64,000 bases of DNA from Pannonibacter carbonis. GTDB taxonomy: Bacteria > Pseudomonadota > Alphaproteobacteria > Rhizobiales > Stappiaceae. Positions 1-64,000 of this stretch are shown here, piece after piece (position 1 is the stretch's first letter; each line of letters opens with the position of its first letter). The position numbers were made by a program, and so were the translations under genes. The notes below the pieces were generated by a model. That model ran no database searches, was not told the origin of the DNA, and saw only the letters and a program-made list of their open reading frames with translations. Where the stretch lies: NCBI RefSeq assembly GCF_003012935.1, contig NZ_PUDR01000003.1, positions 248,001-312,000 of the forward strand, in the 5' to 3' direction.

Positions 1-2
1 TT

Positions 3-1793
3 GCCGCCGGTCTCGAGATCGCCTTCAAGTCCGGTGCCGTCACCGGCATGCTGGTGGCTGGTCTCGCGCTTCTCGGCGTTGCCGTCTACTACGCGGTGCT
101 GACCGGTGGCCTCGGCTATGCCGCCACCGACCGCGTCGTCATCGATGCCCTTGTGGCTCTCGGCTTCGGCGCGTCGCTGATCTCGATCTTTGCCCGTCTG
201 GGCGGTGGCATCTTCACCAAGGGTGCGGATGTCGGCGGCGACCTGGTCGGCAAGGTCGAGGCCGGCATTCCGGAAGATGATCCGCGCAATCCGGCAACCA
301 TCGCCGACAACGTGGGCGACAACGTCGGTGACTGCGCCGGCATGGCGGCGGACCTGTTCGAGACCTACGCGGTGACGCTGGTGGCCACCATGGTGCTGGC
401 GGCGATCTATTTCGCCGGAACGCCTTCGACCTCCGCGGCTATGCTTTATCCGCTGACCATCGGCGGGGCCTGCATCATCACCTCGATCATCGGCACCTTC
501 TTCGTGAAGCTCGGTGCCAACAACTCCATCATGGGCGCGCTCTACAAGGGCTTCATCGCCACGTCAGTGCTGTCGCTGATCATCCTCTATCCGGTCACCT
601 CCTGGGTGTTCGGCGGCATGGACGGGGTGCTCACCACATCGCGTGGCCTCAGCTTCACGCCGATGGACCTTTATCTGTGCGGCATCGCGGGTCTGGCCGT
701 CACCGGCCTGATCATCTGGGTGACGGAGTACTACACCGGCACCGGCTTCCGCCCCGTGCGCTCCATCGCCCAGGCCTCGGTCACCGGCCATGGCACCAAC
801 GTCATCCAGGGCCTTGCCATCTCGATGGAAGCAACCGCCCTGCCGGCGATCATCATCATCGCCGGTATCATCGTCACCTATTCGCTGGCTGGCCTGTTCG
901 GGATTGCCATCGCGGTGACGACCATGCTGGCGCTGGCTGGCATGGTGGTGGCGCTCGACGCCTTCGGTCCGGTCACCGACAACGCCGGCGGCATTGCCGA
1001 AATGGCGGATCTGCCGGCGTCGGTCCGTGTCACAACCGATGCGCTCGATGCGGTCGGCAACACGACAAAGGCCGTGACCAAGGGCTACGCCATCGGCTCG
1101 GCCGGTCTCGGCGCCCTGGTGCTGTTTGCCGCCTACACCGAGGATCTGCGCTTCTTCATCGCCAACTCGGACAAGTACCCCTACTTCCAGGGCCTGACCA
1201 ACGAGACACTCGATTTCTCGCTGTCCAACCCTTACGTGGTCGTGGGGCTCTTCTTCGGCGGCCTGCTGCCGTATCTGTTCGGCGGCATCGCCATGACGGC
1301 TGTCGGCCGTGCGGCGGCGGCTGTGGTGGAGGAAGTGCGGCGGCAGTTCCGCGAAAAGCCGGGCATCATGGCGGGCACCGAGCGGCCGGACTATGGCCGG
1401 GCGGTCGACATGCTGACCAAGGCGGCGATCCGCGAGATGATCGTGCCGTCGATGCTGCCGGTGCTGTCGCCGATTGCCGGCTTTTTTATCATCAACATGA
1501 TCGCCGGCAAGGCCAACGCCTTTGCCGCGCTCGGCGCCATGCTGCTCGGCATCATCATCACGGGCCTGTTCGTGGCCCTGTCGATGACCGCCGGCGGCGG
1601 TGCCTGGGACAATGCGAAGAAGTACATCGAGGATGGCCATCACGGCGGCAAGGGCTCTGACGCCCACAAGGCCGCGGTGACCGGCGACACGGTCGGTGAC
1701 CCCTACAAGGACACCGCCGGTCCGGCCGTCAACCCGATGATCAAGATCGCCAACATCGTCGCCCTGCTGCTCCTCGCCGTGCTGGCGCATTGA
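3..1793 (+). CDS. hppA: Membrane-bound proton-translocating pyrophosphatase (5' partial)
   Basis: Integral membrane H+-PPase that hydrolyses pyrophosphate and pumps protons across the inner membrane. The frame is open from the first bases of the window ([16 protein letters not shown]...), so the N-terminus lies outside and roughly 100 residues are missing; 596 residues are present. Visible family motifs are the pyrophosphate-binding [20 protein letters not shown], the [19 protein letters not shown] segment and the second acidic motif [13 protein letters not shown]. The lysine in [16 protein letters not shown] (about 1052-1100) is the residue that in this family marks the potassium-independent subtype; K+-dependent enzymes have Ala there. 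The C-terminal [17 protein letters not shown] motif and final hydrophobic helix are intact. A strong terminator follows directly. Identity is very secure; the pump subtype is inferred from one residue. Confidence 0.98.
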
Positions 1794-1822
1794 GGACAGG
1801 GGCATCGCGGCCCTTGAAAGAG

Positions 1823-1858
1823 AAAAGGCCCCGGAGTGATCCGGGGCCTTTTGTTCTT
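1823..1858 (+). terminator. Rho-independent terminator after hppA
   Basis: A 12-bp stem AAAAGGCCCCGG / CCGGGGCCTTTT with loop AGTGAT is followed by TTGTTCTTT. It lies 30 bp after the hppA stop. A near copy with the same loop lies at 2107-2137. Confidence 0.9.
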
Positions 1859-1892
1859 TGGGGAGCCTGCGGCGTCCGGACAGCAGTGCCCC

Positions 1893-1962
1893 GTGCGGGG
1901 ATCCAGCTGCGTCGAAGCTTGATGCGTCCGTTCGAGTGGTCAGTCCGTGTGGATCCCCGCAC
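1893..1962. repeat. Palindromic intergenic repeat with 13-bp arms
   Basis: GTGCGGGGATCCA at 1893-1905 is exactly inverted as TGGATCCCCGCAC at 1950-1962, enclosing about 44 bp that carries a second, weaker dyad (TCGAAGC ... GTTCGA). It sits between the hppA and bamE terminators, where no gene is seen. This resembles the REP-like palindromes common between genes in Hyphomicrobiales. Confidence 0.6.
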
Positions 1963-2106
1963 AAGTCTGAACAACGGGGCGGGGATGACGCCGGAGAGAG
2001 GGAGAGGGGCAGGGGCGACGGGCGAGGAGGCAGCGGCGACGCGGCGTGGCAAGCAGGAGGACGGGTGCGGGCTGGCGGACAGAAATCAGCGCAAGCGCCG
2101 GAACGC

Positions 2107-2137
2107 AAAAAAGCCCCGGAGTGATCCGGGGCCTTTG
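2107..2137 (-). terminator. Rho-independent terminator after bamE
   Basis: Read on the minus strand, the stem CCCCGG-ATCACT-CCGGGG ends in GCTTTTTTGCG, giving a good U-tract 29 bp beyond the bamE stop. Stem and loop are nearly identical to the hppA terminator at 1823. Confidence 0.85.
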
Positions 2138-2165
2138 GCTTTGATGACGTACAGTCGCAACTGCC

Positions 2166-2603
2166 TTACAGGCCGAGCGACGGGGTGGTGGCGCCGCGCA
2201 GGATCTGGGTGATGAAGCCGTAGTCGGCACCGCCCGTGCGCGTGGTGCGGGTGATGAAGTCGAACACCTTGCCATCCTGCATGCCGTAGTTGGCGATGTC
2301 CTTGACGAAGCCGTCCTCGTCGAAATAGACGGCAACGACGCGCTGTTCGACGATCTTGTTGCCCATGAAGGCGGTGGTCTCGGACACCTGCGAGATGTAA
2401 TAATAGGTCAGGCCGCTGATGTCGGAGGTGGTGGACGGCGAGCCGAGCACCAGCTCGACGTTTTCCTTGCTCGAGCCGACCTGAACCTGCTGCAGCATGT
2501 CCGGGGAAATGGAATGGCCGTGATTGAAGGTCTGGGTGAAGCAGCCTCCAACGGTCAGGCCGAGGAGAATCGGAAGCATCACCACATGCGACTTGATCTT
2601 CAT
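2166..2603 (-). CDS. bamE: Outer-membrane assembly lipoprotein BamE (SmpA/OmlA family)
   Basis: Small lipoprotein of the BAM complex that helps insert beta-barrel proteins in the outer membrane. The start at 2603 gives MKIKSHVVMLPILLGLTVGGC, a short lipoprotein signal peptide ending in lipobox TVGGC. The open frame extends upstream to 2705, but that would bury the signal peptide. The 145-aa product has the SmpA/OmlA fold signature: HGHSISPDMLQQVQVGSSKE (helices before the conserved turn), VELVLGSPSTTS and the strand YYYISQVSETTAFM. It is divergent from the bc1 chaperone gene across a 132-bp shared promoter region. Length and layout are normal for alphaproteobacterial BamE. Confidence 0.93.
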   Translation of the reverse strand: MKIKSHVVMLPILLGLTVGGCFTQTFNHGHSISPDMLQQVQVGSSKENVELVLGSPSTTSDISGLTYYYISQVSETTAFMGNKIVEQRVVAVYFDEDGFVKDIANYGMQDGKVFDFITRTTRTGGADYGFITQILRGATTPSLGL

Positions 2604-2735
2604 TCCTGCGTTCCCGTTCCCATTGAACCGGAGCCGGAGCCCGGTGCGTATCTGAATTCGTTCCTTGGCAAAGCGAGTAACCTGCGTTAGGGCACAAGGC
2701 AACACCCACAGTCACCGCATTGCGAGAGGCTTGAT

Positions 2736-3290
2736 ATGGTTTTTGGCCTGTTTCGCCGCCGGACACAACCATCCGAATACGTCCTTTATGGCGCCATCGT
2801 GGCTCAGGCCCGGCAGCCTGTGTTTTATGCTGACCTCGGCGCTCCCGATACAGTCGACGGGCGTTTCGACATGATCATCCTGCATGCCATGTTGCTGTTC
2901 CGACGGCTGCAAGGAGAAGGCAAGGAAGCCGTCGCCGTGTCGCAATCGGTCTTTGACATCTTCTTTGCCGATATGGACGGCTCTCTGCGCGAGATGGGCA
3001 TCTCCGACAATGCCGTGCCTAAAAAGGTCAAGCGCATGGCCGAGGCCTTCTTCGGCCGCGCCGCTGCCTATGGCGCAGCCATCGATGCCGGTGATCTCAA
3101 TGCGCTGGCTGCTGCCATCGACCGAAATTTTTTCCCCGAAAGCTCCAGTCCGGCCGCCGCACTGGCGCTGGCCCGCTATGCCATGGCCGCCGGCCCGGCG
3201 CTGGCGGCAGTTCCGGTGGGCGATGTCCTCGCCGCCAAGCTGTCCTGGCCTGATCCGCAGTCCATGGCGGAAGGATCTGCTCATGTCTGA
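2736..3290 (+). CDS. Ubiquinol-cytochrome c chaperone (CBP3/UBCC family)
   Basis: A 184-aa protein of the Cbp3 family, whose members assist assembly of cytochrome b into the bc1 complex. Diagnostic stretches are the N-terminal FRRRTQPSEYVLYGAIVAQA, the DMIILHAMLLFRRL helix, and DMDGSLREMGISDNAVPKKV followed by KRMAEAFFGRAAAY, which is the family's conserved core. There is no signal peptide; it is predicted to act at the cytoplasmic face of the inner membrane. Its stop overlaps the start of the yceD-like gene by 8 bp, so the two are co-translated. This pair preceding plsX-fabH is a common alphaproteobacterial arrangement. Confidence 0.93.
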   Translation: MVFGLFRRRTQPSEYVLYGAIVAQARQPVFYADLGAPDTVDGRFDMIILHAMLLFRRLQGEGKEAVAVSQSVFDIFFADMDGSLREMGISDNAVPKKVKRMAEAFFGRAAAYGAAIDAGDLNALAAAIDRNFFPESSSPAAALALARYAMAAGPALAAVPVGDVLAAKLSWPDPQSMAEGSAHV

Positions 3291-3849
3291 TGTTGCCTTT
3301 CCCCTCAGCCACCGTTTCGATGTTGCCCGCCTCGGCAACAAGTCGCAGATGGTCAAGATTGTTCCCGACACCGCAGAGCTTGCCCGCATGGCGGAGGCCT
3401 ACGGTCTCGTCGAACTCACGTCCCTAACGGCTGACCTCGAAGTTCGTCCCTGGCACAAGGCCGGCGCCTTTGTCATCGGCACTGTGACGGCCAAAGGCGC
3501 GCAGCGCTGCGTGGTGACGCTGGAGCCGGTGCCGATGCAGGTGAGCGACAGTTTCGAGCGCGCCTATGAGCCGGCTCCGGCGGTCGGCCGCCGCGCTCCG
3601 GACCTGGCCGAAGACGGCGAGATCGAGATCGATCTGGAGGCTCCCGAGCCGCCGGATGAAATCGTCGATGGCATTATCGATCTGGGGGCGCTGGTGTGTG
3701 AGCAGTTCGTGCTGGCGCTGGATCCGTTCCCGAGGGCCCCTGGCGCGGAACTGGCCTTCAAGGCGCCGGTGGAAGCCGATGAAGCAGAAGACGAACGGCC
3801 CAATCCTTTTGCCGTCTTGCAAAAGCTGAAAGATCAGGATCCGCAGTAA
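3283..3849 (+). CDS. yceD: DUF177 / YceD-family protein
   Basis: A 188-aa member of the YceD (DUF177) family, linked in bacteria to 23S rRNA or L32 biogenesis and often located near rpmF or plsX. The start MSDVAFPLSHRFDVARL at 3283 overlaps the preceding gene. Family features are the N-terminal PLSHRFDVARL, SLTADLEVRPWHKAGAFVI, the QRCVVTLEPVP strand, and the acidic segment ending FVLALDPFPRAPGAEL before the C-terminal NPFAVLQKLKDQ. The longer upstream open frame (from 2884) is a shadow of the chaperone gene. rpmF, a frequent neighbour of yceD, is not present here. Confidence 0.9.
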   Translation: MSDVAFPLSHRFDVARLGNKSQMVKIVPDTAELARMAEAYGLVELTSLTADLEVRPWHKAGAFVIGTVTAKGAQRCVVTLEPVPMQVSDSFERAYEPAPAVGRRAPDLAEDGEIEIDLEAPEPPDEIVDGIIDLGALVCEQFVLALDPFPRAPGAELAFKAPVEADEAEDERPNPFAVLQKLKDQDPQ

Positions 3850-4097
3850 CCCGGCCATCCCGCGTCGGAGTATCGCAACGAATTCGGTTGGAAATGGCGC
3901 GTTCGGGGTCAGTATAAGCCCGGTCCCGATCCTGAAAACGGTTGTCTCGCGCCTCGAAACCGCTATGTTCGCTGCGCTGCGGCCCCTCACGGGCCGGGGA
4001 CGCGACCGGCTGAGCGTGGGGCAGTCTAGTCCGGCGCGGAGACTGACCCGTTCGTGGCGCGTCGTCCGCCGCTCTGAAGGACAACAAGAACCTGCCA

Positions 4098-5162
4098 ATG
4101 GCGAAACCCATTCATATTGCTCTCGATGTCATGGGCGGTGATGCTGGCGCGGAAATGGTGCTTCCGGGCGCCGAGCTTGCGCTTCTGCGTCATCCCGACA
4201 TCCGCTTCCTTCTCTATGGCAATGAGCGCGTCGTGCTGCCCTTGCTGGAGAAGTACCCGCGCCTGCGCGATGCCTCGACCTTCTTTCATTGCGATGTCGC
4301 TGTGGCAATGGACGCCAAGCCGAGCCAGGCGCTGCGCCAGGGCCGCTGGCGCTCGTCCATGTGGCGGGCCATCGAGGCGGTGAAGACGGGCGATGCCGAT
4401 GTCGCCGTCTCGGCCGGCAACACCGGCGCGCTGATGGCCATGTCCAAGTTCTGCCTGCGCACTATGGCGAATATCGAACGCCCCGCCATCGCCGCGATCT
4501 GGCCGACCGCGCGCGGCGAGTCCGTCGTGCTTGATGTGGGCGCGTCCATCGGCGCGGATGCCCAGCAGCTCATCGATTTCGCCATCCTCGGCGGTGCCAT
4601 GGCGCGCGCGCTGTTCGGCGTGCAAAAGCCGACCGTTGGCCTCCTGAACATTGGCGTCGAGGAGGTCAAGGGGCTGGAGGAAGTCCGCACAGCGGGCCGG
4701 ATCCTCAAGGAAGTGCCGTTCCGGTCCTTCTCCTATGCCGGCTTTGTCGAGGGCGATGATCTCGGCAAGGGCACGGTCGATGTCGTGGTGACCGAAGGGT
4801 TTGCCGGCAACATCGCGCTGAAGACGGCGGAAGGCACGGCCAAGCAGATTGGCGGCTACCTGAAGGCGGCGATGCAGCGGACGTTGCTCGCCAAGCTTGG
4901 CTATCTGCTGGCCAAGGGTGCCTTTGACCGGCTGCGCGAGAAGATGGATCCGCGCAAGGTCAACGGCGGGGTGTTCCTCGGTCTCAATGGCGTCGTCATC
5001 AAGAGCCACGGCGGCACCGACGCCGAAGGCTTTGCCGCCGCAATCGCCCTTGCCCATGGCATGGTGCGCAACGAACTCATTCACAAGATCGCACAGGACC
5101 TGGTCCACTATCATCGTGGCCGGTTTGCAGTGCCCTCTGACAACTCTGAAGGTGAAGTGTGA
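4098..5162 (+). CDS. plsX: Phosphate acyltransferase PlsX
   Basis: Peripheral membrane enzyme that converts acyl-ACP and phosphate into acyl-phosphate, the acyl donor for PlsY in phospholipid synthesis. The 354-aa protein begins with the conserved [20 protein letters not shown]. It also shows [30 protein letters not shown] and [12 protein letters not shown], plus [20 protein letters not shown], all family hallmarks. Start ATG 4098 is preceded by a GAAGGA ribosome-binding sequence about 17 bp upstream. Its TGA overlaps the GTG start of fabH, so the two genes form a translationally coupled lipid-synthesis operon. The upstream 248 bp (3850-4097) contains no gene and probably holds the promoter. 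Confidence 0.97.
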
Positions 5163-6136
5163 GCGTGATCCGTTCGACCGTTCTCGGTTGCGGCAGCTAT
5201 CTGCCCGAGAAGTTTCTCACCAATGAAGAACTGGCGTCCATGGTCGACACCAGCGACGACTGGATCGTCCAGCGCACGGGCATCCGCAAGCGCCACATCG
5301 CCTCGGAAGGCGAGTTCACCTCGCATCTGGCGGTCAAGGCAGCCCGCCGCGCGCTGGACAATGCCGGCTTTGAGGCGAAGGACATCGACGTCATCATCCT
5401 GGCGACGGCAACGCCGGACAACACGTTTCCGGCGACGGCGGTGACCGTCCAGCATGAACTGGGCATGCATCACGGCTTTGCCTTTGACATTCAGGCTGTC
5501 TGTTCGGGATTCGTGTTTGCCTTGGCGACGGCCGACAATTTCCTGCGCTCCGGCCAGGCGCGCCGCACCCTTGTGATCGGGGCCGAGACCTTCTCACGCA
5601 TCCTTGATTGGCAGGACCGCACCACCTGCGTCCTCTTCGGCGATGGCGCCGGGGCCGTGGTGCTGGAAGCACGCCAGGCTGAAGGGTCTATCGCCGACCG
5701 CGGCATCCTGACGACACATCTGCGCTCGGACGGCAGCCACAAGTCCAAGCTCTATGTCGATGGCGGGCCGTCCTCGACACAGACGGTCGGCCACCTGCGC
5801 ATGGAAGGCAAGGAAGTCTTCAAGCATGCGGTCGGCATGATCACCGACGTGATCGAAGATGCCTACAAGGCCACCGGTCTCGGTTCGGACGATCTCGACT
5901 GGTTCGTGCCGCATCAGGCCAACAAGCGCATCATCGATGCCAGCGCCAAGAAGCTCGGCATCGCTCCGGAGAAGGTGGTGACCACGGTCGACCAGCACGG
6001 CAACACCTCGGCGGCCTCTATCCCGCTGGCGCTGGATGCGGCGGTGCGCGATGGCCGAATCAAGCGCGGCGATCTCGTCATGCTGGAAGCCATGGGTGGC
6101 GGCTTCACCTGGGGCTCCGCGCTGCTGCGCTGGTGA
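5159..6136 (+). CDS. fabH: 3-oxoacyl-ACP synthase III (KAS III)
   Basis: Condensing enzyme that starts fatty-acid chains by joining an acyl-CoA primer to malonyl-ACP in the cytosol. The 325-aa protein carries the complete Cys-His-Asn triad: Cys115 in [11 protein letters not shown], His252 in [11 protein letters not shown] and Asn282 in [15 protein letters not shown]. The C-terminal [18 protein letters not shown] is the standard ending. Translation starts at a GTG overlapping the plsX stop (GTGA). A 10-bp GC-rich stem (6146-6169) lies just downstream, without a U-tract. Confidence 0.97.
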
Positions 6137-6175
6137 GGAAACTCGCCTTGCGCCCGCCTGCGGGCGCAAGAGCGG

Positions 6176-6204
6176 GTTGACCGGTCGCGGCGGACACAAT
6201 ACCG
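6176..6204 (+). promoter_or_regulatory. Possible ihfA promoter
   Basis: TTGACC at 6176-6181, a 17-bp spacer and TACCGT at 6199-6204 lie 65 bp upstream of ihfA. The match to the housekeeping sigma consensus is moderate. It would give ihfA its own transcript after the stem at 6146-6169. Confidence 0.35.
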
Positions 6205-6268
6205 TATTGGCGAACGTAACTTTTGCAGCAAAATCAGCCGGATCGATGATTTGAGGCAAGGAGGGGCC

Positions 6269-6586
6269 ATGGGCAGCAAGACCGTGACGCGCGCAGACCT
6301 ATGTGAAGCCGTCTATCAGAAGGTGGGTCTCTCGCGAACGGAGTCCGCCGAACTGGTCGAGCGTGTCTTGGCGGAGATATCCGACTGCCTTGTGACTGGC
6401 GAATCCGTCAAACTCTCGTCATTCGGGTCCTTCGTTGTCCGTTCCAAGGGTGAGCGGATCGGGCGCAACCCGAAGACCGGTGAAGAGGTGCCAATCTCGC
6501 CGCGGCGGGTGATGGTGTTCAAGCCGAGCAACATCCTCAAGCAGAAGATCAACGAGACGCTGGCCGGTGAGGGGCACGACGCCTGA
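6269..6586 (+). CDS. ihfA: Integration host factor subunit alpha
   Basis: DNA-bending HU/IHF-family protein, alpha chain of the IHF heterodimer. The start at 6269 follows a strong ribosome-binding site (AAGGAGGGG at about 6258-6266); the frame extends 18 bp upstream but the site decides this start. The 105-aa product has the N-terminal helices [20 protein letters not shown], the beta-arm [17 protein letters not shown] with the DNA-intercalating proline in the NPKTG-EVPI loop, and C-terminal [11 protein letters not shown]. ihfA after fabH and before a MerR gene is a conserved alphaproteobacterial order. Confidence 0.97.
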
Positions 6587-6955
6587 TTCTGCCCGCGGTT
6601 CCGGACTGCCGCTCTGGCGATGGTTGCCGGCCGATGTCAGATGTGGTGCCGCGCCTCGACCTGTATCGCTGCACAAGGGGAGCTGGCGCCTCGGCTGAGG
6701 GCTGGTATTGCCATAGCTTTGGGGCCATTGCTTTTCCAGTTCGCCCGGTGATCGGCGTTCGTCGAGGGACTGATCGCCGGGATTTGCCTGACTTGTGCGG
6801 ATTGCCGTCAGACTTTCTTGTTTTTGCCGCGTGCCCTTGCAACTCGTTTAGACTGGGGACGGCGGGATTCGCGGCAGTGAACCTGTTTGACTGAAGGCAG
6901 GCTGGCCATGCCTGCGCGAAGCGAGACCGGCAGATGCCGGGGAGAAACGATCACC
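6587..6955. other. Intergenic region between ihfA and the MerR gene
   Basis: About 370 bp with no supported gene. Short open frames here lack recognisable protein features. It presumably holds the promoter of the MerR gene, but no convincing -35/-10 pair was found. The MerR ribosome-binding site GGGGAGAAA is at about 6938-6946. Confidence 0.5.
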
Positions 6956-7600
6956 ATGTCGCTTGAGAAAAGCCCGGATGCGTTTCGCACCATCAGCGAG
7001 GTGGCCGAGGATCTCGACCTGCCACAACACGTGCTGCGCTTCTGGGAGACCCGTTTTACCCAGATCAAGCCGCTGAAGCGCGGCGGTGGCCGCCGCTATT
7101 ATCGCCCCGATGACGTCGAACTGCTGCGCGGCATCCGGCATCTCCTTTACGGCGAAGGCTATACGATCAAGGGCGTTCAGCGCATCCTGAAGGAACAGGG
7201 TCCGCGCTTCGTAATGCAGATCTGGCGCGAGGACGCCATTCCCTTGTCCGTTGCAGCGCGCGTCGATCTTGAAGACGACGAAGACGAGACACCTCGCCTG
7301 GAAACGCCGGTTCGCCGGCCAGCCGTGGTCGAGCAAGCGCCGGCCCCGGCGCGTGCTGAGCCCGGTCACGGTCTGCCGAGCGAAGTCCTGCCAAAAGGCC
7401 TCCTGTCCGATGATGATCCGCGCGTGCACGCCGCTCAGGCCAAGAGCAGCAGCTTCCGGTTCATGGAGCGGTTTCGCGCCGAAAAGGGGGAGGTGCATGC
7501 TGGAGGCAACGCAGCCCTTTCGAAGGACGACGTCAGGCGCCTTCAGGCGACCCTGTTTGAACTGCTGGAGTGCAAGAGACTTCTCGATCAGGCGCGCTGA
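6956..7600 (+). CDS. MerR-family transcriptional regulator
   Basis: A 214-aa DNA-binding regulator. The N-terminal winged helix-turn-helix is clear: [20 protein letters not shown], then [20 protein letters not shown] and [20 protein letters not shown] (residues about 10-75). The C-terminal half is acidic and proline-rich ([15 protein letters not shown]) with no cysteine cluster, so a metal or redox role like classical MerR is not supported. The start at 6956 has GGGGAGAAA upstream; an upstream in-frame start at 6887 is less likely. The gene is conserved beside ihfA in Hyphomicrobiales, but its target is unknown to me. Confidence 0.9.
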
Positions 7601-7630
7601 TCGAAGCTCGTTTGTTGATCTGGGCGGTGT

Positions 7631-7790
7631 CCTTGACAAAAGGCAGCAGAGCGCACATCTTCTAATTGAAGATTTCGAGGTGGGAACGGCCTCCCCACGC
7701 ACCCGCAAGGGTTAGTAGCCGCAAGGTGAAGAGATCCAGGACTTGGCACCCTGGCGAAAATAGAAAGCCCCGCTTCAGCGGGGTTTTTTA
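7631..7790 (+). ncRNA. Candidate small RNA with its own terminator
   Basis: Between the MerR gene and tRNA-Pro lies a segment with TTGACA (about 7633-7638), a CATCTT box 17 bp later, then a structured stretch with short self-complementary pieces: GTGGG/CCCAC, CCCGCAAGGG, GCCGCAAGGT, CCAGG/CCTGG. It ends in an excellent terminator at 7766-7790. No open frame fits it. I do not recognise the family; it is not obviously 6S, 4.5S, tmRNA or RNase P. It could instead be a long 3' UTR of the MerR mRNA. Confidence 0.45.
7766..7790 (+). terminator. Rho-independent terminator
   Basis: Stem GCCCCGC-TTCA-GCGGGG followed by six T residues. It terminates the MerR transcript and/or the candidate small RNA upstream. 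Confidence 0.9.
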
Positions 7791-8361
7791 TTTGGTCGCG
7801 ATCAGATGCCCCTTGCGCAGACGCCGTTCCAGTTTGTCCCGGTCAATCGGATATGTGGACTTCACGAGATAGAACTCGCCCGCAACAGGTTTGGCCAAGA
7901 CTGCCACCAGAACAATCAGGCCGACTGCATTTACCTCTCTGACAAGTTCAAATCCCTGGTGCAGGTGCTTGGGCGATTGACCGACATGCGTTGGGTCGAC
8001 GACTGTCTGCGACAGGTAAGGAAGGCATGACAGGAACGTATCTGGATGAGATTTCCAAGCGTGTTTCTGGGCCGGAATTGTGAATGAGACTTGGCCCTCG
8101 GGCAGCATCAAGCCAAATCGGCTGAAATGATGGACCGGGAGGGCAGCAAGTACAAGCGGCCGAAATCGCGGTGGACGATTGTCTCGTGTCAACTGCCATG
8201 CCCCGTCAATCAAGGCATATTGGCATGGCACGGAAAGGTTGTCGATTTCTTGAGTGCACCCTGAGGTGCTGAAGGGAAGGCTTCAACCAGGGACGGGCTG
8301 ACTGTCTTCTGTGTTGTCCTGGGCGGCACTTCTGGGGGAAGTGCGAGACAACATCGTGATT
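7791..8361. other. Intergenic region without a confident gene
   Basis: About 570 bp between a terminator and tRNA-Pro. A minus-strand frame (7788-8231, 147 aa, GTG start) is open, with one hydrophobic stretch near its C-terminus, but it has no ribosome-binding site, no recognised domain, and its stop lies inside the terminator T-tract. I do not call it a gene. The base composition is lower in GC than the flanking genes. Confidence 0.4.
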
Positions 8362-8428
<67 letters not shown>

Positions 8429-8438
<10 letters not shown>

Positions 8439-9757
8439 ACTGCGCCCTCTCTAACCGCTTCGCTTCGCCGACGCAAGGCTTGCGTGGTTGGGCTGTCCAC
8501 AGATGGCTGGCTTCGGTGGCGGAACGCATGACGCCGGTCATACAGCTTGTCGGCGGCGATCAGGCCCCAGGCGAGGCCGATCAGCAGGAAGAGGTGGCGC
8601 CAGCGGTCGATGTCGATGACGACGCCGACGAAGACATGCACCAGGAGCACGGCGAAGAGGCACTGGGCGAAGGGCGTCCAGGGGCGGTGCCGGAACAGCT
8701 GACGTCCCAGCGCCACAAGCGTCCACAGCATCAGCATCGGCCAGACGATACCGCCGAGCCAGCCATAGGCGGTGAAGGCCTTCATGTAGACGTTGTGCTC
8801 GTCTTCGGGGAAGTATTTGTTGAACTCAAGCGGCCCAAGGCCCAGCGGGCGTTCCATCGCCATTTCGAAGCCCAGGCTGTAGCGGGCAAAGCGGCCGAGA
8901 CGTGATCCGTCATAGGGCTGCACCAGCTTGGCACGTTCAGCGAACAGGTCGGAGACCTGATCGATCGACAGCGCGACAAGAAGCAGAAGCGCAATCCCCA
9001 GCACGCCGGCACCTGCCAGCAGGAGCAGTCGAAACCGGCGGGCTGGCCGCTGTTCATTGACGAGGAGCAACAGATACAGGACGACGCCCGCGACCGCCAT
9101 CATGCCCCAGGCACCGCGCGAAAACGACAGGAAGATCCCGAGTACCAGGACCGGCAGGGCGATCAGGGCGAGGCCCCAGGTCGATGGGGCACCCGTCATC
9201 ACTCGGCGCAGCAGCAGCAGTGTCGGCAGGAGAAGAAACGGGCCGAAGACGTTCGGATCCTCGAACGTGCCCTTTGCGCGCAGGTTCCGGACAAAGGCCT
9301 CGCCGCCCGGGATGAGATCAAAGAAGCCAAGAATGCCCAGTAGGGCGCAGAAGAACGCGCTGGCAATATAGGCACGCTCGACGATGACAACCCGGTCTGG
9401 CCGCTCTGTAATCAGGGCGGCGTAGAACATGGCCGTGGCGCCGAGAAAGGCTGCAACCGCCATATGCATGGTACCCGCCGGCAGGTCGCGGGCGAAGGGC
9501 ACCGCCATGATGCCGCCAGCCATGAACAGCAGCAGCAGTACGATCATCGGCCCGATCTCGCGCCGGAATTTCAGTCCGGCCAGCAGCCAGATGACCATCA
9601 GCAGCGCCACCAGCAGCTCATAGGGCGCAGGTTCGGCGATGACAAAGCCGCCAAGGAACACCGCCAGCCACAGGGCCGCATCGCCGAGCCGGCGGAGGGG
9701 CAGGCCCCGTCCGCGCAGAAACCCGCTTGGCGCAGCCGCTGTGAGAGCGTCGCTCAA
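8429..9757 (-). CDS. O-antigen ligase / Wzy-family polysaccharide polymerase
   Basis: A 442-aa polytopic inner-membrane protein with about ten to twelve hydrophobic helices and a large periplasmic loop holding the Wzy_C-type motif: [19 protein letters not shown], the [12 protein letters not shown] helix, and the [20 protein letters not shown] segment, typical of ligases and polymerases that join polysaccharide repeat units on undecaprenyl carriers. It starts 4 bp inside the preceding sugar transferase gene (ATGA overlap) and is the last gene of the minus-strand operon. In this exopolysaccharide setting, polymerase is likelier than LPS ligase. Its stop codon lies inside tRNA-Pro. Confidence 0.88.
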
Positions 9758-11364
9758 TACGCGTTCTCCGTGTTGAGTAGCCGCGCCGGCGTCAGGGCAA
9801 GGATCTTGATGTCGAACAGGATCGACCAGTTCTCGATGTAGTAGAGGTCGAACTCGACGCGCTTCTGGATCTTTTCCTGCGTGTCGACTTCGCCGCGCCA
9901 GCCGTTGATCTGGGCCCAGCCCGTGACACCCGGCTTCACCTTGTGCCGGGCGAAATAGCCGTAGACGACCTCATCCCAGGTCTGGTCATTGGTGTGGGCG
10001 TTGACGGCATGGGGGCGCGGGCCGACGAGCGACAAGGTGCCGGCAAGCACGTTGAAGAGCTGCGGCAGTTCATCGATGGAGGTGCGGCGGATGAAACGGC
10101 CGACCTTGGTCACGCGCGGGTCGCCCTTGGTGACGACCTTTTTCGCCGCCGGATCCGCCATGTCAGCGAACATCGAGCGGAACTTCAGCACGTCGATGAT
10201 CTCGTTGTTGAAGCCGTAGCGCTTCTGACGGAACAGCACCGGCCCCTTGCTGTCGAGCTTGATGGCAATGGCCGTGGCCAGCATCACCGGCGCAAGCGCA
10301 ACGATGGCAAGACTTGCCACCACCACGTCGAACACGCGCTTGGCGACCATGTCCCAGTCGGTGATCGGCTTTTCGACCACGTCGACGAAGGGAACCGTGC
10401 CGATGAAGGATGAGCCACGGGTGCGGAAGCGCATCTTGTCGGTGTGGGCGGACAGGCGGATGTCGATCGGCAGGACCCAGAGCTTGCGCAGCAACTCGAG
10501 GACGCGCTGCTCCGCTCTCAGCGGGATGCAGACGATCAGCATGTCGATGCGGGCGCGGCGAGCGAATTCCACCAGCGCATCGATGTTGCCGAGTTTCGGG
10601 TAGCCGGCGACAACGGCCGGCGAGCGGTCATTGGCGCGGTCGTCGAAGATGCCGCAGATTCGGATGTCGTTGTCTTTCTGCGATTCCAGTTCGTGAATGA
10701 GATCGGCCGCCGCCGTCCCGCCGCCAACGATGACGGCGCGGCGTTCCAGCCGGCCATTGGCCATCCAACGCCGCACCAGGCGCGACAGCAGGAACCGTTC
10801 GGTCAGAAGTGCCGCAAGACCGGCGGCATACCAGGTGCCGATGGCAGTCGCCGGCACATGGACGGTCAGGGGCGTGGTGGCGATGGCGATGGCGAACATC
10901 GCAAACACCAGCGTCCAGCCGCCGCCAATTCGCCCGGCCTGGGCCAGCCCGGCGCGCATCACCGGCACCTGATAGCAGTCAAAGGCATGGAAGAAGGCGA
11001 GCGCAGAGACGAGGGCCGCGCCAAGCAGCAGGAGCATCAGTCCCGGAGCGGCAAAGCCGGCCCCGGTGAGCGCGAGAACCGCAAGGCCGGAGAAAAGCAC
11101 AAGGGCGGCGTCGACCAGACGGACAACACCCTCCAGCACCGGTTGCGAGATGCCGTCGGAACGCAGGCTGTCGGCGATGCGCAAGGCATCGGCCGACATC
11201 ATCGGCTGGGTGATCTCGGGGCGATGCCCTGCGTCGCCCGAAGTGCTGCGGCGCAGTTCATCGGCCAGCCGTCTGCGCAGCGCCTCTGCGTCCTCGACGG
11301 ACGCATCGGGGGCTGTCGTCTCTGGCTGAGCGGGGAGGGGCTGGTCGGCTGGCATGGCGATCAT
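9754..11364 (-). CDS. Undecaprenyl-phosphate glucose phosphotransferase (exopolysaccharide initiation)
   Basis: A 536-aa membrane enzyme that transfers hexose-1-phosphate to undecaprenyl phosphate, starting the repeat unit at the inner membrane. The N-terminal half has four hydrophobic helices (residues about 75-185) and a Rossmann-like CoA_binding_3 domain beginning RRAVIVGGGTAAADLIHELE. A hydrophobic hairpin VVASLAIVALAPVMLATAIA leads into the bacterial sugar transferase domain: DSKGPVLFRQKRYGFNNE, LKFRSM, RRTSIDELPQLFNVL, LSLVGPRPHAV, KPGVTGWAQINGWRG. This arrangement matches WcaJ-type glucose transferases (TIGR03023). Its start and stop both overlap neighbours by 4 bp, showing tight coupling in the operon. 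Confidence 0.93.
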   Translation of the reverse strand: MIAMPADQPLPAQPETTAPDASVEDAEALRRRLADELRRSTSGDAGHRPEITQPMMSADALRIADSLRSDGISQPVLEGVVRLVDAALVLFSGLAVLALTGAGFAAPGLMLLLLGAALVSALAFFHAFDCYQVPVMRAGLAQAGRIGGGWTLVFAMFAIAIATTPLTVHVPATAIGTWYAAGLAALLTERFLLSRLVRRWMANGRLERRAVIVGGGTAAADLIHELESQKDNDIRICGIFDDRANDRSPAVVAGYPKLGNIDALVEFARRARIDMLIVCIPLRAEQRVLELLRKLWVLPIDIRLSAHTDKMRFRTRGSSFIGTVPFVDVVEKPITDWDMVAKRVFDVVVASLAIVALAPVMLATAIAIKLDSKGPVLFRQKRYGFNNEIIDVLKFRSMFADMADPAAKKVVTKGDPRVTKVGRFIRRTSIDELPQLFNVLAGTLSLVGPRPHAVNAHTNDQTWDEVVYGYFARHKVKPGVTGWAQINGWRGEVDTQEKIQKRVEFDLYYIENWSILFDIKILALTPARLLNTENAY

Positions 11365-12590
11365 GGTTTGCTCGGTCTGGCTAAAATGGACTTGGGCTCG
11401 GAATGCTTGGAAAGGACCGGGGCGGTGGCAGCACCTTCGAAAGGATGCGGCTCCTGCCCGCGCAGGTGATGATAGAGATCGGTGATGCGGCTTGACATGA
11501 CCGTTGCCGAAAAGCGGTCCGCCATGGCGTTGCGCAGGTCCCGGGCCAGCGCACGGGCCAGTTCCGGCGCATCCAGCATCTCAGCCATGGCGCTGGCCAG
11601 ACGATGGCTGTCGCCCGGCTCGACGAGACGCCCGGCATGCCGGCCGAAGACTTCCGGAATGCCGCCCACCCGTGTGGCTAAGAGCGGCACATCCGCTGCC
11701 ATGGCCTCCAGGACGATGTAGGGCATTGCCTCGGCCCGGGAGGGAACCACCAGCGCCCGGCCCATCTCGAAGGCCTTGCGTGCCGGCAAGGCGCCGAGGA
11801 AGGTGATCTGCTGCTCAAGACCAAGCTCTGCGATCATCCGCTCGTAGCGCGGGCGATCCGGACCTTCGCCAATGATATAGGCCGACACGGGCGCGGCACG
11901 GCGCAGGCCGAGATTGTAGATTGCCTCGATGAAGAGATCGGGTCCCTTCAGGTCCCGCAGCATGCCGACATAGATGAAATCGCGGGCGTCCGGGCCGGGC
12001 CGAACGGGATCGTACTCGGCATCGTTCAGGCCATTGTAGATCACCCGGACGGGCCCCTGCGGCGGCATAACCTTGGTTTCGTAGGCCGCACGCTCGTAGT
12101 CGGATACGAACACCAGCCCGTCGGTCAGCCGCGCCTGCACCCGTTCCAGCAGATGATAGACACGCCCCTCGAAGCGGTTCGGATCATAATGCAGGCTGCC
12201 GCCATGCGGGCAATAGACGCGAGCGACATCCTGGCCCTGCAAGCGCAGCAGGGTGCCGATTACGCGCACGTAAGCGCCGCCCTTGGCGCCGTGGCCGTGC
12301 AGGACGTCCGGCCGAAGCGCCTTGACGTTGCGATAAAGGGTCAGCCCGCCGGTGAGGTCCTGGATTGTCAGGTGGCGCTGGATGGCAAAGCGGGTGATGC
12401 CGAGCGCCAGATGCGGGCGCATCCGTTCAAGGATCGCCACGTCGAAATCGGAGCCGGTCGTGGAATCACAGACGACGCCAACGGAGTGGCCGGCTTTCGC
12501 CTGGGCAATCGCCAGATCGTGGATATGACGGATCGTTCCTCCCACGGGCGAGCGCACGCAGTGGATGATCCGCAAAGGGTGCGGACTCAT
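11361..12590 (-). CDS. Glycosyltransferase family 4 protein
   Basis: A 409-aa cytosolic GT-B enzyme that adds a sugar to the lipid-linked repeat unit. Domain one begins LRIIHCVRSPVGGTIRHIHD and contains LHGHGAKGGAYVRV; domain two has FIYVGMLRDLKGPDLFIEAI, IIGEGPDRPRYERM and the donor-binding E-x7-E in SRAEAMPYIVLEAMAADVPL, followed by TRVGGIPEVF. ATG 12590 is preceded by GGGAG at good spacing. The sugar specificity cannot be read from sequence. It is the first gene of the three-gene unit with the initiating transferase and the polymerase. Confidence 0.92.
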   Translation of the reverse strand: MSPHPLRIIHCVRSPVGGTIRHIHDLAIAQAKAGHSVGVVCDSTTGSDFDVAILERMRPHLALGITRFAIQRHLTIQDLTGGLTLYRNVKALRPDVLHGHGAKGGAYVRVIGTLLRLQGQDVARVYCPHGGSLHYDPNRFEGRVYHLLERVQARLTDGLVFVSDYERAAYETKVMPPQGPVRVIYNGLNDAEYDPVRPGPDARDFIYVGMLRDLKGPDLFIEAIYNLGLRRAAPVSAYIIGEGPDRPRYERMIAELGLEQQITFLGALPARKAFEMGRALVVPSRAEAMPYIVLEAMAADVPLLATRVGGIPEVFGRHAGRLVEPGDSHRLASAMAEMLDAPELARALARDLRNAMADRFSATVMSSRITDLYHHLRGQEPHPFEGAATAPVLSKHSEPKSILARPSKP

Positions 12591-12695
12591 GACAAAACTC
12601 CCTGTCAGTCGCCCGGGCTTCTTTTTCGAGCCTGTGGCGCCAACAGGGAAAACCCTAGCAGGGGAGGATGAGTCCCCGGTTAATCCGGACGGGGA

Positions 12696-13256
12696 TCAGA
12701 ACAACCGCTCGCGGATGTAGATGGTATCGCCCGGGCGGACAGGGTCCGTAATGGGGACACGCCCGTTCAGAATTTCACCGTTGATCTGGCGGGTGATGTC
12801 CGCGCCTGCCTGTTCAGCGCGCGGCGAGAAGCCGCCGGCGGTGGCAATGGCGTTCTGGACGGTCATGCCGGCGACATAGGGGTACTGGCCCGCGGCCTGG
12901 ACTTCGCCCATGACGAAGATCGGGCGGTATTGGTCCACCTCGACCGACACATCAGGATCGCGCAGGTAGCCCTTGCGCAGGGCGACGGCGATGGCCCCGG
13001 CCAGTTCTTGCTGGGTGCGGCCGCGCGCGGCCACGTTGCCGACCAGAGGCATCGAAATATAACCCGCCTGATCAACCACATAGCTGTTGCTGAGATCCGG
13101 CTGGCCAAACACGATCACCCGAAGCCGGTCGCTGGAGTCAAGCCGGTACGGCTGGGTCAGGACCTCATGGAAGGCCGTAGGCGGACGCTTGTATCCGCTG
13201 CATCCGGCAAGCGCGAGCGCGATGGCAAGAAAGACAAGCGGGCGGGCAAGCATCAT
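12696..13256 (-). CDS. Polysaccharide export outer-membrane lipoprotein (Wza-like, short form)
   Basis: A 186-aa lipoprotein with signal peptide MMLARPLVFLAIALALAGC (lipobox LALAGC). The Poly_export domain (YRLDSSDRLRVIVFGQPDLS, GYISMPLVGNVAARGRTQQE) is followed by one SLBB-type domain (IFVMGEVQAAGQYPYVAGMT, NAIATAGGFSPRA). It lacks the C-terminal transmembrane helix region of full-length Wza, as is usual for the short OPX proteins of rhizobia. It is predicted to form the periplasmic and outer-membrane exit for the polymer made by the adjacent genes. Two adjacent ATGs exist (13256 and 13253); AGGAG is better spaced to the second. Confidence 0.92.
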   Translation of the reverse strand: MMLARPLVFLAIALALAGCSGYKRPPTAFHEVLTQPYRLDSSDRLRVIVFGQPDLSNSYVVDQAGYISMPLVGNVAARGRTQQELAGAIAVALRKGYLRDPDVSVEVDQYRPIFVMGEVQAAGQYPYVAGMTVQNAIATAGGFSPRAEQAGADITRQINGEILNGRVPITDPVRPGDTIYIRERLF

Positions 13257-13449
13257 CTACTCCTGAACTGGCTGGCCCTAAGCTCGCAAATCATGGTTAA
13301 TACGGGGTGAATGTTGTTTCAGGGTATTTTGTGCGGTTAATTTCATATTAATAAAGATTAATTTTCGAAATCCTGCATCGCTACCGAGCTTAATGTTTCC
13401 CTTACCATGTTTGCGCATAGTTTGGCGGAAGCCTCTCGGAGTTGGTGTG
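13257..13449. promoter_or_regulatory. AT-rich divergent promoter region of the exopolysaccharide locus
   Basis: 193 bp separate the divergent export lipoprotein and copolymerase genes. The interval 13300-13375 is markedly AT-rich for this genome (TTAATTTCATATTAATAAAG is typical) and is the natural place for divergent promoters and regulator binding. No known operator is identifiable by eye. Confidence 0.55.
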
Positions 13450-15870
13450 ATGAGTTCTAGGCACGACATCTATGAGCCGCAGGATATGGCCCTGGACCTT
13501 GCCGCCCTTATGCGTGCGCTTGCGCGGGCGCAACGCTGGCTGTTGCCGCTCGTTGTTGCGGTGGCGGTCAGCGTTTTTGTCGGCCTGCAGTTCGTGCCGG
13601 AGAAATATACCGGCGAAGCCAAGGTGCTGATCGAAAGCAGTGATGCTCTTGATCCTGGCGTTTCGCGCGGCCCGGAAAACATCCGCGCGCTGCTGGACGG
13701 GGAGGGGATTACCAGCCAGGTCCAGCTGCTCAACTCTGTCGATCTCGCGCGCCGCGTGGCCCAGCGACTTGATCTCGTCTCCGTTCCGGAATTCAAGGCA
13801 TCAGGCTCGGTCGGGATTTTGCAACAGGCGTTGGCCCTGCTTGGCCTGTCGTCCGACCCCTCGCGGGTGTCGCCGGAAGAACGTGTGCTGAAACACTATT
13901 TCCGCAATCTGGATGTCTACCGCCTCGAAGGCTCCCGTGTCATAGCCGTCGAATACAAATCTGGGAGCCCGGAACTGGCGGCCCAGGTCGCAAACACCGT
14001 TGTCGACGAATATATCCAGATGCAGTCGCTTGCCAAGCGCAAGGGCCAGGAGGCTGCAGCCAGCGCGCTGGAGCCCCAGATTGCACGGCTCAGCCGGGAA
14101 GTTCAGGTCGCCCGTAAGGCCGTCGAGGATTTTCGCGCCAGGGCTGACCTTTTGACCGGTACCGACAATCGCACCTTGAACCAGATGCAGCTGTCGGAAA
14201 TCAGCTCCGAGCAGTCTTCGGCGCAGGCGGCCGCGGCAGAGGCCGACGCCAAGGCGCGACAGCTGCGCCAGTTGCTGTCCTCCGGCGGATCGCTGGAAAG
14301 CGCCAGCGAAGTGCTCAACTCCTCGCTGATCCAGCGCCTTCGCGAGCGGCAGGTGGAATTGCAGTCGCGCATCGCAGAGCTGTCCACCACGTTGTTGCCG
14401 GGCCACCCGCAGCTGAAGGCGTTGTCATCGCAACTGGCCGACTATGATCAGCAGTTGCGCAGCGAAGCCCGCAAGATCCTGGGTGGACTTGAAAACGATG
14501 CACTTGTCGCCAAACAGCAGGCAGCAGCGTTGGCCTTGCGCGTCGATGAGCTGAAGGAAGCAGCTGCGCGGTCCAACTCCGATCAGGTGCGCCTGCGCGA
14601 GCTTGAGCGGGAGGCGGATGCCAAGGCGGCGCAGCTGGATGGTCTGATTGCCAGCTATCGCAATACCGACACGAGCCTCAACGCAGACACTCTTCCCGCA
14701 GACGCCCGCGTGATTTCACGCGCGGGCGTGCCGATCGAGCCTTCATCCCCCAAGGTGCTGGTGTTCACCATAGCGGCCACACTCGCGACCTTCGTGCTTG
14801 GTTGCACCTTTGTTGTCATGCGTGAGTTCTTGAGCGGTGATGCGCTAAGCCCGATGCAGCCCGCCGAAAGCTATGCCGCCCCGGTTGAGGTTGCCCGCCC
14901 ATTGGTTCTCGACGAGGACCGTGATGTGGCGGCGCGGCTTGCGCCGGAGGAGGCCCCACTTGCGGGCGATGGCGAGGATGAGGACGAGGTTGACGAAGCA
15001 TATGACGAGGCACCGCGAAAATCTGCCGCAGGTTTCGACGCGCCCGCCCGCCCATCTCAGCCCGCAAGCCGCGACGCTGTCCGCGAGACACGCCATTCGG
15101 CGCCGGACATCGAGGACATCGAGCCGGCTCCGGCTCCATCCCTGCGCGAGGAACGCAGCATCCGCCGTGCGCTGGATCAGGCAGCCCGCCGGATTGAGCG
15201 GCTTAGCGAAAGCGTGGCCATGCCCGATCTGCTGCGCGCTGCAACCGAGCCGAAGCCTGAGCCTGCCGCCAAGTCAGCGCCCGCCAAGGCCGCTGCAGCT
15301 GAAGACACGCGCGGTGCCAGGACGTCCGTCCGCGAGCCCGCGCGCCCGGCGACAGCTCCGCGCCGCACGGTGATTGTCAGCGCGGCCGAGCCGGATCTGT
15401 CGCATCAGCTCGCCTTCGACATGGCACGCCAGTCGGCGGACGACGGCGAGATGTCCCTGTTGATGGAAGTGTTCCCGGACAGCGATGATCCGGCAGCTGC
15501 CGCCGGCTTCTCGGATCTTGTCGCGGCGGATGCGTCGTTCTCGTCAGTCATCTACCGCGATGCCGGCTCGCGGGCGCACATCATCGAGGCCGGTCGTCTG
15601 CCGCTGGCCAATGCCGATGTCGATCCGCGCCGCTTTGCGTTGGTGCTGGATGCAATCGACGCGACCTATGACCGGATCGTCATTGACCTCGGCCGTTACC
15701 GCGCTTCTGCAGCCGCAGCCGAGGTGCTGGCCTATGCGGATGAGGTGATCGTTGCCAGCCGCAGCGGCGTGGCAGCGGTGCGTCTTGCCGAAGTGCTGGA
15801 CCTGATCTCGGAACTGACGGAGGCCGATGTCATCGTCCGCCGCGTGGGTGGAACCTCGAAGGCGGCCTGA
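13450..15870 (+). CDS. Wzz/GumC-type polysaccharide copolymerase with a degenerate tyrosine-kinase domain
   Basis: An 806-aa inner-membrane protein controlling polymer length and export. TM1 is at residues about 31-47 (WLLPLVVAVAVSVFVGL), followed by the Wzz domain, a long periplasmic coiled-coil region (to about 430) and TM2 about 437-458. A cytoplasmic acidic, proline/alanine-rich linker (459-637) leads to a C-terminal region that aligns with bacterial tyrosine kinases but has lost their chemistry. VIVSAAEPDLSHQLAFDMAR stands where the P-loop GEGKST should be, SLLMEVFPDSD where Walker A' LLIDAD should be, while YDRIVIDLGRY keeps the Walker B frame. There is no C-terminal tyrosine cluster. 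ATG 13450 follows GGAG; an upstream in-frame start at 13393 is weaker. Confidence 0.9.
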   Translation: MSSRHDIYEPQDMALDLAALMRALARAQRWLLPLVVAVAVSVFVGLQFVPEKYTGEAKVLIESSDALDPGVSRGPENIRALLDGEGITSQVQLLNSVDLARRVAQRLDLVSVPEFKASGSVGILQQALALLGLSSDPSRVSPEERVLKHYFRNLDVYRLEGSRVIAVEYKSGSPELAAQVANTVVDEYIQMQSLAKRKGQEAAASALEPQIARLSREVQVARKAVEDFRARADLLTGTDNRTLNQMQLSEISSEQSSAQAAAAEADAKARQLRQLLSSGGSLESASEVLNSSLIQRLRERQVELQSRIAELSTTLLPGHPQLKALSSQLADYDQQLRSEARKILGGLENDALVAKQQAAALALRVDELKEAAARSNSDQVRLRELEREADAKAAQLDGLIASYRNTDTSLNADTLPADARVISRAGVPIEPSSPKVLVFTIAATLATFVLGCTFVVMREFLSGDALSPMQPAESYAAPVEVARPLVLDEDRDVAARLAPEEAPLAGDGEDEDEVDEAYDEAPRKSAAGFDAPARPSQPASRDAVRETRHSAPDIEDIEPAPAPSLREERSIRRALDQAARRIERLSESVAMPDLLRAATEPKPEPAAKSAPAKAAAAEDTRGARTSVREPARPATAPRRTVIVSAAEPDLSHQLAFDMARQSADDGEMSLLMEVFPDSDDPAAAAGFSDLVAADASFSSVIYRDAGSRAHIIEAGRLPLANADVDPRRFALVLDAIDATYDRIVIDLGRYRASAAAAEVLAYADEVIVASRSGVAAVRLAEVLDLISELTEADVIVRRVGGTSKAA

Positions 15871-15899
15871 CGGCATCTGAAGATGATTTCTGGAATGCC

Positions 15900-15931
15900 A
15901 AAGGCCTCGCCGGTTCCCTGCGGGGCCTTTT
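15900..15931. terminator. Probable bidirectional terminator
   Basis: AAAGGCCTCGC and GCGGGGCCTTT form an 11-bp stem with one T-G wobble between the convergent copolymerase and acyltransferase genes. The T-tract is short (TTTT). Confidence 0.65.
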
Positions 15932-15938
15932 GCATTCC

Positions 15939-17123
15939 TCAGCCTTCGCTGCGGGCAGCCCATTTGCGCAGGCGCCGATACAGCGGCCAGAGGTGCCGCG
16001 ATGCCCGAACGCGGCGCTTGAGCGCTGACAGAAACGTTGCCGACTGCAGCGCAAGATGTCCGCGGGCTGATCTGGCAAAGCCGATATCAATGAGCGGCTC
16101 CGGGTCGGTCCAGGCGTGCTTGTAGCGCTCGTCGCCGAGGCCAAGATCAAGCAGCGTCAGGTTCGGATCCTCGGCGGCCCGGCGGATCAGCAGGGTCAGC
16201 AGCTGGACGCCGGGGCTGAAGGGGAGGCTGTCATCCTGCGCAATGCTGTTGGCATAGCAGCAGAGCCGGTTACCAGACCGGCCGGTGATGTAGGTCGCCC
16301 GGATCACGCCCGCGACCTCCAGACCCACGATCTGCAGAACCGGGGGACGCGCTCCGGTCCCACAGAGTGCGGCAATGAGGGCGGCATTCAGTCCCGCATC
16401 GGCAAAGACATTCGGAATGCCGCTCGTTCTGGCGCGCGCGTCGCGCTGCGCGGTGAAGACATCCAGAAGCGCCCGGATTTCGTCTGGCGAAACTGGCTCC
16501 ACCAGCGACACGGGGCCGAGGCGCGCGAGGCCCTTGGCCTTCTTGTCCAGCTTGCGCCGGGCATCGCGGTCATGGCGGCTGCGCAGCAATGCCTCGTAGG
16601 GCTGATCCAGCGGCCCGACATGCACGGCACTGACACTTGGGCGATGTGGGAGTCCGGCAAGCGGATGCGGCACGCCGTCCAGCATCGCTGGCACATTCAC
16701 CAGCCGCACCTGATCGGCCCCGGCGGTTCTTGCCACCTCGTTCAGTGCGCCCGTCACGGCTTGCGCGGGCAAGGCATTTAGGGAATCAGGGCACCACAAG
16801 CCTGGCATCTGGTTGCCATTTGCCGCCCCAAGCCATTCCAGCGTCACGCCAAGCGGGCCGTCGACCCGCGCCAGCGGCCACAGGAAGACAGGGGTCGTAT
16901 CCCGCATTCCGATCACGATCAACGGCCGGTGTCCGAGCCGGTTGCCGACATGTGCATACCAGGGAATGAGCCAGTCATGCGCCTGCGACAAGGCGGGCGT
17001 CGCTTGTCGCTCGAACGCAGTCCAGAGCGGTGTTGCCTCGGCGAGAGTTTCAAGGACGCGGAGCGTCAGGGGACTGTCTGATCCGGCAGGCGCTCTGCCG
17101 GGGCCGGTCAGGGGACCAGTCAT
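15939..17123 (-). CDS. GNAT-family acyltransferase (CelD/BcsL, FemAB-like)
   Basis: A cytosolic acyltransferase of about 394 aa in the Acetyltransf_6 (CelD) family, found in bacterial cellulose and exopolysaccharide loci. Visible features are the N-terminal domain with QAHDWLIPWYAHVG and VFLWPLARVDGPLGVTLEWL, the basic SRHDRDARRKLDKKAKGLAR helix, and the second GNAT fold ending LLTLLIRRAAEDPNLTLLDL. Start choice is uncertain: ATG 17123 is used, with ATG 17138 and TTG 17174 also in frame. It probably acylates a sugar of the adjacent polysaccharide. Upstream lies a perfect 12-bp inverted repeat. Confidence 0.85.
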   Translation of the reverse strand: MTGPLTGPGRAPAGSDSPLTLRVLETLAEATPLWTAFERQATPALSQAHDWLIPWYAHVGNRLGHRPLIVIGMRDTTPVFLWPLARVDGPLGVTLEWLGAANGNQMPGLWCPDSLNALPAQAVTGALNEVARTAGADQVRLVNVPAMLDGVPHPLAGLPHRPSVSAVHVGPLDQPYEALLRSRHDRDARRKLDKKAKGLARLGPVSLVEPVSPDEIRALLDVFTAQRDARARTSGIPNVFADAGLNAALIAALCGTGARPPVLQIVGLEVAGVIRATYITGRSGNRLCCYANSIAQDDSLPFSPGVQLLTLLIRRAAEDPNLTLLDLGLGDERYKHAWTDPEPLIDIGFARSARGHLALQSATFLSALKRRVRASRHLWPLYRRLRKWAARSEG

Positions 17124-17164
17124 CACTCCCTGTCCCATCCTTGGCCCTGCCTCTCGATCCCGCG

Positions 17165-17191
17165 ATTGTTGCAATGAAGCATTGCAACAAT
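17165..17191. promoter_or_regulatory. Perfect 12-bp inverted repeat in a divergent promoter
   Basis: ATTGTTGCAATG, spacer AAG, CATTGCAACAAT. It lies between the divergent acyltransferase and polysaccharide deacetylase genes, next to an A-rich stretch. The perfect symmetry and location suggest an operator; the cognate regulator is not known. Confidence 0.55.
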
Positions 17192-17236
17192 CTCTAAAAA
17201 AAGCGTACCTATGCCGGGTTTCAGGATCTTTGATGA

Positions 17237-18325
17237 ATGTCCATGGGTTGGAAGCGGCGGTTCTTTTCGGCAGGGTTCTGGGTGCTTCGGCATACCTGGC
17301 TCAGCCGCGCGCTCGCTCCATTGACCCAGGGTTGCGGCGTCATCTTTACGCTGCACAACGTCTGTCCGCAGCCATCGACCCCCTTCCAACCCAATGGACA
17401 TCTTGCCATCACGCCGGAGTTTCTTGGGCAGGTTGTGGATCTCCTGCGTCAGCGCGGCTACCGGATCGTCTCGCTGACCGAGGCGGTGGATCGCCTGTCG
17501 CTGGGCTATGGCAGTGAACGCTTCGCTGTCCTGACATTCGATGACGGCTACCGCGACAATCTCGAGCATGCCTACCCGGTGCTGAAAGCACTGGATGCGC
17601 CCTTAACGGTGTTTGTCACCTCGGGGCTGATCGACCGCACGTCGGAACTGTGGTGGGTGGCGCTGGAGCATCTGATCCGCGACCGCGACCGGCTGACGGC
17701 CTCGGTGGCGGGCGGGCAAACCGAACTGCCCTGCGGCACGGCGGAGGAGAAGGCCGCCTGTTTTGCCACCTTGCGTGAGGTTCTGATCCGCGAGACGGAC
17801 GAGCGGGCGCAGCGCAAGCTGATCCGCCAGCTGGCGCTTGGCAATGACCTGGATCTTCGTGCCATCGCCGACGAGATGATGCTGTCCTGGGCCGACCTTC
17901 GCCGGCTGGCAGCCGACCCGCTGGTGTCCATCGGCGCCCACACCCATGATCATTTTGCCCTGGCGCGCCTTAGTGAGGCTGAGGCGCGGCGCGATGTCCT
18001 CTTGGGTCTGGAGCGGATCGAGGCGGAACTGGGCCAGCGGCCGCGGGTCTTTGCCTATCCCTATGGGGACCTCGCCTCGGCCGGCGCACGGGAAGGGCGC
18101 ATGATCGCCGATCTCGGCTTCCAGGCAGCTGTCACCACCCAGCCGGGCGTGCTGTCCTCGGCCCACGCCCGCGACCTGATGCATCTGCCGCGCGTGTCGC
18201 TCAACGGCCATTTCCAGAGCCCGGCCTATGTGGAGGAATATCTGACCGGCGCGCCCTTCGCCCTGTTCCGGGCGGCCGCCAGTGTCAGCCGCGCGGCTTC
18301 CCGCCGCGTTCCATCCACCAGATGA
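17237..18325 (+). CDS. Polysaccharide deacetylase family protein (NodB-like)
   Basis: A 362-aa carbohydrate esterase family 4 protein. The NodB catalytic motif is present as VLTFDDGYRDN (residues about 96-106), with a metal-site-like IGAHTHDHFALARL near residue 235 and RVFAYPYGD downstream. The N-terminus (GVIFTLHNVCPQ) matches group members found in capsule loci. It has no clear signal peptide, so it may act on the cytoplasmic side or be membrane-associated through its hydrophobic start. With the acyltransferase opposite it, it may remove acyl groups from the polymer. The 3' end overlaps the convergent DUF2842 gene by 41 bp. Confidence 0.9.
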   Translation: MSMGWKRRFFSAGFWVLRHTWLSRALAPLTQGCGVIFTLHNVCPQPSTPFQPNGHLAITPEFLGQVVDLLRQRGYRIVSLTEAVDRLSLGYGSERFAVLTFDDGYRDNLEHAYPVLKALDAPLTVFVTSGLIDRTSELWWVALEHLIRDRDRLTASVAGGQTELPCGTAEEKAACFATLREVLIRETDERAQRKLIRQLALGNDLDLRAIADEMMLSWADLRRLAADPLVSIGAHTHDHFALARLSEAEARRDVLLGLERIEAELGQRPRVFAYPYGDLASAGAREGRMIADLGFQAAVTTQPGVLSSAHARDLMHLPRVSLNGHFQSPAYVEEYLTGAPFALFRAAASVSRAASRRVPSTR

Positions 18326-18521
18326 TCGCTCCCGCCGGAATGACCCAGGCCAGGCCGGCAATGGCGAAATAGACAAAGCGGGTGAGGTTGGACGACTGCT
18401 GCAGCGTCATGTCGCCGATCACCATGGCGGTGAGCGCATAGACGACGACGAAAACGACCAGAACGACCATGCCGATGAATTTGCGCAGCGAAGGCACCCG
18501 TGAACTCCCTGTCTGTGACAT
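18285..18521 (-). CDS. DUF2842 small membrane protein
   Basis: A 78-aa protein with two membrane helices, FIGMVVLVVFVVVYALTAMV and FVYFAIAGLAWVIPAGAIIW, ending in a basic WMERGGKPRG tail. This is the DUF2842 pattern known only from Alphaproteobacteria. It is often found close to heme A or cytochrome oxidase genes, and ctaA starts 173 bp away on the opposite strand. The gene end overlaps the deacetylase gene tail-to-tail. Function is unknown. Confidence 0.85.
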   Translation of the reverse strand: MSQTGSSRVPSLRKFIGMVVLVVFVVVYALTAMVIGDMTLQQSSNLTRFVYFAIAGLAWVIPAGAIIWWMERGGKPRG

Positions 18522-18694
18522 GCCTCCTAGGGCGGCAATGTCAGCGGTCTGACCAGCCGCAAGGCGGCGGGGCGGCGCAATGTCGCAATCCTGAAGGCCG
18601 ATTGAGACAGCCTGGCTGTGGCCGCGCCACTTGCCCCGCTGACTGGGGACCTATATCCCAAGCAGCCATACGTCAAATCCCGGACGCCAAGAAA

Positions 18695-19777
18695 ATGACG
18701 CTGCTGACCGCTGCCGCCCCAGTTTCCGCCCTTTCGCCGCAGGCTGCCCGCAACCGCACCCAGATCCGCCTCTGGCTCTACGGCATCTGCCTGCTGATCC
18801 TGGCGATGGTGGTGGTGGGCGGTGCGACACGGTTGACCGAGTCGGGTCTCTCCATCACCGAATGGAAGCCGATCCACGGCACCATCCCGCCGCTCAGCGA
18901 GGCGGAATGGCTGGAGGAGTTCGACAAGTACCGCCAGATCCCGCAGTACCAGCTCATCAACAAGGGCATGAGCCTTGATGAGTTCAAGTTCATCTTCTGG
19001 TGGGAATGGGCCCACCGGCAGCTGGGACGCTTCATCGGCATCGCCTACGCCCTGCCGCTGGTCTTCTTCTGGGCGACGGGGAGGATCGAGCGCGGGCTGA
19101 AGCTGCCGCTGCTGTTCGGCCTGTTCCTCGGCGGGCTGCAAGGCGCTGTAGGCTGGTGGATGGTCGCCTCCGGCCTGGTCGAGCGCACGGATGTCAGCCA
19201 GTACCGGCTGGCGACGCATCTGACGCTCGCCTGCATCATCTTCGCTTACGTCTTCTGGATCGCGCGCCGGCTCGCTCCCCATACGGAGGCAACCCCACGC
19301 GACGCGGATCTGCTGCGCCGGGCCGGTTGGCTCGTGCTCGGGCTCGTCTTCTTGCAGATTTTCCTGGGCGGCCTGGTCGCCGGGCTGAACGCTGGCCTTA
19401 CCTTCAACACCTGGCCGCTGATGGACGGGCAGTGGGTGCCGAAGGGGCTTCTGGTCATGGAGCCGGCGTGGAAGAATTTCTTCGAGAATGTCATGACCGT
19501 GCAGTTCCAGCACCGGCTTGGCGCCTATGTGCTGACGATCGCTGCCGTGGCGCTGCTCGTCCTGACGTTGAAGCGCGCGGTTCATCAGGGCCTGCGGGCG
19601 ACCGTGATGCTGCTGACTGCGGTGATCTTCGCCCAGGCGGCCCTCGGCATCACCACCTTGCTGCTGCACGTCCAGCTCGACGTTGCCCTTGCCCATCAGG
19701 CAATGGCTGTCATCGTGCTCGGCATGACAGTGGAATATCTCGTCCGGCTGATGGGCGAGGCATCGGCTCCGGCCTGA
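18695..19777 (+). CDS. ctaA: Heme A synthase
   Basis: A 360-aa eight-helix inner-membrane enzyme that oxidises the C8 methyl of heme O to make heme A for aa3-type cytochrome oxidase. Conserved histidine-bearing segments are present: WWEWAHRQLGRFIGIAYALP, RLATHLTLACIIF, VQFQHRLGAYVLTIA and VALAHQAMAVIV. The amino-terminal GGATRLTESGLSITEWKPIH is characteristic of the alphaproteobacterial/mitochondrial Cox15 type. ATG 18695 is chosen because the upstream extension of the open frame contains no conserved residues; no strong ribosome-binding site precedes it. Confidence 0.96.
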   Translation: MTLLTAAAPVSALSPQAARNRTQIRLWLYGICLLILAMVVVGGATRLTESGLSITEWKPIHGTIPPLSEAEWLEEFDKYRQIPQYQLINKGMSLDEFKFIFWWEWAHRQLGRFIGIAYALPLVFFWATGRIERGLKLPLLFGLFLGGLQGAVGWWMVASGLVERTDVSQYRLATHLTLACIIFAYVFWIARRLAPHTEATPRDADLLRRAGWLVLGLVFLQIFLGGLVAGLNAGLTFNTWPLMDGQWVPKGLLVMEPAWKNFFENVMTVQFQHRLGAYVLTIAAVALLVLTLKRAVHQGLRATVMLLTAVIFAQAALGITTLLLHVQLDVALAHQAMAVIVLGMTVEYLVRLMGEASAPA

Positions 19778-20090
19778 ATCAGTTTCTTAGAATCAGGATG
19801 TGAAGCAACTGACTCGGTTTCTTCGCTTTGACGGCGAAGTGATTCTGAACAAACGGGAAAGCGGACACCAGTCGCACCCGCGAAAACGCCTCCCGGCGCA
19901 GATTTCCCCCTCCGCCGCACTGTCGCAGCCCCTCGCTCCTGCCATAAACCACTACGCCGTCCTGGCCCTGTGCCGGGACCCGCCATGAAGACAGGACCTC
20001 TCCTTGTGTTCGGTGCGACAGGAACAGGTCCCGGCGCAAGGCCGGGACGGCGCGGGGTGTGGATCGGATCGATCAGGGCGCAAACAAAGA
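19778..20090. other. Intergenic region with an inverted repeat pair
   Basis: About 310 bp after ctaA with no gene. It holds two copies of a dispersed repeat in opposite orientation: CCGTCCTGGCCCTGTGCCGG at 19957 onward, and GGTCCCGGCGCAAGGCCGGG at 20028-20047. The same family recurs at 28935 and 29227. No separate ctaA terminator with a T-tract was found. Confidence 0.6.
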
Positions 20091-20122
20091 AAAACCCCGC
20101 CGGATCGCTCCGGCGGGGCTTT
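20091..20122 (-). terminator. Rho-independent terminator of the sulfhydrylase gene
   Basis: Stem CCCCGCCGGA / TCCGGCGGGG with loop TCGC; on the minus strand it is followed by TTTTTCTTTG. It lies about 27 bp beyond the metY stop. In the plus direction the T-tract is only CTTT. Confidence 0.88.
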
Positions 20123-20148
20123 CATGTTTCAGATGAGCCTGGCGACGA

Positions 20149-21438
20149 TCAGCCCGGCAGCTTGGCGAGCGCCTGGTCGAGGTCGGCGATGATGTCGGCG
20201 ACATCCTCGAGACCGATCGACAGGCGCACCACGTCCGGACCGGCGCCGGCGCGCGTCTTCTGCTCGTCAGAGAGCTGGCGATGCGTGGTCGAAGCCGGAT
20301 GGATGATCAGCGAGCGGGTGTCGCCGATGTTGGCCAGATGCGAGAACAGGCTGACACCGGAGACGAGGGCAACGCCCGCGTCATAGCCGCCCTTGACGCC
20401 AAAGGTGAACACCGCGCCGGCTCCCTTCGGGCAGTACTTCTTGAACAGGTCATGGCCCTTGTCGCCCGGCAGGGCGGCGTAGGAGACCCAGGAGACCTTC
20501 GGGTGCTTGGCCAGATGCTGGGCCACCGCGAAGGCGTTGTCGCAGTGGCGCTGCATGCGCAGCGGCAGGGTCTCGATGCCGGTCAGGATCATGAAGGCGT
20601 TGAACGGCGAGATGGCGGGGCCAAGGTCACGCAGGCCAAGCACGCGGCAGGCGATGGCGAAGGAGAAGTTGCCGAAGGTCTCGTGCAGCACCATGCCCTG
20701 GTATTCCGGGCGCGGCGAGGACAGCAGCGGATAGCGGCCGCTGGCCGACCAGTTGAACGTGCCGGCATCGACGATGACGCCGCCCATGGAGTTGCCGTGG
20801 CCGCCCATGAACTTGGTCAGCGAATGCAGCACGATGTCCGCGCCATGCTCGATCGGGCGGATCAGATACGGCGTTGCCAGCGTGTTGTCGACGACGAGCG
20901 GCACGCCCTTCTTCTTGGCGATGGCCGAGATGCCGGCGATGTCGGTGACGATGCCGCCCGGGTTGGCAAGGCTCTCGATGAAGATCGCCTTGGTGGTCTC
21001 GTCAACGGCGGCCTCAAAGGCGGCAAGGTCCGACGGATCGGCCCAGATGACGTTCCAGCCGAAGCTCTTGAACGAGTGATTGAGCTGGTTGATGGAACCG
21101 CCATAGAGTTTGGTCGAGGCAACGATGCTGTCGCCCGGTGTCATCAGCGTGTGGAAGGTCAGGAGCTGCGCAGAGTGGCCGGAGGCGACGGCCAGCGCGG
21201 CGGTGCCACCTTCCAGCGCCGCCACACGCTCTTCCAGAACGGCGGTCGTCGGGTTGGTGATGCGAGTGTAGATGTTGCCGAAGGCCTGCAGCCCGAACAG
21301 CGAGGCCGCGTGGTCGACGTCATCGAACACGAAGGACGCGGTCTGGTAGATCGGCGTCACGCGCGCGCCGGTGGACGGATCCGGCTGGGCGCCTGCATGA
21401 ATCGCCAGCGTCGAAAAGCCCGGGGTTGCATCAGTCAT
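20149..21438 (-). CDS. metY: O-acetylhomoserine aminocarboxypropyltransferase (sulfhydrylase)
   Basis: A 429-aa PLP enzyme of the Cys/Met metabolism family. It makes homocysteine (or methionine) from O-acetylhomoserine and sulfide (or methanethiol). The N-terminal STLAIHAGAQPDPSTGARVT and PIYQTASFVFDD, the cofactor-contacting LYGGSINQLNHSFKSFGW, the VVDNTLATPYLIRP aspartate segment and the Schiff-base lysine in VLHSLTKFMGGHGNSMGG are all present. AGGAACAGGG precedes ATG 21438. The longer length (about 430) favours sulfhydrylase over cystathionine enzymes (about 390). A CoA-binding gene nearby on the same strand is a frequent companion. Confidence 0.93.
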   Translation of the reverse strand: MTDATPGFSTLAIHAGAQPDPSTGARVTPIYQTASFVFDDVDHAASLFGLQAFGNIYTRITNPTTAVLEERVAALEGGTAALAVASGHSAQLLTFHTLMTPGDSIVASTKLYGGSINQLNHSFKSFGWNVIWADPSDLAAFEAAVDETTKAIFIESLANPGGIVTDIAGISAIAKKKGVPLVVDNTLATPYLIRPIEHGADIVLHSLTKFMGGHGNSMGGVIVDAGTFNWSASGRYPLLSSPRPEYQGMVLHETFGNFSFAIACRVLGLRDLGPAISPFNAFMILTGIETLPLRMQRHCDNAFAVAQHLAKHPKVSWVSYAALPGDKGHDLFKKYCPKGAGAVFTFGVKGGYDAGVALVSGVSLFSHLANIGDTRSLIIHPASTTHRQLSDEQKTRAGAGPDVVRLSIGLEDVADIIADLDQALAKLPG

Positions 21439-21633
21439 TCCCTGTTCCTCCAGTGTAATTTGTGCGCAGTGTGGCCTAAGGTGTAGGCAAGGTCAAAGGA
21501 TTGAAGTTCCAAAAGAGGGCCCTTCTGGAGATGCCAATGGTCCGCAGGTGGCAGTTCTTGAACGGTTGTTTTCTCGCCAACTCGGCGGGCCGCGTCAGGC
21601 CCATGTCTTGTGCCTCGGATCAGGAGCGGATGG

Positions 21634-22254
21634 ATGACACGGATGTTCGGTGGAGTTGTTGCACTGCCGGTTCTCAGTTGCGCCTGGCTTGCTGTGGGCG
21701 TTGGGGTGGCGGGTGCAATGTATCCAGGATACAACCACCTGACCCAGTTCATCAGCGAACTTGGCGCAACCGGCTCGCCCGTTGGATCCTGGGTCAACTG
21801 GTGGGTCTTCTTTGCCTGCGAAGTGCCGGTTCTGGTCTTCGTATGGCAGGCTCTCCGCAGGTTGCCGCATAGTGGATTGCTTGTGGCAGGCTTGGTCTTG
21901 CTCGCCCTTTATGCCCTCCTCCTGATGGCGGCGGCGGTCTTTCCCTGTGATTTCGGATGCAGGGCGGATGATCCGACCACTTCGCATCAGATCCATATGC
22001 TGACCGGGGTTTCAGCCTATCTAGCTGGTCTTGCCGGGTTGCTTGCCGTGTCTCTCGGGCTTGGCCGGATGGAGCAACGCATTCCGCGCCTCGCTTTTGT
22101 CCTGCCTGTCGCCAGTGTGCTGTTGTTAGGCGTCAGTGGAACCATGCCGGACTATGCCGGGTTGGGCCAGCGGCTGAACGAAGGCCTGATCTATGCCTGG
22201 ATGATTGCAGTAGCTGTCCGGATCGAGCGGCTGACAACCCCGTCACTTCCTTGA
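21634..22254 (+). CDS. DUF998 family membrane protein
   Basis: A 206-aa integral membrane protein with about six hydrophobic helices. The family signature is clear: MYPGYNHLTQFISELGATGS between helices 1 and 2, then AVFPCDFGCRADDPTTSHQI before helix 4 and MPDYAGLGQRLNE near the end. ATG 21634 has AGGAG seven bases upstream. It is divergent from metY. The biochemical role of DUF998 proteins is unknown; they are related to frpC-associated and other predicted multi-helix proteins. Confidence 0.87.
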   Translation: MTRMFGGVVALPVLSCAWLAVGVGVAGAMYPGYNHLTQFISELGATGSPVGSWVNWWVFFACEVPVLVFVWQALRRLPHSGLLVAGLVLLALYALLLMAAAVFPCDFGCRADDPTTSHQIHMLTGVSAYLAGLAGLLAVSLGLGRMEQRIPRLAFVLPVASVLLLGVSGTMPDYAGLGQRLNEGLIYAWMIAVAVRIERLTTPSLP

Positions 22255-22262
22255 CGGGGTTT
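22236..22262. terminator. Convergent terminator overlapping a stop codon
   Basis: AACCCCGTCA and TGACGGGGTT form a 10-bp stem with loop CTTCCT; the DUF998 gene stop lies in it. It separates this gene from the convergent CoA-binding gene. Confidence 0.75.
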
Positions 22263-22273
22263 GGTTCGGCCTG

Positions 22274-22807
22274 TCAATCGGACTTGCCGGATCCGGACAG
22301 TCCGCGATGCTGGAACCCGTCGGTCAGCACCGGGCGCTTGGAGGAGAGGCTGCGCGAGTTGACGCCCATCCAGCCGATCTCGCCGGAGAGCCGGCCATAT
22401 TCGATCTTCGGGCAGCGGTTCATGATCACGGTGAGGCCGGCGGCCTCGGCCTTGGCTGCAGCGTCCGCATGCTCGACGCCGAGCTGCATCCAGATGACCT
22501 TGGGAAGCGAGGGCAGGCCAAGAGCCTCCTCGACGATGCCCGGTACCGCATCCGACGCGCGGAAGATGTCGACCATGTCGATGGCGGCGGGGATATCAGA
22601 CAGGCGTCCGTGCACCGGCCGGCCGAGCAGTTCCTTGCCGGCAAGGCCCGGATTGACCGGCCAGACCTCATACCCTTTCGACAGCAGGTACTTGAGGACG
22701 AAGTAGGATGGCCGGACAGTATTGGCACTGGCGCCTAGCATCGCGACGGTCCTCACACTGTTGAGGATGCCGCGCATATCCACATCGGAGAAACTATCGT
22801 GGGTCAT
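22274..22807 (-). CDS. CoA-binding domain protein (YccU type)
   Basis: A 177-aa Rossmann-fold protein of the CoA_binding_2 family. The nucleotide-binding VRTVAMLGASANTVRPSYFV begins the domain, followed by LLSKGYEVWPVNPGLAGKEL and the VIWMQLGVEHADAAAKAEAA segment, with VIMNRCPKIEYGRLSGEIGW at the C-terminus, the conserved ending of this family. It has no catalytic module, unlike acyl-CoA synthetases with a similar domain. Its regular location near O-acetylhomoserine sulfhydrylase genes suggests a sulfur or methionine link, but that is inference from context. Confidence 0.9.
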   Translation of the reverse strand: MTHDSFSDVDMRGILNSVRTVAMLGASANTVRPSYFVLKYLLSKGYEVWPVNPGLAGKELLGRPVHGRLSDIPAAIDMVDIFRASDAVPGIVEEALGLPSLPKVIWMQLGVEHADAAAKAEAAGLTVIMNRCPKIEYGRLSGEIGWMGVNSRSLSSKRPVLTDGFQHRGLSGSGKSD

Positions 22808-22820
22808 GTGAGCATTCTAG

Positions 22821-23693
22821 TCAATTGGAGCCAGGTTTGATGTTGCTGCTGGCGCTGGGCTGCAAAAGGCAGGATGTGCCAAGTTCGAGGCCTTGCCGGT
22901 GCGCGATCAGGAAAGTGAGAATGTCATTTGCACCTACACTGCGGGCAATCTCCTCCGCAGCAAAATCCTTGATGCCATCCACTTGGACAAGATAGTCGGC
23001 ACCGGCTCCGATTAGTCGTTTTACCATGTCCGTCTTGCGGTTGGCGATGGCAATGAGCAGTGGGGTGTAACCGGAGGCGGCCCTGCGTTCCTCAAGATTG
23101 ACTTCCGGCATTCGCGCCAGCGTATCACACCAGATCTCGCCCAGTCCGCCAGCAGCTGCCGCGCCGGCGGCCGTTGCCGGATAGTTTGGGCCGTGCCCCG
23201 TCTGAAGGCGGTAGTTGATATCGAAATCCGGCTTGCGTTTCAAAATGTCGAGGATGACGAATGTAGCTGTTCGGTAACCTTGGTAGGCATCGGTGTTGCC
23301 TGCAACACCGGCTGTGTTGCGCAGGAAATAGGTCAGGTCCGTGTTTTGTCTTGGGCCGGTTTCGCGCCAGCGGTACCGCTCGTCCTGCATGATTGTGGAA
23401 ATTGTCGCAAGACACGCATTTTGGTAGCTCAGATCAAACGCGACAATGGCCTTGAGCAATCGCGCCATGGCGAGTTGAACAGGTGTCAGCGTCGCAGGGT
23501 AGGCGTTGATGTCAAAACTACGGTCATTGGTCAGAAGGGCCTTGACCTGCGGAGCGGAGCATGCCGTTGCAAAGACGCCGAGCTTAATGACAGGGTCCTT
23601 TGAGAACTCTGCCCTACTTGGCGGGGCATCCGCTCGTGCAGATCCGACCCCGATGCCGAGACAGATTGCGAGCAAGAGAATTGATCTTTTCAT
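22821..23693 (-). CDS. Hypothetical periplasmic protein with ankyrin-like repeats
   Basis: A 290-aa protein with a Sec signal peptide (MKRSILLLAICLGIGVGSARADA). The start at 23693 is preferred over an upstream TTG. The C-terminal part carries one good ankyrin unit, SGYTPLLIAIANRKTDMVKR plus LIGAGADYL, and weaker flanking helices (VKALLTNDRSFDINAYPATL; ILKRKPDFDINYRLQTG). Four cysteines in the mature protein could pair in the periplasm. It ends 13 bp before the start region of the CoA-binding gene on the same strand. GC content looks lower than in the neighbours, and I recognise no close family. A periplasmic protein-binding role is only a guess. Confidence 0.75.
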   Translation of the reverse strand: MKRSILLLAICLGIGVGSARADAPPSRAEFSKDPVIKLGVFATACSAPQVKALLTNDRSFDINAYPATLTPVQLAMARLLKAIVAFDLSYQNACLATISTIMQDERYRWRETGPRQNTDLTYFLRNTAGVAGNTDAYQGYRTATFVILDILKRKPDFDINYRLQTGHGPNYPATAAGAAAAGGLGEIWCDTLARMPEVNLEERRAASGYTPLLIAIANRKTDMVKRLIGAGADYLVQVDGIKDFAAEEIARSVGANDILTFLIAHRQGLELGTSCLLQPSASSNIKPGSN

Positions 23694-24224
23694 GGTATCC
23701 CCCAATATTTTCTTCGAAAAGCCGCAATAGTTCCTGCAACTTTAGCGACTGGGGAGCTCAATACAAGGCTAAATGCCTCTGGGTGAGCTAGGGAGCATAT
23801 TGCGAAGAACGGCGTGTGCAGAATTCGCCCGCTCAGATGCGGGTCCGTGACCTGATCCAATGCTCTGTAAATGCTTGCAGGTTACAAGGTTGCTGCCGGT
23901 GAGCGAACGGATCACAGCCTCGGATATCTGGCCCCGCAGGATTGCTGTTTTCATTGACCATCGTCACAGGCTTTTCGGCTCCTTGAGCCGGGCTGGCCGA
24001 TACCGCTGCAAGGACGGGAGCGCCTCGTTCCAGGTTGCGAAGACAGGCGTCGCCTCAACGGCGAGTGTAGCCTCGTCGCGAATGACAGTGGCGGCCGGCT
24101 GCAACGCGCTCTACCGCAAGAGGTGGGGCGGGGTGGCATGAAAGGAGATGTCCGTGCCCGGCTTTGAGCCGGATCTGGCGGGAGGGGGAAATGTCCCGCC
24201 AGCGCGGCCATCATGGATGCCGCC
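23694..24224. other. Intergenic region, no gene recognised
   Basis: About 530 bp. Short overlapping frames on both strands (for example 23860-24141 plus, 23951-24286 minus) have arginine/serine-rich, shadow-like translations and no ribosome-binding sites. A stem CTGGCGGGA / TCCCGCCAG at 24175-24202 may end the enoyl-CoA hydratase transcript but has no T-tract. Confidence 0.5.
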
Positions 24225-25049
24225 TCACTCCCCGCGCCACTTGGGCGCGCGCTTCTGCAGGAAGGCGTTGATGCCTTCCTCTGCATCTCGGGCGAGCATG
24301 TTCTCCACCATCACCGAGGCGGCATAGTCATAGGCCTCATCCAGCGGCATCTCGATCTGGCGGTAGAAGGCCTCCTTGCCGATCTTCAGCGTCAGCGGTG
24401 ACTTCGACGCGATCACCTCGGCATATTTCTGGACCACCTGTTCGAGATAGTCGGCCGGAATGATGCGGTTGATCAGGCCGAAGGACTTTGCGGTCGAGGC
24501 GTCGATGGATTCGCCCGTCAGCAGCATTTCCATGGCCTGCTTCGGAGACGCGTTGAGGCTGACGGCCACCATGGGCGTGGAGCAGAACAGGCCGATATTG
24601 ACCCCCGGCGTGCAGAAGGTGGCCGTGTCGGTGGCCAGCGCCAGGTCGCAGGAGGCAACCAGCTGGCAACCGGCGGCGGTGGCGACACCCGTGACCACGG
24701 CAATCACCGGCTTCGGCAGGCGGACGATCTGCTGCATCAGATCCGAGCACTGGCGCATGATCGCCTCATAGGTCGCGCGGCCCCGGTCGGCTTCGGCGCG
24801 CGCGGCCGTCAGTTCCTTGAGGTCATGCCCGGCGCAGAACACCTTGCCCTCGGCACCAAGCAGGATCACCCGCACCGCCGGGTCCAGTTCGGCCAGGGTC
24901 AGCTCGGCAGCCAGCGCGCTCATCATCTCCCGCGACAGCGCGTTCATCTTCTCCGGCCGCTGCAGCACCAGGCGCAGCACGCCATTGTGCAGCAGCTTGC
25001 CGATGAGCGGGCGGGTTTCGGCTGCGATCTCAGGGCTTGAGGCGGACAT
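24225..25049 (-). CDS. Enoyl-CoA hydratase/isomerase family protein, ECHDC3 type
   Basis: A 274-aa crotonase-fold protein. The acyl-CoA-binding loop and oxyanion hole are recognisable in MNALSREMM, VFCAGHDLKEL and VTGVATAAGCQLVASCDLAL. Both glutamates that catalyse hydration in classical enoyl-CoA hydratase are replaced: the GGGCE site reads AAGCQ, and the QPE site reads TPGVNIGLFCSTP. That combination is typical of the ECHDC3 subgroup, so true hydratase activity is doubtful and an isomerase, thioesterase-like or unknown CoA-ester role is more likely. It appears to be a single-gene unit. Confidence 0.88.
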   Translation of the reverse strand: MSASSPEIAAETRPLIGKLLHNGVLRLVLQRPEKMNALSREMMSALAAELTLAELDPAVRVILLGAEGKVFCAGHDLKELTAARAEADRGRATYEAIMRQCSDLMQQIVRLPKPVIAVVTGVATAAGCQLVASCDLALATDTATFCTPGVNIGLFCSTPMVAVSLNASPKQAMEMLLTGESIDASTAKSFGLINRIIPADYLEQVVQKYAEVIASKSPLTLKIGKEAFYRQIEMPLDEAYDYAASVMVENMLARDAEEGINAFLQKRAPKWRGE

Positions 25050-25130
25050 GCGGGGCTCCGGTCTGGACTGTCATGGCGACGGTTGTACCCCAGACCGGCC
25101 GTCTCGCAAATCAGGCGTTCGGCGATGGCT

Positions 25131-26105
25131 TCATTGCGCCGGCTTTGCCGCCAGCCAGGGCGTTTCGGCGCTCCAGAAGATGATGTTCACGCCGAGATAG
25201 TCGCTGGCGAAGCTCTCGAACTCGGCCCGGGTGAAGCGCTTCTTCGTCTCCGGGTTGATGTAGGCGAGCGTCGGCTCCTGGATCGCCATGGCCACCAGCG
25301 GGAGCTTGCCCCGGAAGGAATGGAAGAACGGATAGGCATTCTTCATCTGCCCCTTGCGCCAGGGCACGATGTCCGGCCCGCCGAGGCCGATGCGGTTCTC
25401 CGCCGCAAAGGCGAACACCCGTTCCATGTACTTGCGGTCGTTGTTCCATTCGCAAGGCCAGAAGTTGACGTATTGCACCACCGCCGATGTGGCGAAGGCC
25501 TTGCGCGCCGCACCCATCGTGTCGAGTGTGGCGCTGAAATAGGCATCGCAGGAAAAGCCCGTCGCCGGGTCCTTGGCGTTCACCTCCACAGCCGTCTCCG
25601 GCAGGTTGAGCCCGGCGATCTGGCCGTCGAACCGCTGCCCAAGGGCGGCCAGCAGCGCCTGGAAGCGGCTTCTCAGCGCCGGGTTCCATTGCCGCGCGGC
25701 CCAGCCTTCCTGCACCAGCTTCTTCGCCTCGAGATCCTGATACTGCGGCACCAGCCCGCCCTCATAGACCGGATCGGTCAGGATATAGTCCGGCAGGTTG
25801 CGGGCCTCGGTCGAGAAGAACCGGTCCTGGATCTGGATGAACAACTGCTTGCCGGCGGCCCGGGCCAGCGCCAGATCAGCTTCGATGGCGCTGAAGTCGT
25901 ATTGGCCCTTCTGTGGTTCGAGGCGCCGCCAGTTGTAGATCACCTGCACGCCGGAGATCTCGGGCCGGGCGAGCAGGGCGGTCTGGGCCTCAAGTTCACC
26001 AGCAGACGTATAGAGATAATGCGTCAGCGGCGCGGCGCCTGCGGTCGAGGTCGCAGCCGTGAGACTGGCAAGGGCAAGGGTGAGGCAACGGGCAAGGGAA
26101 AGCAT
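25131..26105 (-). CDS. Secreted glycoside-hydrolase-like TIM-barrel protein
   Basis: A 324-aa exported protein. MLSLARCLTLALASLTAATS with an AGAAP cleavage region is a Sec signal peptide; the open frame begins upstream at 26180, but 26105 fits the signal. The mature part looks like a beta/alpha barrel of glycosidase type: VQVIYNWRRLEPQKGQYDFS (the strand-2/3 element seen in GH42/GH5-like barrels), LARAAGKQLFIQIQDRF, a candidate acid in GLNLPETAVEVN, and a second candidate in VAMAIQEPTLAYINPE. No exact family is recognised and the substrate is unknown. Confidence 0.75.
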   Translation of the reverse strand: MLSLARCLTLALASLTAATSTAGAAPLTHYLYTSAGELEAQTALLARPEISGVQVIYNWRRLEPQKGQYDFSAIEADLALARAAGKQLFIQIQDRFFSTEARNLPDYILTDPVYEGGLVPQYQDLEAKKLVQEGWAARQWNPALRSRFQALLAALGQRFDGQIAGLNLPETAVEVNAKDPATGFSCDAYFSATLDTMGAARKAFATSAVVQYVNFWPCEWNNDRKYMERVFAFAAENRIGLGGPDIVPWRKGQMKNAYPFFHSFRGKLPLVAMAIQEPTLAYINPETKKRFTRAEFESFASDYLGVNIIFWSAETPWLAAKPAQ

Positions 26106-26359
26106 CGGCAAGGTCTTCCTGTCAAATGAGGCTGGAGGCGTGAAAGCCTCCCGCTCCAGCCTGGCCGGTATGATCGGCAAATGGGATGACAGTGAGGCAG
26201 TCCGGCAAAGGGCGATGTTTCAGCCAAATCAATAGATTAAAATGGGAACATGACCCATCTTCCAAGCCGCGCCGCCACTCTTGTGCCTTGATTGCCGGCG
26301 GCAGCTCGGCTTGTCTGGAGTAAAGCGCCGCGGATGGGCCGGCCGGGGGGGAGACAGCA

Positions 26360-26791
26360 ATGCAGCCAGTCATGAGCGTCGCGGAGGTGGAGGCCTTTCT
26401 TGCCCGCGAGTTTCCGCAGATCCATCTGGATGGCCCGGTCTACCGGGTGGAGAGCCTTGAGCCCGGCGTCGCCGTGATGCGCTTTACCGCCAGCGAGCGC
26501 CACCTGCGGCCCGGCGGCACGGTGTCCGGCCCCGCGATGATGGCGCTGGCCGATCTTGCCGCCTATGTGGTGATCCTTGGCCACATCGGCCCGGTGGCGC
26601 TGGCGGTGACGACAAACCTCAATATCAACTTCCTCAGAAAGCCCGCGCCGGGCGATCTCATCGCCACCTGCCGCCTCATGAAACTCGGCAAGCGGCTCGC
26701 CGTCATCGACTGCGCCATTGCCGGAGAGGGCGAGGCGGAGCTGGCCGCCCACGCAACCGCGACCTATTCCGTACCGCCGGAACGGGGCTGA
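26360..26791 (+). CDS. PaaI-family thioesterase (hotdog fold)
   Basis: A 143-aa hotdog-fold protein that probably cleaves acyl-CoA or aryl-CoA esters. The core follows the PaaI/YiiD pattern: RHLRPGGTVSGPAMMALADL (active-site helix region with GG-VSGP and ALAD), AVTTNLNINFLRKPAPGDLI and the final ATATYSVP strand. The start could be M1 at 26360 or M5 at 26372. It stands alone between the divergent glycosidase-like gene and rplM. Confidence 0.88.
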   Translation: MQPVMSVAEVEAFLAREFPQIHLDGPVYRVESLEPGVAVMRFTASERHLRPGGTVSGPAMMALADLAAYVVILGHIGPVALAVTTNLNINFLRKPAPGDLIATCRLMKLGKRLAVIDCAIAGEGEAELAAHATATYSVPPERG

Positions 26792-26869
26792 AAATACGGT
26801 ATTCTGTTACCGTTTTTGCAAGTCATTGAAATATAACGCGTTTTAAACTGGCGTTGCAAATGTTTGATC

Positions 26870-26898
26870 TTGACGTTTTGCCGGTGAGCGCGTATCAC
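26870..26898 (+). promoter_or_regulatory. rplM-rpsI promoter
   Basis: TTGACG at 26870-26875, a 17-bp spacer, and TATCAC at 26893-26898, preceded by an A/T-rich upstream stretch resembling an UP element. The leader to rplM is about 85 nt and contains GGTGGTGCGAG and GTTGTCACC, which could pair and serve in autogenous control; that pairing is only a suggestion. Confidence 0.7.
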
Positions 26899-26989
26899 CC
26901 CGCTCGAACACACGGTGGTGCGAGATCGGGGGATTCCCCGGCGCGTTGTCACCGGTCTGGTTTCACCGATCAATCATGGATCATCACAA

Positions 26990-27454
26990 ATGAAGACCTT
27001 CTCTGCCAAGCCGGCTGAGGTCGAAAAGAAGTGGATCTTGATCGACGCGGAAGGCATGGTTGTGGGCCGTCTGGCTGCCTACATCGCCAGCCATCTGCGC
27101 GGCAAGCATCTGCCGACCTTCACGCCCCACGTCGATTGCGGCGACAACATCATCGTTGTCAACGCTGACAAGGTGGTGCTGACCGGCCGCAAGTACGAAA
27201 ACAAGAAGTACTACTGGCACACCGGCCACCCGGGCGGCATCAAGGAGCGCACCGCGCGCACCATTCTCGAAGGCCGCTTCCCGGAGCGCGTTCTCGAGAA
27301 GGCCGTCGAGCGCATGATGCCGGGCGGCCCGCTGTCCCGCCGCCAGCTGAAGAACCTCAAGGTTTACGCTGGCCCGACCCATCCGCATGAAGCCCAGACG
27401 CCGGCCACCGTCGACGTCAAGAGCCTCAACGACAAGAACGCGAAGAGGGCTTGA
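26990..27454 (+). CDS. rplM: 50S ribosomal protein L13
   Basis: A 154-aa ribosomal protein needed early in large-subunit assembly. The sequence begins [20 protein letters not shown] and carries the L13 signature [28 protein letters not shown], and [20 protein letters not shown] with [11 protein letters not shown]. The open frame starts earlier (26915), but 26990 is the conserved start. It is followed immediately by rpsI, the universal partner of rplM. Confidence 0.98.
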
Positions 27455-27456
27455 GC

Positions 27457-27933
27457 ATGGTCGAGCTGAACTCCCTGGACCAGCTGAAGGGCGCCGTTGC
27501 AACGGCCGCCGTTGAAGCCCCGGTTCACGTCCAGAAGCTGGACGCCCACGGTCGCGCCTATGCCACCGGCAAGCGCAAGAACGCGATTGCCCGCGTCTGG
27601 GTCAAGCCGGGCACCGGCAAGATCACCATCAACGGCACCGAATACCAGGCGTATTTCGCCCGTCCGGTGCTGCAGATGATCCTGCGTCAGCCGGTCATGC
27701 TGACCAACCGCGATGGCCAGTACGACATCGTTGCCACCGTCACCGGTGGTGGCCTGTCCGGTCAGGCCGGCGCGCTGCGTCACGGCATCTCCAAGGCCCT
27801 GACCCACTACGAGCCGGAACTGCGCGCCATCCTGAAGAAGGAAGGCTTCCTCACCCGCGACAGCCGCGTGGTCGAGCGCAAGAAGTACGGCCGTGCCAAG
27901 GCACGTCGCTCGTTCCAGTTCTCCAAGCGCTGA
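27457..27933 (+). CDS. rpsI: 30S ribosomal protein S9
   Basis: A 158-aa small-subunit protein whose C-terminal tail contacts the P-site tRNA. The conserved core is [40 protein letters not shown] and the ending [17 protein letters not shown]. The N-terminal extension of about 35 residues is typical of Alphaproteobacteria. ATG 27457 lies 2 bp after the rplM stop; a TTG at 27451 is in frame but less likely. Confidence 0.98.
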
Positions 27934-27960
27934 TCCCTCAGCTGCTTGTCAGACAACCGA

Positions 27961-27992
27961 AAAACCCGCCGGTGCAAGCCGGCGGGTTTTTT
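27961..27992 (+). terminator. rpsI terminator (copy 1 of a duplicated segment)
   Basis: AAAACCCGCCGG, loop TGCAAG, CCGGCGGGTTTTTT. It is preceded by GTCAGAC and followed by GGTTTTTGGGGGG; a diverged copy of the whole segment lies at 28790-28855. Confidence 0.92.
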
Positions 27993-28028
27993 GGTTTTTG
28001 GGGGGAGGGGGTGGCGGTGTTCCTGTGG

Positions 28029-28682
28029 CTACGGCTTTGCTCGGATGAGGTCTGTTACTGTCTGGATCTTGTCCGTCCACGCCGCAGCTGTCAGATCCGC
28101 CCACGAAATCACCTCATGGATCCGTAGATAGTCTTGTTGGAGAGGTCTGTTGAAGATCGGCTCATGATGAGCAATGCGATTGCGAAGCTCCCTGATTTTC
28201 AAGACTGTTTGGTTGGCGTGACCGCGTAATGCCTGCACGGTCTTGCCTTGATCAGTGTTTGGGAAGATCTGCCGGAAATAGGGATTCCAGAGCACGCCAT
28301 CATGGCCGCTCGTGAGCATCTTTTCCCAGAAAACGAATTTTAGTTCGGCGATGATCTTGCCGGAGGTCGGAAGGTGTCGCAGGCTGATGAGATTGCTGCG
28401 TGGATTGTATCCCGTGGAAGGACTTCGAAGACTGATTTCAAAGCTCTTTTCCCACGGCCAGTTCAGTCCATAGGCGAATTCTATCGCCTGGACGACCGAG
28501 TTTCGCAGACTAATTTCACAGATTTGAAGTGGCACAAAAAAAGCCGCAGAGACTTCAAGATTCCATTGGTAGAGTTGAAGCGCCTGTTCCTTGTTGCCAT
28601 TTCTGGCTGAAAGGTATGTAGCAAAGCGTGGAGCGGAAAGAACGCGAGGAAGCTTCTGGATCTCATCATGCGTGAAATGCAT
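28029..28682 (-). CDS. Abi-family protein with HEPN ribonuclease motif
   Basis: A 217-aa protein of the Abi_2/AbiD-F-like group. The C-terminal KIRELRNRIAHHEPIFNRPL contains the HEPN motif R-N-x-I-A-H (residues about 164-173), the active site of HEPN RNases involved in phage abortive infection and toxin-antitoxin systems. The N-terminal half has the family helices LSAPRFATYLSARNGNKEQA and QLYQWNLEVSAAFFVPLQIC followed by EISLRNSVVQAIE. GC content is visibly below that of neighbouring genes. It is inserted between two copies of the rpsI terminator and has no antitoxin gene overlapping it. Role in defence is inferred from family. Confidence 0.85.
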   Translation of the reverse strand: MHFTHDEIQKLPRVLSAPRFATYLSARNGNKEQALQLYQWNLEVSAAFFVPLQICEISLRNSVVQAIEFAYGLNWPWEKSFEISLRSPSTGYNPRSNLISLRHLPTSGKIIAELKFVFWEKMLTSGHDGVLWNPYFRQIFPNTDQGKTVQALRGHANQTVLKIRELRNRIAHHEPIFNRPLQQDYLRIHEVISWADLTAAAWTDKIQTVTDLIRAKP

Positions 28683-28806
28683 CCTTCGGCTCTTCGGCTA
28701 TGTATTCGTATTTCTTGACAGTTTCATTTGTCAGTGTTTAAATCAAGATGAAAGGCGCGTGAGGTCGCGGATCGTAAGGTCACCCTCTCCGTCAGACGAT
28801 GATGTG

Positions 28807-28837
28807 AAAAGCCCGCTGGTGCCAACCGGCGGGTTTT
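28807..28837. terminator. Second copy of the rpsI-type terminator
   Basis: AAGCCCGCTGGT, loop and ACCGGCGGGTTTTTT, followed by GTTTTTGGGGATGGGG. Both the stem and the flanks (upstream GTCAGAC, downstream G-rich run) match the true rpsI terminator at 27961. Confidence 0.75.
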
Positions 28838-28845
28838 TTGTTTTT

Positions 28846-29786
28846 GGGGATGGGGCAGGCGAGAGACGCCTCTTTCCACCTGTGCTGCTGGAGCTGCGAA
28901 ACGCTCCGGGCCGAAAGGCACTGGAAACAGACCAGGCCCCGGCACAGGGCCGGCGCGGCGCGGGGGGCTTCGCAGAGCAGAGGTTTGGCAGAGCGCAGGT
29001 TTGGCAGAGCACAGGTTTGGCAGAGCACAGGGGGCCTGCCAAAGCTACAACCTGTCCCGCCTTTCCTCGTACCTGCGAACCCGCGGATCACCGGACCACC
29101 GGATCACCGTACACCGCAGTGTGCCGATCTTCCCCCGCTGGGAACCGCCACCTGAACGCTGCCCGCCCGGATAGCGCCCTGTCTACCGCCCTGTCCACCG
29201 TCCTGCTGGAGCCCCCCTTACCGCGCCGTCCCGGCCCTGTGCCGGGACCTGTCAGGCACGCACCGCCCCGACGCCACGGTCTTGGCAACAACACCGTGAT
29301 GGCGAGACGAGAGGAAGCCAGGTTGCGGGCGGACGACGACCCACCCGCCACTGTCATCCTGGAGCAGCTGAGCGTTAGCGAAGCGCCGAGCCGGGGCCTG
29401 TCCCGGGCTTGACCCGGGAGCCAGATGACAGCCGCGCACAGCGCGACAAGACCGGTTCACGGGGCTCGGCAAGGCCGTATCGATGATGCGTTCGCTGACG
29501 CTCACCCAGACGCGCTGGATTCTGGATCAGGTCCGGGACATTTTCCGGATCTGCGGTTCGCGTGCGCTCACCTTGTCCGGAATGACATACGGGGGGACGC
29601 TAGGTCTGGCTTGAGACCATAATCTAGATGCCGCCCATGCTCGGTGACGGTCTCGCTATTTACAACACCAAGGGGCCCAAAAGGCAGAATAAACGCCAGA
29701 AACGGAACCAGAACTAGAAAAAAAGGGCCAGATCAATCCACACCCGCGCTCGCCGGTAAAGTGCATTGGACGTGACGATTTTTTTA
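28846..29786. other. Repeat-rich non-coding region
   Basis: About 940 bp with no supported gene. Contents: an inverted pair of the CCGTCCCGGCCCTGTGCCGG-type repeat (28935-28957 and 29227-29250), a 16-bp tandem repeat (28981-29028), short CCGGATCACC-type direct repeats near 29090-29110, and further REP-like palindromic segments such as CCTGTCCCGGGCTTGACCCG at about 29397-29416. The last 150 bp (from about 29640) turn AT-rich toward the next gene. An open frame of 273 aa (28591-29412) has a repeat-derived, low-complexity translation and is not credible. Confidence 0.7.
28981..29028. repeat. Tandem 16-bp repeat, three copies
   Basis: AGGTTTGGCAGAGCGC, AGGTTTGGCAGAGCAC, AGGTTTGGCAGAGCAC in perfect register, with a partial unit (GCAGAGCAG) before and AGGGGG after. 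Confidence 0.9.
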
Positions 29787-29816
29787 TTGACGAAGGGCAC
29801 AAGCGGCCAGAATTAT
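29787..29816 (+). promoter_or_regulatory. Likely promoter of the AT-rich unknown gene
   Basis: TTGACG at 29787-29792, an 18-bp spacer and AATTAT at 29811-29816, within an AT-rich stretch (T-run just upstream). It lies about 64 bp before the start codon. Confidence 0.5.
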
Positions 29817-29879
29817 GCAACTTATAAGTTTAGTATTTAACCGAGCCCTCGTGTGGGTGAGAAAACTTCAGGGGACACA

Positions 29880-30887
29880 ATGGGAAAGTGGAAAAAGAGC
29901 TTCAGAAGTCTGCCCCCAAGGATCAGTGCAGAAATGGAGAAAATCAGTTCTCCAAATTTAAAAGTGCTCGCTGGAAAAGAAGTCTCTCAGCAGGAGGTTG
30001 AAAACGGTGTGTACTCTCATCTTGGATTGAACATTGATACACTAGAGGTCGGAAAATCTTGGGAAATTGTACCGGCGTCGGATTGCGGAATGCGCTCCAA
30101 GCGAAATTTGGACGGATGGGTGAACGTTCGACGGGATCTGCCAAAATTTACGAAGTATTTTTATCATGATATTGCGATCTACGGTGATGCGACACGAAAC
30201 GGCATGATGACCGTAGCTATTCCGCGTGAAGTGTACGAGAGAGATGAATATCCACCTTATCTTTTTCACGTTGAAATTTCTGTTAAAGAGCATCTGAAAA
30301 ATGGTTTGTATGGCATAGTATTCTCCGTGGATGAGGTTTTTCTTCGTGGCTCATCGAGTTTTGATGAGGATTTGTTTTTCGCAGTAAACCTACTCCAAGA
30401 GACGACGGGTGTTTCGGGAGTTGTCGCCGCAGAAAATCCAGATTTTGTTTTTTCAAGCGTATTAAATTGGGAGTTCTTTCCTCCGGGAAATCTTGAAGCC
30501 GTCAAAACCTCTTTATGCAGCGGCAATCGGCCGATTTCAGAAGACACGGTATCAGAACGTTTAGATCTTTTTGAACAATTTAATCCATTGCAGTATTTGC
30601 GCGGCCTTGGAGGAAATGATTATTATGTAGGTGCAAAATATTCGGATGATCTCGTTGTGTTTGAAAATTTGAAATACGGAAATGCGCTGTATGTCTTGTA
30701 CGATGACTGGGAAGAATTGTCTAAGCGCCCAAGAAGTGAATTACTGAAACTTAGAACTAGCAAGTTTGACCGTTTAGTGCACGTACAGGGCTGGGAAACA
30801 CGATTTGCCGTGTTGATGCAAACCAACCTTGAAGCGCGTGGCATAAGAATTCGTGTGGGGCGCAATATACGTCGCCGCGTCCGATAG
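29880..30887 (+). CDS. Hypothetical protein of unknown family, AT-rich, probably acquired
   Basis: A 335-aa soluble protein with no signal peptide or membrane segment. ATG 29880 has AGGGGA at ideal spacing; the frame extends to 29853 but this start is stronger. Base composition departs sharply from the neighbours: the line 30301-30360 has 26 G+C of 60, and codons ending in A/T are frequent. The N-terminus is basic (MGKWKKSFRSLPPRISAEME); the middle is rich in Phe, Asp and Val; the C-terminus has a distinctive ENLKYGNALYVLYDDWEELS, then KRPRSELLKLRTSKFDRLVH and a basic end RIRVGRNIRRRVR. I do not recognise the family. Its context after the HEPN gene suggests an accessory or defence role, which is inference only. 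Confidence 0.85.
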   Translation: MGKWKKSFRSLPPRISAEMEKISSPNLKVLAGKEVSQQEVENGVYSHLGLNIDTLEVGKSWEIVPASDCGMRSKRNLDGWVNVRRDLPKFTKYFYHDIAIYGDATRNGMMTVAIPREVYERDEYPPYLFHVEISVKEHLKNGLYGIVFSVDEVFLRGSSSFDEDLFFAVNLLQETTGVSGVVAAENPDFVFSSVLNWEFFPPGNLEAVKTSLCSGNRPISEDTVSERLDLFEQFNPLQYLRGLGGNDYYVGAKYSDDLVVFENLKYGNALYVLYDDWEELSKRPRSELLKLRTSKFDRLVHVQGWETRFAVLMQTNLEARGIRIRVGRNIRRRVR

Positions 30888-30951
30888 TGACCGGGCCAGC
30901 ACTTTGTGTTGCAAAGACTCGGCCCGCCTGTCCATTTCGTCTTAGGTGAGT

Positions 30952-32274
30952 TCACCCTCCCTTCATCCCCACCCCCGCCACATAGGTCTCCACCACCGCC
31001 CGGTCATCGCCCAGGGTCTGCAGGATGAAGAGTTCGTCCGCCAGGGAGCGGGCGGTCTCAACGCGCAGGGCCATTTCCGGGGTGGCGGCGAGGTTGAGGA
31101 CGATGATGTCGGCCTCGGTGCCCGCGTCGAGCGTGCCGATCTTGTCTTCCAGCGACAGGCTCTCGGCGTTGCCGCGCGTCGCCCAGTAGAAGGTCTCAAA
31201 GGGGTGCAGGCGCTGGCGTTGCAGCTGCAGCACCTTGTAGCCCTCGTCCAGCGTGCGCAGCAGCGAATAGGACGTGCCGCCGCCGATGTCGGTGGCAATG
31301 GCCGTGCGCACGCCGTGCCCCTCCAGCCGCGCCTTGTCGAACAGCCCGCTGCCGAGGAAGAGGTTGGACGTCGGGCAGAACACGGCGACGGAGCCCGTCT
31401 CGCGCATCACGCCAAGCTCGCGGTCATTCATGTGGATGCAGTGGCCGAGCAGGGTCTTGCGGCCAAGAAGGCCGTAGCGCTCGTAGACGGCGAGATAGTC
31501 GGCATGGCCGGGATAGAGATCCAGCGTGTAGGTGATTTCGTTGTGGTTCTCGTTGATGTGGGTCTGCAGGTGGCAGTCAGGGTGCTCGGCAAGCAGCGCC
31601 CCGGCCACCTCCAGCTGCGCCGGCGTCGAGGTGATGGCAAAGCGCGGCGTGATGACATAGAGCGCGCGGCCCCGGCCATGCCACTCGGCCATCAGCGCCT
31701 TGCTGTCGTCATAGGCCGATTGCGCGGTGTCGCAGAGGGCAGGGGGCGCGTTGCGGTCCATCATCGTCTTGCCGCCCAGCATGCGCATGCCGCGCGCCTC
31801 CGCCTCGCCGAAATAGGCGCGCACGGAATTGGGGTGGCTGGAGCAATAGGCCACCGCCGTCGTCGTGCCATGGGCAATCAGCGCGTCATAGAAGGCGGTG
31901 GCGATGCGCTGGCCGTGGGCGAGATCGGCGAATTTCTGCTCGGCCGGGAAGGTGTGGTCGTTGAGCCAGTCGAGGAGCTGGTCGGCCCAGGAGGCAATCA
32001 CCTGCGCCTGCGGGAAATGCAGGTGCGGATCAATGAAGCCGGCCATCAGGAGATGCGGCCGGTGGTCGGTCACCGGCGTGGCCGCAGGGGCTGCCGCCTC
32101 GACCTCCGCGAAGGGGCCCATGGCGGTGATGAGGCCGTTCTCGATCAGGAGACCGCCATCGGCGTGATGCACCAGCGCGCCGTCATCATCCGCCCCGTGC
32201 GGGCGGCGGAGAAAGGAGACGATGCGGCCGCGCAGCAGCCGGGCAGGGGAAGTAGCCAAGACCGGAACCCTCAT
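30952..32274 (-). CDS. guaD: Guanine deaminase
   Basis: A 440-aa amidohydrolase converting guanine to xanthine, a step of purine salvage and catabolism. Metal and substrate motifs are in order: GFIDPHLHFPQ (first His pair), SWADQLLDWLNDHTFPAEQK (characteristic of guanine deaminases), LQTHINENHNEI, LLGHCIHMNDREL and the aspartate in AIATDIGGGTSYSLL. The start at 32274 (MRVPVLATSPARLLRG) is chosen; the upstream frame extension looks non-coding. It is divergent from agmatinase, so the two nitrogen-releasing enzymes share the 248-bp intergenic space. Confidence 0.94.
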   Translation of the reverse strand: MRVPVLATSPARLLRGRIVSFLRRPHGADDDGALVHHADGGLLIENGLITAMGPFAEVEAAAPAATPVTDHRPHLLMAGFIDPHLHFPQAQVIASWADQLLDWLNDHTFPAEQKFADLAHGQRIATAFYDALIAHGTTTAVAYCSSHPNSVRAYFGEAEARGMRMLGGKTMMDRNAPPALCDTAQSAYDDSKALMAEWHGRGRALYVITPRFAITSTPAQLEVAGALLAEHPDCHLQTHINENHNEITYTLDLYPGHADYLAVYERYGLLGRKTLLGHCIHMNDRELGVMRETGSVAVFCPTSNLFLGSGLFDKARLEGHGVRTAIATDIGGGTSYSLLRTLDEGYKVLQLQRQRLHPFETFYWATRGNAESLSLEDKIGTLDAGTEADIIVLNLAATPEMALRVETARSLADELFILQTLGDDRAVVETYVAGVGMKGG

Positions 32275-32522
32275 GGTTGTCCTCACGCCCCGCGCGCCGG
32301 CCGCCGCGCGTGAGGCGGCGGCCGGCGGTTGAGGCAAACCTTGAAGTTCTAGTCGGCAGGGCCGGACGGCACAAGGGTGCCGGTTTTGCGCGTTGTGATC
32401 GGAACCCGGTGCCTGGTCACCGCCTGGGCCGGGCTTTGCCCTTCCCCCTTGCCTTTCGTGGTGCCTCGGCTAGGGTCGCGGCGCGGGCCAGGCAGGTCCG
32501 TGATCGACCTAGCGGAGCCCCC

Positions 32523-33482
32523 ATGTCCACGATCCGTCCCCGTCCGACCGACAACGCCGTGTTCGGCAAGCACCTGACCGGCGGTGCGCATGAGCCGACC
32601 TATGGCGGCGTCCTGTCCTTCATGCGCCGGCGCTACAGCCGCGATCTGGCCGGCGTCGATGTGGCCGTCTGGGGCGTGCCGTTCGATGCCTCGGTGTCGA
32701 ACCGCCCGGGCGCCCGTTTCGGCCCGCAGGGCGTGCGCCGCGCCTCGGCCATCTTCGACGGCGATCCGCAGTATCCCTTCCAGGCCGACCCGTTCGAGAC
32801 GCTGGCGGTGGTCGACTACGGCGACTGTTCCTTCGACTACGGTCGCAACGGCGAGATCCCGGCCTGTATCGAGGCGCAGGCGCGCGAGATCCTGGAGCAG
32901 GGCGTGCATCTGTTCTCCATCGGCGGTGACCATTTCGTCACCCTGCCGATCCTGCGCGCCCATGTGGCGCAGCACGGGCCTCTGGCGCTGGTGCAGTTCG
33001 ATGCGCATCAAGACACCTGGCCCGATGACGGTGGCCGCATCGACCACGGCACCTTCACCGGCCGCGCCGTGCGCGAGGGGCTGATCGATCCGTCGCGCTC
33101 GATCCAGATCGGCATCCGCACCCACGCGCCGGAGACCTGCGGCCTCGAGATCCTCTATGGCGAGGACGTGGAGCAGCTCGGCGTCAATGCGGTCGTCGAC
33201 ATGATCAAGGAGCGGGTGGGCGACGCCAAGGCCTACATGACCTTCGACATCGACTGCCTCGACCCGGCCTTCGCGCCGGGCACGGGCACGCCGGTCGCCG
33301 GTGGGCTGACCTCGCGCGAGGCACTGATGATCCTGCGCCGCCTCGGCGATCTCAACTTCGTTGGCGGTGATGTGGTGGAAGTGGCCCCGGCCTATGACCA
33401 CGCCGACATCACCTCGATCGCCGGCGCCACCGTGGCACAGCATTATCTTGGGTTGCTTGCCGAAAAGCGGGCACAAGAATGA
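32523..33482 (+). CDS. speB: Agmatinase (arginase/ureohydrolase family)
   Basis: A 319-aa binuclear manganese enzyme releasing urea from agmatine or a related guanidino compound. The ligand motifs are complete: SIGGDHFVTLPIL, LVQFDAHQDTWPDD, and MTFDIDCLDPAFAPGTGTPV with GGLTSREAL. The active-site loop has SNRPGARFGPQGVRRAS. ATG 32523 begins MSTIRPRPTDNAVFGKHLTG; the upstream open frame is shadow. Substrate is assigned by resemblance to agmatinases; guanidinobutyrase or guanidinopropionase activity cannot be excluded from sequence alone. Confidence 0.92.
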   Translation: MSTIRPRPTDNAVFGKHLTGGAHEPTYGGVLSFMRRRYSRDLAGVDVAVWGVPFDASVSNRPGARFGPQGVRRASAIFDGDPQYPFQADPFETLAVVDYGDCSFDYGRNGEIPACIEAQAREILEQGVHLFSIGGDHFVTLPILRAHVAQHGPLALVQFDAHQDTWPDDGGRIDHGTFTGRAVREGLIDPSRSIQIGIRTHAPETCGLEILYGEDVEQLGVNAVVDMIKERVGDAKAYMTFDIDCLDPAFAPGTGTPVAGGLTSREALMILRRLGDLNFVGGDVVEVAPAYDHADITSIAGATVAQHYLGLLAEKRAQE

Positions 33483-33598
33483 CGGCATGACTGGACGAAA
33501 CAGGACCGGGAGCCAGATTGTGGCGCCTGGCCCTGACGTCTTGCCCGGACATCAGGGCGACAAGGCCCGGTTCGGCCAGAAGACCGGGCGGCGCCCGG

Positions 33599-34252
33599 TC
33601 AGGCAGCCTGACCGGGCTTGCGGGCGCCCTCGATGTTGTCGTTGAAGGCCGGACGGCGCCAGGCGCGATAGAGGGCGTCGGCATCCTGCATCCGGTCATA
33701 GAGCCGGCTCGCCAGCACCAGGTAAGCGACCTGGGCGACCAGCGCCGTGCCAAGGCCTGCGACCATCATCTCAAGACTGCCCGATATGGCCGCAATGAGG
33801 GCAAGGGCGGCACCGGCGAAGGTTGCCATCAGCAGCAAGGCGGCGCGGCGTGTCGAGGTGCCGGGCACCGGCACGATCATCCGGTTGAGGAACATCCGCT
33901 CGCCCAGCAACGCCCGAACATGCCACGGCAGCCGACTGTCCGGTTGCGTGCGACCCGCCGGCACTGCGGCAGCCGGGCGACGGGGCATCAGGCGCGGCAG
34001 GCGGGCGGCCGCAAATCCCAGTGCAGCCGCAGCGGCAAGGGCAGCTGGCCAGCCATAAAGGCCATGCAGCCAAAGAGCCACTGGGACCAGCGGAAGAACC
34101 GCAAGGCGAATCGCCAGCGTCAGCCGCCCGGGCGGGCGCCGCCACATGCGGGCCGCCATCGCATACCAGCGGATCTGCCTGGCCGGCATCACGGCCGGGC
34201 GTGGGGGCCTCGGCTGGGCCTTCGGCGGAGGGGTGTTTGCTGTGCTTGCCAT
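33599..34252 (-). CDS. Hypothetical membrane protein (DUF6653-like)
   Basis: A 217-aa protein with two pairs of hydrophobic helices (LTLAIRLAVLPLVPVALWL; WPAALAAAAALGFAAARLP; AALLLMATFAGAALALIAAI; MVAGLGTALVAQVAYLVLA) and a central conserved-looking segment LPWHVRALLGERMFLNRMIV. That segment resembles small alphaproteobacterial membrane proteins of the DUF6653 kind; I assign this tentatively. The start may be internal (M22 or M31), because the first 20 residues are proline-rich. It is convergent with agmatinase; an inverted GACCGGGC/GCCCGGTC at 33582-33600 may act as a shared terminator. Confidence 0.7.
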   Translation of the reverse strand: MASTANTPPPKAQPRPPRPAVMPARQIRWYAMAARMWRRPPGRLTLAIRLAVLPLVPVALWLHGLYGWPAALAAAAALGFAAARLPRLMPRRPAAAVPAGRTQPDSRLPWHVRALLGERMFLNRMIVPVPGTSTRRAALLLMATFAGAALALIAAISGSLEMMVAGLGTALVAQVAYLVLASRLYDRMQDADALYRAWRRPAFNDNIEGARKPGQAA

Positions 34253-34463
34253 GGGTCACGGCACGCCTTGCGGCGGTCTCTTTTGGGGGGGGGCGGAGCG
34301 GCCACAAGGCCGCCCGGACCGGATACGCTGTCAGATATGTCGGCAAGGTCCAGTCCGGTGGCAGACCGGGTGCTATGCCGGTCCGAGGGCTCCACTGGGC
34401 CTTCGCCCGGGACCTGGCCAATGCGGCCGGGCGGACGGGAGACAAGCCGATGCAGGGATCTTG

Positions 34464-36269
34464 CTACACCCGCATCTTAACGTAAGAACCCGGCGCGTCT
34501 CCAAGAATCTTTACCCTGTTTGCCCCGGGCTTTCGCGCCTTCACCTCAGCCCCGTCCTTGTCGCGGATCCAGGCGTCCCAGTGCGGCCACCAGGAGCCGG
34601 GATGCTCGGTTGCTCCGGAAATCCAGTCTTCCAGATTGCCCTCCGGCTTGGCCCCGGTCCAGTACTGGTACTTGCCGCGTGACGGTGGGTTGACCACGCC
34701 GGCGATATGTCCTGAGCCGGAGAGGATGAAGTCGACCGGTCCGCCAAAAGCAGAGGACCCCAGGAACACCGACCGGGGTGGCGCGATGTGGTCCTCGCGG
34801 GCCGACAGGTTGTAGATCGGGATGGTGACCTTCTTCAGGTCCAGCCTTTCGCCGGCAATGACCATCTCGCCCTTGGCGAGCCGGTTTTCCAGGTAGCAGT
34901 TGCGCAAGTAGAAGGAATGATTGGCCGCCGGCATGCGGGTGGAATCGGAGTTCCAGTAGAGGAGATCGAACGGGAACGGTTCCTTGCCGCGAATGTAGTT
35001 GTTGACGACATAGGGCCAGATCAGGTCGTTCGATCGCAGCATGTTGAAGGCGGACGCCATTTTCGAGCCATCAAGATAGCCGCGCTCGGCCATCTTGCGC
35101 TCGATCAGCGAAATCTGCTCCTCGTCGACGAACACCTTGAGGTCGCCGGCATGGGTGAAATCCACCTGGGTGGTGAAGAAGGTCGCCGAGCCAATGCGCT
35201 CATCGCCGGTCGCCGCCATATAGGCGAGGGTCACGGCCAGAAGCGTGCCGCCGACGCAATAGCCGATGGCATTGACCTTGTCTTCCTTGGTGGCGCGCTT
35301 GATCACATCGAGCGAGTGGAGAATGCCCTCGCGCATGTAGTGCTCGAAGTTCTTCTGCGCCTGGCGTTCATCCGGGTTGACCCAGGAAATCACGAAGACG
35401 GTGTGGCCCTGGTCGACAGCCCATTTGATGTAGGACTTCTCCGGCGTCAGGTCGAGAATGTAGAACTTGTTGATCCAGGGCGGGACGATCAGCAGTGGCC
35501 GCTTCAACACCTTTTCGGTGGTCGGTGTATACTGGATCAACTGGCAGACATCGTTCTCGGCGATCACCTTGCCCGGCGTCAGGGCCAGGTTCCTGCCAAC
35601 CTCGAACTTGCTGGCGTCTGTCTGGCGGATCTTGATCTCGCCGTGCCCGGCCTTGATGTCCTCGACCAGGAACTGCATGCCGCGAACGAGGTTCTCGCCG
35701 TTATTCTCCAGCGTCTCGCGCAAGAGGGCAGGGTTGGTCAGCACGAAGTTCGAGGGCGACAGGGCATTGGCGATCTGCTTGACGTAAAAATCGGCCTTGT
35801 GCCTCGTGTGCTCGTCCAGCCCGTTGGCCTCGGCGACCATGTCATTGGCCCAGTTCGAGGTGATGAGGTAGAACTGCTTCAGGAAATCGAAAAACTGGTT
35901 CTCCTGCCAGTCCGGATCCTCGAAGCGCTTGTCACGCGGCGGGGCGGCCACAGCTGGTTCGGACGGTTCACCCATCATCCGCTTGAGGGACGAATTCCAC
36001 AGATTGATATAGCCGGACCACAGGCGGCCCTGCGCCTCGACCGCACGGGTCGGATCCGATGTCCAGTACTCGCCAACCTGCGCCAGCGTCTTGATGATCG
36101 AGGTCAGTTCCTCGGCGCCGTCGGCCTTCACCTCGCCCTTTTCGCGCGGTTCGAGATAGGCGGCCAGTGCCTTGCCGCCTTGTTCGAGCACCTTGGCAAG
36201 GTTCTGCGCAAAGGCTTCCGGATTGTTGACGATGTACTGGACCAAAGGACTCTGGCGATCATCGGCCAT
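34464..36269 (-). CDS. phaC: Class I poly(3-hydroxyalkanoate) synthase
   Basis: A 601-aa enzyme polymerising (R)-3-hydroxyacyl-CoA into PHA storage granules. The lipase-like box is [14 protein letters not shown], with catalytic Cys at about residue 338; the catalytic Asp is in [11 protein letters not shown] and the His in [13 protein letters not shown]. The N-terminal PhaC domain includes FNPLQ-equivalent [20 protein letters not shown] and the conserved [16 protein letters not shown]. Length about 600 and the Cys box fit class I, which works without PhaE. The start at 36269 ([14 protein letters not shown]) is preferred over 36332. No phaR or phasin gene is adjacent. Confidence 0.96.
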
Positions 36270-36504
36270 CTTCGGTGTTCCCTCCCGCACGTTTCTTGCT
36301 TCTGGCACCGTTGTGACCCGGCTGCTCATCAAATTTATGACACAGGTTTCCGCCGCGTCGAATGCCCATTTCTCGAGTACCAGCCCTGCATAGGGTCGAG
36401 CTTGCGAATCTGTCCCGTCCGTGTCACCCAGCCTGCCAGCTTTGAGTTCGGGCTGTCATGCAGCTAAGATAGGCAAAAGGGCGGGGCGGCTGGCTTTGGG
36501 AGAA

Positions 36505-36924
36505 ATGGTGGTGAGACGCAATTCTGCACCGGTCCGCACTGCGGTCGCGAGACGATTGTCTCCGGCAGTCCTTGCCCTGAGCCTCGCCATGCTGGCGGCC
36601 GGCTGTGCCATGGAACCCGATACATCACTGTTCGAGGCCGTTTCGAACCCGAGGCGAATGGCTGTCACGCCGAGCTTGCCGGCCTATGCCACCGTCGAGC
36701 CTGCCCCTGTATCGGTGGGGGCGGCCGTTGTTGCGCCCGGCGACCCGGTCCAGCCGACAGTATCCGCCGTTCTCGATGATGCCGAACGCGAGCGCACGAT
36801 TGCGGAAATGAGCGCCATGGCTGGTCGGGGCCAGGTGCGCAAGCCAGTCAGTACACCCGCCGATCTACGCCGCATTCAGAATGGGCACGGCGCCGCTGCG
36901 CTGGCCGATATCGAGGGCCGTTAG
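36505..36924 (+). CDS. Small hypothetical lipoprotein
   Basis: A 139-aa predicted outer-membrane or periplasmic lipoprotein: basic start, hydrophobic LSPAVLALSLAMLAAGC with a lipobox ending in Cys, then a proline/valine-rich mature part and a charged C-terminus (DDAERERTIAEMSAMAGR). Start choice is open between ATG 36505 and GTGs at 36508 and 36511; GGGAG is best spaced for the GTGs. It lies divergent from phaC and upstream of the aminotransferase cluster. No family is recognised; similar short lipoproteins precede this amino-acid cluster in related genomes as far as I recall. Confidence 0.75.
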   Translation: MVVRRNSAPVRTAVARRLSPAVLALSLAMLAAGCAMEPDTSLFEAVSNPRRMAVTPSLPAYATVEPAPVSVGAAVVAPGDPVQPTVSAVLDDAERERTIAEMSAMAGRGQVRKPVSTPADLRRIQNGHGAAALADIEGR

Positions 36925-37078
36925 TCGGTTAAAAATACCGGCGCGGCCCTTGCAAAGGCGCGTGCGGAAAGAAGGGCTTGCTGCTACAAGGGCGCCAGTC
37001 CCGGCCCTGTGCGCTGACCGGGGCTGTAAGACGTCAGCAAAGCCGCACAACGCCGCAGAGGATCACGAGGCCCGCGCC

Positions 37079-38296
37079 ATGGAAGAGTTTCACAAGACCC
37101 GCAGACTGCCCCCTTACGTGTTCGAACAGGTGAACAAGCTGAAGGCAGCGGCGCGGGCGCAGGGCGCGGATATCATCGATCTCGGCATGGGCAACCCGGA
37201 TCTGCCGACACCGCCACACATCGTGGAGAAGCTGACGGAAGTCGTCACCGACCCGCGCACCCACCGCTATTCGGCCTCCAAGGGCATCACCGGCCTGCGC
37301 AAGGCCCAGGCTGCCTATTATGAGCGCCGGTTCGGCGTGAAGCTGAACCCGAACACCCAGGTCATCGCGACGCTCGGGTCCAAGGAAGGCTTTGCCAACA
37401 TGGCCCAGGCGATCACCGCCCCGGGCGATGTGGTGCTGAGCCCGAACCCGAGCTATCCGATCCACACTTTCGGCTTCCTGATGGCCGGTGCCGCGATCCG
37501 CTCGATCCCGGCCAAGCCCGGCCCGGAAGTGTTCCACGCGCTCGAGCGCGCCGTGATCCATTCGGTTCCCAAGCCGATCGCCGTGATCATGTGCTACCCG
37601 GCCAACCCGACCGCCTATGTCGCCGACCTCGAGTTCTACAAGGATGTCGTGGCCTTCGCCCGCAAGCACGACATCTTCATCCTGTCGGATCTGGCCTATT
37701 CCGAAATCTACTTCGGCGACACCCCGCCGCCGTCCATGCTGCAGGTTCCGGGCGCGATCGAGGTGACGGCGGAGTTCACCTCCCTGTCCAAGACCTTCTC
37801 GATGCCGGGCTGGCGCGTCGGCTTCGCCGTTGGCAACGAGCGTCTGATCGCCGCGCTTGCCCGTGTGAAGTCCTACCTCGACTACGGCGCCTTCACGCCG
37901 ATCCAGGTGGCCGCCACCGCAGCCCTCAACGGCCCGGATGACTGCATCGCCGAGATGCGCGCCACCTACAAGCGCCGCCGCGACGTCCTCGTTGAAAGCT
38001 TCGGCCGCGCCGGCTGGGAAATCCCGGCACCGGAGGCCAGCATGTTCGCCTGGGTTCCGATCCCGGAGAAGTTCAAGGCGCTGGGCAGCCTCGAATTCTC
38101 CAAGCTTTTGCTGGAAAAGGCGGACATCGCCGTCTCGCCGGGCATCGGCTTTGGCGAGTATGGCGATGATTACGTGCGTATTGGTCTGGTAGAGAACGAG
38201 CAGCGCCTGCGTCAGGCGGCCCGCAATCTGCGCCGTTTCCTTGAAACTGCCGACGAAACGTTGCACAACGTCGTCCCGATCAGCGCCTCGCGCTGA
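37079..38296 (+). CDS. Pyridoxal-phosphate aminotransferase (AlaC-like, LL-DAP aminotransferase class)
   Basis: A 405-aa class I/II aminotransferase. The N-terminal RRLPPYVFEQVNKLKAAARA and IIDLGMGNPDLPTPPHIVEK, cofactor-contact MCYPANPTAYV, and Schiff-base lysine in SLSKTFSMPGWRVGFAVGN are all present, with the substrate-carboxylate arginine in DDYVRIGLVENEQRLRQAAR. The closest match by pattern is the AlaC/YfdZ glutamate-pyruvate aminotransferase group. It directly precedes homoserine dehydrogenase, so it may supply amino groups in the aspartate or alanine pathways. Start ATG 37079 (MEEFHKTRR) is the conserved one; the upstream extension is not coding. Confidence 0.93.
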   Translation: MEEFHKTRRLPPYVFEQVNKLKAAARAQGADIIDLGMGNPDLPTPPHIVEKLTEVVTDPRTHRYSASKGITGLRKAQAAYYERRFGVKLNPNTQVIATLGSKEGFANMAQAITAPGDVVLSPNPSYPIHTFGFLMAGAAIRSIPAKPGPEVFHALERAVIHSVPKPIAVIMCYPANPTAYVADLEFYKDVVAFARKHDIFILSDLAYSEIYFGDTPPPSMLQVPGAIEVTAEFTSLSKTFSMPGWRVGFAVGNERLIAALARVKSYLDYGAFTPIQVAATAALNGPDDCIAEMRATYKRRRDVLVESFGRAGWEIPAPEASMFAWVPIPEKFKALGSLEFSKLLLEKADIAVSPGIGFGEYGDDYVRIGLVENEQRLRQAARNLRRFLETADETLHNVVPISASR

Positions 38297-38419
38297 CGGT
38301 GGACATCTTCCGGTCGGCGAGCCTGTCTTTTCGGCCGGAAGGGACAGGCCCGCGCGGCACCTGAGCGTCTTGCCGGACGTCGTCCGGCAAGGGCAAATGA
38401 AAACGGGAACTCGGATCGC

Positions 38420-39748
38420 ATGGCTTCTGCATTGAGACTTGGTGTAGCGGGACTGGGTACGGTCGGCGCTTCGCTCGTCCGCCTTCTGTCGAAAAACGGT
38501 GCGGCGCTTACCCGCAAGTGCGGCCGTCCGGTCGTCCTCACTGCCGTCAGCGCCCGCGACCGAACTCGTGACCGTGGCGTCGATCTTTCCGGCTACACCT
38601 GGTTCGACAATCCGGCCGACCTCGCTGCTTCGCCCGACATCGACGTGTTCGTCGAGCTGATCGGTGGCGCGTCCGGTTCGGCCGAAGCTTCCGTGCGGGC
38701 GGCCATTGCGGCCGGCAAGCATGTCGTGACCGCCAACAAGGCGCTGCTTGCCAAGCATGGCGTCGAGCTTGCGGCCCTCGCAGAGGCCGCTGGCGTCAGC
38801 CTCAACTACGAGGCGGCGGTTGCCGGCGGCATCCCGATCGTCAAGACCCTGCGCGAGGCGATGGCCGGCAACTCGGTCGCCCGCGTCTATGGCATCCTCA
38901 ACGGCACCTGCAACTACATCCTGACCCGGATGGAGCGCGAGGGCCTGTCCTTCGCCGAGTGCCTTGCCGATGCACAGCGCCTGGGCTACGCCGAGGCCGA
39001 TCCGACCTTCGACATCGAGGGCAACGACACGGCGCACAAGCTGGCGCTGCTGACGAGCCTTGCCTTCGGCTGCAAGATCGCTGCCGACGACATCTATCTC
39101 GAGGGCATCACCTCGATCACCACGGCCGACATCCGCGCCGCCGATGAACTCGGCTACCGCATCAAGCTCCTGGGCGTTGCCCAGAAGACCGACAGCGGCA
39201 TCGAGCAGCGCGTGCATCCGACCATGGTGCCGAAGACCTCCGCCATCGCCCGCATCGACGGCGTGCTGAACGCGGTTGCCGTCGATGGCGACTTCGTCGG
39301 CGAGATCGTGCTCGTCGGCCCCGGTGCCGGCGGCGACGCTACCGCCTCGTCTGTCGCCTCCGACATCGCCGACATCGCCCGCGGCGACGTCGCGTCTGCG
39401 CTTGGTGCGCCAAGTGCCGAACTGACCGATTACACCCGCGCCGGCATGCGCCGGCATGAAGGCGGCTACTACATCCGTCTGTCGGTCTTCGACCGGCCCG
39501 GTGCCTTTGCCACCATCGCCAAGGCAATGGCGGATACCAACATCTCGCTAGAGTCGATCGTGCAGCGCCGGGCGGAAGCCCCGGGCCTTGCTGATCGCGT
39601 GGGAAGCGAAGGCAGTGAACCGCAGCCGGTCATTCTCATCACCTATGAGACGACCGAGACGGCGGTGAAGCAAGCGCTGGAAGCAATTGTTGCCAAGGGC
39701 GTCGTGGCGGATGCGCCGCAGATGATCCGGATCGAGAAACTGGCCTGA
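38420..39748 (+). CDS. hom: Homoserine dehydrogenase
   Basis: A 442-aa NAD(P)-dependent enzyme reducing aspartate semialdehyde to homoserine, the branch point to threonine and methionine; the product feeds the sulfhydrylase encoded at 20149. Features: Rossmann start LRLGVAGLGTVGASLVRLLS, VVTANKALLAKHG, the signature YGILNGTCNYILTRMEREGL, KLALLTSLAFG, and a C-terminal ACT domain (YYIRLSVFDRPGAFATIAKA) for threonine feedback. Both domains are complete. It lies 124 bp after the aminotransferase and 48 bp before glpX, likely one operon. Confidence 0.97.
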   Translation: MASALRLGVAGLGTVGASLVRLLSKNGAALTRKCGRPVVLTAVSARDRTRDRGVDLSGYTWFDNPADLAASPDIDVFVELIGGASGSAEASVRAAIAAGKHVVTANKALLAKHGVELAALAEAAGVSLNYEAAVAGGIPIVKTLREAMAGNSVARVYGILNGTCNYILTRMEREGLSFAECLADAQRLGYAEADPTFDIEGNDTAHKLALLTSLAFGCKIAADDIYLEGITSITTADIRAADELGYRIKLLGVAQKTDSGIEQRVHPTMVPKTSAIARIDGVLNAVAVDGDFVGEIVLVGPGAGGDATASSVASDIADIARGDVASALGAPSAELTDYTRAGMRRHEGGYYIRLSVFDRPGAFATIAKAMADTNISLESIVQRRAEAPGLADRVGSEGSEPQPVILITYETTETAVKQALEAIVAKGVVADAPQMIRIEKLA

Positions 39749-39795
39749 ACACGTCCCTGACGGGACCACCCTGCTTGAGGATTTGGGGGACATCG

Positions 39796-40794
39796 ATGTC
39801 GAAAAAGGAAGCCGCAGCGGCCCAGAGCGCCCTGGATCGTATCCTGACGCTGGAACTTGCTCGTGTCACCGAACGGGCTGCCGTTTCGGCTGCACGCCTG
39901 CGTGGCCATGGCGATGAAATGGCGGCCGACCAGGCTGCCGTGGACGCCATGCGCCGCGAGCTGAACAACCTGCCGATCGACGGCACGGTGGTGATCGGCG
40001 AAGGCGAGCGCGACGAAGCCCCGATGCTCTACATCGGCGAGAACGTCGGCACCAAGCAGGGCCCGCGCGTCGACATCGCCCTCGACCCGCTCGAAGGCAC
40101 CACCATCTGCGCCAAGAACCTGCCGAACTCCCTGGCAGTCATCGCCATGGCGCCGGAAGGCGGGCTCCTGAACGCACCCGACAGCTACATGGAAAAGATC
40201 GCCATCGGACCGGGCTACCCGGCCGGTATCATCGATCTCGACCTGCCGATCGCCGAGAACCTCGCTGCGGTCGCCAAGGCCAAGGGCGTCAAGGTGCATG
40301 AGGTGACCGCCTGCGTGCTCGACCGTCCGCGCCATGCCCGCCTGATCGAGGAAATCCGCGCCACCGGCGCTGCGATCCGCCTCATCGGCGATGGCGACGT
40401 GGCCGGCGTCATCCACACCACCGATCCGGAAGAAACCGGCATCGACCTCTATGCCGGCATCGGCGGTGCGCCGGAAGGCGTGCTGGCAGCCGCTGCGCTG
40501 CGCTGCATCGGCGGCCAGATGCAGGGCCGTCTGGTCATCACCCGCGACGAGCAGGTCGAGCGCGCCCACCGCATGGGCATCTCCGACATCAAGCGCAAGT
40601 ACCAACTCGAAGAGATGGCCTGCGGCGACGTGCTGTTTGCCGCCACCGGCGTGACCGATGGCAACTTCCTGCAGGGCGTGCGCTTCGGCCGTCACCACAT
40701 CACCACCCACACCGTGGTGATGCGCTCCTCGACCGGCACGGTGCGCTACATCAAGGCCCAGCACACGCAGCTCGAGAAGTTCCACCTCGACTGA
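39796..40794 (+). CDS. glpX: Class II fructose-1,6-bisphosphatase
   Basis: A 332-aa GlpX-type phosphatase of gluconeogenesis and, where present, the Calvin cycle (or fructose/sedoheptulose bisphosphatase). Metal-site motifs are VVIGEGERDEAPMLYIGENV and ALDPLEGTTICAKNLPNSLA; GDGDVAGVI and GIGGAPEGVLAAAALRC follow, all typical. ATG 39796 has GGGGGA just upstream; the frame extends to 39775 without conserved residues. Order hom-glpX-recJ is common in Alphaproteobacteria. Confidence 0.96.
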   Translation: MSKKEAAAAQSALDRILTLELARVTERAAVSAARLRGHGDEMAADQAAVDAMRRELNNLPIDGTVVIGEGERDEAPMLYIGENVGTKQGPRVDIALDPLEGTTICAKNLPNSLAVIAMAPEGGLLNAPDSYMEKIAIGPGYPAGIIDLDLPIAENLAAVAKAKGVKVHEVTACVLDRPRHARLIEEIRATGAAIRLIGDGDVAGVIHTTDPEETGIDLYAGIGGAPEGVLAAAALRCIGGQMQGRLVITRDEQVERAHRMGISDIKRKYQLEEMACGDVLFAATGVTDGNFLQGVRFGRHHITTHTVVMRSSTGTVRYIKAQHTQLEKFHLD

Positions 40795-40890
40795 GAAGAT
40801 CCGGAGGACGGGCGGCCACATGGGCGCCCGTCGTACTGGACAGTCCGGATGGCGGGCAGCCCCCGGCGTGCCCGTCATGATTGAAAGAGA

Positions 40891-42711
40891 GTGAGCACGG
40901 CCATGTCGGTCGAAGACAGTCGGCGGCTCGTGCTTGGCGTCACCCGCTCCGCCAACGGCCAAATCTGGCGCGAGCGCCAGACCCGGGCGCAGAGCCTGAT
41001 TTCCATGGCGATGGCGCAGCGGCTCGGGCTGCCAGATGTGCTGGCCCGTGTCATGGCCGGGCGCGACGTCGGACTTGAGGACGCGGAAGGCTTTCTTGAT
41101 CCGACCCTTAAGGCGCTGATGCCGGATCCGTCCGGGCTGGTCGACATGGACCGCGCCGTGGCCCGCATCGCCGACGCGGTCGAGGCTGGCGTCTCCATCG
41201 CCATCTTCGGCGACTATGACGTGGACGGGGCCACCTCATCGGCCTTGCTGGCGCGCTACCTGCGCGCCCTCGGCCTCACTCCGGCCATCCATATCCCCGA
41301 CCGCATCATCGAAGGCTATGGCCCCAATGGCCCGGCGATTGAGGCGCTGTACCAGGGCGGCGCAAGGCTGCTCGTCACCGTCGACTGCGGCAGCACCTCC
41401 TTCGAGGCCTTCGAGACCGCCCAGCGGCTCGGCCTTGATGTGGTGGTCATTGACCATCACCAGTGCGGCGTCGAACTGCCCGCCGTTGCCGCCCTCGTTA
41501 ATCCCAACCGTCAGGATGACCTGTCGGGGCAGGGGCATCTGGCCGCCGTCGGGGTAACCTTCCTCTTCCTCGTCGGCCTTAACCGCGAGCTGCGCCGCCG
41601 CGGCGCGTTCCAGACCCGGCAGGCTCCCGATCTGCTGGCACTCCTCGATCTCGTCGCACTTGGCACCGTCTGCGATGTGGTGCCGTTGAAGGGGCTCAAC
41701 CGGGCCTATGTCACCAAGGGACTGATCGCCATGCATGGCCGGGGCAATCCCGGCCTGTCGGCGCTGAGCGATGTCGCCCGGGTGGGCGGCAAGCCGGCCG
41801 CCTATCACCTCGGTTTCCTCATCGGGCCGCGCATCAACGCCGGCGGACGCATCGGCGATGCGGCGCTTGGCGCGCGGCTGCTGACGACCCTCGATGACAC
41901 CGAAGCCCGCGCCATCGCCGAGCGGCTCAACGCGCTCAATGCCGAGCGCCAGGCCATGGAAGCGATCATGCTCGAGGAGGGCGACGCGCAGGCGGTGATC
42001 AAGATCGCCAACGAGGACCCCGCCGTGCTGCTCACCGGTTCCGATGGCTGGCACCCCGGCATTGTCGGGCTGATTGCCTCGCGCCTGAAGGAAGCCCATC
42101 GCCGCCCTGCCTTTGCCATTGCCTATGACGAGACTGGCAAGGGCACCGGGTCCGGCCGCTCCATCGCCGGTGTCGATCTCGGTCGGGCGGTGCGCAAGGC
42201 GGTGGAGGAGGGGCTTCTGGAAAAGGGCGGCGGCCACGCCATGGCAGCCGGCCTCACGGTGCGCCGCGAGCGCGAGGCCGAGCTGTCCGCCTTCTTCAAC
42301 GACATGTTGAAGCAAGACGTCGAAGTGGCTGCCTCGAATCGCGAATTGAAGATTGACGCTGCCCTGACAGCTGGCGGGGCGACGCTGGATCTGGTCAATG
42401 GTCTGGAGCGCGCCGGGCCCTATGGCGCCGGTCATCCCGAGCCGGTCTTTGCCTTCCCCGCACACCGGATTTCCTTCGCCGATGTGGTCGGCAACGGCCA
42501 TGTCCGGGCGACCCTTGCCGGAGCGGACGGCCAGACCCTCAAGGGCATTGCCTTCAAGGCGGCCGAGAAGCCTTTCGGCGAAGCGCTGCTCGCCTCGCGC
42601 GGCCGGCCGATGCACGTCGCCGGCGTCCTGTCGCTCGACACCTGGCAGGGCGCGGAACGAGTGCAACTGCGCATCCTCGATGTCGCCGACCCGCAGAAGA
42701 ACCCCTTGTAA
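40891..42711 (+). CDS. recJ: Single-stranded-DNA-specific exonuclease RecJ
   Basis: A 606-aa 5'-3' exonuclease of recombination and mismatch repair. DHH phosphoesterase motifs appear in order: IFGDYDVDGATSSALLARYL (motif I), VTVDCGST (II), VVIDHHQCGVELP (III), LGTVCDVVPLKG (IV), then the DHHA1 domain with GGGHAMAAGLTV, and LIGPRINAGGRIGDA. The OB-fold C-terminus is intact. GTG 40891 and ATG 40903 are both possible starts; upstream GAAAGAGA serves either. It is the last gene of the hom-glpX-recJ cluster; a palindromic repeat pair follows. Confidence 0.95.
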   Translation: MSTAMSVEDSRRLVLGVTRSANGQIWRERQTRAQSLISMAMAQRLGLPDVLARVMAGRDVGLEDAEGFLDPTLKALMPDPSGLVDMDRAVARIADAVEAGVSIAIFGDYDVDGATSSALLARYLRALGLTPAIHIPDRIIEGYGPNGPAIEALYQGGARLLVTVDCGSTSFEAFETAQRLGLDVVVIDHHQCGVELPAVAALVNPNRQDDLSGQGHLAAVGVTFLFLVGLNRELRRRGAFQTRQAPDLLALLDLVALGTVCDVVPLKGLNRAYVTKGLIAMHGRGNPGLSALSDVARVGGKPAAYHLGFLIGPRINAGGRIGDAALGARLLTTLDDTEARAIAERLNALNAERQAMEAIMLEEGDAQAVIKIANEDPAVLLTGSDGWHPGIVGLIASRLKEAHRRPAFAIAYDETGKGTGSGRSIAGVDLGRAVRKAVEEGLLEKGGGHAMAAGLTVRREREAELSAFFNDMLKQDVEVAASNRELKIDAALTAGGATLDLVNGLERAGPYGAGHPEPVFAFPAHRISFADVVGNGHVRATLAGADGQTLKGIAFKAAEKPFGEALLASRGRPMHVAGVLSLDTWQGAERVQLRILDVADPQKNPL

Positions 42712-43049
42712 AGCCGACTGCTGACAAACCCTCTGTTGTCACCCCGGCCGAGCAACGCGAGAGCCGGGGTCTACTCGTTTGCAGAGCAGCAGAGTGGTTT
42801 GAGGAGCTGCAGAATGCCAAGACGCCGGCATGTCTCTACTGACGCAATGCAACGGCCGCATCACCGCTCTGGAAGCGAGTAGGCCCCGGGTCTCCGCTGC
42901 GCTGCGCCCGGGGTGACTCTGAACGAGAACGGACAGTCCGGGGTCCGGACAGCAGGCCGCCCCTTGTAAGGTTTACCGCCGTTAACCATGTCGCAACATC
43001 CTGCCGCTAGTCTTCATCTTGTCGCTGAAGGAATCGGCGGGGGGAGAAC
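42712..43049. repeat. Inverted palindromic repeat pair (family also at 57493)
   Basis: Unit A begins GTCACCCCGGCCGAGCAACG at 42738 and runs through GAGCCGGGGTCTACTCG; unit B, inverted, is CGAGTAGGCCCCGGGTCTCC with CGCCCGGGGTGAC, ending about 42917. Each unit is itself a hairpin. The same two-unit arrangement recurs at 57493-57652. The rest of the gap (42918-43049) holds the promoter and the strong GGGGGGAGAAC ribosome-binding site of the small gene that follows. Confidence 0.85.
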
Positions 43050-43259
43050 ATGGCTGCTCAGGACGAGGTGAAGGCGATCTTCGCAGAACTCGACCGGTCA
43101 ACGGACCGCGCTCTTGCGGGCCTGTACCGTGTACGTGCAGATGCCATGCTTGACCGCCCCGAAACACCATCCCCCATGATCCCGCTCATTGCCGAAGCCG
43201 GGCTCGTCTTTGGCCTTGCTGCCATGCTGGTGCAACTCGGTCTTTCTGTCAGCAACTGA
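43050..43259 (+). CDS. Small hypothetical membrane protein
   Basis: A 69-aa protein with a charged N-terminal helix (DEVKAIFAELDRSTDRALAG) and one C-terminal membrane segment (PLIAEAGLVFGLAAMLVQLG). A very strong ribosome-binding site (GGCGGGGGGAGAAC directly before ATG) supports translation. It lies alone between the repeat pair and the nitrilase gene, which begins about 100 bp further on the same strand. Predicted to be a tail-anchored inner-membrane protein. Family not recognised. Confidence 0.7.
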   Translation: MAAQDEVKAIFAELDRSTDRALAGLYRVRADAMLDRPETPSPMIPLIAEAGLVFGLAAMLVQLGLSVSN

Positions 43260-43361
43260 CCCTTTTCCGCTTTCCCATTCGTCCCATCTTGGCCACACTG
43301 CGCGCCTGTTGAGGCGGAGCTGGACGTTCATGTCCGCCGTCCGGATCTTGCAAGGTGTGTC

Positions 43362-44255
43362 ATGGCCGAGTTTCCGATTGCCCTGTGTTCCCTGAATCTC
43401 GGGTTCGCTCCCGCTTTGCCCGAAGCCTATGTCGCGGCGATTGACCAGCGCATGGCGCGGGCAAAGGCCGATGGCGCGCGTCTCCTGATGCTGCCGGAAT
43501 ACTGCATCGAGGCCTGCCTTGCCTTTCGCCCGGAGGCCCTGGAGCCCACGGCGGAAATGGCCTTTCTGTCCGAGGTTGCCGTCGCCATCGAGCCGCAGCT
43601 TGCCGCTCTGGCTGCGCGTCACGGCCTTTCGCTTCTGGCCGGGTCGATGCCGTGGCCACATGAAGGGGGAGGGCACACCAACCGCGCGATCTTCTTCACC
43701 CCCGATGGCTGCCGCCATGTTCACGACAAGCTGTCGCTGACCCCGTTCGAGAAAGCGCCCGAACCCTGGGTGCTGACGCCGGGCCGGAAGCTGACTGTGT
43801 TCGAAGTCGAGGGCGTGCGCATCGCCATGCTGATTTGCCTCGATGTGGAAATGCCGGCGCTGTCGTGCCTGCTCGCGAAAGAGCACCTCGACCTGCTGCT
43901 CGTCCCTTCCATGACCGGCAAACTCTCCGGCTATCACCGCGTCTATGATTGCGCCAAGGCAAGGGCGGTGGAGCTTCTGACCTCGGTTGCCCTCTGTGGC
44001 TGTACCGGCGTTGCCACGGGCACGACGCAGAACGACACCAACTTCTCGGGAGCCGCGCTCTATGTCCCTTGCGAGGCCGAACTCGGTTACACCGGCACGG
44101 CCGTGAGCCTGACGCCCACGGGTGGCGAGAAGGGTGAAGAGCCCTATGTGGTGGTTCATCCCCCGATTGACGCGGTTCGCCGCATGCGCGCTGGCGCCGC
44201 CGAGGTCTGGCCCGGTGCCTGGAGCGCGGCCGGGATCGAGATCTGTCGCCAATAG
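43362..44255 (+). CDS. Carbon-nitrogen hydrolase (nitrilase superfamily amidase)
   Basis: A 297-aa amidase-type enzyme. The Glu-Lys-Cys triad is visible: Glu46 in LMLPEYCIEA, Lys123 in HVHDKLSLTPFE and Cys159 in AMLICLDVEMPAL. A conserved second glutamate is also probable in KLSLTPFEKAPE. The usual nitrilase CYD/CW-D-E pattern is varied (CLDVEMP). Substrate is unknown; the family includes N-carbamoyl-D-amino-acid hydrolases, omega-amidases and others. It probably forms a transcript with the small membrane protein upstream. Confidence 0.88.
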   Translation: MAEFPIALCSLNLGFAPALPEAYVAAIDQRMARAKADGARLLMLPEYCIEACLAFRPEALEPTAEMAFLSEVAVAIEPQLAALAARHGLSLLAGSMPWPHEGGGHTNRAIFFTPDGCRHVHDKLSLTPFEKAPEPWVLTPGRKLTVFEVEGVRIAMLICLDVEMPALSCLLAKEHLDLLLVPSMTGKLSGYHRVYDCAKARAVELLTSVALCGCTGVATGTTQNDTNFSGAALYVPCEAELGYTGTAVSLTPTGGEKGEEPYVVVHPPIDAVRRMRAGAAEVWPGAWSAAGIEICRQ

Positions 44256-44389
44256 ACAGGGCGTTAATAAGCCAGCTAAAGATTGTGCATTGGTTGCCAG
44301 ACACAGTTGCCAATTCACAACTCATTTGAGGTTTCGGCGCTTGTTTAACGCAAAAGCCGGATTTCAGCCGTATTCTGTCTCTAGCTACC

Positions 44390-44411
44390 TTGACAGGCGG
44401 TTCATATGAAC
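44390..44411 (+). promoter_or_regulatory. Possible promoter with a 12-bp palindrome
   Basis: TTGACA at 44390-44395 is followed by GTTCATATGAAC, a perfect palindrome at 44400-44411, in an AT-rich 236-bp gap upstream of the Nudix gene. The -10 is not clear (CAAGTG / TAATGAT region). It may be an operator overlapping the spacer. Confidence 0.35.
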
Positions 44412-44491
44412 GTTTTTCAAGTGTAATGATGCTCAAATGAGCGGGTGTTTCGCCGCGAGCATTTTCCTCTTTTTTATCGGAAGCGTGTGCC

Positions 44492-45016
44492 ATGACGGAC
44501 GCCCCGCTTTCATACCCGGACCCGGTTGTGACGTCCCGTTCGCCGCTGCACCGCCTTTGGCTGGCTTTGCGCGCGATATTCCTGCGTCCGGCCCGGTTGC
44601 AGATCGCGGCCCTGTGCTATCGGGTGCGTGATGGCCGTCGTGAAGTCCTGCTGGTTTCCTCGCGCGGCACGGGCCGCTGGATCCTGCCCAAGGGCTGGCC
44701 GTTGCTGGACCGGGCCTCCGAGCGCACGGCAGAAGTCGAGGCTTTCGAGGAGGCCGGTGTGATCGGCCGCGTTCGGCGCCTGCCTTATGCAAGGATCCGC
44801 TCCACCAAGGGTCTCGACAGCGGCTTGCGTGTCCCCACCGACGTTCTGGTCTATCTGCTCAAGGCGGAAGCTCAGGCGGAGGAGTATCCGGAACGCGGCG
44901 AACGCGAATTGCGCTGGCTGCCGGTCGAAGACGCCGCAAGCCTTGCCGACGAAGCCGATGTTGCCCGGCTTCTTACCCGCATGTGCCGTGACGTCACGAT
45001 CTGGTCGCAGACATAA
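44492..45016 (+). CDS. Nudix hydrolase (DIPP-like)
   Basis: A 174-aa protein of the Nudix fold. The region RWILPKGWPLLDRASERTAE plus VEAFEEAGVIG is the Nudix box: the EA-FEEAG core with the metal-binding glutamates is kept, but the usual E at position 7 (R here) and R at position 15 (V here) are replaced, as often seen in the diphosphoinositol-polyphosphate-hydrolase-like group of Alphaproteobacteria. Upstream PARLQIAALCYRVRDGRREV is the family's beta-strand region. Substrate unknown (nucleoside diphosphate derivative or inositol pyrophosphate). The N-terminal 45 residues are an extension. Confidence 0.88.
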   Translation: MTDAPLSYPDPVVTSRSPLHRLWLALRAIFLRPARLQIAALCYRVRDGRREVLLVSSRGTGRWILPKGWPLLDRASERTAEVEAFEEAGVIGRVRRLPYARIRSTKGLDSGLRVPTDVLVYLLKAEAQAEEYPERGERELRWLPVEDAASLADEADVARLLTRMCRDVTIWSQT

Positions 45017-45107
45017 TCAATAACGGAAGCGGCGCATCGGGGCCGTACATGTCCGGCAGAAGCTCCGTATCGGCGGGCATGTTCGGGAGGCCAACAGGCG
45101 GCACCAC

Positions 45108-46589
45108 GTGAAGACAGACCAGAAGTCGATCCTCGACAAGGATCTCGACAAGCTCACCTATATCGAGGACGCCGCCGGCTACACGGGCCGCAAGCTTGTG
45201 GCGCCTGGCCTTGCCTTCCTGTTTCTGGTGTTCTGCGCTGTCTTCGCCATCGCCTATGTGCCGAACTTGCAAGGTGGCATCCTCATCATTACCGCCGCTG
45301 CAGTCGGCGGCTACATGGCGATCAACATCGGCGCCAACGATGTTGCCAACAACGTCGGCCCGGCCGTCGGGGCGCGGGCGTTGAGCCTGCCAGCGGCTCT
45401 CATCATGGCCGCGGTCTGTGAAAGTGCGGGTGCGCTGATTGCCGGCGGCGACGTGATCAAGACCATTTCTGCCGGTATCATCACTCCTCTCGACGCCGAA
45501 ACCCCGGATGACTTCGCGCTGGTGATGCTCTCGGCGCTGCTGGCCGCTGGCCTCTGGCTGAACTTTGCCACCTGGATTGGCGCGCCGATTTCGACGACCC
45601 AGTCGATTGTCGGCGGTGTCCTGGGCGGGGCAATTGCCGGGCTCGGCTTCGGGCCGGTAAACTGGTCGGTGGTCAGCTTCATCATGGCGGGCTGGCTTGC
45701 CTCGCCGTTGCTGAGCGCCGTGCTTGCCGCTGCGATCCTCGCTTTCATCCGCAGCAAGGTTGTCTATCAGTTCGACAAGATCGATGCGGCCCGGCGTTGG
45801 GTGCCACGGCTGATCGGCGTGATGGCCGGCACATTCGCCACCTATCTGACCTTCAAGGGGCTGTCCCGTGTTGTGGCGCTCGAACTCGGGCATGCCTTGC
45901 TGGCCGGCCTGATTGTCGGCGTTGCTGCCCATGCGCTTGTCCGGCCCGTCATCGCGCGCCAGGCCGTCGGGCTCGAAAATCGCAACCAGTCCGTCCGTCA
46001 GTTGTTTGCCTGGCCGCTGATCGGCGCGGCGGCGCTGCTGTCCTTTGCCCATGGCGCCAATGATGTTGCCAATGCGGTCGGTCCGGTTGCCGCCATCGCC
46101 CATGCGCTTGGATCCGGCGCAATCAGTGAAGTGGTGCGCATTCCGCTCTGGGTGATGGCCATCGGAGCCGTGGGGATTTCCCTAGGGCTGATCCTCTTCG
46201 GCCCACGCCTGATCCGCCTCGTCGGCCAGCAGATCACCAAGCTCAACCCGATGCGTGCCTATTGCATTGCGCTGGCAACAGGATTCACGGTGATCCTTGC
46301 GTCGGCACTCGGATTGCCTGTCAGCACAACGCATGTGGCGGTTGGCGCCGTGTTTGGCGTCGGGTTCTTTCGTGAGTGGGAAACACAGCGCGTCGGATAT
46401 CGGGCCGACGCTTCCTCCGGCAAGGCCGGCATGCGGCTGCGCCCGATCCGCAGCCGTGAAGAGCAGAAGCGGCGCCTTCTGGTGCGCCGCTCCCATGTGA
46501 TGACAATTCTTGCAGCCTGGATGGTAACAGTTCCGGCGGCAGCCGTGATTGCCGGGCTGGTGCACTTCGTTCTTGCCGCAATCTTCTGA
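45108..46589 (+). CDS. pit: PiT-family inorganic phosphate transporter
   Basis: A 493-aa inner-membrane phosphate permease (low-affinity, proton-coupled). The duplicated signature is present twice: INIGANDVANNVGPAVGA in the first half and FAHGANDVANAVGPVAAIAH in the second; GAPISTTQSIVGGVLG and GLPVSTTHVAVGAVFGVGFF also form a matching pair. About ten to eleven helices. The start is GTG at 45108 (MKTDQKSILDKDLDKLTYIE); no in-frame ATG sits nearby. An N-terminal cytoplasmic extension of about 40 residues is typical of the longer alphaproteobacterial PiT. It is convergent with soxG, with 4 bp between the stops. Confidence 0.94.
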   Translation: MKTDQKSILDKDLDKLTYIEDAAGYTGRKLVAPGLAFLFLVFCAVFAIAYVPNLQGGILIITAAAVGGYMAINIGANDVANNVGPAVGARALSLPAALIMAAVCESAGALIAGGDVIKTISAGIITPLDAETPDDFALVMLSALLAAGLWLNFATWIGAPISTTQSIVGGVLGGAIAGLGFGPVNWSVVSFIMAGWLASPLLSAVLAAAILAFIRSKVVYQFDKIDAARRWVPRLIGVMAGTFATYLTFKGLSRVVALELGHALLAGLIVGVAAHALVRPVIARQAVGLENRNQSVRQLFAWPLIGAAALLSFAHGANDVANAVGPVAAIAHALGSGAISEVVRIPLWVMAIGAVGISLGLILFGPRLIRLVGQQITKLNPMRAYCIALATGFTVILASALGLPVSTTHVAVGAVFGVGFFREWETQRVGYRADASSGKAGMRLRPIRSREEQKRRLLVRRSHVMTILAAWMVTVPAAAVIAGLVHFVLAAIF

Positions 46590-46593
46590 GGCG

Positions 46594-47154
46594 TCAGGCG
46601 GTCGACAGTTCCCGGGCGGCGTCCAGAAGATGCTCCAGCACATAGGGCTGGAAGCTGCGCCAGCATTCCAGCACGAACTGGTCCTCTGCCTTGCGCCACA
46701 GGATCACCTCGGCCTTGTGGCAGAGCGTGCGCGTGACCATGCCGACGGGGAAGGCGGGCAGCGCCAGATCGATCGGCACGCCGGCGTTCAGCAGCCAGGC
46801 CGCGCGCGGACCGCTCACCAGCACCGCATCCTGCCGGTGCGAGATGTCGGTGACGGAAGCCGCCAGCCCGGCGACCGCGGCGTTGACGGCGGCCTCGAAG
46901 GCCTCCAGCTCGGCCTCGGGGGCCAGCAGCAGCCACTCATCCGGCCCGAGCCAAAGGGCAACCTTGCCTGCGCCAGTGGCCGCCGACAGCGGAGCCTGCG
47001 GCAGGGCAAAGCCCAGCGCGCCGGCGACTGCGGCCTGCGCCTCGGCGCGGCCACGGAACGACAGGCGGGCGAGGGGAGCGGTCTTCTGGATGCTGACCGC
47101 GTCCTGGCGCAGCACCGGCGCCAGGCTAGCTGCGGGGGTGTAGATCTCAGCCAT
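46594..47154 (-). CDS. soxG: Sarcosine oxidase gamma subunit
   Basis: A 186-aa subunit of heterotetrameric sarcosine oxidase. Family traits: LARLSFRGRAEAQAAVAGAL, WLGPDEWLLLAPEAELEAF and DISHRQDAVLVSGPRAAWLL, with the C-terminal VECW-type motif as VLECWRSFQPYVLEHLL. The start at 47154 (MAEIYTPAAS) overlaps the soxA stop by 8 bp. This is the last gene of the soxB-soxD-soxA-soxG operon; the subunit helps hold the alpha chain's folate-binding part. Confidence 0.93.
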   Translation of the reverse strand: MAEIYTPAASLAPVLRQDAVSIQKTAPLARLSFRGRAEAQAAVAGALGFALPQAPLSAATGAGKVALWLGPDEWLLLAPEAELEAFEAAVNAAVAGLAASVTDISHRQDAVLVSGPRAAWLLNAGVPIDLALPAFPVGMVTRTLCHKAEVILWRKAEDQFVLECWRSFQPYVLEHLLDAARELSTA

Positions 47155-50100
47155 TGAGACGGGTTCCTTCTGGGTCATACATCACGGGGTCAACCACCTT
47201 CACCGGGACCGCGCCGGCCGGCATCGGCACGTTCAGCACTTCGCCGTGGCGGGCGCGCCCGTCCTTGACGATGGCGAGTGCAATGGTCCGCCCGAGCGCC
47301 TCGCTCCAGTAGGCCGAGGTCACATGGCCCAGCGCCGGGGTGCCCTTGGCCGGATTGGCCTCGGCGGTGATCTGCGCCCCTTCTTCCAGCATTTGCTTCG
47401 GGTCGACCGGCAGGAGGCCGACGACCTGCTTGCGGCCCTTGGCGACGAGGTCCGGACGCGACAGCGAGCGCTTGCCGACGAAATCGAACTTCTTCTTGCC
47501 GATGGCCCAGTCGAGCCCGGCGTCATCGGGCGTCACCGTGCCGTCGGTCTCCTGGCCGATGATGATGTAGCCCTTCTCGGCGCGCAGCACATGCATGGTC
47601 TCGGTGCCGTAGACACAGCCGCCCTGCTTCACCACTTCCGCGTTGATCAGCTCCCACACCTTGGCGCCATGGCGCGCCGGCACGTTCACTTCAAAGCCGA
47701 GTTCGCCCGTGAAGCTCACCCGGAACAGGCGGCAGGGCAGGCCGGCGAAGCGGCCCGAGGCGACGCTCATGTGCGGGAAGGCCGCGTTGGAGAGGTCGAT
47801 GCCTTCGACGAAGGGGGCAATCACCTCGCGCGCCTTCGGGCCCTGCACCGCAATCACCGCATATTGCTCGGTGGTCGAGGTAATCCAGACGTCGAGATCC
47901 GGCCATTCGGTCTGGAGGAAATCCTCCATCATGGCAAAGACCCGCGCCGCGCCGCCCGTGGTGGTGGTGACGTGGAACCGGTCATCGGCGAGCCGCCCGA
48001 CGACGCCGTCATCAATGATGTAGCCGGCCTCGTTGAGCAGCACCGCATAGCGGCAGCGGCCGGGCTTCAGGCCTTTCCACGGGTTGGTATAGAAGCGCTC
48101 GAGGAATTCGGCCGCGTCCTTGCCCACCACCTCGATCTTGCCGAGCGTCGAGGCGTCGAACTGGCCGACCGACTGCCGCGTGACGCGGCATTCGCGCGCC
48201 ACGGCCGCATGCATGTCCTCGGAGCCTTGTGGGAAGTACCAGGTGCGCTTCCACTGGCCGACATCCTCGAAGACGCCGCCCTTCGCCACCACCCAGTCAT
48301 GTGACGGCGTGCGCCGCACCGGGTCGAAGGCATCGCCGCGCGAGGAGCCGGCAAAGGTGCCGAAGGTCGTCGGCGAATAGGGCAGGCGGAACGTGGTGAG
48401 ACCCACCTGCGGCAGCGGCGCGCCCAGCGCGCCCGAGGCAATCGCCAGTGCGTTCATGTTGGACAGGCGGCCTTGGTCGGTCGCCATGCCGGTGGTCGTG
48501 TAGCGCTTGATATGCTCGATCGACATCATGCCTTCGCGCACTGCCAGCTGCACGTCCTTGGCGGTCACGTCGTTCTGGTAGTCGACAAAGGCCTTCACCC
48601 GGCCGGCGTTGCGGTCATGCGGCAGCGCGCCGAGATACCCGCCCGTCGAGGCTTCGCCGCCTGTAGCCGTGAGCCGTCCACCCTTGCGCGCGGCACCGGT
48701 TGCGGCCTCCGCCGCCTGTTCACCGGCGGCATAGCCGTCCTCCAGCACCGCCGCCAGACCGTTCACCCCCCGGCAGCTGCCGGCAGAGCGTTCCCGCTGC
48801 ACGCTGGCGCCGGGCAGGAACGCCTCATGCTCGGCATTCCACACGACCTTGCCGCGCGACTGCGAATAGAGGCTGACCGAAGGCGTCCAGCCGGAGGACA
48901 TCAGGATGGCGTCGCAGGTCACATCGCCCGCAGAGACCACGCTGCCGTCATTGCGCAGCCGGCCGAGCATCGCCTTCGACACCCTGAGCCGCCCGCTGGT
49001 GCCGGTGACGACGCAGGCCGCCTCGACCCGGATGCCCCGGCGTGCGGCCGCCTCGCGCAGAGGCTCCGGCGGAGTGGCGCGCATGTCGGCAATCGCCACC
49101 ACCTCGACCCCGGCATCTGCCAGATCGAAGGCAGCAGCCCAGGCGCTGTCGCAGGCGGTCGTCACCAGCACCCGGCGGCCGGCGGCGGCGCCATAGCGGT
49201 TGAGATAGGTGCGGCCGGCGCTGGCCAGCAGGATGCCGGGACGGTCGTTCTCCGGGAACACCATCGGCCGCTCATGCGCTCCGGCGGCAATGACCACTTG
49301 CCTGGCCCGCACCTGCCACATGCGCTCGCGCGGCAGGTTTGCATCCGGCTGTGCCAGATGGTCGGTGACGCGCTCGGCCAGCGCGATGAAGTTCTGGACG
49401 AAATAGCCAAATGCAGTCGTGCGTGGCAGCAGCGTCACGTTGTCCCGCTGAGCGAGCGTCGCCAGCGTGGCGGCGACCCAGTCGGCGGCCGGCAGGCCCT
49501 CGATGGTGGAGCCCGTTTCGCTGAGCAGCGAGCCGCCCATTTCCGCCTGCTCGTCGCACAGGATCACCCGCGCGCCCGTCTCGCTGGCCGAGAGCGCAGC
49601 CGCCAGACCCGCCGGACCGGAGCCGATGACCAGCACGTCGCAATGGGCATAGAGGTTGGCATAGTGATCCGGATCGGCCAGCTTTGGCGGCTTGCCGAGA
49701 CCGGCGGCAGCGCGGATCACCGGCTCATAGACCTTGTCCCAGAACGCCTTCGGCCACATGAAGGTCTTGTAGTAGAAACCGGCCGGGAACAGCGGCGACA
49801 GCACGTCATTGATCGCCCCGACGTCGAAATCGAGCGAGGGATAGCGGTTCTGGCTGATCGCCATCAGGCCTTCGTAGACCTCCACCTGCGTCGCGCGCAG
49901 GTTCGGGGTCTGGTCGCCGTGCCGGTAGACGCCGACAAGCGCGTTCGGCTCTTCCGATCCGGCCGTCAGGATGCCGCGCGGGCGGTGATACTTGAACGAG
50001 CGGCCGACGAGATGCACGCCGTTGGCAATCAGCGCGGAGGCGAGCGTGTCGCCCGGATGCGCCTGCATCACCTTGCCGTCAAAGCTGAACTGAAGCGTCC

Positions 50101-50170
50101 GCGACCGGTCGATGCGGCCGCCATGGGCCAGGCGGGTGCTCTGGGTTGAATTCTGGCTATGGGCGCTCAT
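47147..50170 (-). CDS. soxA: Sarcosine oxidase alpha subunit
   Basis: A 1007-aa subunit of the cytosolic flavoenzyme that demethylates sarcosine to glycine, passing the methyl as 5,10-methylene-tetrahydrofolate or formaldehyde. N-terminal Fer2_4-like domain (SFKYHRPRGILTAGSEEPNA), NAD-binding Rossmann segment (CDVLVIGSGPAGLAAALSAS), a second flavoprotein half, and a C-terminal aminomethyltransferase (GCV_T) domain (FLERFYTNPWKGLKPGRCRY; TGELGFEVNVPARHGAKVWE) that binds folate. ATG 50170 overlaps the soxD stop (ATGA). Length is typical for SoxA (about 1000). Confidence 0.97.
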   Translation of the reverse strand: MSAHSQNSTQSTRLAHGGRIDRSRTLQFSFDGKVMQAHPGDTLASALIANGVHLVGRSFKYHRPRGILTAGSEEPNALVGVYRHGDQTPNLRATQVEVYEGLMAISQNRYPSLDFDVGAINDVLSPLFPAGFYYKTFMWPKAFWDKVYEPVIRAAAGLGKPPKLADPDHYANLYAHCDVLVIGSGPAGLAAALSASETGARVILCDEQAEMGGSLLSETGSTIEGLPAADWVAATLATLAQRDNVTLLPRTTAFGYFVQNFIALAERVTDHLAQPDANLPRERMWQVRARQVVIAAGAHERPMVFPENDRPGILLASAGRTYLNRYGAAAGRRVLVTTACDSAWAAAFDLADAGVEVVAIADMRATPPEPLREAAARRGIRVEAACVVTGTSGRLRVSKAMLGRLRNDGSVVSAGDVTCDAILMSSGWTPSVSLYSQSRGKVVWNAEHEAFLPGASVQRERSAGSCRGVNGLAAVLEDGYAAGEQAAEAATGAARKGGRLTATGGEASTGGYLGALPHDRNAGRVKAFVDYQNDVTAKDVQLAVREGMMSIEHIKRYTTTGMATDQGRLSNMNALAIASGALGAPLPQVGLTTFRLPYSPTTFGTFAGSSRGDAFDPVRRTPSHDWVVAKGGVFEDVGQWKRTWYFPQGSEDMHAAVARECRVTRQSVGQFDASTLGKIEVVGKDAAEFLERFYTNPWKGLKPGRCRYAVLLNEAGYIIDDGVVGRLADDRFHVTTTTGGAARVFAMMEDFLQTEWPDLDVWITSTTEQYAVIAVQGPKAREVIAPFVEGIDLSNAAFPHMSVASGRFAGLPCRLFRVSFTGELGFEVNVPARHGAKVWELINAEVVKQGGCVYGTETMHVLRAEKGYIIIGQETDGTVTPDDAGLDWAIGKKKFDFVGKRSLSRPDLVAKGRKQVVGLLPVDPKQMLEEGAQITAEANPAKGTPALGHVTSAYWSEALGRTIALAIVKDGRARHGEVLNVPMPAGAVPVKVVDPVMYDPEGTRLNG

Positions 50171-50487
50171 CAGCGGGCGTCCTTTTCCTGGGAGGCGCGG
50201 GCAAGGGCGTCGAGGTCGGGCTTGGGTTCGCCAGCCTTGTAGGTGCAGACGAACTTGTCGCTGACCGTGTCGCGCACGGCGTTGAAGAAGCGGCCGCAGC
50301 CATGGGCATGGCGCCAGCGTTCGGCATAAAGCCCGCGCGTGTTGGTGCGCATGTAGAGGAACTGGGCCCATTCCTCGTCATTGAGCTGCGAGGGATCGGC
50401 GGGGCGGGCGATATGCGCCTCGCCGCCGTAGCGGAACTCGGTCTCGGGCCGTTCGACGCCGCAATAGGGACAGGAAATCAGCAGCAT
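50170..50487 (-). CDS. soxD: Sarcosine oxidase delta subunit
   Basis: A 105-aa zinc-binding subunit. The metal site is built from ISCPYCGVERPETEF and the later HAHGCGRFFNAVRD; FRYGGEAHIARP and EWAQFLYMRTNTRGLYAERW are characteristic of SoxD. It is coupled to soxA by a 4-bp overlap. Between it and soxB lies a 120-bp gap filled by two large palindromes. Confidence 0.96.
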   Translation of the reverse strand: MLLISCPYCGVERPETEFRYGGEAHIARPADPSQLNDEEWAQFLYMRTNTRGLYAERWRHAHGCGRFFNAVRDTVSDKFVCTYKAGEPKPDLDALARASQEKDAR

Positions 50488-50500
50488 GGCGAAGCCTCTA

Positions 50501-50610
50501 GATCACGATGAATGTTGGTTGAGGCGACCAACATTCATCGTGATCGCATCTAACAGGTTGGAGCATGAGGTTTTCCGAAAACCGCTACGCACTTTTCGGC
50601 CTCATGCTCT
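50501..50610. repeat. Two palindromes within the sox operon
   Basis: Palindrome 1: GATCACGATGAATGTTGGT (50501-50519) and ACCAACATTCATCGTGATC (50527-50545), 19-bp perfect arms with a 7-bp loop. Palindrome 2: GAGCATGAGG at 50561-50570 and CCTCATGCTC at 50600-50609, enclosing CCGAAAA/TTTTCGG sequence; this resembles the widely dispersed GAGCATGA...CCGAAAA element of Hyphomicrobiales. The second overlaps the soxB stop codon. Both are transcribed in the sox mRNA. Confidence 0.85.
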
Positions 50611-51862
50611 AGTGAGCCACGGCGGCCGCGGCCGCCTCGTCGATCAGCCGTCCGGTGCGGAACCGGTCGAGCGAGAAGGGGGCATTGACCGGATGCGGCG
50701 CTCCGGTCGCAATGGTGTGGGCAAAGACATGGCCCGAGCCCGGCGTGGCCTTGAAGCCGCCCGTGCCCCAGCCGCAGTTGAGATAAAGGCCCGGCACCGG
50801 CGTCAGGCCGATGATCGGCGAACGGTCGGGCGTGTTGTCAACGATGCCGCCCCAGTTGCGCAGCATGCGCATGCGGCGGAACATCGGGAACAGCTCGCAG
50901 ATGGCGTCGAGCGTGTGCGTGGTGATGTGCAGGCCACCGGCCTGGGAATAGGACACGAACTGGTCCGTGCCCGCGCCGATCACCAGCTCGCCCTTGTCCG
51001 ACTGGGAGATGTAGGCGTGGATCGTGTTCGACATGACCACGCAAGGGAAGGCCGGCTTCACCGGCTCCGACACCAGCGCCTGCAGCGGATTGGATTCCAG
51101 CGGCAGCTTCAGCCCGGCCATCGCCATGACGACGGAGGTGTTGCCGGCGGCGACGCAGCCGATCTTCTTGGCGCCGATGAAACCGCGTGTCGTCTCGACG
51201 CCCGTCACCTCGCCCGTCGGGGCCCGGCGGATGCCGGTGACGGCGCAGTTTTGAATGATGTCGACGCCCATGGCACTTGCGCCGCGCGCGTAGCCCCAGG
51301 CGACCGCGTCATGCCGCGCCGTGCCGCCGACGCGCTGCAGCGCCGCGCCCATCACCGGATAGCGGATGTTCTTGTCGATGTTGAGCGGCGGGCAGAATTC
51401 CTTGGCTTCCTCGGCGCTCAGCCACTCGTTGGTGACGCCGGCCAGCCGGTTGGCATGGATGTGGCGCTTGAACACCTGGATGTCATGCACCGTATGCGCC
51501 AGCATCATCACGCCGCGCTGCGAATACATGACGTTGTAGTTCAGCTCCTGCGACAGCCCGTCCCACAGATCGAGCGCGTGCTGGTAGAGCCTGGCGCTCT
51601 CCTCCCAGAGATAGTTGGAGCGCACGATGGTGGTGTTGCGGCCCGTGTTGCCGCCGCCAAGCCAGCCCTTGTCGAGCACGGCGACATTGGTGATGCCATG
51701 CACCTTGGCCAGATAATAGGCGGTGGCGAGGCCATGGCCGCCTGCGCCGATGATGATCACATCATAGGCCGGCTTCGGCTCGGGCGAACGCCACTGCCGG
51801 CCCCAGTTCTTGTGGGCGCTGAAGGCGTTTTTCGCCACTTCGAGGAAGGAATAGCGCGTCAT
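50609..51862 (-). CDS. soxB: Sarcosine oxidase beta subunit
   Basis: A 417-aa FAD-dependent amine oxidase subunit that oxidises sarcosine. The FAD-binding motif is [20 protein letters not shown] (from residue 33); [20 protein letters not shown] and [14 protein letters not shown] follow. The His in TARHD (about residue 184) corresponds to the residue that carries the covalent FMN in this family, by my recollection of its position. C-terminal [20 protein letters not shown] closes the domain. ATG 51862 (MTRYSFLEV) is the conserved start. First gene of the sox operon; the 220 bp upstream holds its promoter, and the palindromic array begins behind it. Confidence 0.97.
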
Positions 51863-52083
51863 GGCCGCCGCTTTTGCCCCTGGTCTGATGCCGTGAATGG
51901 ATCCTGCCAGCTCTCCGGCACCGTGTGCGGCAGCTGACAAGGCAGGGTGCCATCATCGCCAACCCTGCCGTCAAGGGGGCTTTCTGATCGGTCAGCCGAT
52001 GGTCTGAATCCGACATGCTGCGTCGCAGAAGAAGAAAGTGTCGCCGACACCAGCCGCTGGTTCCACGCAGCCACTTCAACGCT

Positions 52084-53070
52084 TTCGTCATGCCATGGCT
52101 CGTCCATGGCATCCATGCCGTGCCCTCTCCACTCAGGAAGCGCCTGCGTGGCTTACGTCCCCAGCGCCACATGGTCCGCACCGCCACGGCATGGATGCCA
52201 TGATCAAGTCATGGCATGACGAAGCAGACGGGAGAGCCAGCGGCCCATCCTCACGACCATTCCTCACCGCTTTCGTCATGCCATGGCTCGTCAATGGCAT
52301 CCATGCCGTTCCCTCTCCACTCAGGAAGCGCCTGCGTTGCTGACGCCACCCACGCTGCATGGCCCGCACCGCCACGGCATGGATGCCATGATCAAGTCAT
52401 GGCATGACGAAGGAGAGGGGAGGGCCAGCGGCCCATCCCCACGACCAAACTTTCCGTTTTCGTCATGCCATGGCCCGACCATGGCATCCATGCCGTGCCC
52501 TCTCCACCCGGGGAGCGTCTGCGTTGCTGACACCCCCGGCGCCGCATGGCCCGCACCGCAACGGCATGGATGCCATGATCAAGTCATGGCATGACGAAGG
52601 AGAGGGTTTGACGGAAGAGAGGGGAGGCCCTACTGCCCGCAACACGCGCCGCGCCGCCGCAACGGCCTATCCTCACGACCAAACTTTCCGTTTTCGTCAT
52701 GCCATGGCTCGTCCATGGCATCCATGCCGTTCCCTTTCCACCCGGGGAACGTCTGCGTGGCCCGCACCGCCACCCAAGCCGCATGTCCCGCGCCGCCACG
52801 GCATGGATGCCATGATCAAGTCATGGCATGACGAAGGAGAGGGTTTGACGGACGAGAGGGGAGGCCCTTCTGCCCGCAACACGCGCCGCGCCGCCGCAAC
52901 GGCCCATCCCCACGACCATTCCTCACCGCTTTCGTCATGCCATGGCTCGTCCATGGCATCCATGCCGTGCCCTCTCCACCCGGGGAGCGTCTGCGTGGCA
53001 TACGCCCCCGGCGCCGCATGGTCCGCACCGCAACGGCATGGATGCCATGATCAAGTCATGGCATGACGAA
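52084..53070. repeat. Five-copy array of 140-bp palindromic repeats
   Basis: Copies at 52084-52223, 52272-52411, 52459-52598, 52693-52835 and 52931-53070. Each begins TTCGTCATGCCATGG and ends GCCATGATCAAGTCATGGC plus ATGACGAA. The first and last 39 bp are inverted copies of each other with 4 mismatches, so each unit can fold into a long hairpin. The intervening 47-95 bp are also repeated (AGGGCCAGCGGCCCATCC, CACGACCA, and in two of them ACTGCCCGCAACACGCGCC or TTCTGCCCGCAACACGCGCC). It lies between soxB (minus) and the MarR gene (plus). Open frames through the array encode repetitive junk peptides and are not genes. Confidence 0.95.
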
Positions 53071-53146
53071 AGAGAGGGTTTGACGAAGGAGAGGGGAGGG
53101 CCGGAATCCAAAGACGGGCATGGCTTGAAAACGTCGCCTCAATCAT

Positions 53147-53165
53147 GTTAGTTAGGCAAACTAAC
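53147..53165. promoter_or_regulatory. MarR operator
   Basis: GTTAGTT, AGGCA, AACTAAC: a perfect 7-bp dyad 14 bp upstream of the MarR start, in the typical position and form of a MarR-family autoregulatory site. Confidence 0.7.
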
Positions 53166-53178
53166 AAAAGGCCATATC

Positions 53179-53607
53179 ATGGATCTCGAGGAAAGCCTGC
53201 GCTGCCTGCAGTGGCACATGTGGTTCCGCTGGCGCGAAGAATCGCGCCGCAGCGGGTCCATGGAGCTGACGCCGAACGAGCTGGATTATCTCTATGCGCT
53301 GCTGGGCGCCGGCCGGCCGATCCGTCTGGGCGAGCTGGCCGCCCGCATGCAGGTGACGCCCGCCTCGGCCAGCGCCATGGTGCGCAAGCTGGAAGTGCGC
53401 GGCTACATCAGCCGCAGTGCGAGCGGCGAGGATGCCCGCTCGGTGCTTCTTGCACCCACGCCGAAATGTCAGGCGCTGGAGGCGGAGGAACAGACGATCT
53501 ACGCCGACACTGCGTCACGCCTTGCCGCCATGCTCGAGCCGCAAGAGCTGGCTGAACTCTCCCGCCTTCTCGCCAAGGCGCGGGGCAATCTGACGACCGA
53601 TTATTGA
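53179..53607 (+). CDS. MarR-family transcriptional regulator
   Basis: A 142-aa winged-helix regulator. The HTH is ELTPNELDYLYALLGAGRPI with RLGELAARMQVTPASASAMV and RKLEVRGYISRSASGEDARS (wing), residues about 30-95; the C-terminal helix LEPQELAELSRLLAKARGNL forms the dimer interface. It is followed 8 bp later by a MATE efflux gene, and the operator GTTAGTT/AACTAAC precedes it. It most likely represses this operon and is relieved by a small aromatic or drug-like ligand. Ligand unknown. Confidence 0.93.
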   Translation: MDLEESLRCLQWHMWFRWREESRRSGSMELTPNELDYLYALLGAGRPIRLGELAARMQVTPASASAMVRKLEVRGYISRSASGEDARSVLLAPTPKCQALEAEEQTIYADTASRLAAMLEPQELAELSRLLAKARGNLTTDY

Positions 53608-53615
53608 GACGCCCC

Positions 53616-54950
53616 ATGGACAGCACGCGCATTCCCCGGACCTTCCTGATCTACACGCTGCCGGCCGTGGCGGCGCTGGTGGTTCAGGCGCTGAACATGA
53701 TGATCGATGGCATCTTCATCGGTCACGTGATGGGCACGCCCGGCCTCGCTGGCATCTACATGGCCTGGCCACTGGTGGGCGTGGTGCTGGCGGTTGGCAC
53801 CATGATCGGCATTGGCGGCGGGGCGCAGCTCTCCATGGCCAATGGCGCCGGCCGTCTGCCGCTGGCCCGGCGCTATCTCGGCCTGTCGCTTCTGCTGGTC
53901 GTGGTCCTCGGCCTCGTCGGCGGAATATTCCTGATCCTGTGCCGCGAGGCCTTCCTGTCGTTTCAGGGGGCCCCGGACGAGGTGGTCCGCCATGGCATGG
54001 ATTACCTGTTCGTGCGCGGCCTTGGCGGCATCTCGGTCATGGGCGCCGCCGTCCTGCCGCTCTTGGTGCGCAACACCGGCGCGCCGGTCCGCGCCACGCT
54101 GGCCATGTTCGCCGGGGTGCTGGTCAATCTGGTGCTCGACTATGTCTTCATCGTCGAATTCGGCTGGGGCCTGTCGGGGGCGGCCGCGGCAACGGTTGCC
54201 GGTGAGGCGGTGTCGGACATCGCCTGCCTGTGGTTCCTGTTCGGCCGCCCGACGGCGCTCAGGCCGCGCCTCAAGGACTTCCGCATCCGGCTGGGACGGA
54301 TCGCCCAGATCCTCGTCACCGGCTTCACCAGCATGATCATGTATCTCTACATGAGCTTCGTGATCATGCTGCACAATTACCTGTTCATGCGCTTCGGCTC
54401 GGAAGTGCAGGTCGCCGCCTTCGCCATCACCGACTATTACATGGCCTTCTACTACCTCCTGGGCGAAGGCATCTGCGGCGGCATGCAGCCGCTGGTGAGC
54501 TATTTCCACGGGGCAGGGGAGCGCCGGGCCGTGCTTGGAACCTTGCGTCTCGCCATGATGTCGATCTTCGGCCTCGGCTGTGCGCTGGTGGCGGCGCTGC
54601 TGATCGTGCCGGAGGTGTTCGTCGCCCTGTTCACCACCGGGGACCCGGTGCTGTCGGGCGCGGCGGAGCATGGCATCCGCCTGCATCTCTTCACGATGAT
54701 GCTGGAAGGCCTCATCATCATCGTTGCTACCTACTTCCAGGCCATCGGCGACGCGCGCCGGGCCTTGATGATCGCAGCCGCCAACATGCTGGTGCAGCTG
54801 CCCTTCCTCGCCATCCTGCCCCGTTTCCTCGGCACCGATGGCATCTGGCTGGCGATCCCGGCGGCAAACCTGTTTCTCGCCCCGATCGTGCTGGTCATGC
54901 TGGCGCTGCATCTGCGCCGGCAGGACCGGCTGTTGCCAGCGCCGGCCTGA
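53616..54950 (+). CDS. MATE-family multidrug efflux transporter
   Basis: A 444-aa inner-membrane antiporter of the MatE family with about twelve helices. Features include the start FLIYTLPAVAALVVQALNMM, the DGIFIGHVMGTPGLAGIYMA segment (typical D-x-x-F/x-x-G of MATE helix 2), a repeat of the fold from about residue 225, and NYLFMRFGSEVQVAAFAITD. It is co-transcribed with the marR gene. ATG 53616 is used; the frame reaches back to a TTG at 53604. The stop codon overlaps the first unit of an 11-bp tandem repeat. Confidence 0.92.
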   Translation: MDSTRIPRTFLIYTLPAVAALVVQALNMMIDGIFIGHVMGTPGLAGIYMAWPLVGVVLAVGTMIGIGGGAQLSMANGAGRLPLARRYLGLSLLLVVVLGLVGGIFLILCREAFLSFQGAPDEVVRHGMDYLFVRGLGGISVMGAAVLPLLVRNTGAPVRATLAMFAGVLVNLVLDYVFIVEFGWGLSGAAAATVAGEAVSDIACLWFLFGRPTALRPRLKDFRIRLGRIAQILVTGFTSMIMYLYMSFVIMLHNYLFMRFGSEVQVAAFAITDYYMAFYYLLGEGICGGMQPLVSYFHGAGERRAVLGTLRLAMMSIFGLGCALVAALLIVPEVFVALFTTGDPVLSGAAEHGIRLHLFTMMLEGLIIIVATYFQAIGDARRALMIAAANMLVQLPFLAILPRFLGTDGIWLAIPAANLFLAPIVLVMLALHLRRQDRLLPAPA

Positions 54951-55042
54951 TAGCGGCCTGACACTGGCCTGACGCTGGCCTGACACTGGCCTGACGCTGG
55001 CCTGACACTGGCCTGACGCTGGCCTGACACTGGCCTGACATT
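54944..55042. repeat. Nine 11-bp tandem repeats after a MATE gene
   Basis: Units GGCCTGATAGC, then alternating GGCCTGACACT and GGCCTGACGCT, ending GGCCTGACATT: nine units of 11 bp in perfect register (99 bp). The first unit contains the TGA stop of the MATE gene. Alternation of the A/G position makes a 22-bp higher-order repeat. Confidence 0.95.
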
Positions 55043-55440
55043 GGCAAGCCTTTGAATTCATCCCCAGCCTGTCGCATTTCGCGGCAGGTCGGGCGCTTGG
55101 CCGACAGCACGGGCTGGCCCTGCCGCGCATGGTTCGGCTATTGTCTCGACCAAACAGGCTTCAAAGGATCGTTGCGCAACTGGTGAGACCCTGGCCGGAA
55201 TTCCGGTCTCCCCTCTCCGCCCTTGAGGGGGAGATGCCCCCGCTAGGGGGCAGAGGGGGGTAACGGCCGTTTCCAGGGTTGCAGTGTCGAGTATGCCGAG
55301 ATGCAAATACCCCCCTCTGTCTGCTTCGCAGACATCTCCCCCTCAAGGGGGAGAGGGCGCTTGTGGATCCGCACATGCAAGACAGTTCATCAGCAGCCTG
55401 ATAGATCTCCCATCCATTCCACTGAAAGAGGATCGACCCC
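55043..55440. other. Intergenic region with an inverted repeat pair upstream of adhC
   Basis: About 400 bp without a gene. It holds an inverted pair: CCCTCTCCGCCCTTGAGGGG at 55211 onward (ending GAGGGGGGTA at 55262), and TACCCCCCTCTGTCTGCTTC at 55308 onward (ending AGGGGGAGAGGG at 55357). Each arm also contains a local hairpin. Such CTCCCCCTCAAGGGGGAG elements are dispersed repeats in related genomes. The adhC promoter must lie in the last 80 bp; AAAGAGGA precedes the start. Confidence 0.8.
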
Positions 55441-56568
55441 ATGGACGTTCGCGCCGCCATTGCCGTTGCCGCAGGCAAGCCGCTGGAAGTCACCACCGTG
55501 CAGCTGGAGGGCCCGCGTGCCTTTGAGGTGCTGGTCGAGATCAAGGCCACCGGCATCTGCCACACGGACGACTTCACCCTGTCCGGCGCCGATCCGGAAG
55601 GCATCTTCCCGGCGATCCTCGGCCATGAGGGCGCGGGCGTTGTGGTCGAAGTCGGCAAGGGCGTCACCAGCCTGAAGCCGGGCGATCACGTCATCCCGCT
55701 CTATACGCCCGAATGCCGCGAATGCCCGTCCTGCCTGTCGCGCAAGACCAACCTGTGCACCGCGATCCGCTCGACCCAGGGCCAGGGCGTGATGCCGGAT
55801 GGCACCTCGCGCTTCAAGATCAACGGCGAGAAGGTGCACCACTACATGGGTTGCTCGACCTTCGCCAACTACACCGTCCTGCCGGAGATCGCGCTGGCCA
55901 AGGTCAACCCGGCCGCTGCCTTCGACAAGATCTGCTACATCGGCTGCGGCGTCACCACCGGCATCGGCGCGGTGATCAACACGGCCAAGGTGGAAATGGG
56001 CGCGACCGCCATCGTCTTCGGCCTCGGCGGCATCGGTCTCAATGTGATCCAGGGCCTGCGTCTGGCCGGCGCCGACATGATCATCGGCGTTGACCTCAAC
56101 ATCGACAAGAAGCCCTGGGGCGAGCGCTTCGGCATGACCCATTTCGTCAACCCGCTGGAAGTGGGCGAGGATCTGGTTCCCTATCTCGTCAACCTGACCA
56201 AGCGCGGTGCGGACCAGATTGGCGGCGCGGACTACACCTTCGACTGCACCGGCAACACCAAGGTGATGCGTCAGGCGCTGGAAGCCTCGCATCGCGGCTG
56301 GGGCAAGTCGGTGGTGATCGGCGTTGCCGGCGCCGGCCAGGAAATCTCCACCCGTCCGTTCCAGCTCGTCACCGGTCGCACCTGGATGGGCACCGCCTTC
56401 GGCGGCGCGCGCGGGCGCACCGACGTGCCGAAGATCGTCGACTGGTATCTCGACGGCAAGATCGAGATCGACCCGATGATCACCCATGTCATGCCGCTGG
56501 AAGACATCAACAAGGGCTTCGAGCTGATGCATTCGGGCGAATCGATCCGCTCGGTCGTGGTCTACTGA
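55441..56568 (+). CDS. adhC: S-(hydroxymethyl)glutathione dehydrogenase / class III alcohol dehydrogenase
   Basis: A 375-aa zinc enzyme oxidising the glutathione adduct of formaldehyde to S-formylglutathione. Catalytic zinc ligands lie in GICHTDDFTLSG and ILGHEGAGVVVEVG; the structural zinc Cys4 is in PECRECPSCLSRKTNLC. The NAD fold has IVFGLGGIGLNVIQGLRLAG with VDLNIDKKPWGERFGMTHFV. MDVRAAIAVAAGKPLEVTTV is the typical start. It is followed 11 bp later by fghA. Together they clear formaldehyde, including that released by sarcosine oxidation next door. Confidence 0.97.
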   Translation: MDVRAAIAVAAGKPLEVTTVQLEGPRAFEVLVEIKATGICHTDDFTLSGADPEGIFPAILGHEGAGVVVEVGKGVTSLKPGDHVIPLYTPECRECPSCLSRKTNLCTAIRSTQGQGVMPDGTSRFKINGEKVHHYMGCSTFANYTVLPEIALAKVNPAAAFDKICYIGCGVTTGIGAVINTAKVEMGATAIVFGLGGIGLNVIQGLRLAGADMIIGVDLNIDKKPWGERFGMTHFVNPLEVGEDLVPYLVNLTKRGADQIGGADYTFDCTGNTKVMRQALEASHRGWGKSVVIGVAGAGQEISTRPFQLVTGRTWMGTAFGGARGRTDVPKIVDWYLDGKIEIDPMITHVMPLEDINKGFELMHSGESIRSVVVY

Positions 56569-56579
56569 GGTCGCGCGTG

Positions 56580-57407
56580 ATGAAGACCGTTTCCGAAAGC
56601 CGCAGCTTTGGCGGCGTGCAGGGCGTCTACAGCCATGACAGCGCGGCCTGCGGTGTGCCGATGACCTTCGCGGTCTACCTGCCGCCGCAGGCAAGCCGCG
56701 GCCCGGTGCCGTGCCTGTGGTATCTCTCGGGCCTCACCTGCACGCATGAGAATGCCATGACCAAGGCGGGGCTGCAGGCCCATGCGGCGGAGTTCGGGCT
56801 GGCGCTGGTGTTTCCCGACACCAGCCCGCGCGGCGAGGGCGTTGCCAATGACGCCGCCTATGACCTTGGCCAGGGCGCCGGCTTCTACGTCAATGCCACG
56901 GAGGCACCCTGGGCGCCGCATTTCCGGATGGAGGACTATATTGTCCAGGAGCTTCGGGATCTGGTCATGGCGACCTTCCCGGTCACGGACCTTCACGGCA
57001 TCACGGGGCACTCCATGGGCGGGCATGGCGCCCTGACCCTGGCCATGCGTCACCCGGAGCTGTACCGGACACTGTCGGCCTTCGCCCCGATTGCCCATCC
57101 GACCGCATCGACCTGGGGGCGCAAGCAACTTGGTGCCTATCTCGGCCCCGATGAGACGCAATGGCAGGAGCACGATGCCGCGCTGTTGCTGGCTGCCAGA
57201 GGCTGGAAAGGGGAGATGCTGGTCGATCAGGGGCTTGGAGACCAGTTCCTCGACCTCCTGAAGCCGGAGGCGCTGGCCACGGCCCTTGCCACCACCCGCA
57301 CTGCCGGAACCCTTCGGCTGCAGGCCGGCTATGACCATTCCTACAACTTCGTCGCCACCTTCGCCCGCGATCATGTCGCCTGGCACGCCGAGCGGCTGAA
57401 GGACTAA
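56580..57407 (+). CDS. fghA: S-formylglutathione hydrolase
   Basis: A 275-aa serine hydrolase that releases formate and glutathione from S-formylglutathione. The nucleophile is Ser145 in GITGHSMGGHGALTLAM; LWYLSGLTCTHENAMTKAG and LVFPDTSPRGEGVANDAAYD are conserved, and YDHSYNFVATFARDHVAWHA holds the catalytic His. ATG 56580 is used; GTG 56577 is in frame directly before it. The operon with adhC gives the complete glutathione-linked route from formaldehyde to formate. Confidence 0.97.
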   Translation: MKTVSESRSFGGVQGVYSHDSAACGVPMTFAVYLPPQASRGPVPCLWYLSGLTCTHENAMTKAGLQAHAAEFGLALVFPDTSPRGEGVANDAAYDLGQGAGFYVNATEAPWAPHFRMEDYIVQELRDLVMATFPVTDLHGITGHSMGGHGALTLAMRHPELYRTLSAFAPIAHPTASTWGRKQLGAYLGPDETQWQEHDAALLLAARGWKGEMLVDQGLGDQFLDLLKPEALATALATTRTAGTLRLQAGYDHSYNFVATFARDHVAWHAERLKD

Positions 57408-57831
57408 GACGGGGTGGAGGACAGAAGGGGGCTGGCCAGCGGGAGGGACTGAACCGCTGACAAGCCTCCTATGGTCCGCATCCCGTTCGGCGTCACCCCG
57501 GCCAAGCGCAGCGCGAGCCGGGGCCTACTCGTTCCCAGAGCTGTGACGATCGCACGCCGTTGCCACTGCTGACTTTGCAGCCCCGCGAGCCTCTCTGACC
57601 CTCTGCAAACGAGTAGGCCCCGGGTCTCCGCTTCGCTGCGCCCGGGGTGACGCCCGAGTGGGTGGCTGCTGTTCCCGTACCCAGCGAGCCAACAGCCACC
57701 TGACCACCCGAAACCCGATCAAAGTCACAAAAAACAACAGAAAAACAAAGCCTTGCCGCTCGCGTTTCGGGTCGAGTCGCTAAGGGGCGCCGCATAAGGT
57801 CCGCCGGTATTCCCAACCGGAGACCGGACAC
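57408..57831. repeat. Second copy of the inverted palindromic repeat pair, plus SDR upstream region
   Basis: GTCACCCCGGCCAAGCGCAG at 57493 with GAGCCGGGGCCTACTCG, then inverted GAGTAGGCCCCGGGTCTCCG and CGCCCGGGGTGACG ending about 57652. This matches the pair at 42738-42917. The remaining 180 bp (57653-57831) hold nothing recognisable beyond A-rich sequence (CAAAAAACAACAGAAAAACA) and the SDR start region. Confidence 0.85.
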
Positions 57832-58587
57832 ATGCAACTCACCGACAAGGTCATCATCCTCACTGGAGCCAGCAGCGGCATTGGCGCGGCAGCCGCACGG
57901 CTCTTTGCGGCACGCGGGGCAAAACTTGTCCTCGGCGCGCGGCGCCGCGAACGGCTGGAGGCGCTCGCCGCCGAGGTCACGGCCGCCGGCGGTCAGGCCG
58001 TCAGCGTGGCGGGCGACGTTGCAGAGGACGCCCATGCCGAGGCGCTGGTGGCTGCGGCAGTCGCCACCTATGGCCGCCTCGACGGGGCCTTCAACAACGC
58101 CGGCATCGTCGGTGACATGGTTCCCCTGCCGCAGATGACCACGGAGAACTGGAACCGGGTGCTGGAGGTCAACCTGACCAGCGCCTTCCATCTCGCCCGC
58201 CACCAGATCCCGGCGATGCTGGCCAATGGCGGCAAGGGATCGATTGTCTTCACGTCGACCTTTGTCGGTCACGGCATCGGACTTCCCGGCATGGCGGCCT
58301 ATGCGGCGGCGAAGTCCGGCCTGATCGGCCTGACGCAGGTTCTTGCTGCAGAGCACGGACCGGCGGGCTTGCGGGTCAATGCGCTGCTGCCGGGCGGAAC
58401 CATGACGGAAATGGCGCCGAGCGATGCCGGCGCGCTCAAATGGATTGCAGGCCTGCATGCCCTGAAGCGCATCGCGGAGCCGGAGGAAATCGCCGCCGCC
58501 GCCGCGTTCCTTCTCAGCGACGACGCGTCCTTCGTCACCGGTTCGGCCATGTTCGCCGATGGCGGCAATTCCATCTGCAAGACGTAA
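57832..58587 (+). CDS. SDR-family NAD(P)-dependent oxidoreductase
   Basis: A 251-aa classical short-chain dehydrogenase. The cofactor site is VIILTGASSGIGAAAARLFA with AFNNAGIVGDM; catalysis by Ser in GSIVFTSTFV, and Tyr/Lys in AAYAAAKSGLIGLTQ. The ending DDASFVTGSAMFADGGNSIC is the usual SDR C-terminus. Substrate is unknown, and no partner gene suggests one. It stands alone between a repeat region and the convergent P450. Confidence 0.93.
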   Translation: MQLTDKVIILTGASSGIGAAAARLFAARGAKLVLGARRRERLEALAAEVTAAGGQAVSVAGDVAEDAHAEALVAAAVATYGRLDGAFNNAGIVGDMVPLPQMTTENWNRVLEVNLTSAFHLARHQIPAMLANGGKGSIVFTSTFVGHGIGLPGMAAYAAAKSGLIGLTQVLAAEHGPAGLRVNALLPGGTMTEMAPSDAGALKWIAGLHALKRIAEPEEIAAAAAFLLSDDASFVTGSAMFADGGNSICKT

Positions 58588-58645
58588 CAACGACGGTCGG
58601 GGCGACATCCTGTTGCCCCGTCAGCGGCGCTTGATAAACCTGCCC

Positions 58646-60070
58646 TCAGCCCCTCCGGGTCAGGATCATCGGCAGGCTGTCGCCGGGGCGCAGGGTCAGG
58701 CGACAGGCCGGCTGGACATCGGTTCCCGGCTTCAGCTGCAGGTCAAAGCCCTGGGCCAGGATGGCCAGGCTGAGGATTGCCTCGGTCATGCCGAACTGCA
58801 GGCCGGCGCAGATGCGCGGCCCGATTGAGAACGGCACATAGCCATACTTGGACGGGCGGGCTGCGGCTCCGGGCAGGAACCGGTCCGGGTTGAACGCATC
58901 CGCGTCTTCCCACAGCAGCGGATTGCGGTGCAGAAGCCAGGGAACGACCATCAGGATCGTGCCCTTCGGCAGCTTGCGGCTGCCGACCATCACGTCGTCC
59001 ATGGCCTCGCGGGCAAGGATCGGCACCGGTGGGTACAGGCGGAGCGATTCCTCGATGATCGCCTTGGTGTAGGGCAGGCGGGCAACATCGCGGAACGTCG
59101 GGGTTGCACCGGCCAGAACCGTGTCGAGTTCCTCGTGCAGCCGGGCGCGCACGCGCGGGGACTGGGACAGCAGGAACCAGGTCCAGGCGAGTGTATTGGC
59201 AGTCGTCTCGTGCCCGGCCATGAAAATAACGGCCGCCTCGTTGCGGATGGCCTCGCGGGTCAGCGGCTTGCCGTCTTCATCGCGGGCCTCCAGCAAGCCG
59301 CCTATCACCGACGCTTCGCCGTTATCCTTCTGTGCCTGGTAGCTGTCGATGATCTCGTCCAGAACGCCGAGGATCCGTTTTGTGGCGCTGCGCACCGCCG
59401 GCTTGCGGAACCGGGGCAGCCATTCCGGCAGGCCCAGCATGGCCGGAAGGTCGACCTGGTCGATGTGGCGCTGGTACTCGGAAAAGCCTTCGACGACTTC
59501 ATGGGCGTAGTTCTTGCCGAGCTGACGGCCAAAAATCGTCCGGCAGATGATCTCCGCCGTCAGATGCGCCATGTCGGCCAGGGCGTCGATTTCGGCGCCG
59601 TCGCCCCGGTTGGCCCAGGTCTCGCGCTGTTCCTTGATCGTGTCGATCATGATCGGGGCAAAGCCCGGGACACGCGAGCCATGGATGATCGGCGCGACAA
59701 CCTTGCGCCGGCGCGCCCAGGTCTCGCTGTCGGAAATGAACAGTCCGTCGCCAATCAGCGGGGCAAGCGCATGCCGCATCTGCGGGCTCTTGCGCTGCAA
59801 CTCGACATGGTGTGCCTGGAAGGCTTCCTGCACCACGTCAGGGCTGTTGCAGATGACCATCATCCGCCGCAGCACCTGCTGCGTCATCATGCGCGACGAA
59901 AAGTTGCCCCTCGTCCAGATCGACAGGAAGTTGCGGCGGGCAAGGCCCATCAGTTCAAGGATCGGCGGGGTCCGCTCATGGCGGAAGGGGAACGGGGGAA
60001 TAAAGTCCGCCGGCCAGCCGCCAACAATCGGGTCGGCTTGGGCGGTGGATACAGGAGCACTCTGGTCCAA
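58646..60070 (-). CDS. Cytochrome P450
   Basis: A 474-aa heme monooxygenase. The oxygen-binding I-helix is FMAGHETTANTLAWTW, the E-x-x-R pair is in IIEESLRLYPPVPILAREA, and the heme-cysteine loop is VPFSIGPRICAGLQFGM (Cys ligand, F-x-x-G-x-R-x-C-x-G). The sequence resembles bacterial P450s of the CYP4-like or fatty-acid hydroxylase type (long length, AGHETT). The start is TTG at 60070, supported by AGGA six bases before it; the next Met is residue 41. No ferredoxin or reductase gene is adjacent, so redox partners must come from elsewhere. Confidence 0.93.
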   Translation of the reverse strand: MDQSAPVSTAQADPIVGGWPADFIPPFPFRHERTPPILELMGLARRNFLSIWTRGNFSSRMMTQQVLRRMMVICNSPDVVQEAFQAHHVELQRKSPQMRHALAPLIGDGLFISDSETWARRRKVVAPIIHGSRVPGFAPIMIDTIKEQRETWANRGDGAEIDALADMAHLTAEIICRTIFGRQLGKNYAHEVVEGFSEYQRHIDQVDLPAMLGLPEWLPRFRKPAVRSATKRILGVLDEIIDSYQAQKDNGEASVIGGLLEARDEDGKPLTREAIRNEAAVIFMAGHETTANTLAWTWFLLSQSPRVRARLHEELDTVLAGATPTFRDVARLPYTKAIIEESLRLYPPVPILAREAMDDVMVGSRKLPKGTILMVVPWLLHRNPLLWEDADAFNPDRFLPGAAARPSKYGYVPFSIGPRICAGLQFGMTEAILSLAILAQGFDLQLKPGTDVQPACRLTLRPGDSLPMILTRRG

Positions 60071-60159
60071 GATCAGTCCTCGGAATGGCGCGCGATGGGA
60101 GGAGGGGCGCTGCCGATTGGCGCCTCTTTACTCCATCTTGCGCCGCAGCAATACGGCAA

Positions 60160-60567
60160 TTATTCCGTCAGGCGCGGTCGAACGAGCACAGCCGACAGGG
60201 CCGTTGCCGCCCAGCCGACGATCAGCAGCATTCCTCCGGTCGGCGCGGCCATCGGGAACAGGCGCGCATCGCGCAAGGCGCGGCTCGCCAGATCGCCGCA
60301 GAACAGCATGAGGCCGATGCCGATCAGCGCAAGTGCCAGCGGCAACAGCGGCACACGGCGAACCTGCGCCAGGGCAGCCAGCGCGAGGAACGCCGGGGCA
60401 TGGAACATCAGCATGTCCGCGGCCGTCGCCAGAAGTCCGGTTGTATCGACATGTGCAGCCAGCGCCGACAAGGCGACCCCCAAGGCACCGCTGACCCCGC
60501 CCATGATCAGGCCGATGCGAAACAGGGGAACGGTGGCCGACGGTGTCGGGGTCTGAAGCTTGATCAT
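60160..60567 (-). CDS. DUF423 membrane protein
   Basis: A 135-aa inner-membrane protein with about four helices, starting FRIGLIMGGVSGALGVALSA and including DMLMFHAPAFLALAALA and the ending MAAPTGGMLLIVGWAATALS. This is the DUF423 (YgdD/TMEM256-like) pattern: G-x-x-G-A near the first helix and P-x-G-G-x-x-L-I-x-G-W near the last. Function unknown. It lies upstream of and on the same strand as the P450, 89 bp away. Confidence 0.88.
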   Translation of the reverse strand: MIKLQTPTPSATVPLFRIGLIMGGVSGALGVALSALAAHVDTTGLLATAADMLMFHAPAFLALAALAQVRRVPLLPLALALIGIGLMLFCGDLASRALRDARLFPMAAPTGGMLLIVGWAATALSAVLVRPRLTE

Positions 60568-60815
60568 GGCAGGTTGTCCGGTTCTGGCAATGTCCGGTCA
60601 GATGGGGGATCTGATGTCCGGCAAGATGCGGCGATCTTAGCCGAAGTCGACCGGACGGGTAGGGGCAAACCGTCGCAACCCTGGCCCATGCCTGACCTCT
60701 CGTGCTGACGGTCAGGCTTGTCATCCATCCTTCAAGCCACGTGACAGGACAGATTGCCTATGGCAGCAAGGGGCTACGTCCTGCCAATTGCCCGTCCGGG
60801 CCAGAGTGCATTTTC

Positions 60816-61646
60816 ATGACCCCTGATCTGCTGTCTTTCGAAACCCTTGGTCTTGTGCTGGCGCTGATGGCGGCCGGCGGCATTGCCGGCCTGCTGGCGG
60901 GCCTCTTTGGAATTGGAGGAGGCGCGGTGCTTGTTCCTGTCCTCTATCAGTTCCTGGTGCTGCTCGGTGTCGATGAAAGCGTCCGCATGCATGTGTCGGT
61001 TGCCACGTCGCTCGGGATCATCGTGCCGACGTCACTGCGCTCGTATCTGTCGCATCGCGCCCGAGGGGCGGTCGATGAGGCGCTGCTGAAAAGCTGGCTG
61101 ATTCCGCTGTCGCTGGGCGTCGCTCTTGCCGCCATCGTGGCCGCCCATGTCTCCGGTGACGGACTGAAGGGCATCTTTGCCGTGATCGCGCTTCTTGTCG
61201 GTCTGCGGATGCTGTTCAACCGGGCAAGCTGGCGCCTTGGCGACGACATCCCGGGCTTTCCGATCCGTCCGCTGTGCGGTGCCCTGATCGGTTTCCTGTC
61301 GACGTTGATGGGAATTGGCGGCGGCGTGATGAACAACACCTTCATGACGCTGTACGGGCGGCCGATCCATCAGGCGGTTGCAACCTCTGCCGGCGTTGGC
61401 GTGCTCATTTCGGTGCCGGGTGTAATCGGGATGATCTGGGCAGGCTGGGGGGCGGAGCATCTGCCGCCGTTTTCGCTGGGTTACGTCAGCCTGCCGGGGA
61501 TTGCGCTCATCATCCCGGTGTCGACACTTGCCGCGCCGATCGGGGTGCGCATGGCCCACGCCTGGCCCAAGCGCCGGCTGGAGCTTGGATTTGGCATCTT
61601 CCTGCTGATTGTCGCCGCGCGCTTTGCCTTCAGCCTGTTTGACTAG
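60816..61646 (+). CDS. TauE/SafE family sulfite/anion exporter
   Basis: A 276-aa eight-helix membrane protein with the duplicated family motif: GLFGIGGGAVLVPVLYQFLV in repeat one and TLMGIGGGVMNNTFMTLYGR in repeat two. The N-terminal start at 60816 (MTPDLLSFETLGL) is taken; the earlier open frame lacks features. Members export sulfite, sulfoacetate or related anions; the substrate here is unknown. It is divergent from the DUF423 gene. Confidence 0.92.
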   Translation: MTPDLLSFETLGLVLALMAAGGIAGLLAGLFGIGGGAVLVPVLYQFLVLLGVDESVRMHVSVATSLGIIVPTSLRSYLSHRARGAVDEALLKSWLIPLSLGVALAAIVAAHVSGDGLKGIFAVIALLVGLRMLFNRASWRLGDDIPGFPIRPLCGALIGFLSTLMGIGGGVMNNTFMTLYGRPIHQAVATSAGVGVLISVPGVIGMIWAGWGAEHLPPFSLGYVSLPGIALIIPVSTLAAPIGVRMAHAWPKRRLELGFGIFLLIVAARFAFSLFD

Positions 61647-61655
61647 GCAACCAAC

Positions 61656-62369
61656 TCAGGGATTGAGGACCAGGCGGTCGCCCTCGACCGTCCAGCTGCG
61701 CAGGCGGGAGAGGGCGCTCATGCCAAGAAGGCTGGTTTCGAGACTTCCCGGCTGGGCGATGAAGCTGCGGACATCGCCGAGCCGGATATCGGCCAGGCGC
61801 AGATCCTCGATCCTGGCCGGGGCAACCATTGTGCGGCCATTGGCAGTGGAGACCGGCACACTATAGACCAGCGCGCTGACGTCGATCCCGGCGCGTGCCG
61901 CGTCGTCGTGGGTCAAGACCACGGCGGACGCGCCGGTATCGACCATAAACCGGATTTGCGCGCCGTTGGCCGCTGCCTCGATCTGGAAGTGGCCGCTCGG
62001 GTCGCGCACCACCATGACGCTGCCATCGCCCTGGCTGACGGCCATGCCGGGGGCGAGAGCCCCCAGAACCCGGTAGCCGACGCCGGCCAGCTCAAAGCGG
62101 TAGGTGTAGCCGGCCACCAGAACCAGGCCGAGCGTGCCCCAGGTGGCGACAGCCGTGAGAACCTCGCGAAGGCGCGGGGGGCCGAACACGAGGCTGGCCA
62201 GCATGACAAAGGCAATCGCCGACAGGGCGACGATGCGTGGCCCCTCATCATCGGCGGTGAAGGTCTCGTCGATGGGGCCGATATCGAAAAAGTAGGCCAG
62301 CAGACCGCCTGCCATGGCGACCAGCAGCGCGCCGACGACAAGGCCGCGCAGAATCGCCTTGGCATTCAT
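61656..62369 (-). CDS. TIGR02281-family clan AA aspartic protease
   Basis: A 237-aa membrane-anchored retropepsin-like protease. Three N-terminal helices (residues about 8-30, 45-62, 73-92) are followed by a periplasmic domain beginning GHFQIEAAANGAQIRFMVDT with the catalytic VDTGASAVVLT, then the flap region and LLGMSALSRLRSWTVEGDRL near the C-terminus. It is predicted to work as a dimer, since there is one D-T-G. It is coupled to the DUF1289 gene by a 4-bp overlap. The substrate is unknown. Confidence 0.92.
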   Translation of the reverse strand: MNAKAILRGLVVGALLVAMAGGLLAYFFDIGPIDETFTADDEGPRIVALSAIAFVMLASLVFGPPRLREVLTAVATWGTLGLVLVAGYTYRFELAGVGYRVLGALAPGMAVSQGDGSVMVVRDPSGHFQIEAAANGAQIRFMVDTGASAVVLTHDDAARAGIDVSALVYSVPVSTANGRTMVAPARIEDLRLADIRLGDVRSFIAQPGSLETSLLGMSALSRLRSWTVEGDRLVLNP

Positions 62370-62557
62370 TGGCTGGTCTCCACGGCTGCGCCCCGCGCCA
62401 TCCGCTGGTCAAGCTCGCGCATGATTGTGCGGCGGTTGTCCGGCGTCATGGTGCTCCATGCGACGATCTCGTCGAGCGTACGGGCACAGCCCCGGCAGAG
62501 GCCGGAGACAGGATCCATGACACAGATGTGGACACAGGGACTTTCCATGCTTGCCAT
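62366..62557 (-). CDS. DUF1289 Cys-rich protein
   Basis: A 63-aa protein with four cysteines in the family spacing (PCVHICVMDPVSGLCRGCAR) followed by TLDEIVAWSTMTPDNRRTIM. The cysteines probably bind a metal. DUF1289 proteins are small and widespread in Proteobacteria with no assigned function. Start ATG 62557 or 62548. It overlaps the aspartic protease gene downstream by 4 bp, so the two are co-expressed. Confidence 0.9.
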   Translation of the reverse strand: MASMESPCVHICVMDPVSGLCRGCARTLDEIVAWSTMTPDNRRTIMRELDQRMARGAAVETSQ

Positions 62558-62605
62558 GTAAGGGGATCCGGACGGAACACAAGGGGATGGTGAGCAGGGA
62601 GCCGT

Positions 62606-63790
62606 TCAGCGGCCTCCGGTCACCAGCAGGATGGGAGCGGTGACAAGAGTCACGGGCAGGGTTACGGCAACTTGCACGGTGCTGCTGACAAAGGAGCCGA
62701 GGTCCTTGCCGGCGGCTCCCAGGCTGCCGGCCGCGTCATTGCCGGAGACGGTCAGCTTGTCCTTTTGCAAGACCTCCGTCAGCCGCGGAGCGATGGAGGC
62801 GAAGGCGGCAAACTTGGAATGACGGGCAGAATCCGGGCCTTCCAGATTGGTCAGGTCGATCACAACTGCGCCAAGTGCGGCGAGTTCCGCGTCGTCGCCA
62901 TAGCGGCCGACCCGGTCCTTGCCACCAGCGATGATGCTGGACACGTTGAGCGCCCGGTCATCCTTGGACAGCAAAAGGATGATTGGCGGGTCGAGACGGC
63001 CGATGCGGCGCATCTGGTCCTTGAACACATCGACATCAATATCTGGTGCGGCCAGAACGATGCGCTTCAGTTTCTGTGACAGCTTCTTGCGCCGCTCCGG
63101 TGGCATCTGGCGCAGGGTCTCCATCATCAGCCAGGTGCCCATCGAATGGGCGAGTACGTTGACCTCGCGGGCGCCGCTGTTGGCCAGGTCCTCCAGCGTC
63201 TGCTCCAGCTCGTCGCGGGCAACGGCAGCGCTGTTGAGGTCATAGACATAGTCGGTGAGGTCACCGCGCGAGGCCCAGGTGAACAGCACTGGCACGCCGG
63301 GCGCATCGGAATCGTGCATCACCTGGGCAAAGCGGTAGACGCCCTCGGCAAACAGGGTGTTGTAGCCGTGGATGAACAGGAACACCTGCCGATCCTTGGG
63401 CTGGCGGGCGGCCAGTTCGCGGCGGACGGCGGCACGGAAGCCGTTATCGCCGTTCAGATAGCTGGCCTTGCGCGTGACCATGTGGCGAGCCGGGTCGCCA
63501 GGCATGCTGTCTGGCCATTCGATCTGGCCGGACGCGTGGTTCGGAGGGATGGAAATGGCAATTTCCGCAAAGTCGCGCTGGTTGGCCCGCTCGCCGGAAA
63601 ACAGGGTGCCCGGCACGTCAGAACGGCTGCGGGTTGTTACCACGAGCAGGTTTTCGACCGAGGCTCCTTCTGCGGCGACGGTGTTGGGCTCTAGCGCACC
63701 AGTCACAGGGCGGCTGCCGCACCCTGCGAGCAGTGCTGCCGTGATGGCAAGGGCAGCAAACCGGACGAGATACTTACCCAGCTGTGTCAT
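62606..63790 (-). CDS. Lipoprotein alpha/beta hydrolase (DUF900)
   Basis: A 394-aa lipoprotein with signal peptide LVRFAALAITAALLAGC (lipobox LLAGC). The hydrolase core has QVFLFIHGYNTLFAEGVYRF (oxyanion strand), the nucleophile elbow VLAHSMGTWLMMETLRQ and IVLAAPDIDVDVFKDQMRRI (acid region). LLVVTTRSRSDVPGTLFSGE is the N-terminal signature of the DUF900 family. Predicted to act as a periplasmic or outer-membrane esterase; substrate unknown. The C-terminal 30 residues include a hydrophobic stretch (VQVAVTLPVTLVTAPILLVT). It overlaps the cobS gene upstream by 4 bp. Confidence 0.92.
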   Translation of the reverse strand: MTQLGKYLVRFAALAITAALLAGCGSRPVTGALEPNTVAAEGASVENLLVVTTRSRSDVPGTLFSGERANQRDFAEIAISIPPNHASGQIEWPDSMPGDPARHMVTRKASYLNGDNGFRAAVRRELAARQPKDRQVFLFIHGYNTLFAEGVYRFAQVMHDSDAPGVPVLFTWASRGDLTDYVYDLNSAAVARDELEQTLEDLANSGAREVNVLAHSMGTWLMMETLRQMPPERRKKLSQKLKRIVLAAPDIDVDVFKDQMRRIGRLDPPIILLLSKDDRALNVSSIIAGGKDRVGRYGDDAELAALGAVVIDLTNLEGPDSARHSKFAAFASIAPRLTEVLQKDKLTVSGNDAAGSLGAAGKDLGSFVSSTVQVAVTLPVTLVTAPILLVTGGR

Positions 63791-64000
63791 GCCAGCACCA
63801 GAACTCCCAACAGGAACGCCAGCGCTGACAGCTGCTGCACGGCGCCGATCACGTCGCCGGTGAAGCCGCCAATCTTAGCCCACGCCAACCGGCCTGCAGC
63901 ATGCGCTGCCAGTGCGCCGGCGGCAAGCCCGCAGACGAGTGACAAAAACGGAAGCACAAAGACGAGCGGAAGCAGCACGAGCGCTGTGAGGCCCAAGCCG
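63787..64000 (-). CDS. cobS: Adenosylcobinamide-GDP ribazoletransferase (3' partial)
   Basis: C-terminal 70 or so residues of CobS, the membrane enzyme that joins adenosylcobinamide-GDP with alpha-ribazole in cobalamin synthesis; the rest lies beyond the window edge. The metal-binding signature is recognisable as IGGFTGDVIGAVQQLSALAF (GG-x-TGD-x-x-GA). The acidic residue common after GA...QL is replaced by Ser/Ala here. Two hydrophobic helices flank the motif. The stop overlaps the start of the lipoprotein hydrolase gene (ATGA), so the two share a transcript. Confidence 0.85.
   Translation of the reverse strand, partial: GLGLTALVLLPLVFVLPFLSLVCGLAAGALAAHAAGRLAWAKIGGFTGDVIGAVQQLSALAFLLGVLVLA

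Follow-up and report, generated by a model that had tools for sequence, protein, structure and literature searches.

In the accessible parts of the papers cited here, the AbiF protein of C. difficile is described as toxic and as neutralised by RCd22, an RNA encoded upstream of the toxin gene on the same strand and co-transcribed with it (PMC12373285), PbAbiF and its RNA AbiFr are reviewed together with the ancestry of Cas13 (PMC12737573), and the HEPN domains of Cas13 cluster with AbiD/F (PMC12165695). PD-T4-5, a plasmid-borne anti-T4 gene of E. coli, is counted among the Abi defences as a distant relative of AbiF/D, and no RNA partner is mentioned for it in the accessible part of that source (PMC9519451). 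As to the genomic site considered here, the 3′ end of rpsI is the target of a tyrosine integrase of ICEs and IMEs in Streptococcus (PMC4701971), and in the accessible part of PMC9239051 rpsI appears as a tree marker only. In the literature searched, we found no report of the rpsI site as an insertion site in Pannonibacter, nor, in a search that covered few subscription papers, of a divergent RNA beside the AbiF-like HEPN family.

The window (the whole stretch of 64,000 nucleotides analysed, from Pannonibacter carbonis) contains an Abi-family gene directly behind rpsI (Table 1). In common with the AbiF systems (RCd22 in C. difficile; AbiFr with PbAbiF, PDB 8VZ6), the locus has an Abi_2/HEPN protein with an AbiF-like fold and a candidate small structured RNA with a terminator that adjoins the gene. 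Whereas RCd22 is read through into the toxin gene, the promoter and terminator seen here are directed away from the HEPN gene, and the RNA of the window and of the scanned homologue loci is unmatched by the AbiF RNA motif RF03085. The PD-T4-5 profile is matched, but by a protein of 217 aa against 309 profile positions, and a divergent RNA element is present here. We consider it reasonably likely that an AbiF-like RNase, held by its divergent RNA, was acquired and joined to the chromosome at the rpsI terminator, and our confidence in the gene, its fold and the conserved element is higher than in this reading as a whole.

Table 1. Features of the rpsI locus in window coordinates.
Feature	Position	Strand	Basis
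rpsI (ribosomal protein S9), resident gene	27457-27933	+	NCBIfam PRK00132.1, 203.5 bits
T1, rpsI terminator, directly 3′ of rpsI	27961-27992	+	sequence
HEPN/Abi_2 gene, PD-T4-5/AbiF-like, 217 aa, GC 0.506	28029-28682	-	ORF, profiles, alignment, fold
RNRIAH codons of the HEPN motif (residues 167-172)	28167-28184	-	26-protein alignment
Candidate promoter of the divergent RNA: TTGACA, 17 nt, TTAAAT (10/12)	28715-28743	+	
Candidate ncRNA, divergent from the HEPN gene	28750-28841	+	start estimated from promoter
5′ hairpin of the ncRNA, paired changes among relatives	28754-28793	+	
T2, RNA terminator, hairpin and tail of the genus rpsI-terminator type	28807-28837	+	

An AbiF-like HEPN gene with a patchy distribution

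The ORF and its motif agree with the sequence-only reading, which had described an Abi-family gene with an RNxIAH HEPN motif on the strand opposite to rpsI. The protein scored 25.8 bits with Abi_2 of Pfam (barely over the cut-off of 25.6), 59.5 bits (E = 7.6e-17) with the PD-T4-5 profile of PADLOC and 22.6 bits with the AbiD profile; HEPN_Swt1 and HEPN_RiboL-PSP fell below the cut-off, and an NCBIfam search of the protein gave no match. Among 26 aligned proteins, all matched the PD-T4-5 profile and 24 matched Abi_2 (E 0.001), and R164, R167, N168, R169, A171, H172, H173 and E174 were invariant, so that R167, N168 and H172 of the HEPN RNase motif R-x4-H (here RNRIAH) are fully conserved. AlphaFold2, given an alignment of 15 sequences from the window and viral contigs, produced a model with a pLDDT of 93.4, as against a poor single-sequence prediction (pLDDT 46.7). 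The best of 119 Foldseek matches was 8vz6_A, i.e. PbAbiF bound to ncRNA (probability 0.99, E 0.09, TM 0.49), the other PDB matches listed having a probability of at most 0.21; none of the 119 PDB matches had E < 0.001, and a sequence-based search of the PDB with the protein gave no match. The protein probably belongs to the AbiF/PD-T4-5 type of HEPN RNases and forms a dimer.

A protein search found no homologue in the four other Pannonibacter genomes (G001-G004; the genome of the window is G000). In the first search, 2 of 60 other relatives carried one (3 of 61 with the window itself), and homologues were present in 23 of 385 genomes of the class (window included), in 590 of 72,556 plasmid records (best 70%, Rhizobium daejeonense) and in 5 of 50,697 phage records, three of which are named Zymomonas mobilis, one of these being described as a plasmid. 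The first viral scan, with a single protein as query, gave no match; a later protein search of viral contigs yielded 36 HEPN loci. DNA homology to plasmids covers much of the HEPN gene and occurs again from 28750 to 28800-28816. The gene had been proposed to be acquired cargo, and this proposal is supported: it is absent from all four congeners rather than shared by all close relatives, and its composition is not core-like (GC 0.506 versus 0.639 for the window). It was probably acquired by horizontal transfer, plausibly out of a plasmid pool.

The divergent element and its terminator

Alignment of the regions upstream of the relatives' HEPN genes revealed a conserved block on the opposite strand, which in the window reads GGCGCGTGAGGTCGCGG ... 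CACCCTC ... CGTCAGACGATG and is followed by T2. The insert is thus not the lone cargo gene it had been taken for: in close relatives, be they plasmid-borne, chromosomal or on viral contigs, the gene is accompanied by a divergent element, which consists of a sigma-70-like promoter close to where the HEPN gene starts and of a structured RNA (~80-97 nt) with a terminator at its end. A nucleotide search with 28680-28850 matched 12 plasmid records, namely the five best HEPN plasmids, matched at the upstream place, and seven records of Rahnella, in which the terminator stretch only was matched. In the closer group (17 loci, 38-100% protein identity), a promoter-like hexamer pair points away from the HEPN gene; its -10 box is separated from the HEPN start by 25-128 nt, and the terminator ends a further 83-97 nt on in the 17 loci. 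In an automatic test, 14 of the 17 showed at least 9 of 12 promoter letters and 16 a terminator in range. The element is absent from an eighteenth closer locus (L277, 53% identity), which has an annotated transposase gene upstream. Beside more distant HEPN genes (28-45% identity; 14 loci), the stretch is shorter, at 50-69 nt, and carries a CCCCGG...CCGGGG hairpin together with a core resembling GCCUCUGCC.

When a promoter of at least 9/12 with a terminator downstream within 210 nt was required, 18 of 41 HEPN starts passed (loci in which the element had already been seen included; L221, the same place as L220, left out), versus 2 of 359 other ORF starts from Pannonibacter. None of 24 viral upstream regions passed this strict test, and models were used there instead. 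The -10 box of the window is imperfect (4/6), and transcription of the divergent RNA from the candidate promoter is predicted from these sequence features. No Rfam family matched the RNA element in the loci scanned, and RF03085 gave no match with the window stretch at an E of up to 5 or with the non-viral homologue loci scanned (18 at the gathering threshold, 16 at E up to 10).

The gene had been placed exactly between two terminators, the second of them a copy of that of rpsI. Gene, T1 and T2 are all confirmed, but "exactly between" understates the arrangement, because the module includes the divergent promoter and RNA (28715-28841) and T2 is therefore a part of the module, not merely its border. 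T2 and the preceding GTCAGAC occupy the place of the RNA end in close relatives, and T2 should therefore act as the terminator of the RNA. GTCAGAC had been listed among the features common to both terminators, but a shared descent of this motif was not confirmed: it corresponds in the window to GTCATACGAT, which is conserved within the RNA element beside the HEPN gene in the closest relatives, and is module and not rpsI sequence. That T2 simply duplicates the rpsI terminator was rejected in this form, as the upstream alignment shows it to be the 3′ end of the module RNA.

The likeness of the two terminators goes beyond chance, and they are not unrelated in alignment: T1 and T2 score 76, and of 23 terminator-like sites compared over 317 kb of this genome, T2 matches T1 best (next other site, 53). 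The hairpin type (loop TGCNA), in a pattern written to fit T1 and T2, occurs with 0 mismatches at seven places in the five Pannonibacter genomes, all at the rpsI locus only, and matches with 1-3 mismatches exist elsewhere. For the hairpin and tail of T2 (55 nt), the scores are 77 with the rpsI terminator of G002, 69 with T1 of G000, 67 with the terminator of G004 and 60 with that of G003, and rpsI terminators from other genera reach at most 58. Among 684 distinct terminators (3.18 Mb; a set rich in rpsI loci), the five best matches of T2 after itself are Pannonibacter rpsI terminators (G002, 77; G001, also standing for T1, 69; G004, 67; third G001 copy, 62; G003, 60), followed by a score of 58.

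Could T2 be wholly the module's own terminator, resembling T1 through convergence of strong GC-rich terminators, after ordinary illegitimate recombination behind rpsI? At this place, close relatives do show a GC-rich hairpin together with a T-run, in some cases with a GTTTTTGG tail, and the GTCAGAC match is module sequence. We regard this explanation as somewhat unlikely, since the terminators of 16 related modules score at most 42 with T1 and at most 37 with the T2 hairpin and tail, well apart from the rpsI scores given above, and a single base in the loop separates the T2 hairpin from the rpsI-terminator hairpin of G002 and G004. Of the proposed second copy of the rpsI terminator, the closeness of the hairpin to the rpsI terminators of the genus thus stands, but the element is not free-standing and ends the module's RNA. 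We infer from these comparisons that the RNA body came with the module and that the T2 terminator is rpsI-derived, i.e. that the right junction lies inside the terminator. The module would have settled behind rpsI via recombination at the terminator, a route of which we are less sure than of the reading as a whole, and its right end would now have an rpsI-type hairpin as RNA terminator. T1, which is 98.8% identical over 81 nt to a displaced copy in G001, would still serve rpsI and, because it has a T-run on both strands, could also terminate HEPN transcription arriving from the right.

Structure and possible role of the RNA

RNAalifold, applied to 17 sequences, predicted 14 pairs, eight with two-sided changes (seven in the terminator, one in the 5′ hairpin), with a covariation term of -1.13. 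In a hand-set 5′ hairpin (segments taken from single folds, a procedure biased towards structure), two-sided changes occurred in 9 of 10 pairs and 98 of 100 cells were paired (10 distinct rows), compared to a mean of 73.6 in shuffles, none of 2000 reaching 98. Before these counts, L277 (element unseen) was dropped from the closer-group RNA alignment and L215 (insertion) from A2.

Models were built for the closer group (R1) and the distant group (R2). R1 matched the window at 28745-28841 with 63.2 bits, the window sequence being itself in the model; its own 17 sequences scored 49.5-82.5 bits and others in the same search at most 26.4, with 17.5 for the T1 region. Among the 385 genomes, R1 gave eight matches above 50 bits, six of which adjoin HEPN genes (all six model members). 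As a specific finder R1 was rejected: at E 0.01 or better it matched in 235 of 385 genomes, and two mid-score matches were plain terminators (41.6 bits in the window's own genome, C29; 39.7 bits in G382). R2 gave 25 matches of at least 39 bits in 15 of 385 genomes, 13 of them among the 23 HEPN-positive genomes (12 of these 13 being model sources); in G129 the match adjoins a HEPN gene left out of the model, and in G428:C57 a degenerate HEPN remnant. RNA copies with no HEPN gene within ~1.5 kb include the two remaining R1 matches above 50 bits (G097:C6, G226:C4) and the R2 matches in G421:C41, G240:C121 and G336:C124, for which the available DNA contains no HEPN gene. In the records L288 and L289 (1501-1593), from two genomes, the closer-group RNA is identical over 93 nt with no HEPN gene nearby. 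In L207 (G240:C68, record 6186-7916), five distant-group RNA hairpins surround one HEPN gene in two groups at a spacing of ~200 bases.

Model matches upstream of viral HEPN genes, on the opposite strand and at E < 1e-4, were found in 15 of 24 sources, several of the positives being close kin; L321, which is truncated, and near-identical loci had been set aside. R1 matched L312-L315, L317 and L319 with 26-51 bits, L313 being almost the same as a sequence in the model. R2 matched L320, L322-L326 and L328-L330 (21.7-28.7 bits); L345, L332 and L333 showed weak matches and 6 of the 24 none. Matches elsewhere in these searches scored at most 18.3 bits, except in L003 and L215, both adjoining HEPN genes.

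The insert is best read as a compact toxin-RNA module, consisting of an AbiF/PD-T4-5-type RNase toxin and a divergent RNA antitoxin. The divergent promoter would yield a structured RNA of ~90 nt, which most likely binds the HEPN protein and keeps the RNase silent, as in type III toxin-antitoxin pairs; upon phage takeover or transcription shut-off, the RNA supply would stop, the RNase would be freed and growth would be blocked (abortive infection). Toxicity, neutralisation and defence are all predicted, with RNA neutralisation of AbiF (PMC12373285) as a precedent, and the antitoxin function is held with less confidence than the reading as a whole. Alternatively, the RNA could serve the HEPN promoter region as regulator or sensor, or be a leader whose gene has been lost, and the divergent layout, unlike that of RCd22 (PMC12373285, accessible part), would suit such a role; the paired changes in the 5′ hairpin, the terminator straight after it, and the retention of the RNA beside a degenerate HEPN remnant (G428) and as gene-less copies, as might be expected of an antitoxin, make this alternative unlikely.

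The rpsI site and implications

The rpsI-guaD distance is 3025, 4725, 777 and 1166 bases in G000, G001, G003 and G004, respectively (the G002 contig ends earlier), and as short as 123 (G483) and 137 (G472) bases in other genomes. The site is variable, and its content differs in all five Pannonibacter genomes: the HEPN module and a 335-aa gene of unknown kind (G000), a methyltransferase-like gene, an rpsI fragment and a SIR2-STAND protein of 835 aa (G001), transporter-like, GNAT-like and methyltransferase-like genes and an rpsI fragment (G002), an exonuclease-like gene (G003), and the transporter-like gene alone (G004). The gene shared by G002 and G004 is presumably a transporter. The methyltransferase-like gene occurs in 2 of 61 family genomes, at rpsI in both; behind it lie rpsI 3′ fragments of 49 (G001, L038) and 60 codons (G002, L039) with terminator, and the rpsI 3′ end is duplicated in these two genomes, whereas in the window the terminator hairpin and tail alone look repeated. 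The 835-aa protein of G001 (L038, 2177-4684 from the rpsI end; GC 0.44) has SIR2-like and nSTAND domains and is defence-like.

In the window, the spacer downstream of T2 contains dispersed repeats, as seen in the orthology comparison with congeners; these intergenic repeats (28930-29586) are also found at other places in the same genome. The 335-aa ORF (29880-30887, between module and guaD; GC 0.44) was without match in Pfam, NCBIfam and PADLOC. Elsewhere in the window, a skipping-rope RNA (RF02924, 55.9 bits) was detected at 7670-7762. Other intervals of the window vary as well (61-138 bases versus ~9 kb near 32400), and the rpsI site is variable but not unique in varying. The suggestion of a hot spot for defence genes is modestly supported: one other defence-like gene (SIR2-STAND, G001) was found, but nearby intervals vary too.

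The rpsI terminator recurs on the same strand (score of at least 50) in 5 of the 87 family genomes (seven genera), namely G000, G001, G002, G032 and G061. The range covered was 6 kb downstream, or shorter in those five of the 87 where contig or stretch ends earlier; the reverse-strand control at the same score gave one match, the palindrome of a real copy in G001. In G032 (L068), copies at 33-59 and 652-678 from the rpsI end flank a 149-aa ORF without Pfam match. The sequence-only reading had proposed looking for empty sites with one terminator in relatives, and such sites exist for G032 in its sisters G009 and G014, where in alignment homology resumes at the distal copy. In G061 (L073), an exact 26-base repeat of part of the rpsI terminator (39-64 and 231-256 from the rpsI end) flanks a short, repeat-like intergenic insert. 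In G032 and G061, the two copies are the sole matches to the searched pattern in each genome. Three further candidates were not counted as terminator duplications: L135 (mainly flank recurring in related Mesorhizobium loci), L175 (a GC-rich, weak match) and L122 (a short tandem duplication in a MAG contig).

A remnant of an ICE or IME for which the rpsI 3′ end was the attachment site, its integrase having been lost since, would have the same target gene as the Streptococcus elements (PMC4701971, accessible part) and would fit the rpsI 3′ fragments and terminators downstream of cargo in G001 and G002, but is quite unlikely, since a search of the rpsI contig up to 50 kb from the gene gave no tyrosine integrase (PF00589) in 10 genomes (some contigs short), the T1-T2 interval holds one protein gene and the RNA element with no rpsI coding fragment beside T2, and the repeat length differs from genome to genome (~26 to ~230 nt), which does not resemble a fixed att core.

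A far-reaching idea, which we consider very doubtful, is that the HEPN RNase can exchange its divergent RNA partner instead of being tied to a fixed antitoxin. On this view, the family could be an RNase system loaded with RNA, on the AbiF side of the origins of Cas13, and modules of this RNA-ending kind might join a chromosome by trading terminators with a resident gene, here rpsI. Exchangeability is suggested by the five RNA copies around one HEPN gene in one genome and the gene-less copies in others.

Under the reading preferred here, of an acquired AbiF-like RNase held by its divergent RNA, the chimeric terminator would be a concrete case of a small module joining the chromosome at a terminator with no visible integrase. 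Genes of this kind that are cloned without the RNA on the opposite strand may be mis-tested. If the RNA neutralises the RNase, a family usually annotated as lone hypothetical or Abi-like genes would be a two-part system with a type of RNA unlike RF03085, and this would bear on how RNA-bound HEPN enzymes led to Cas13.
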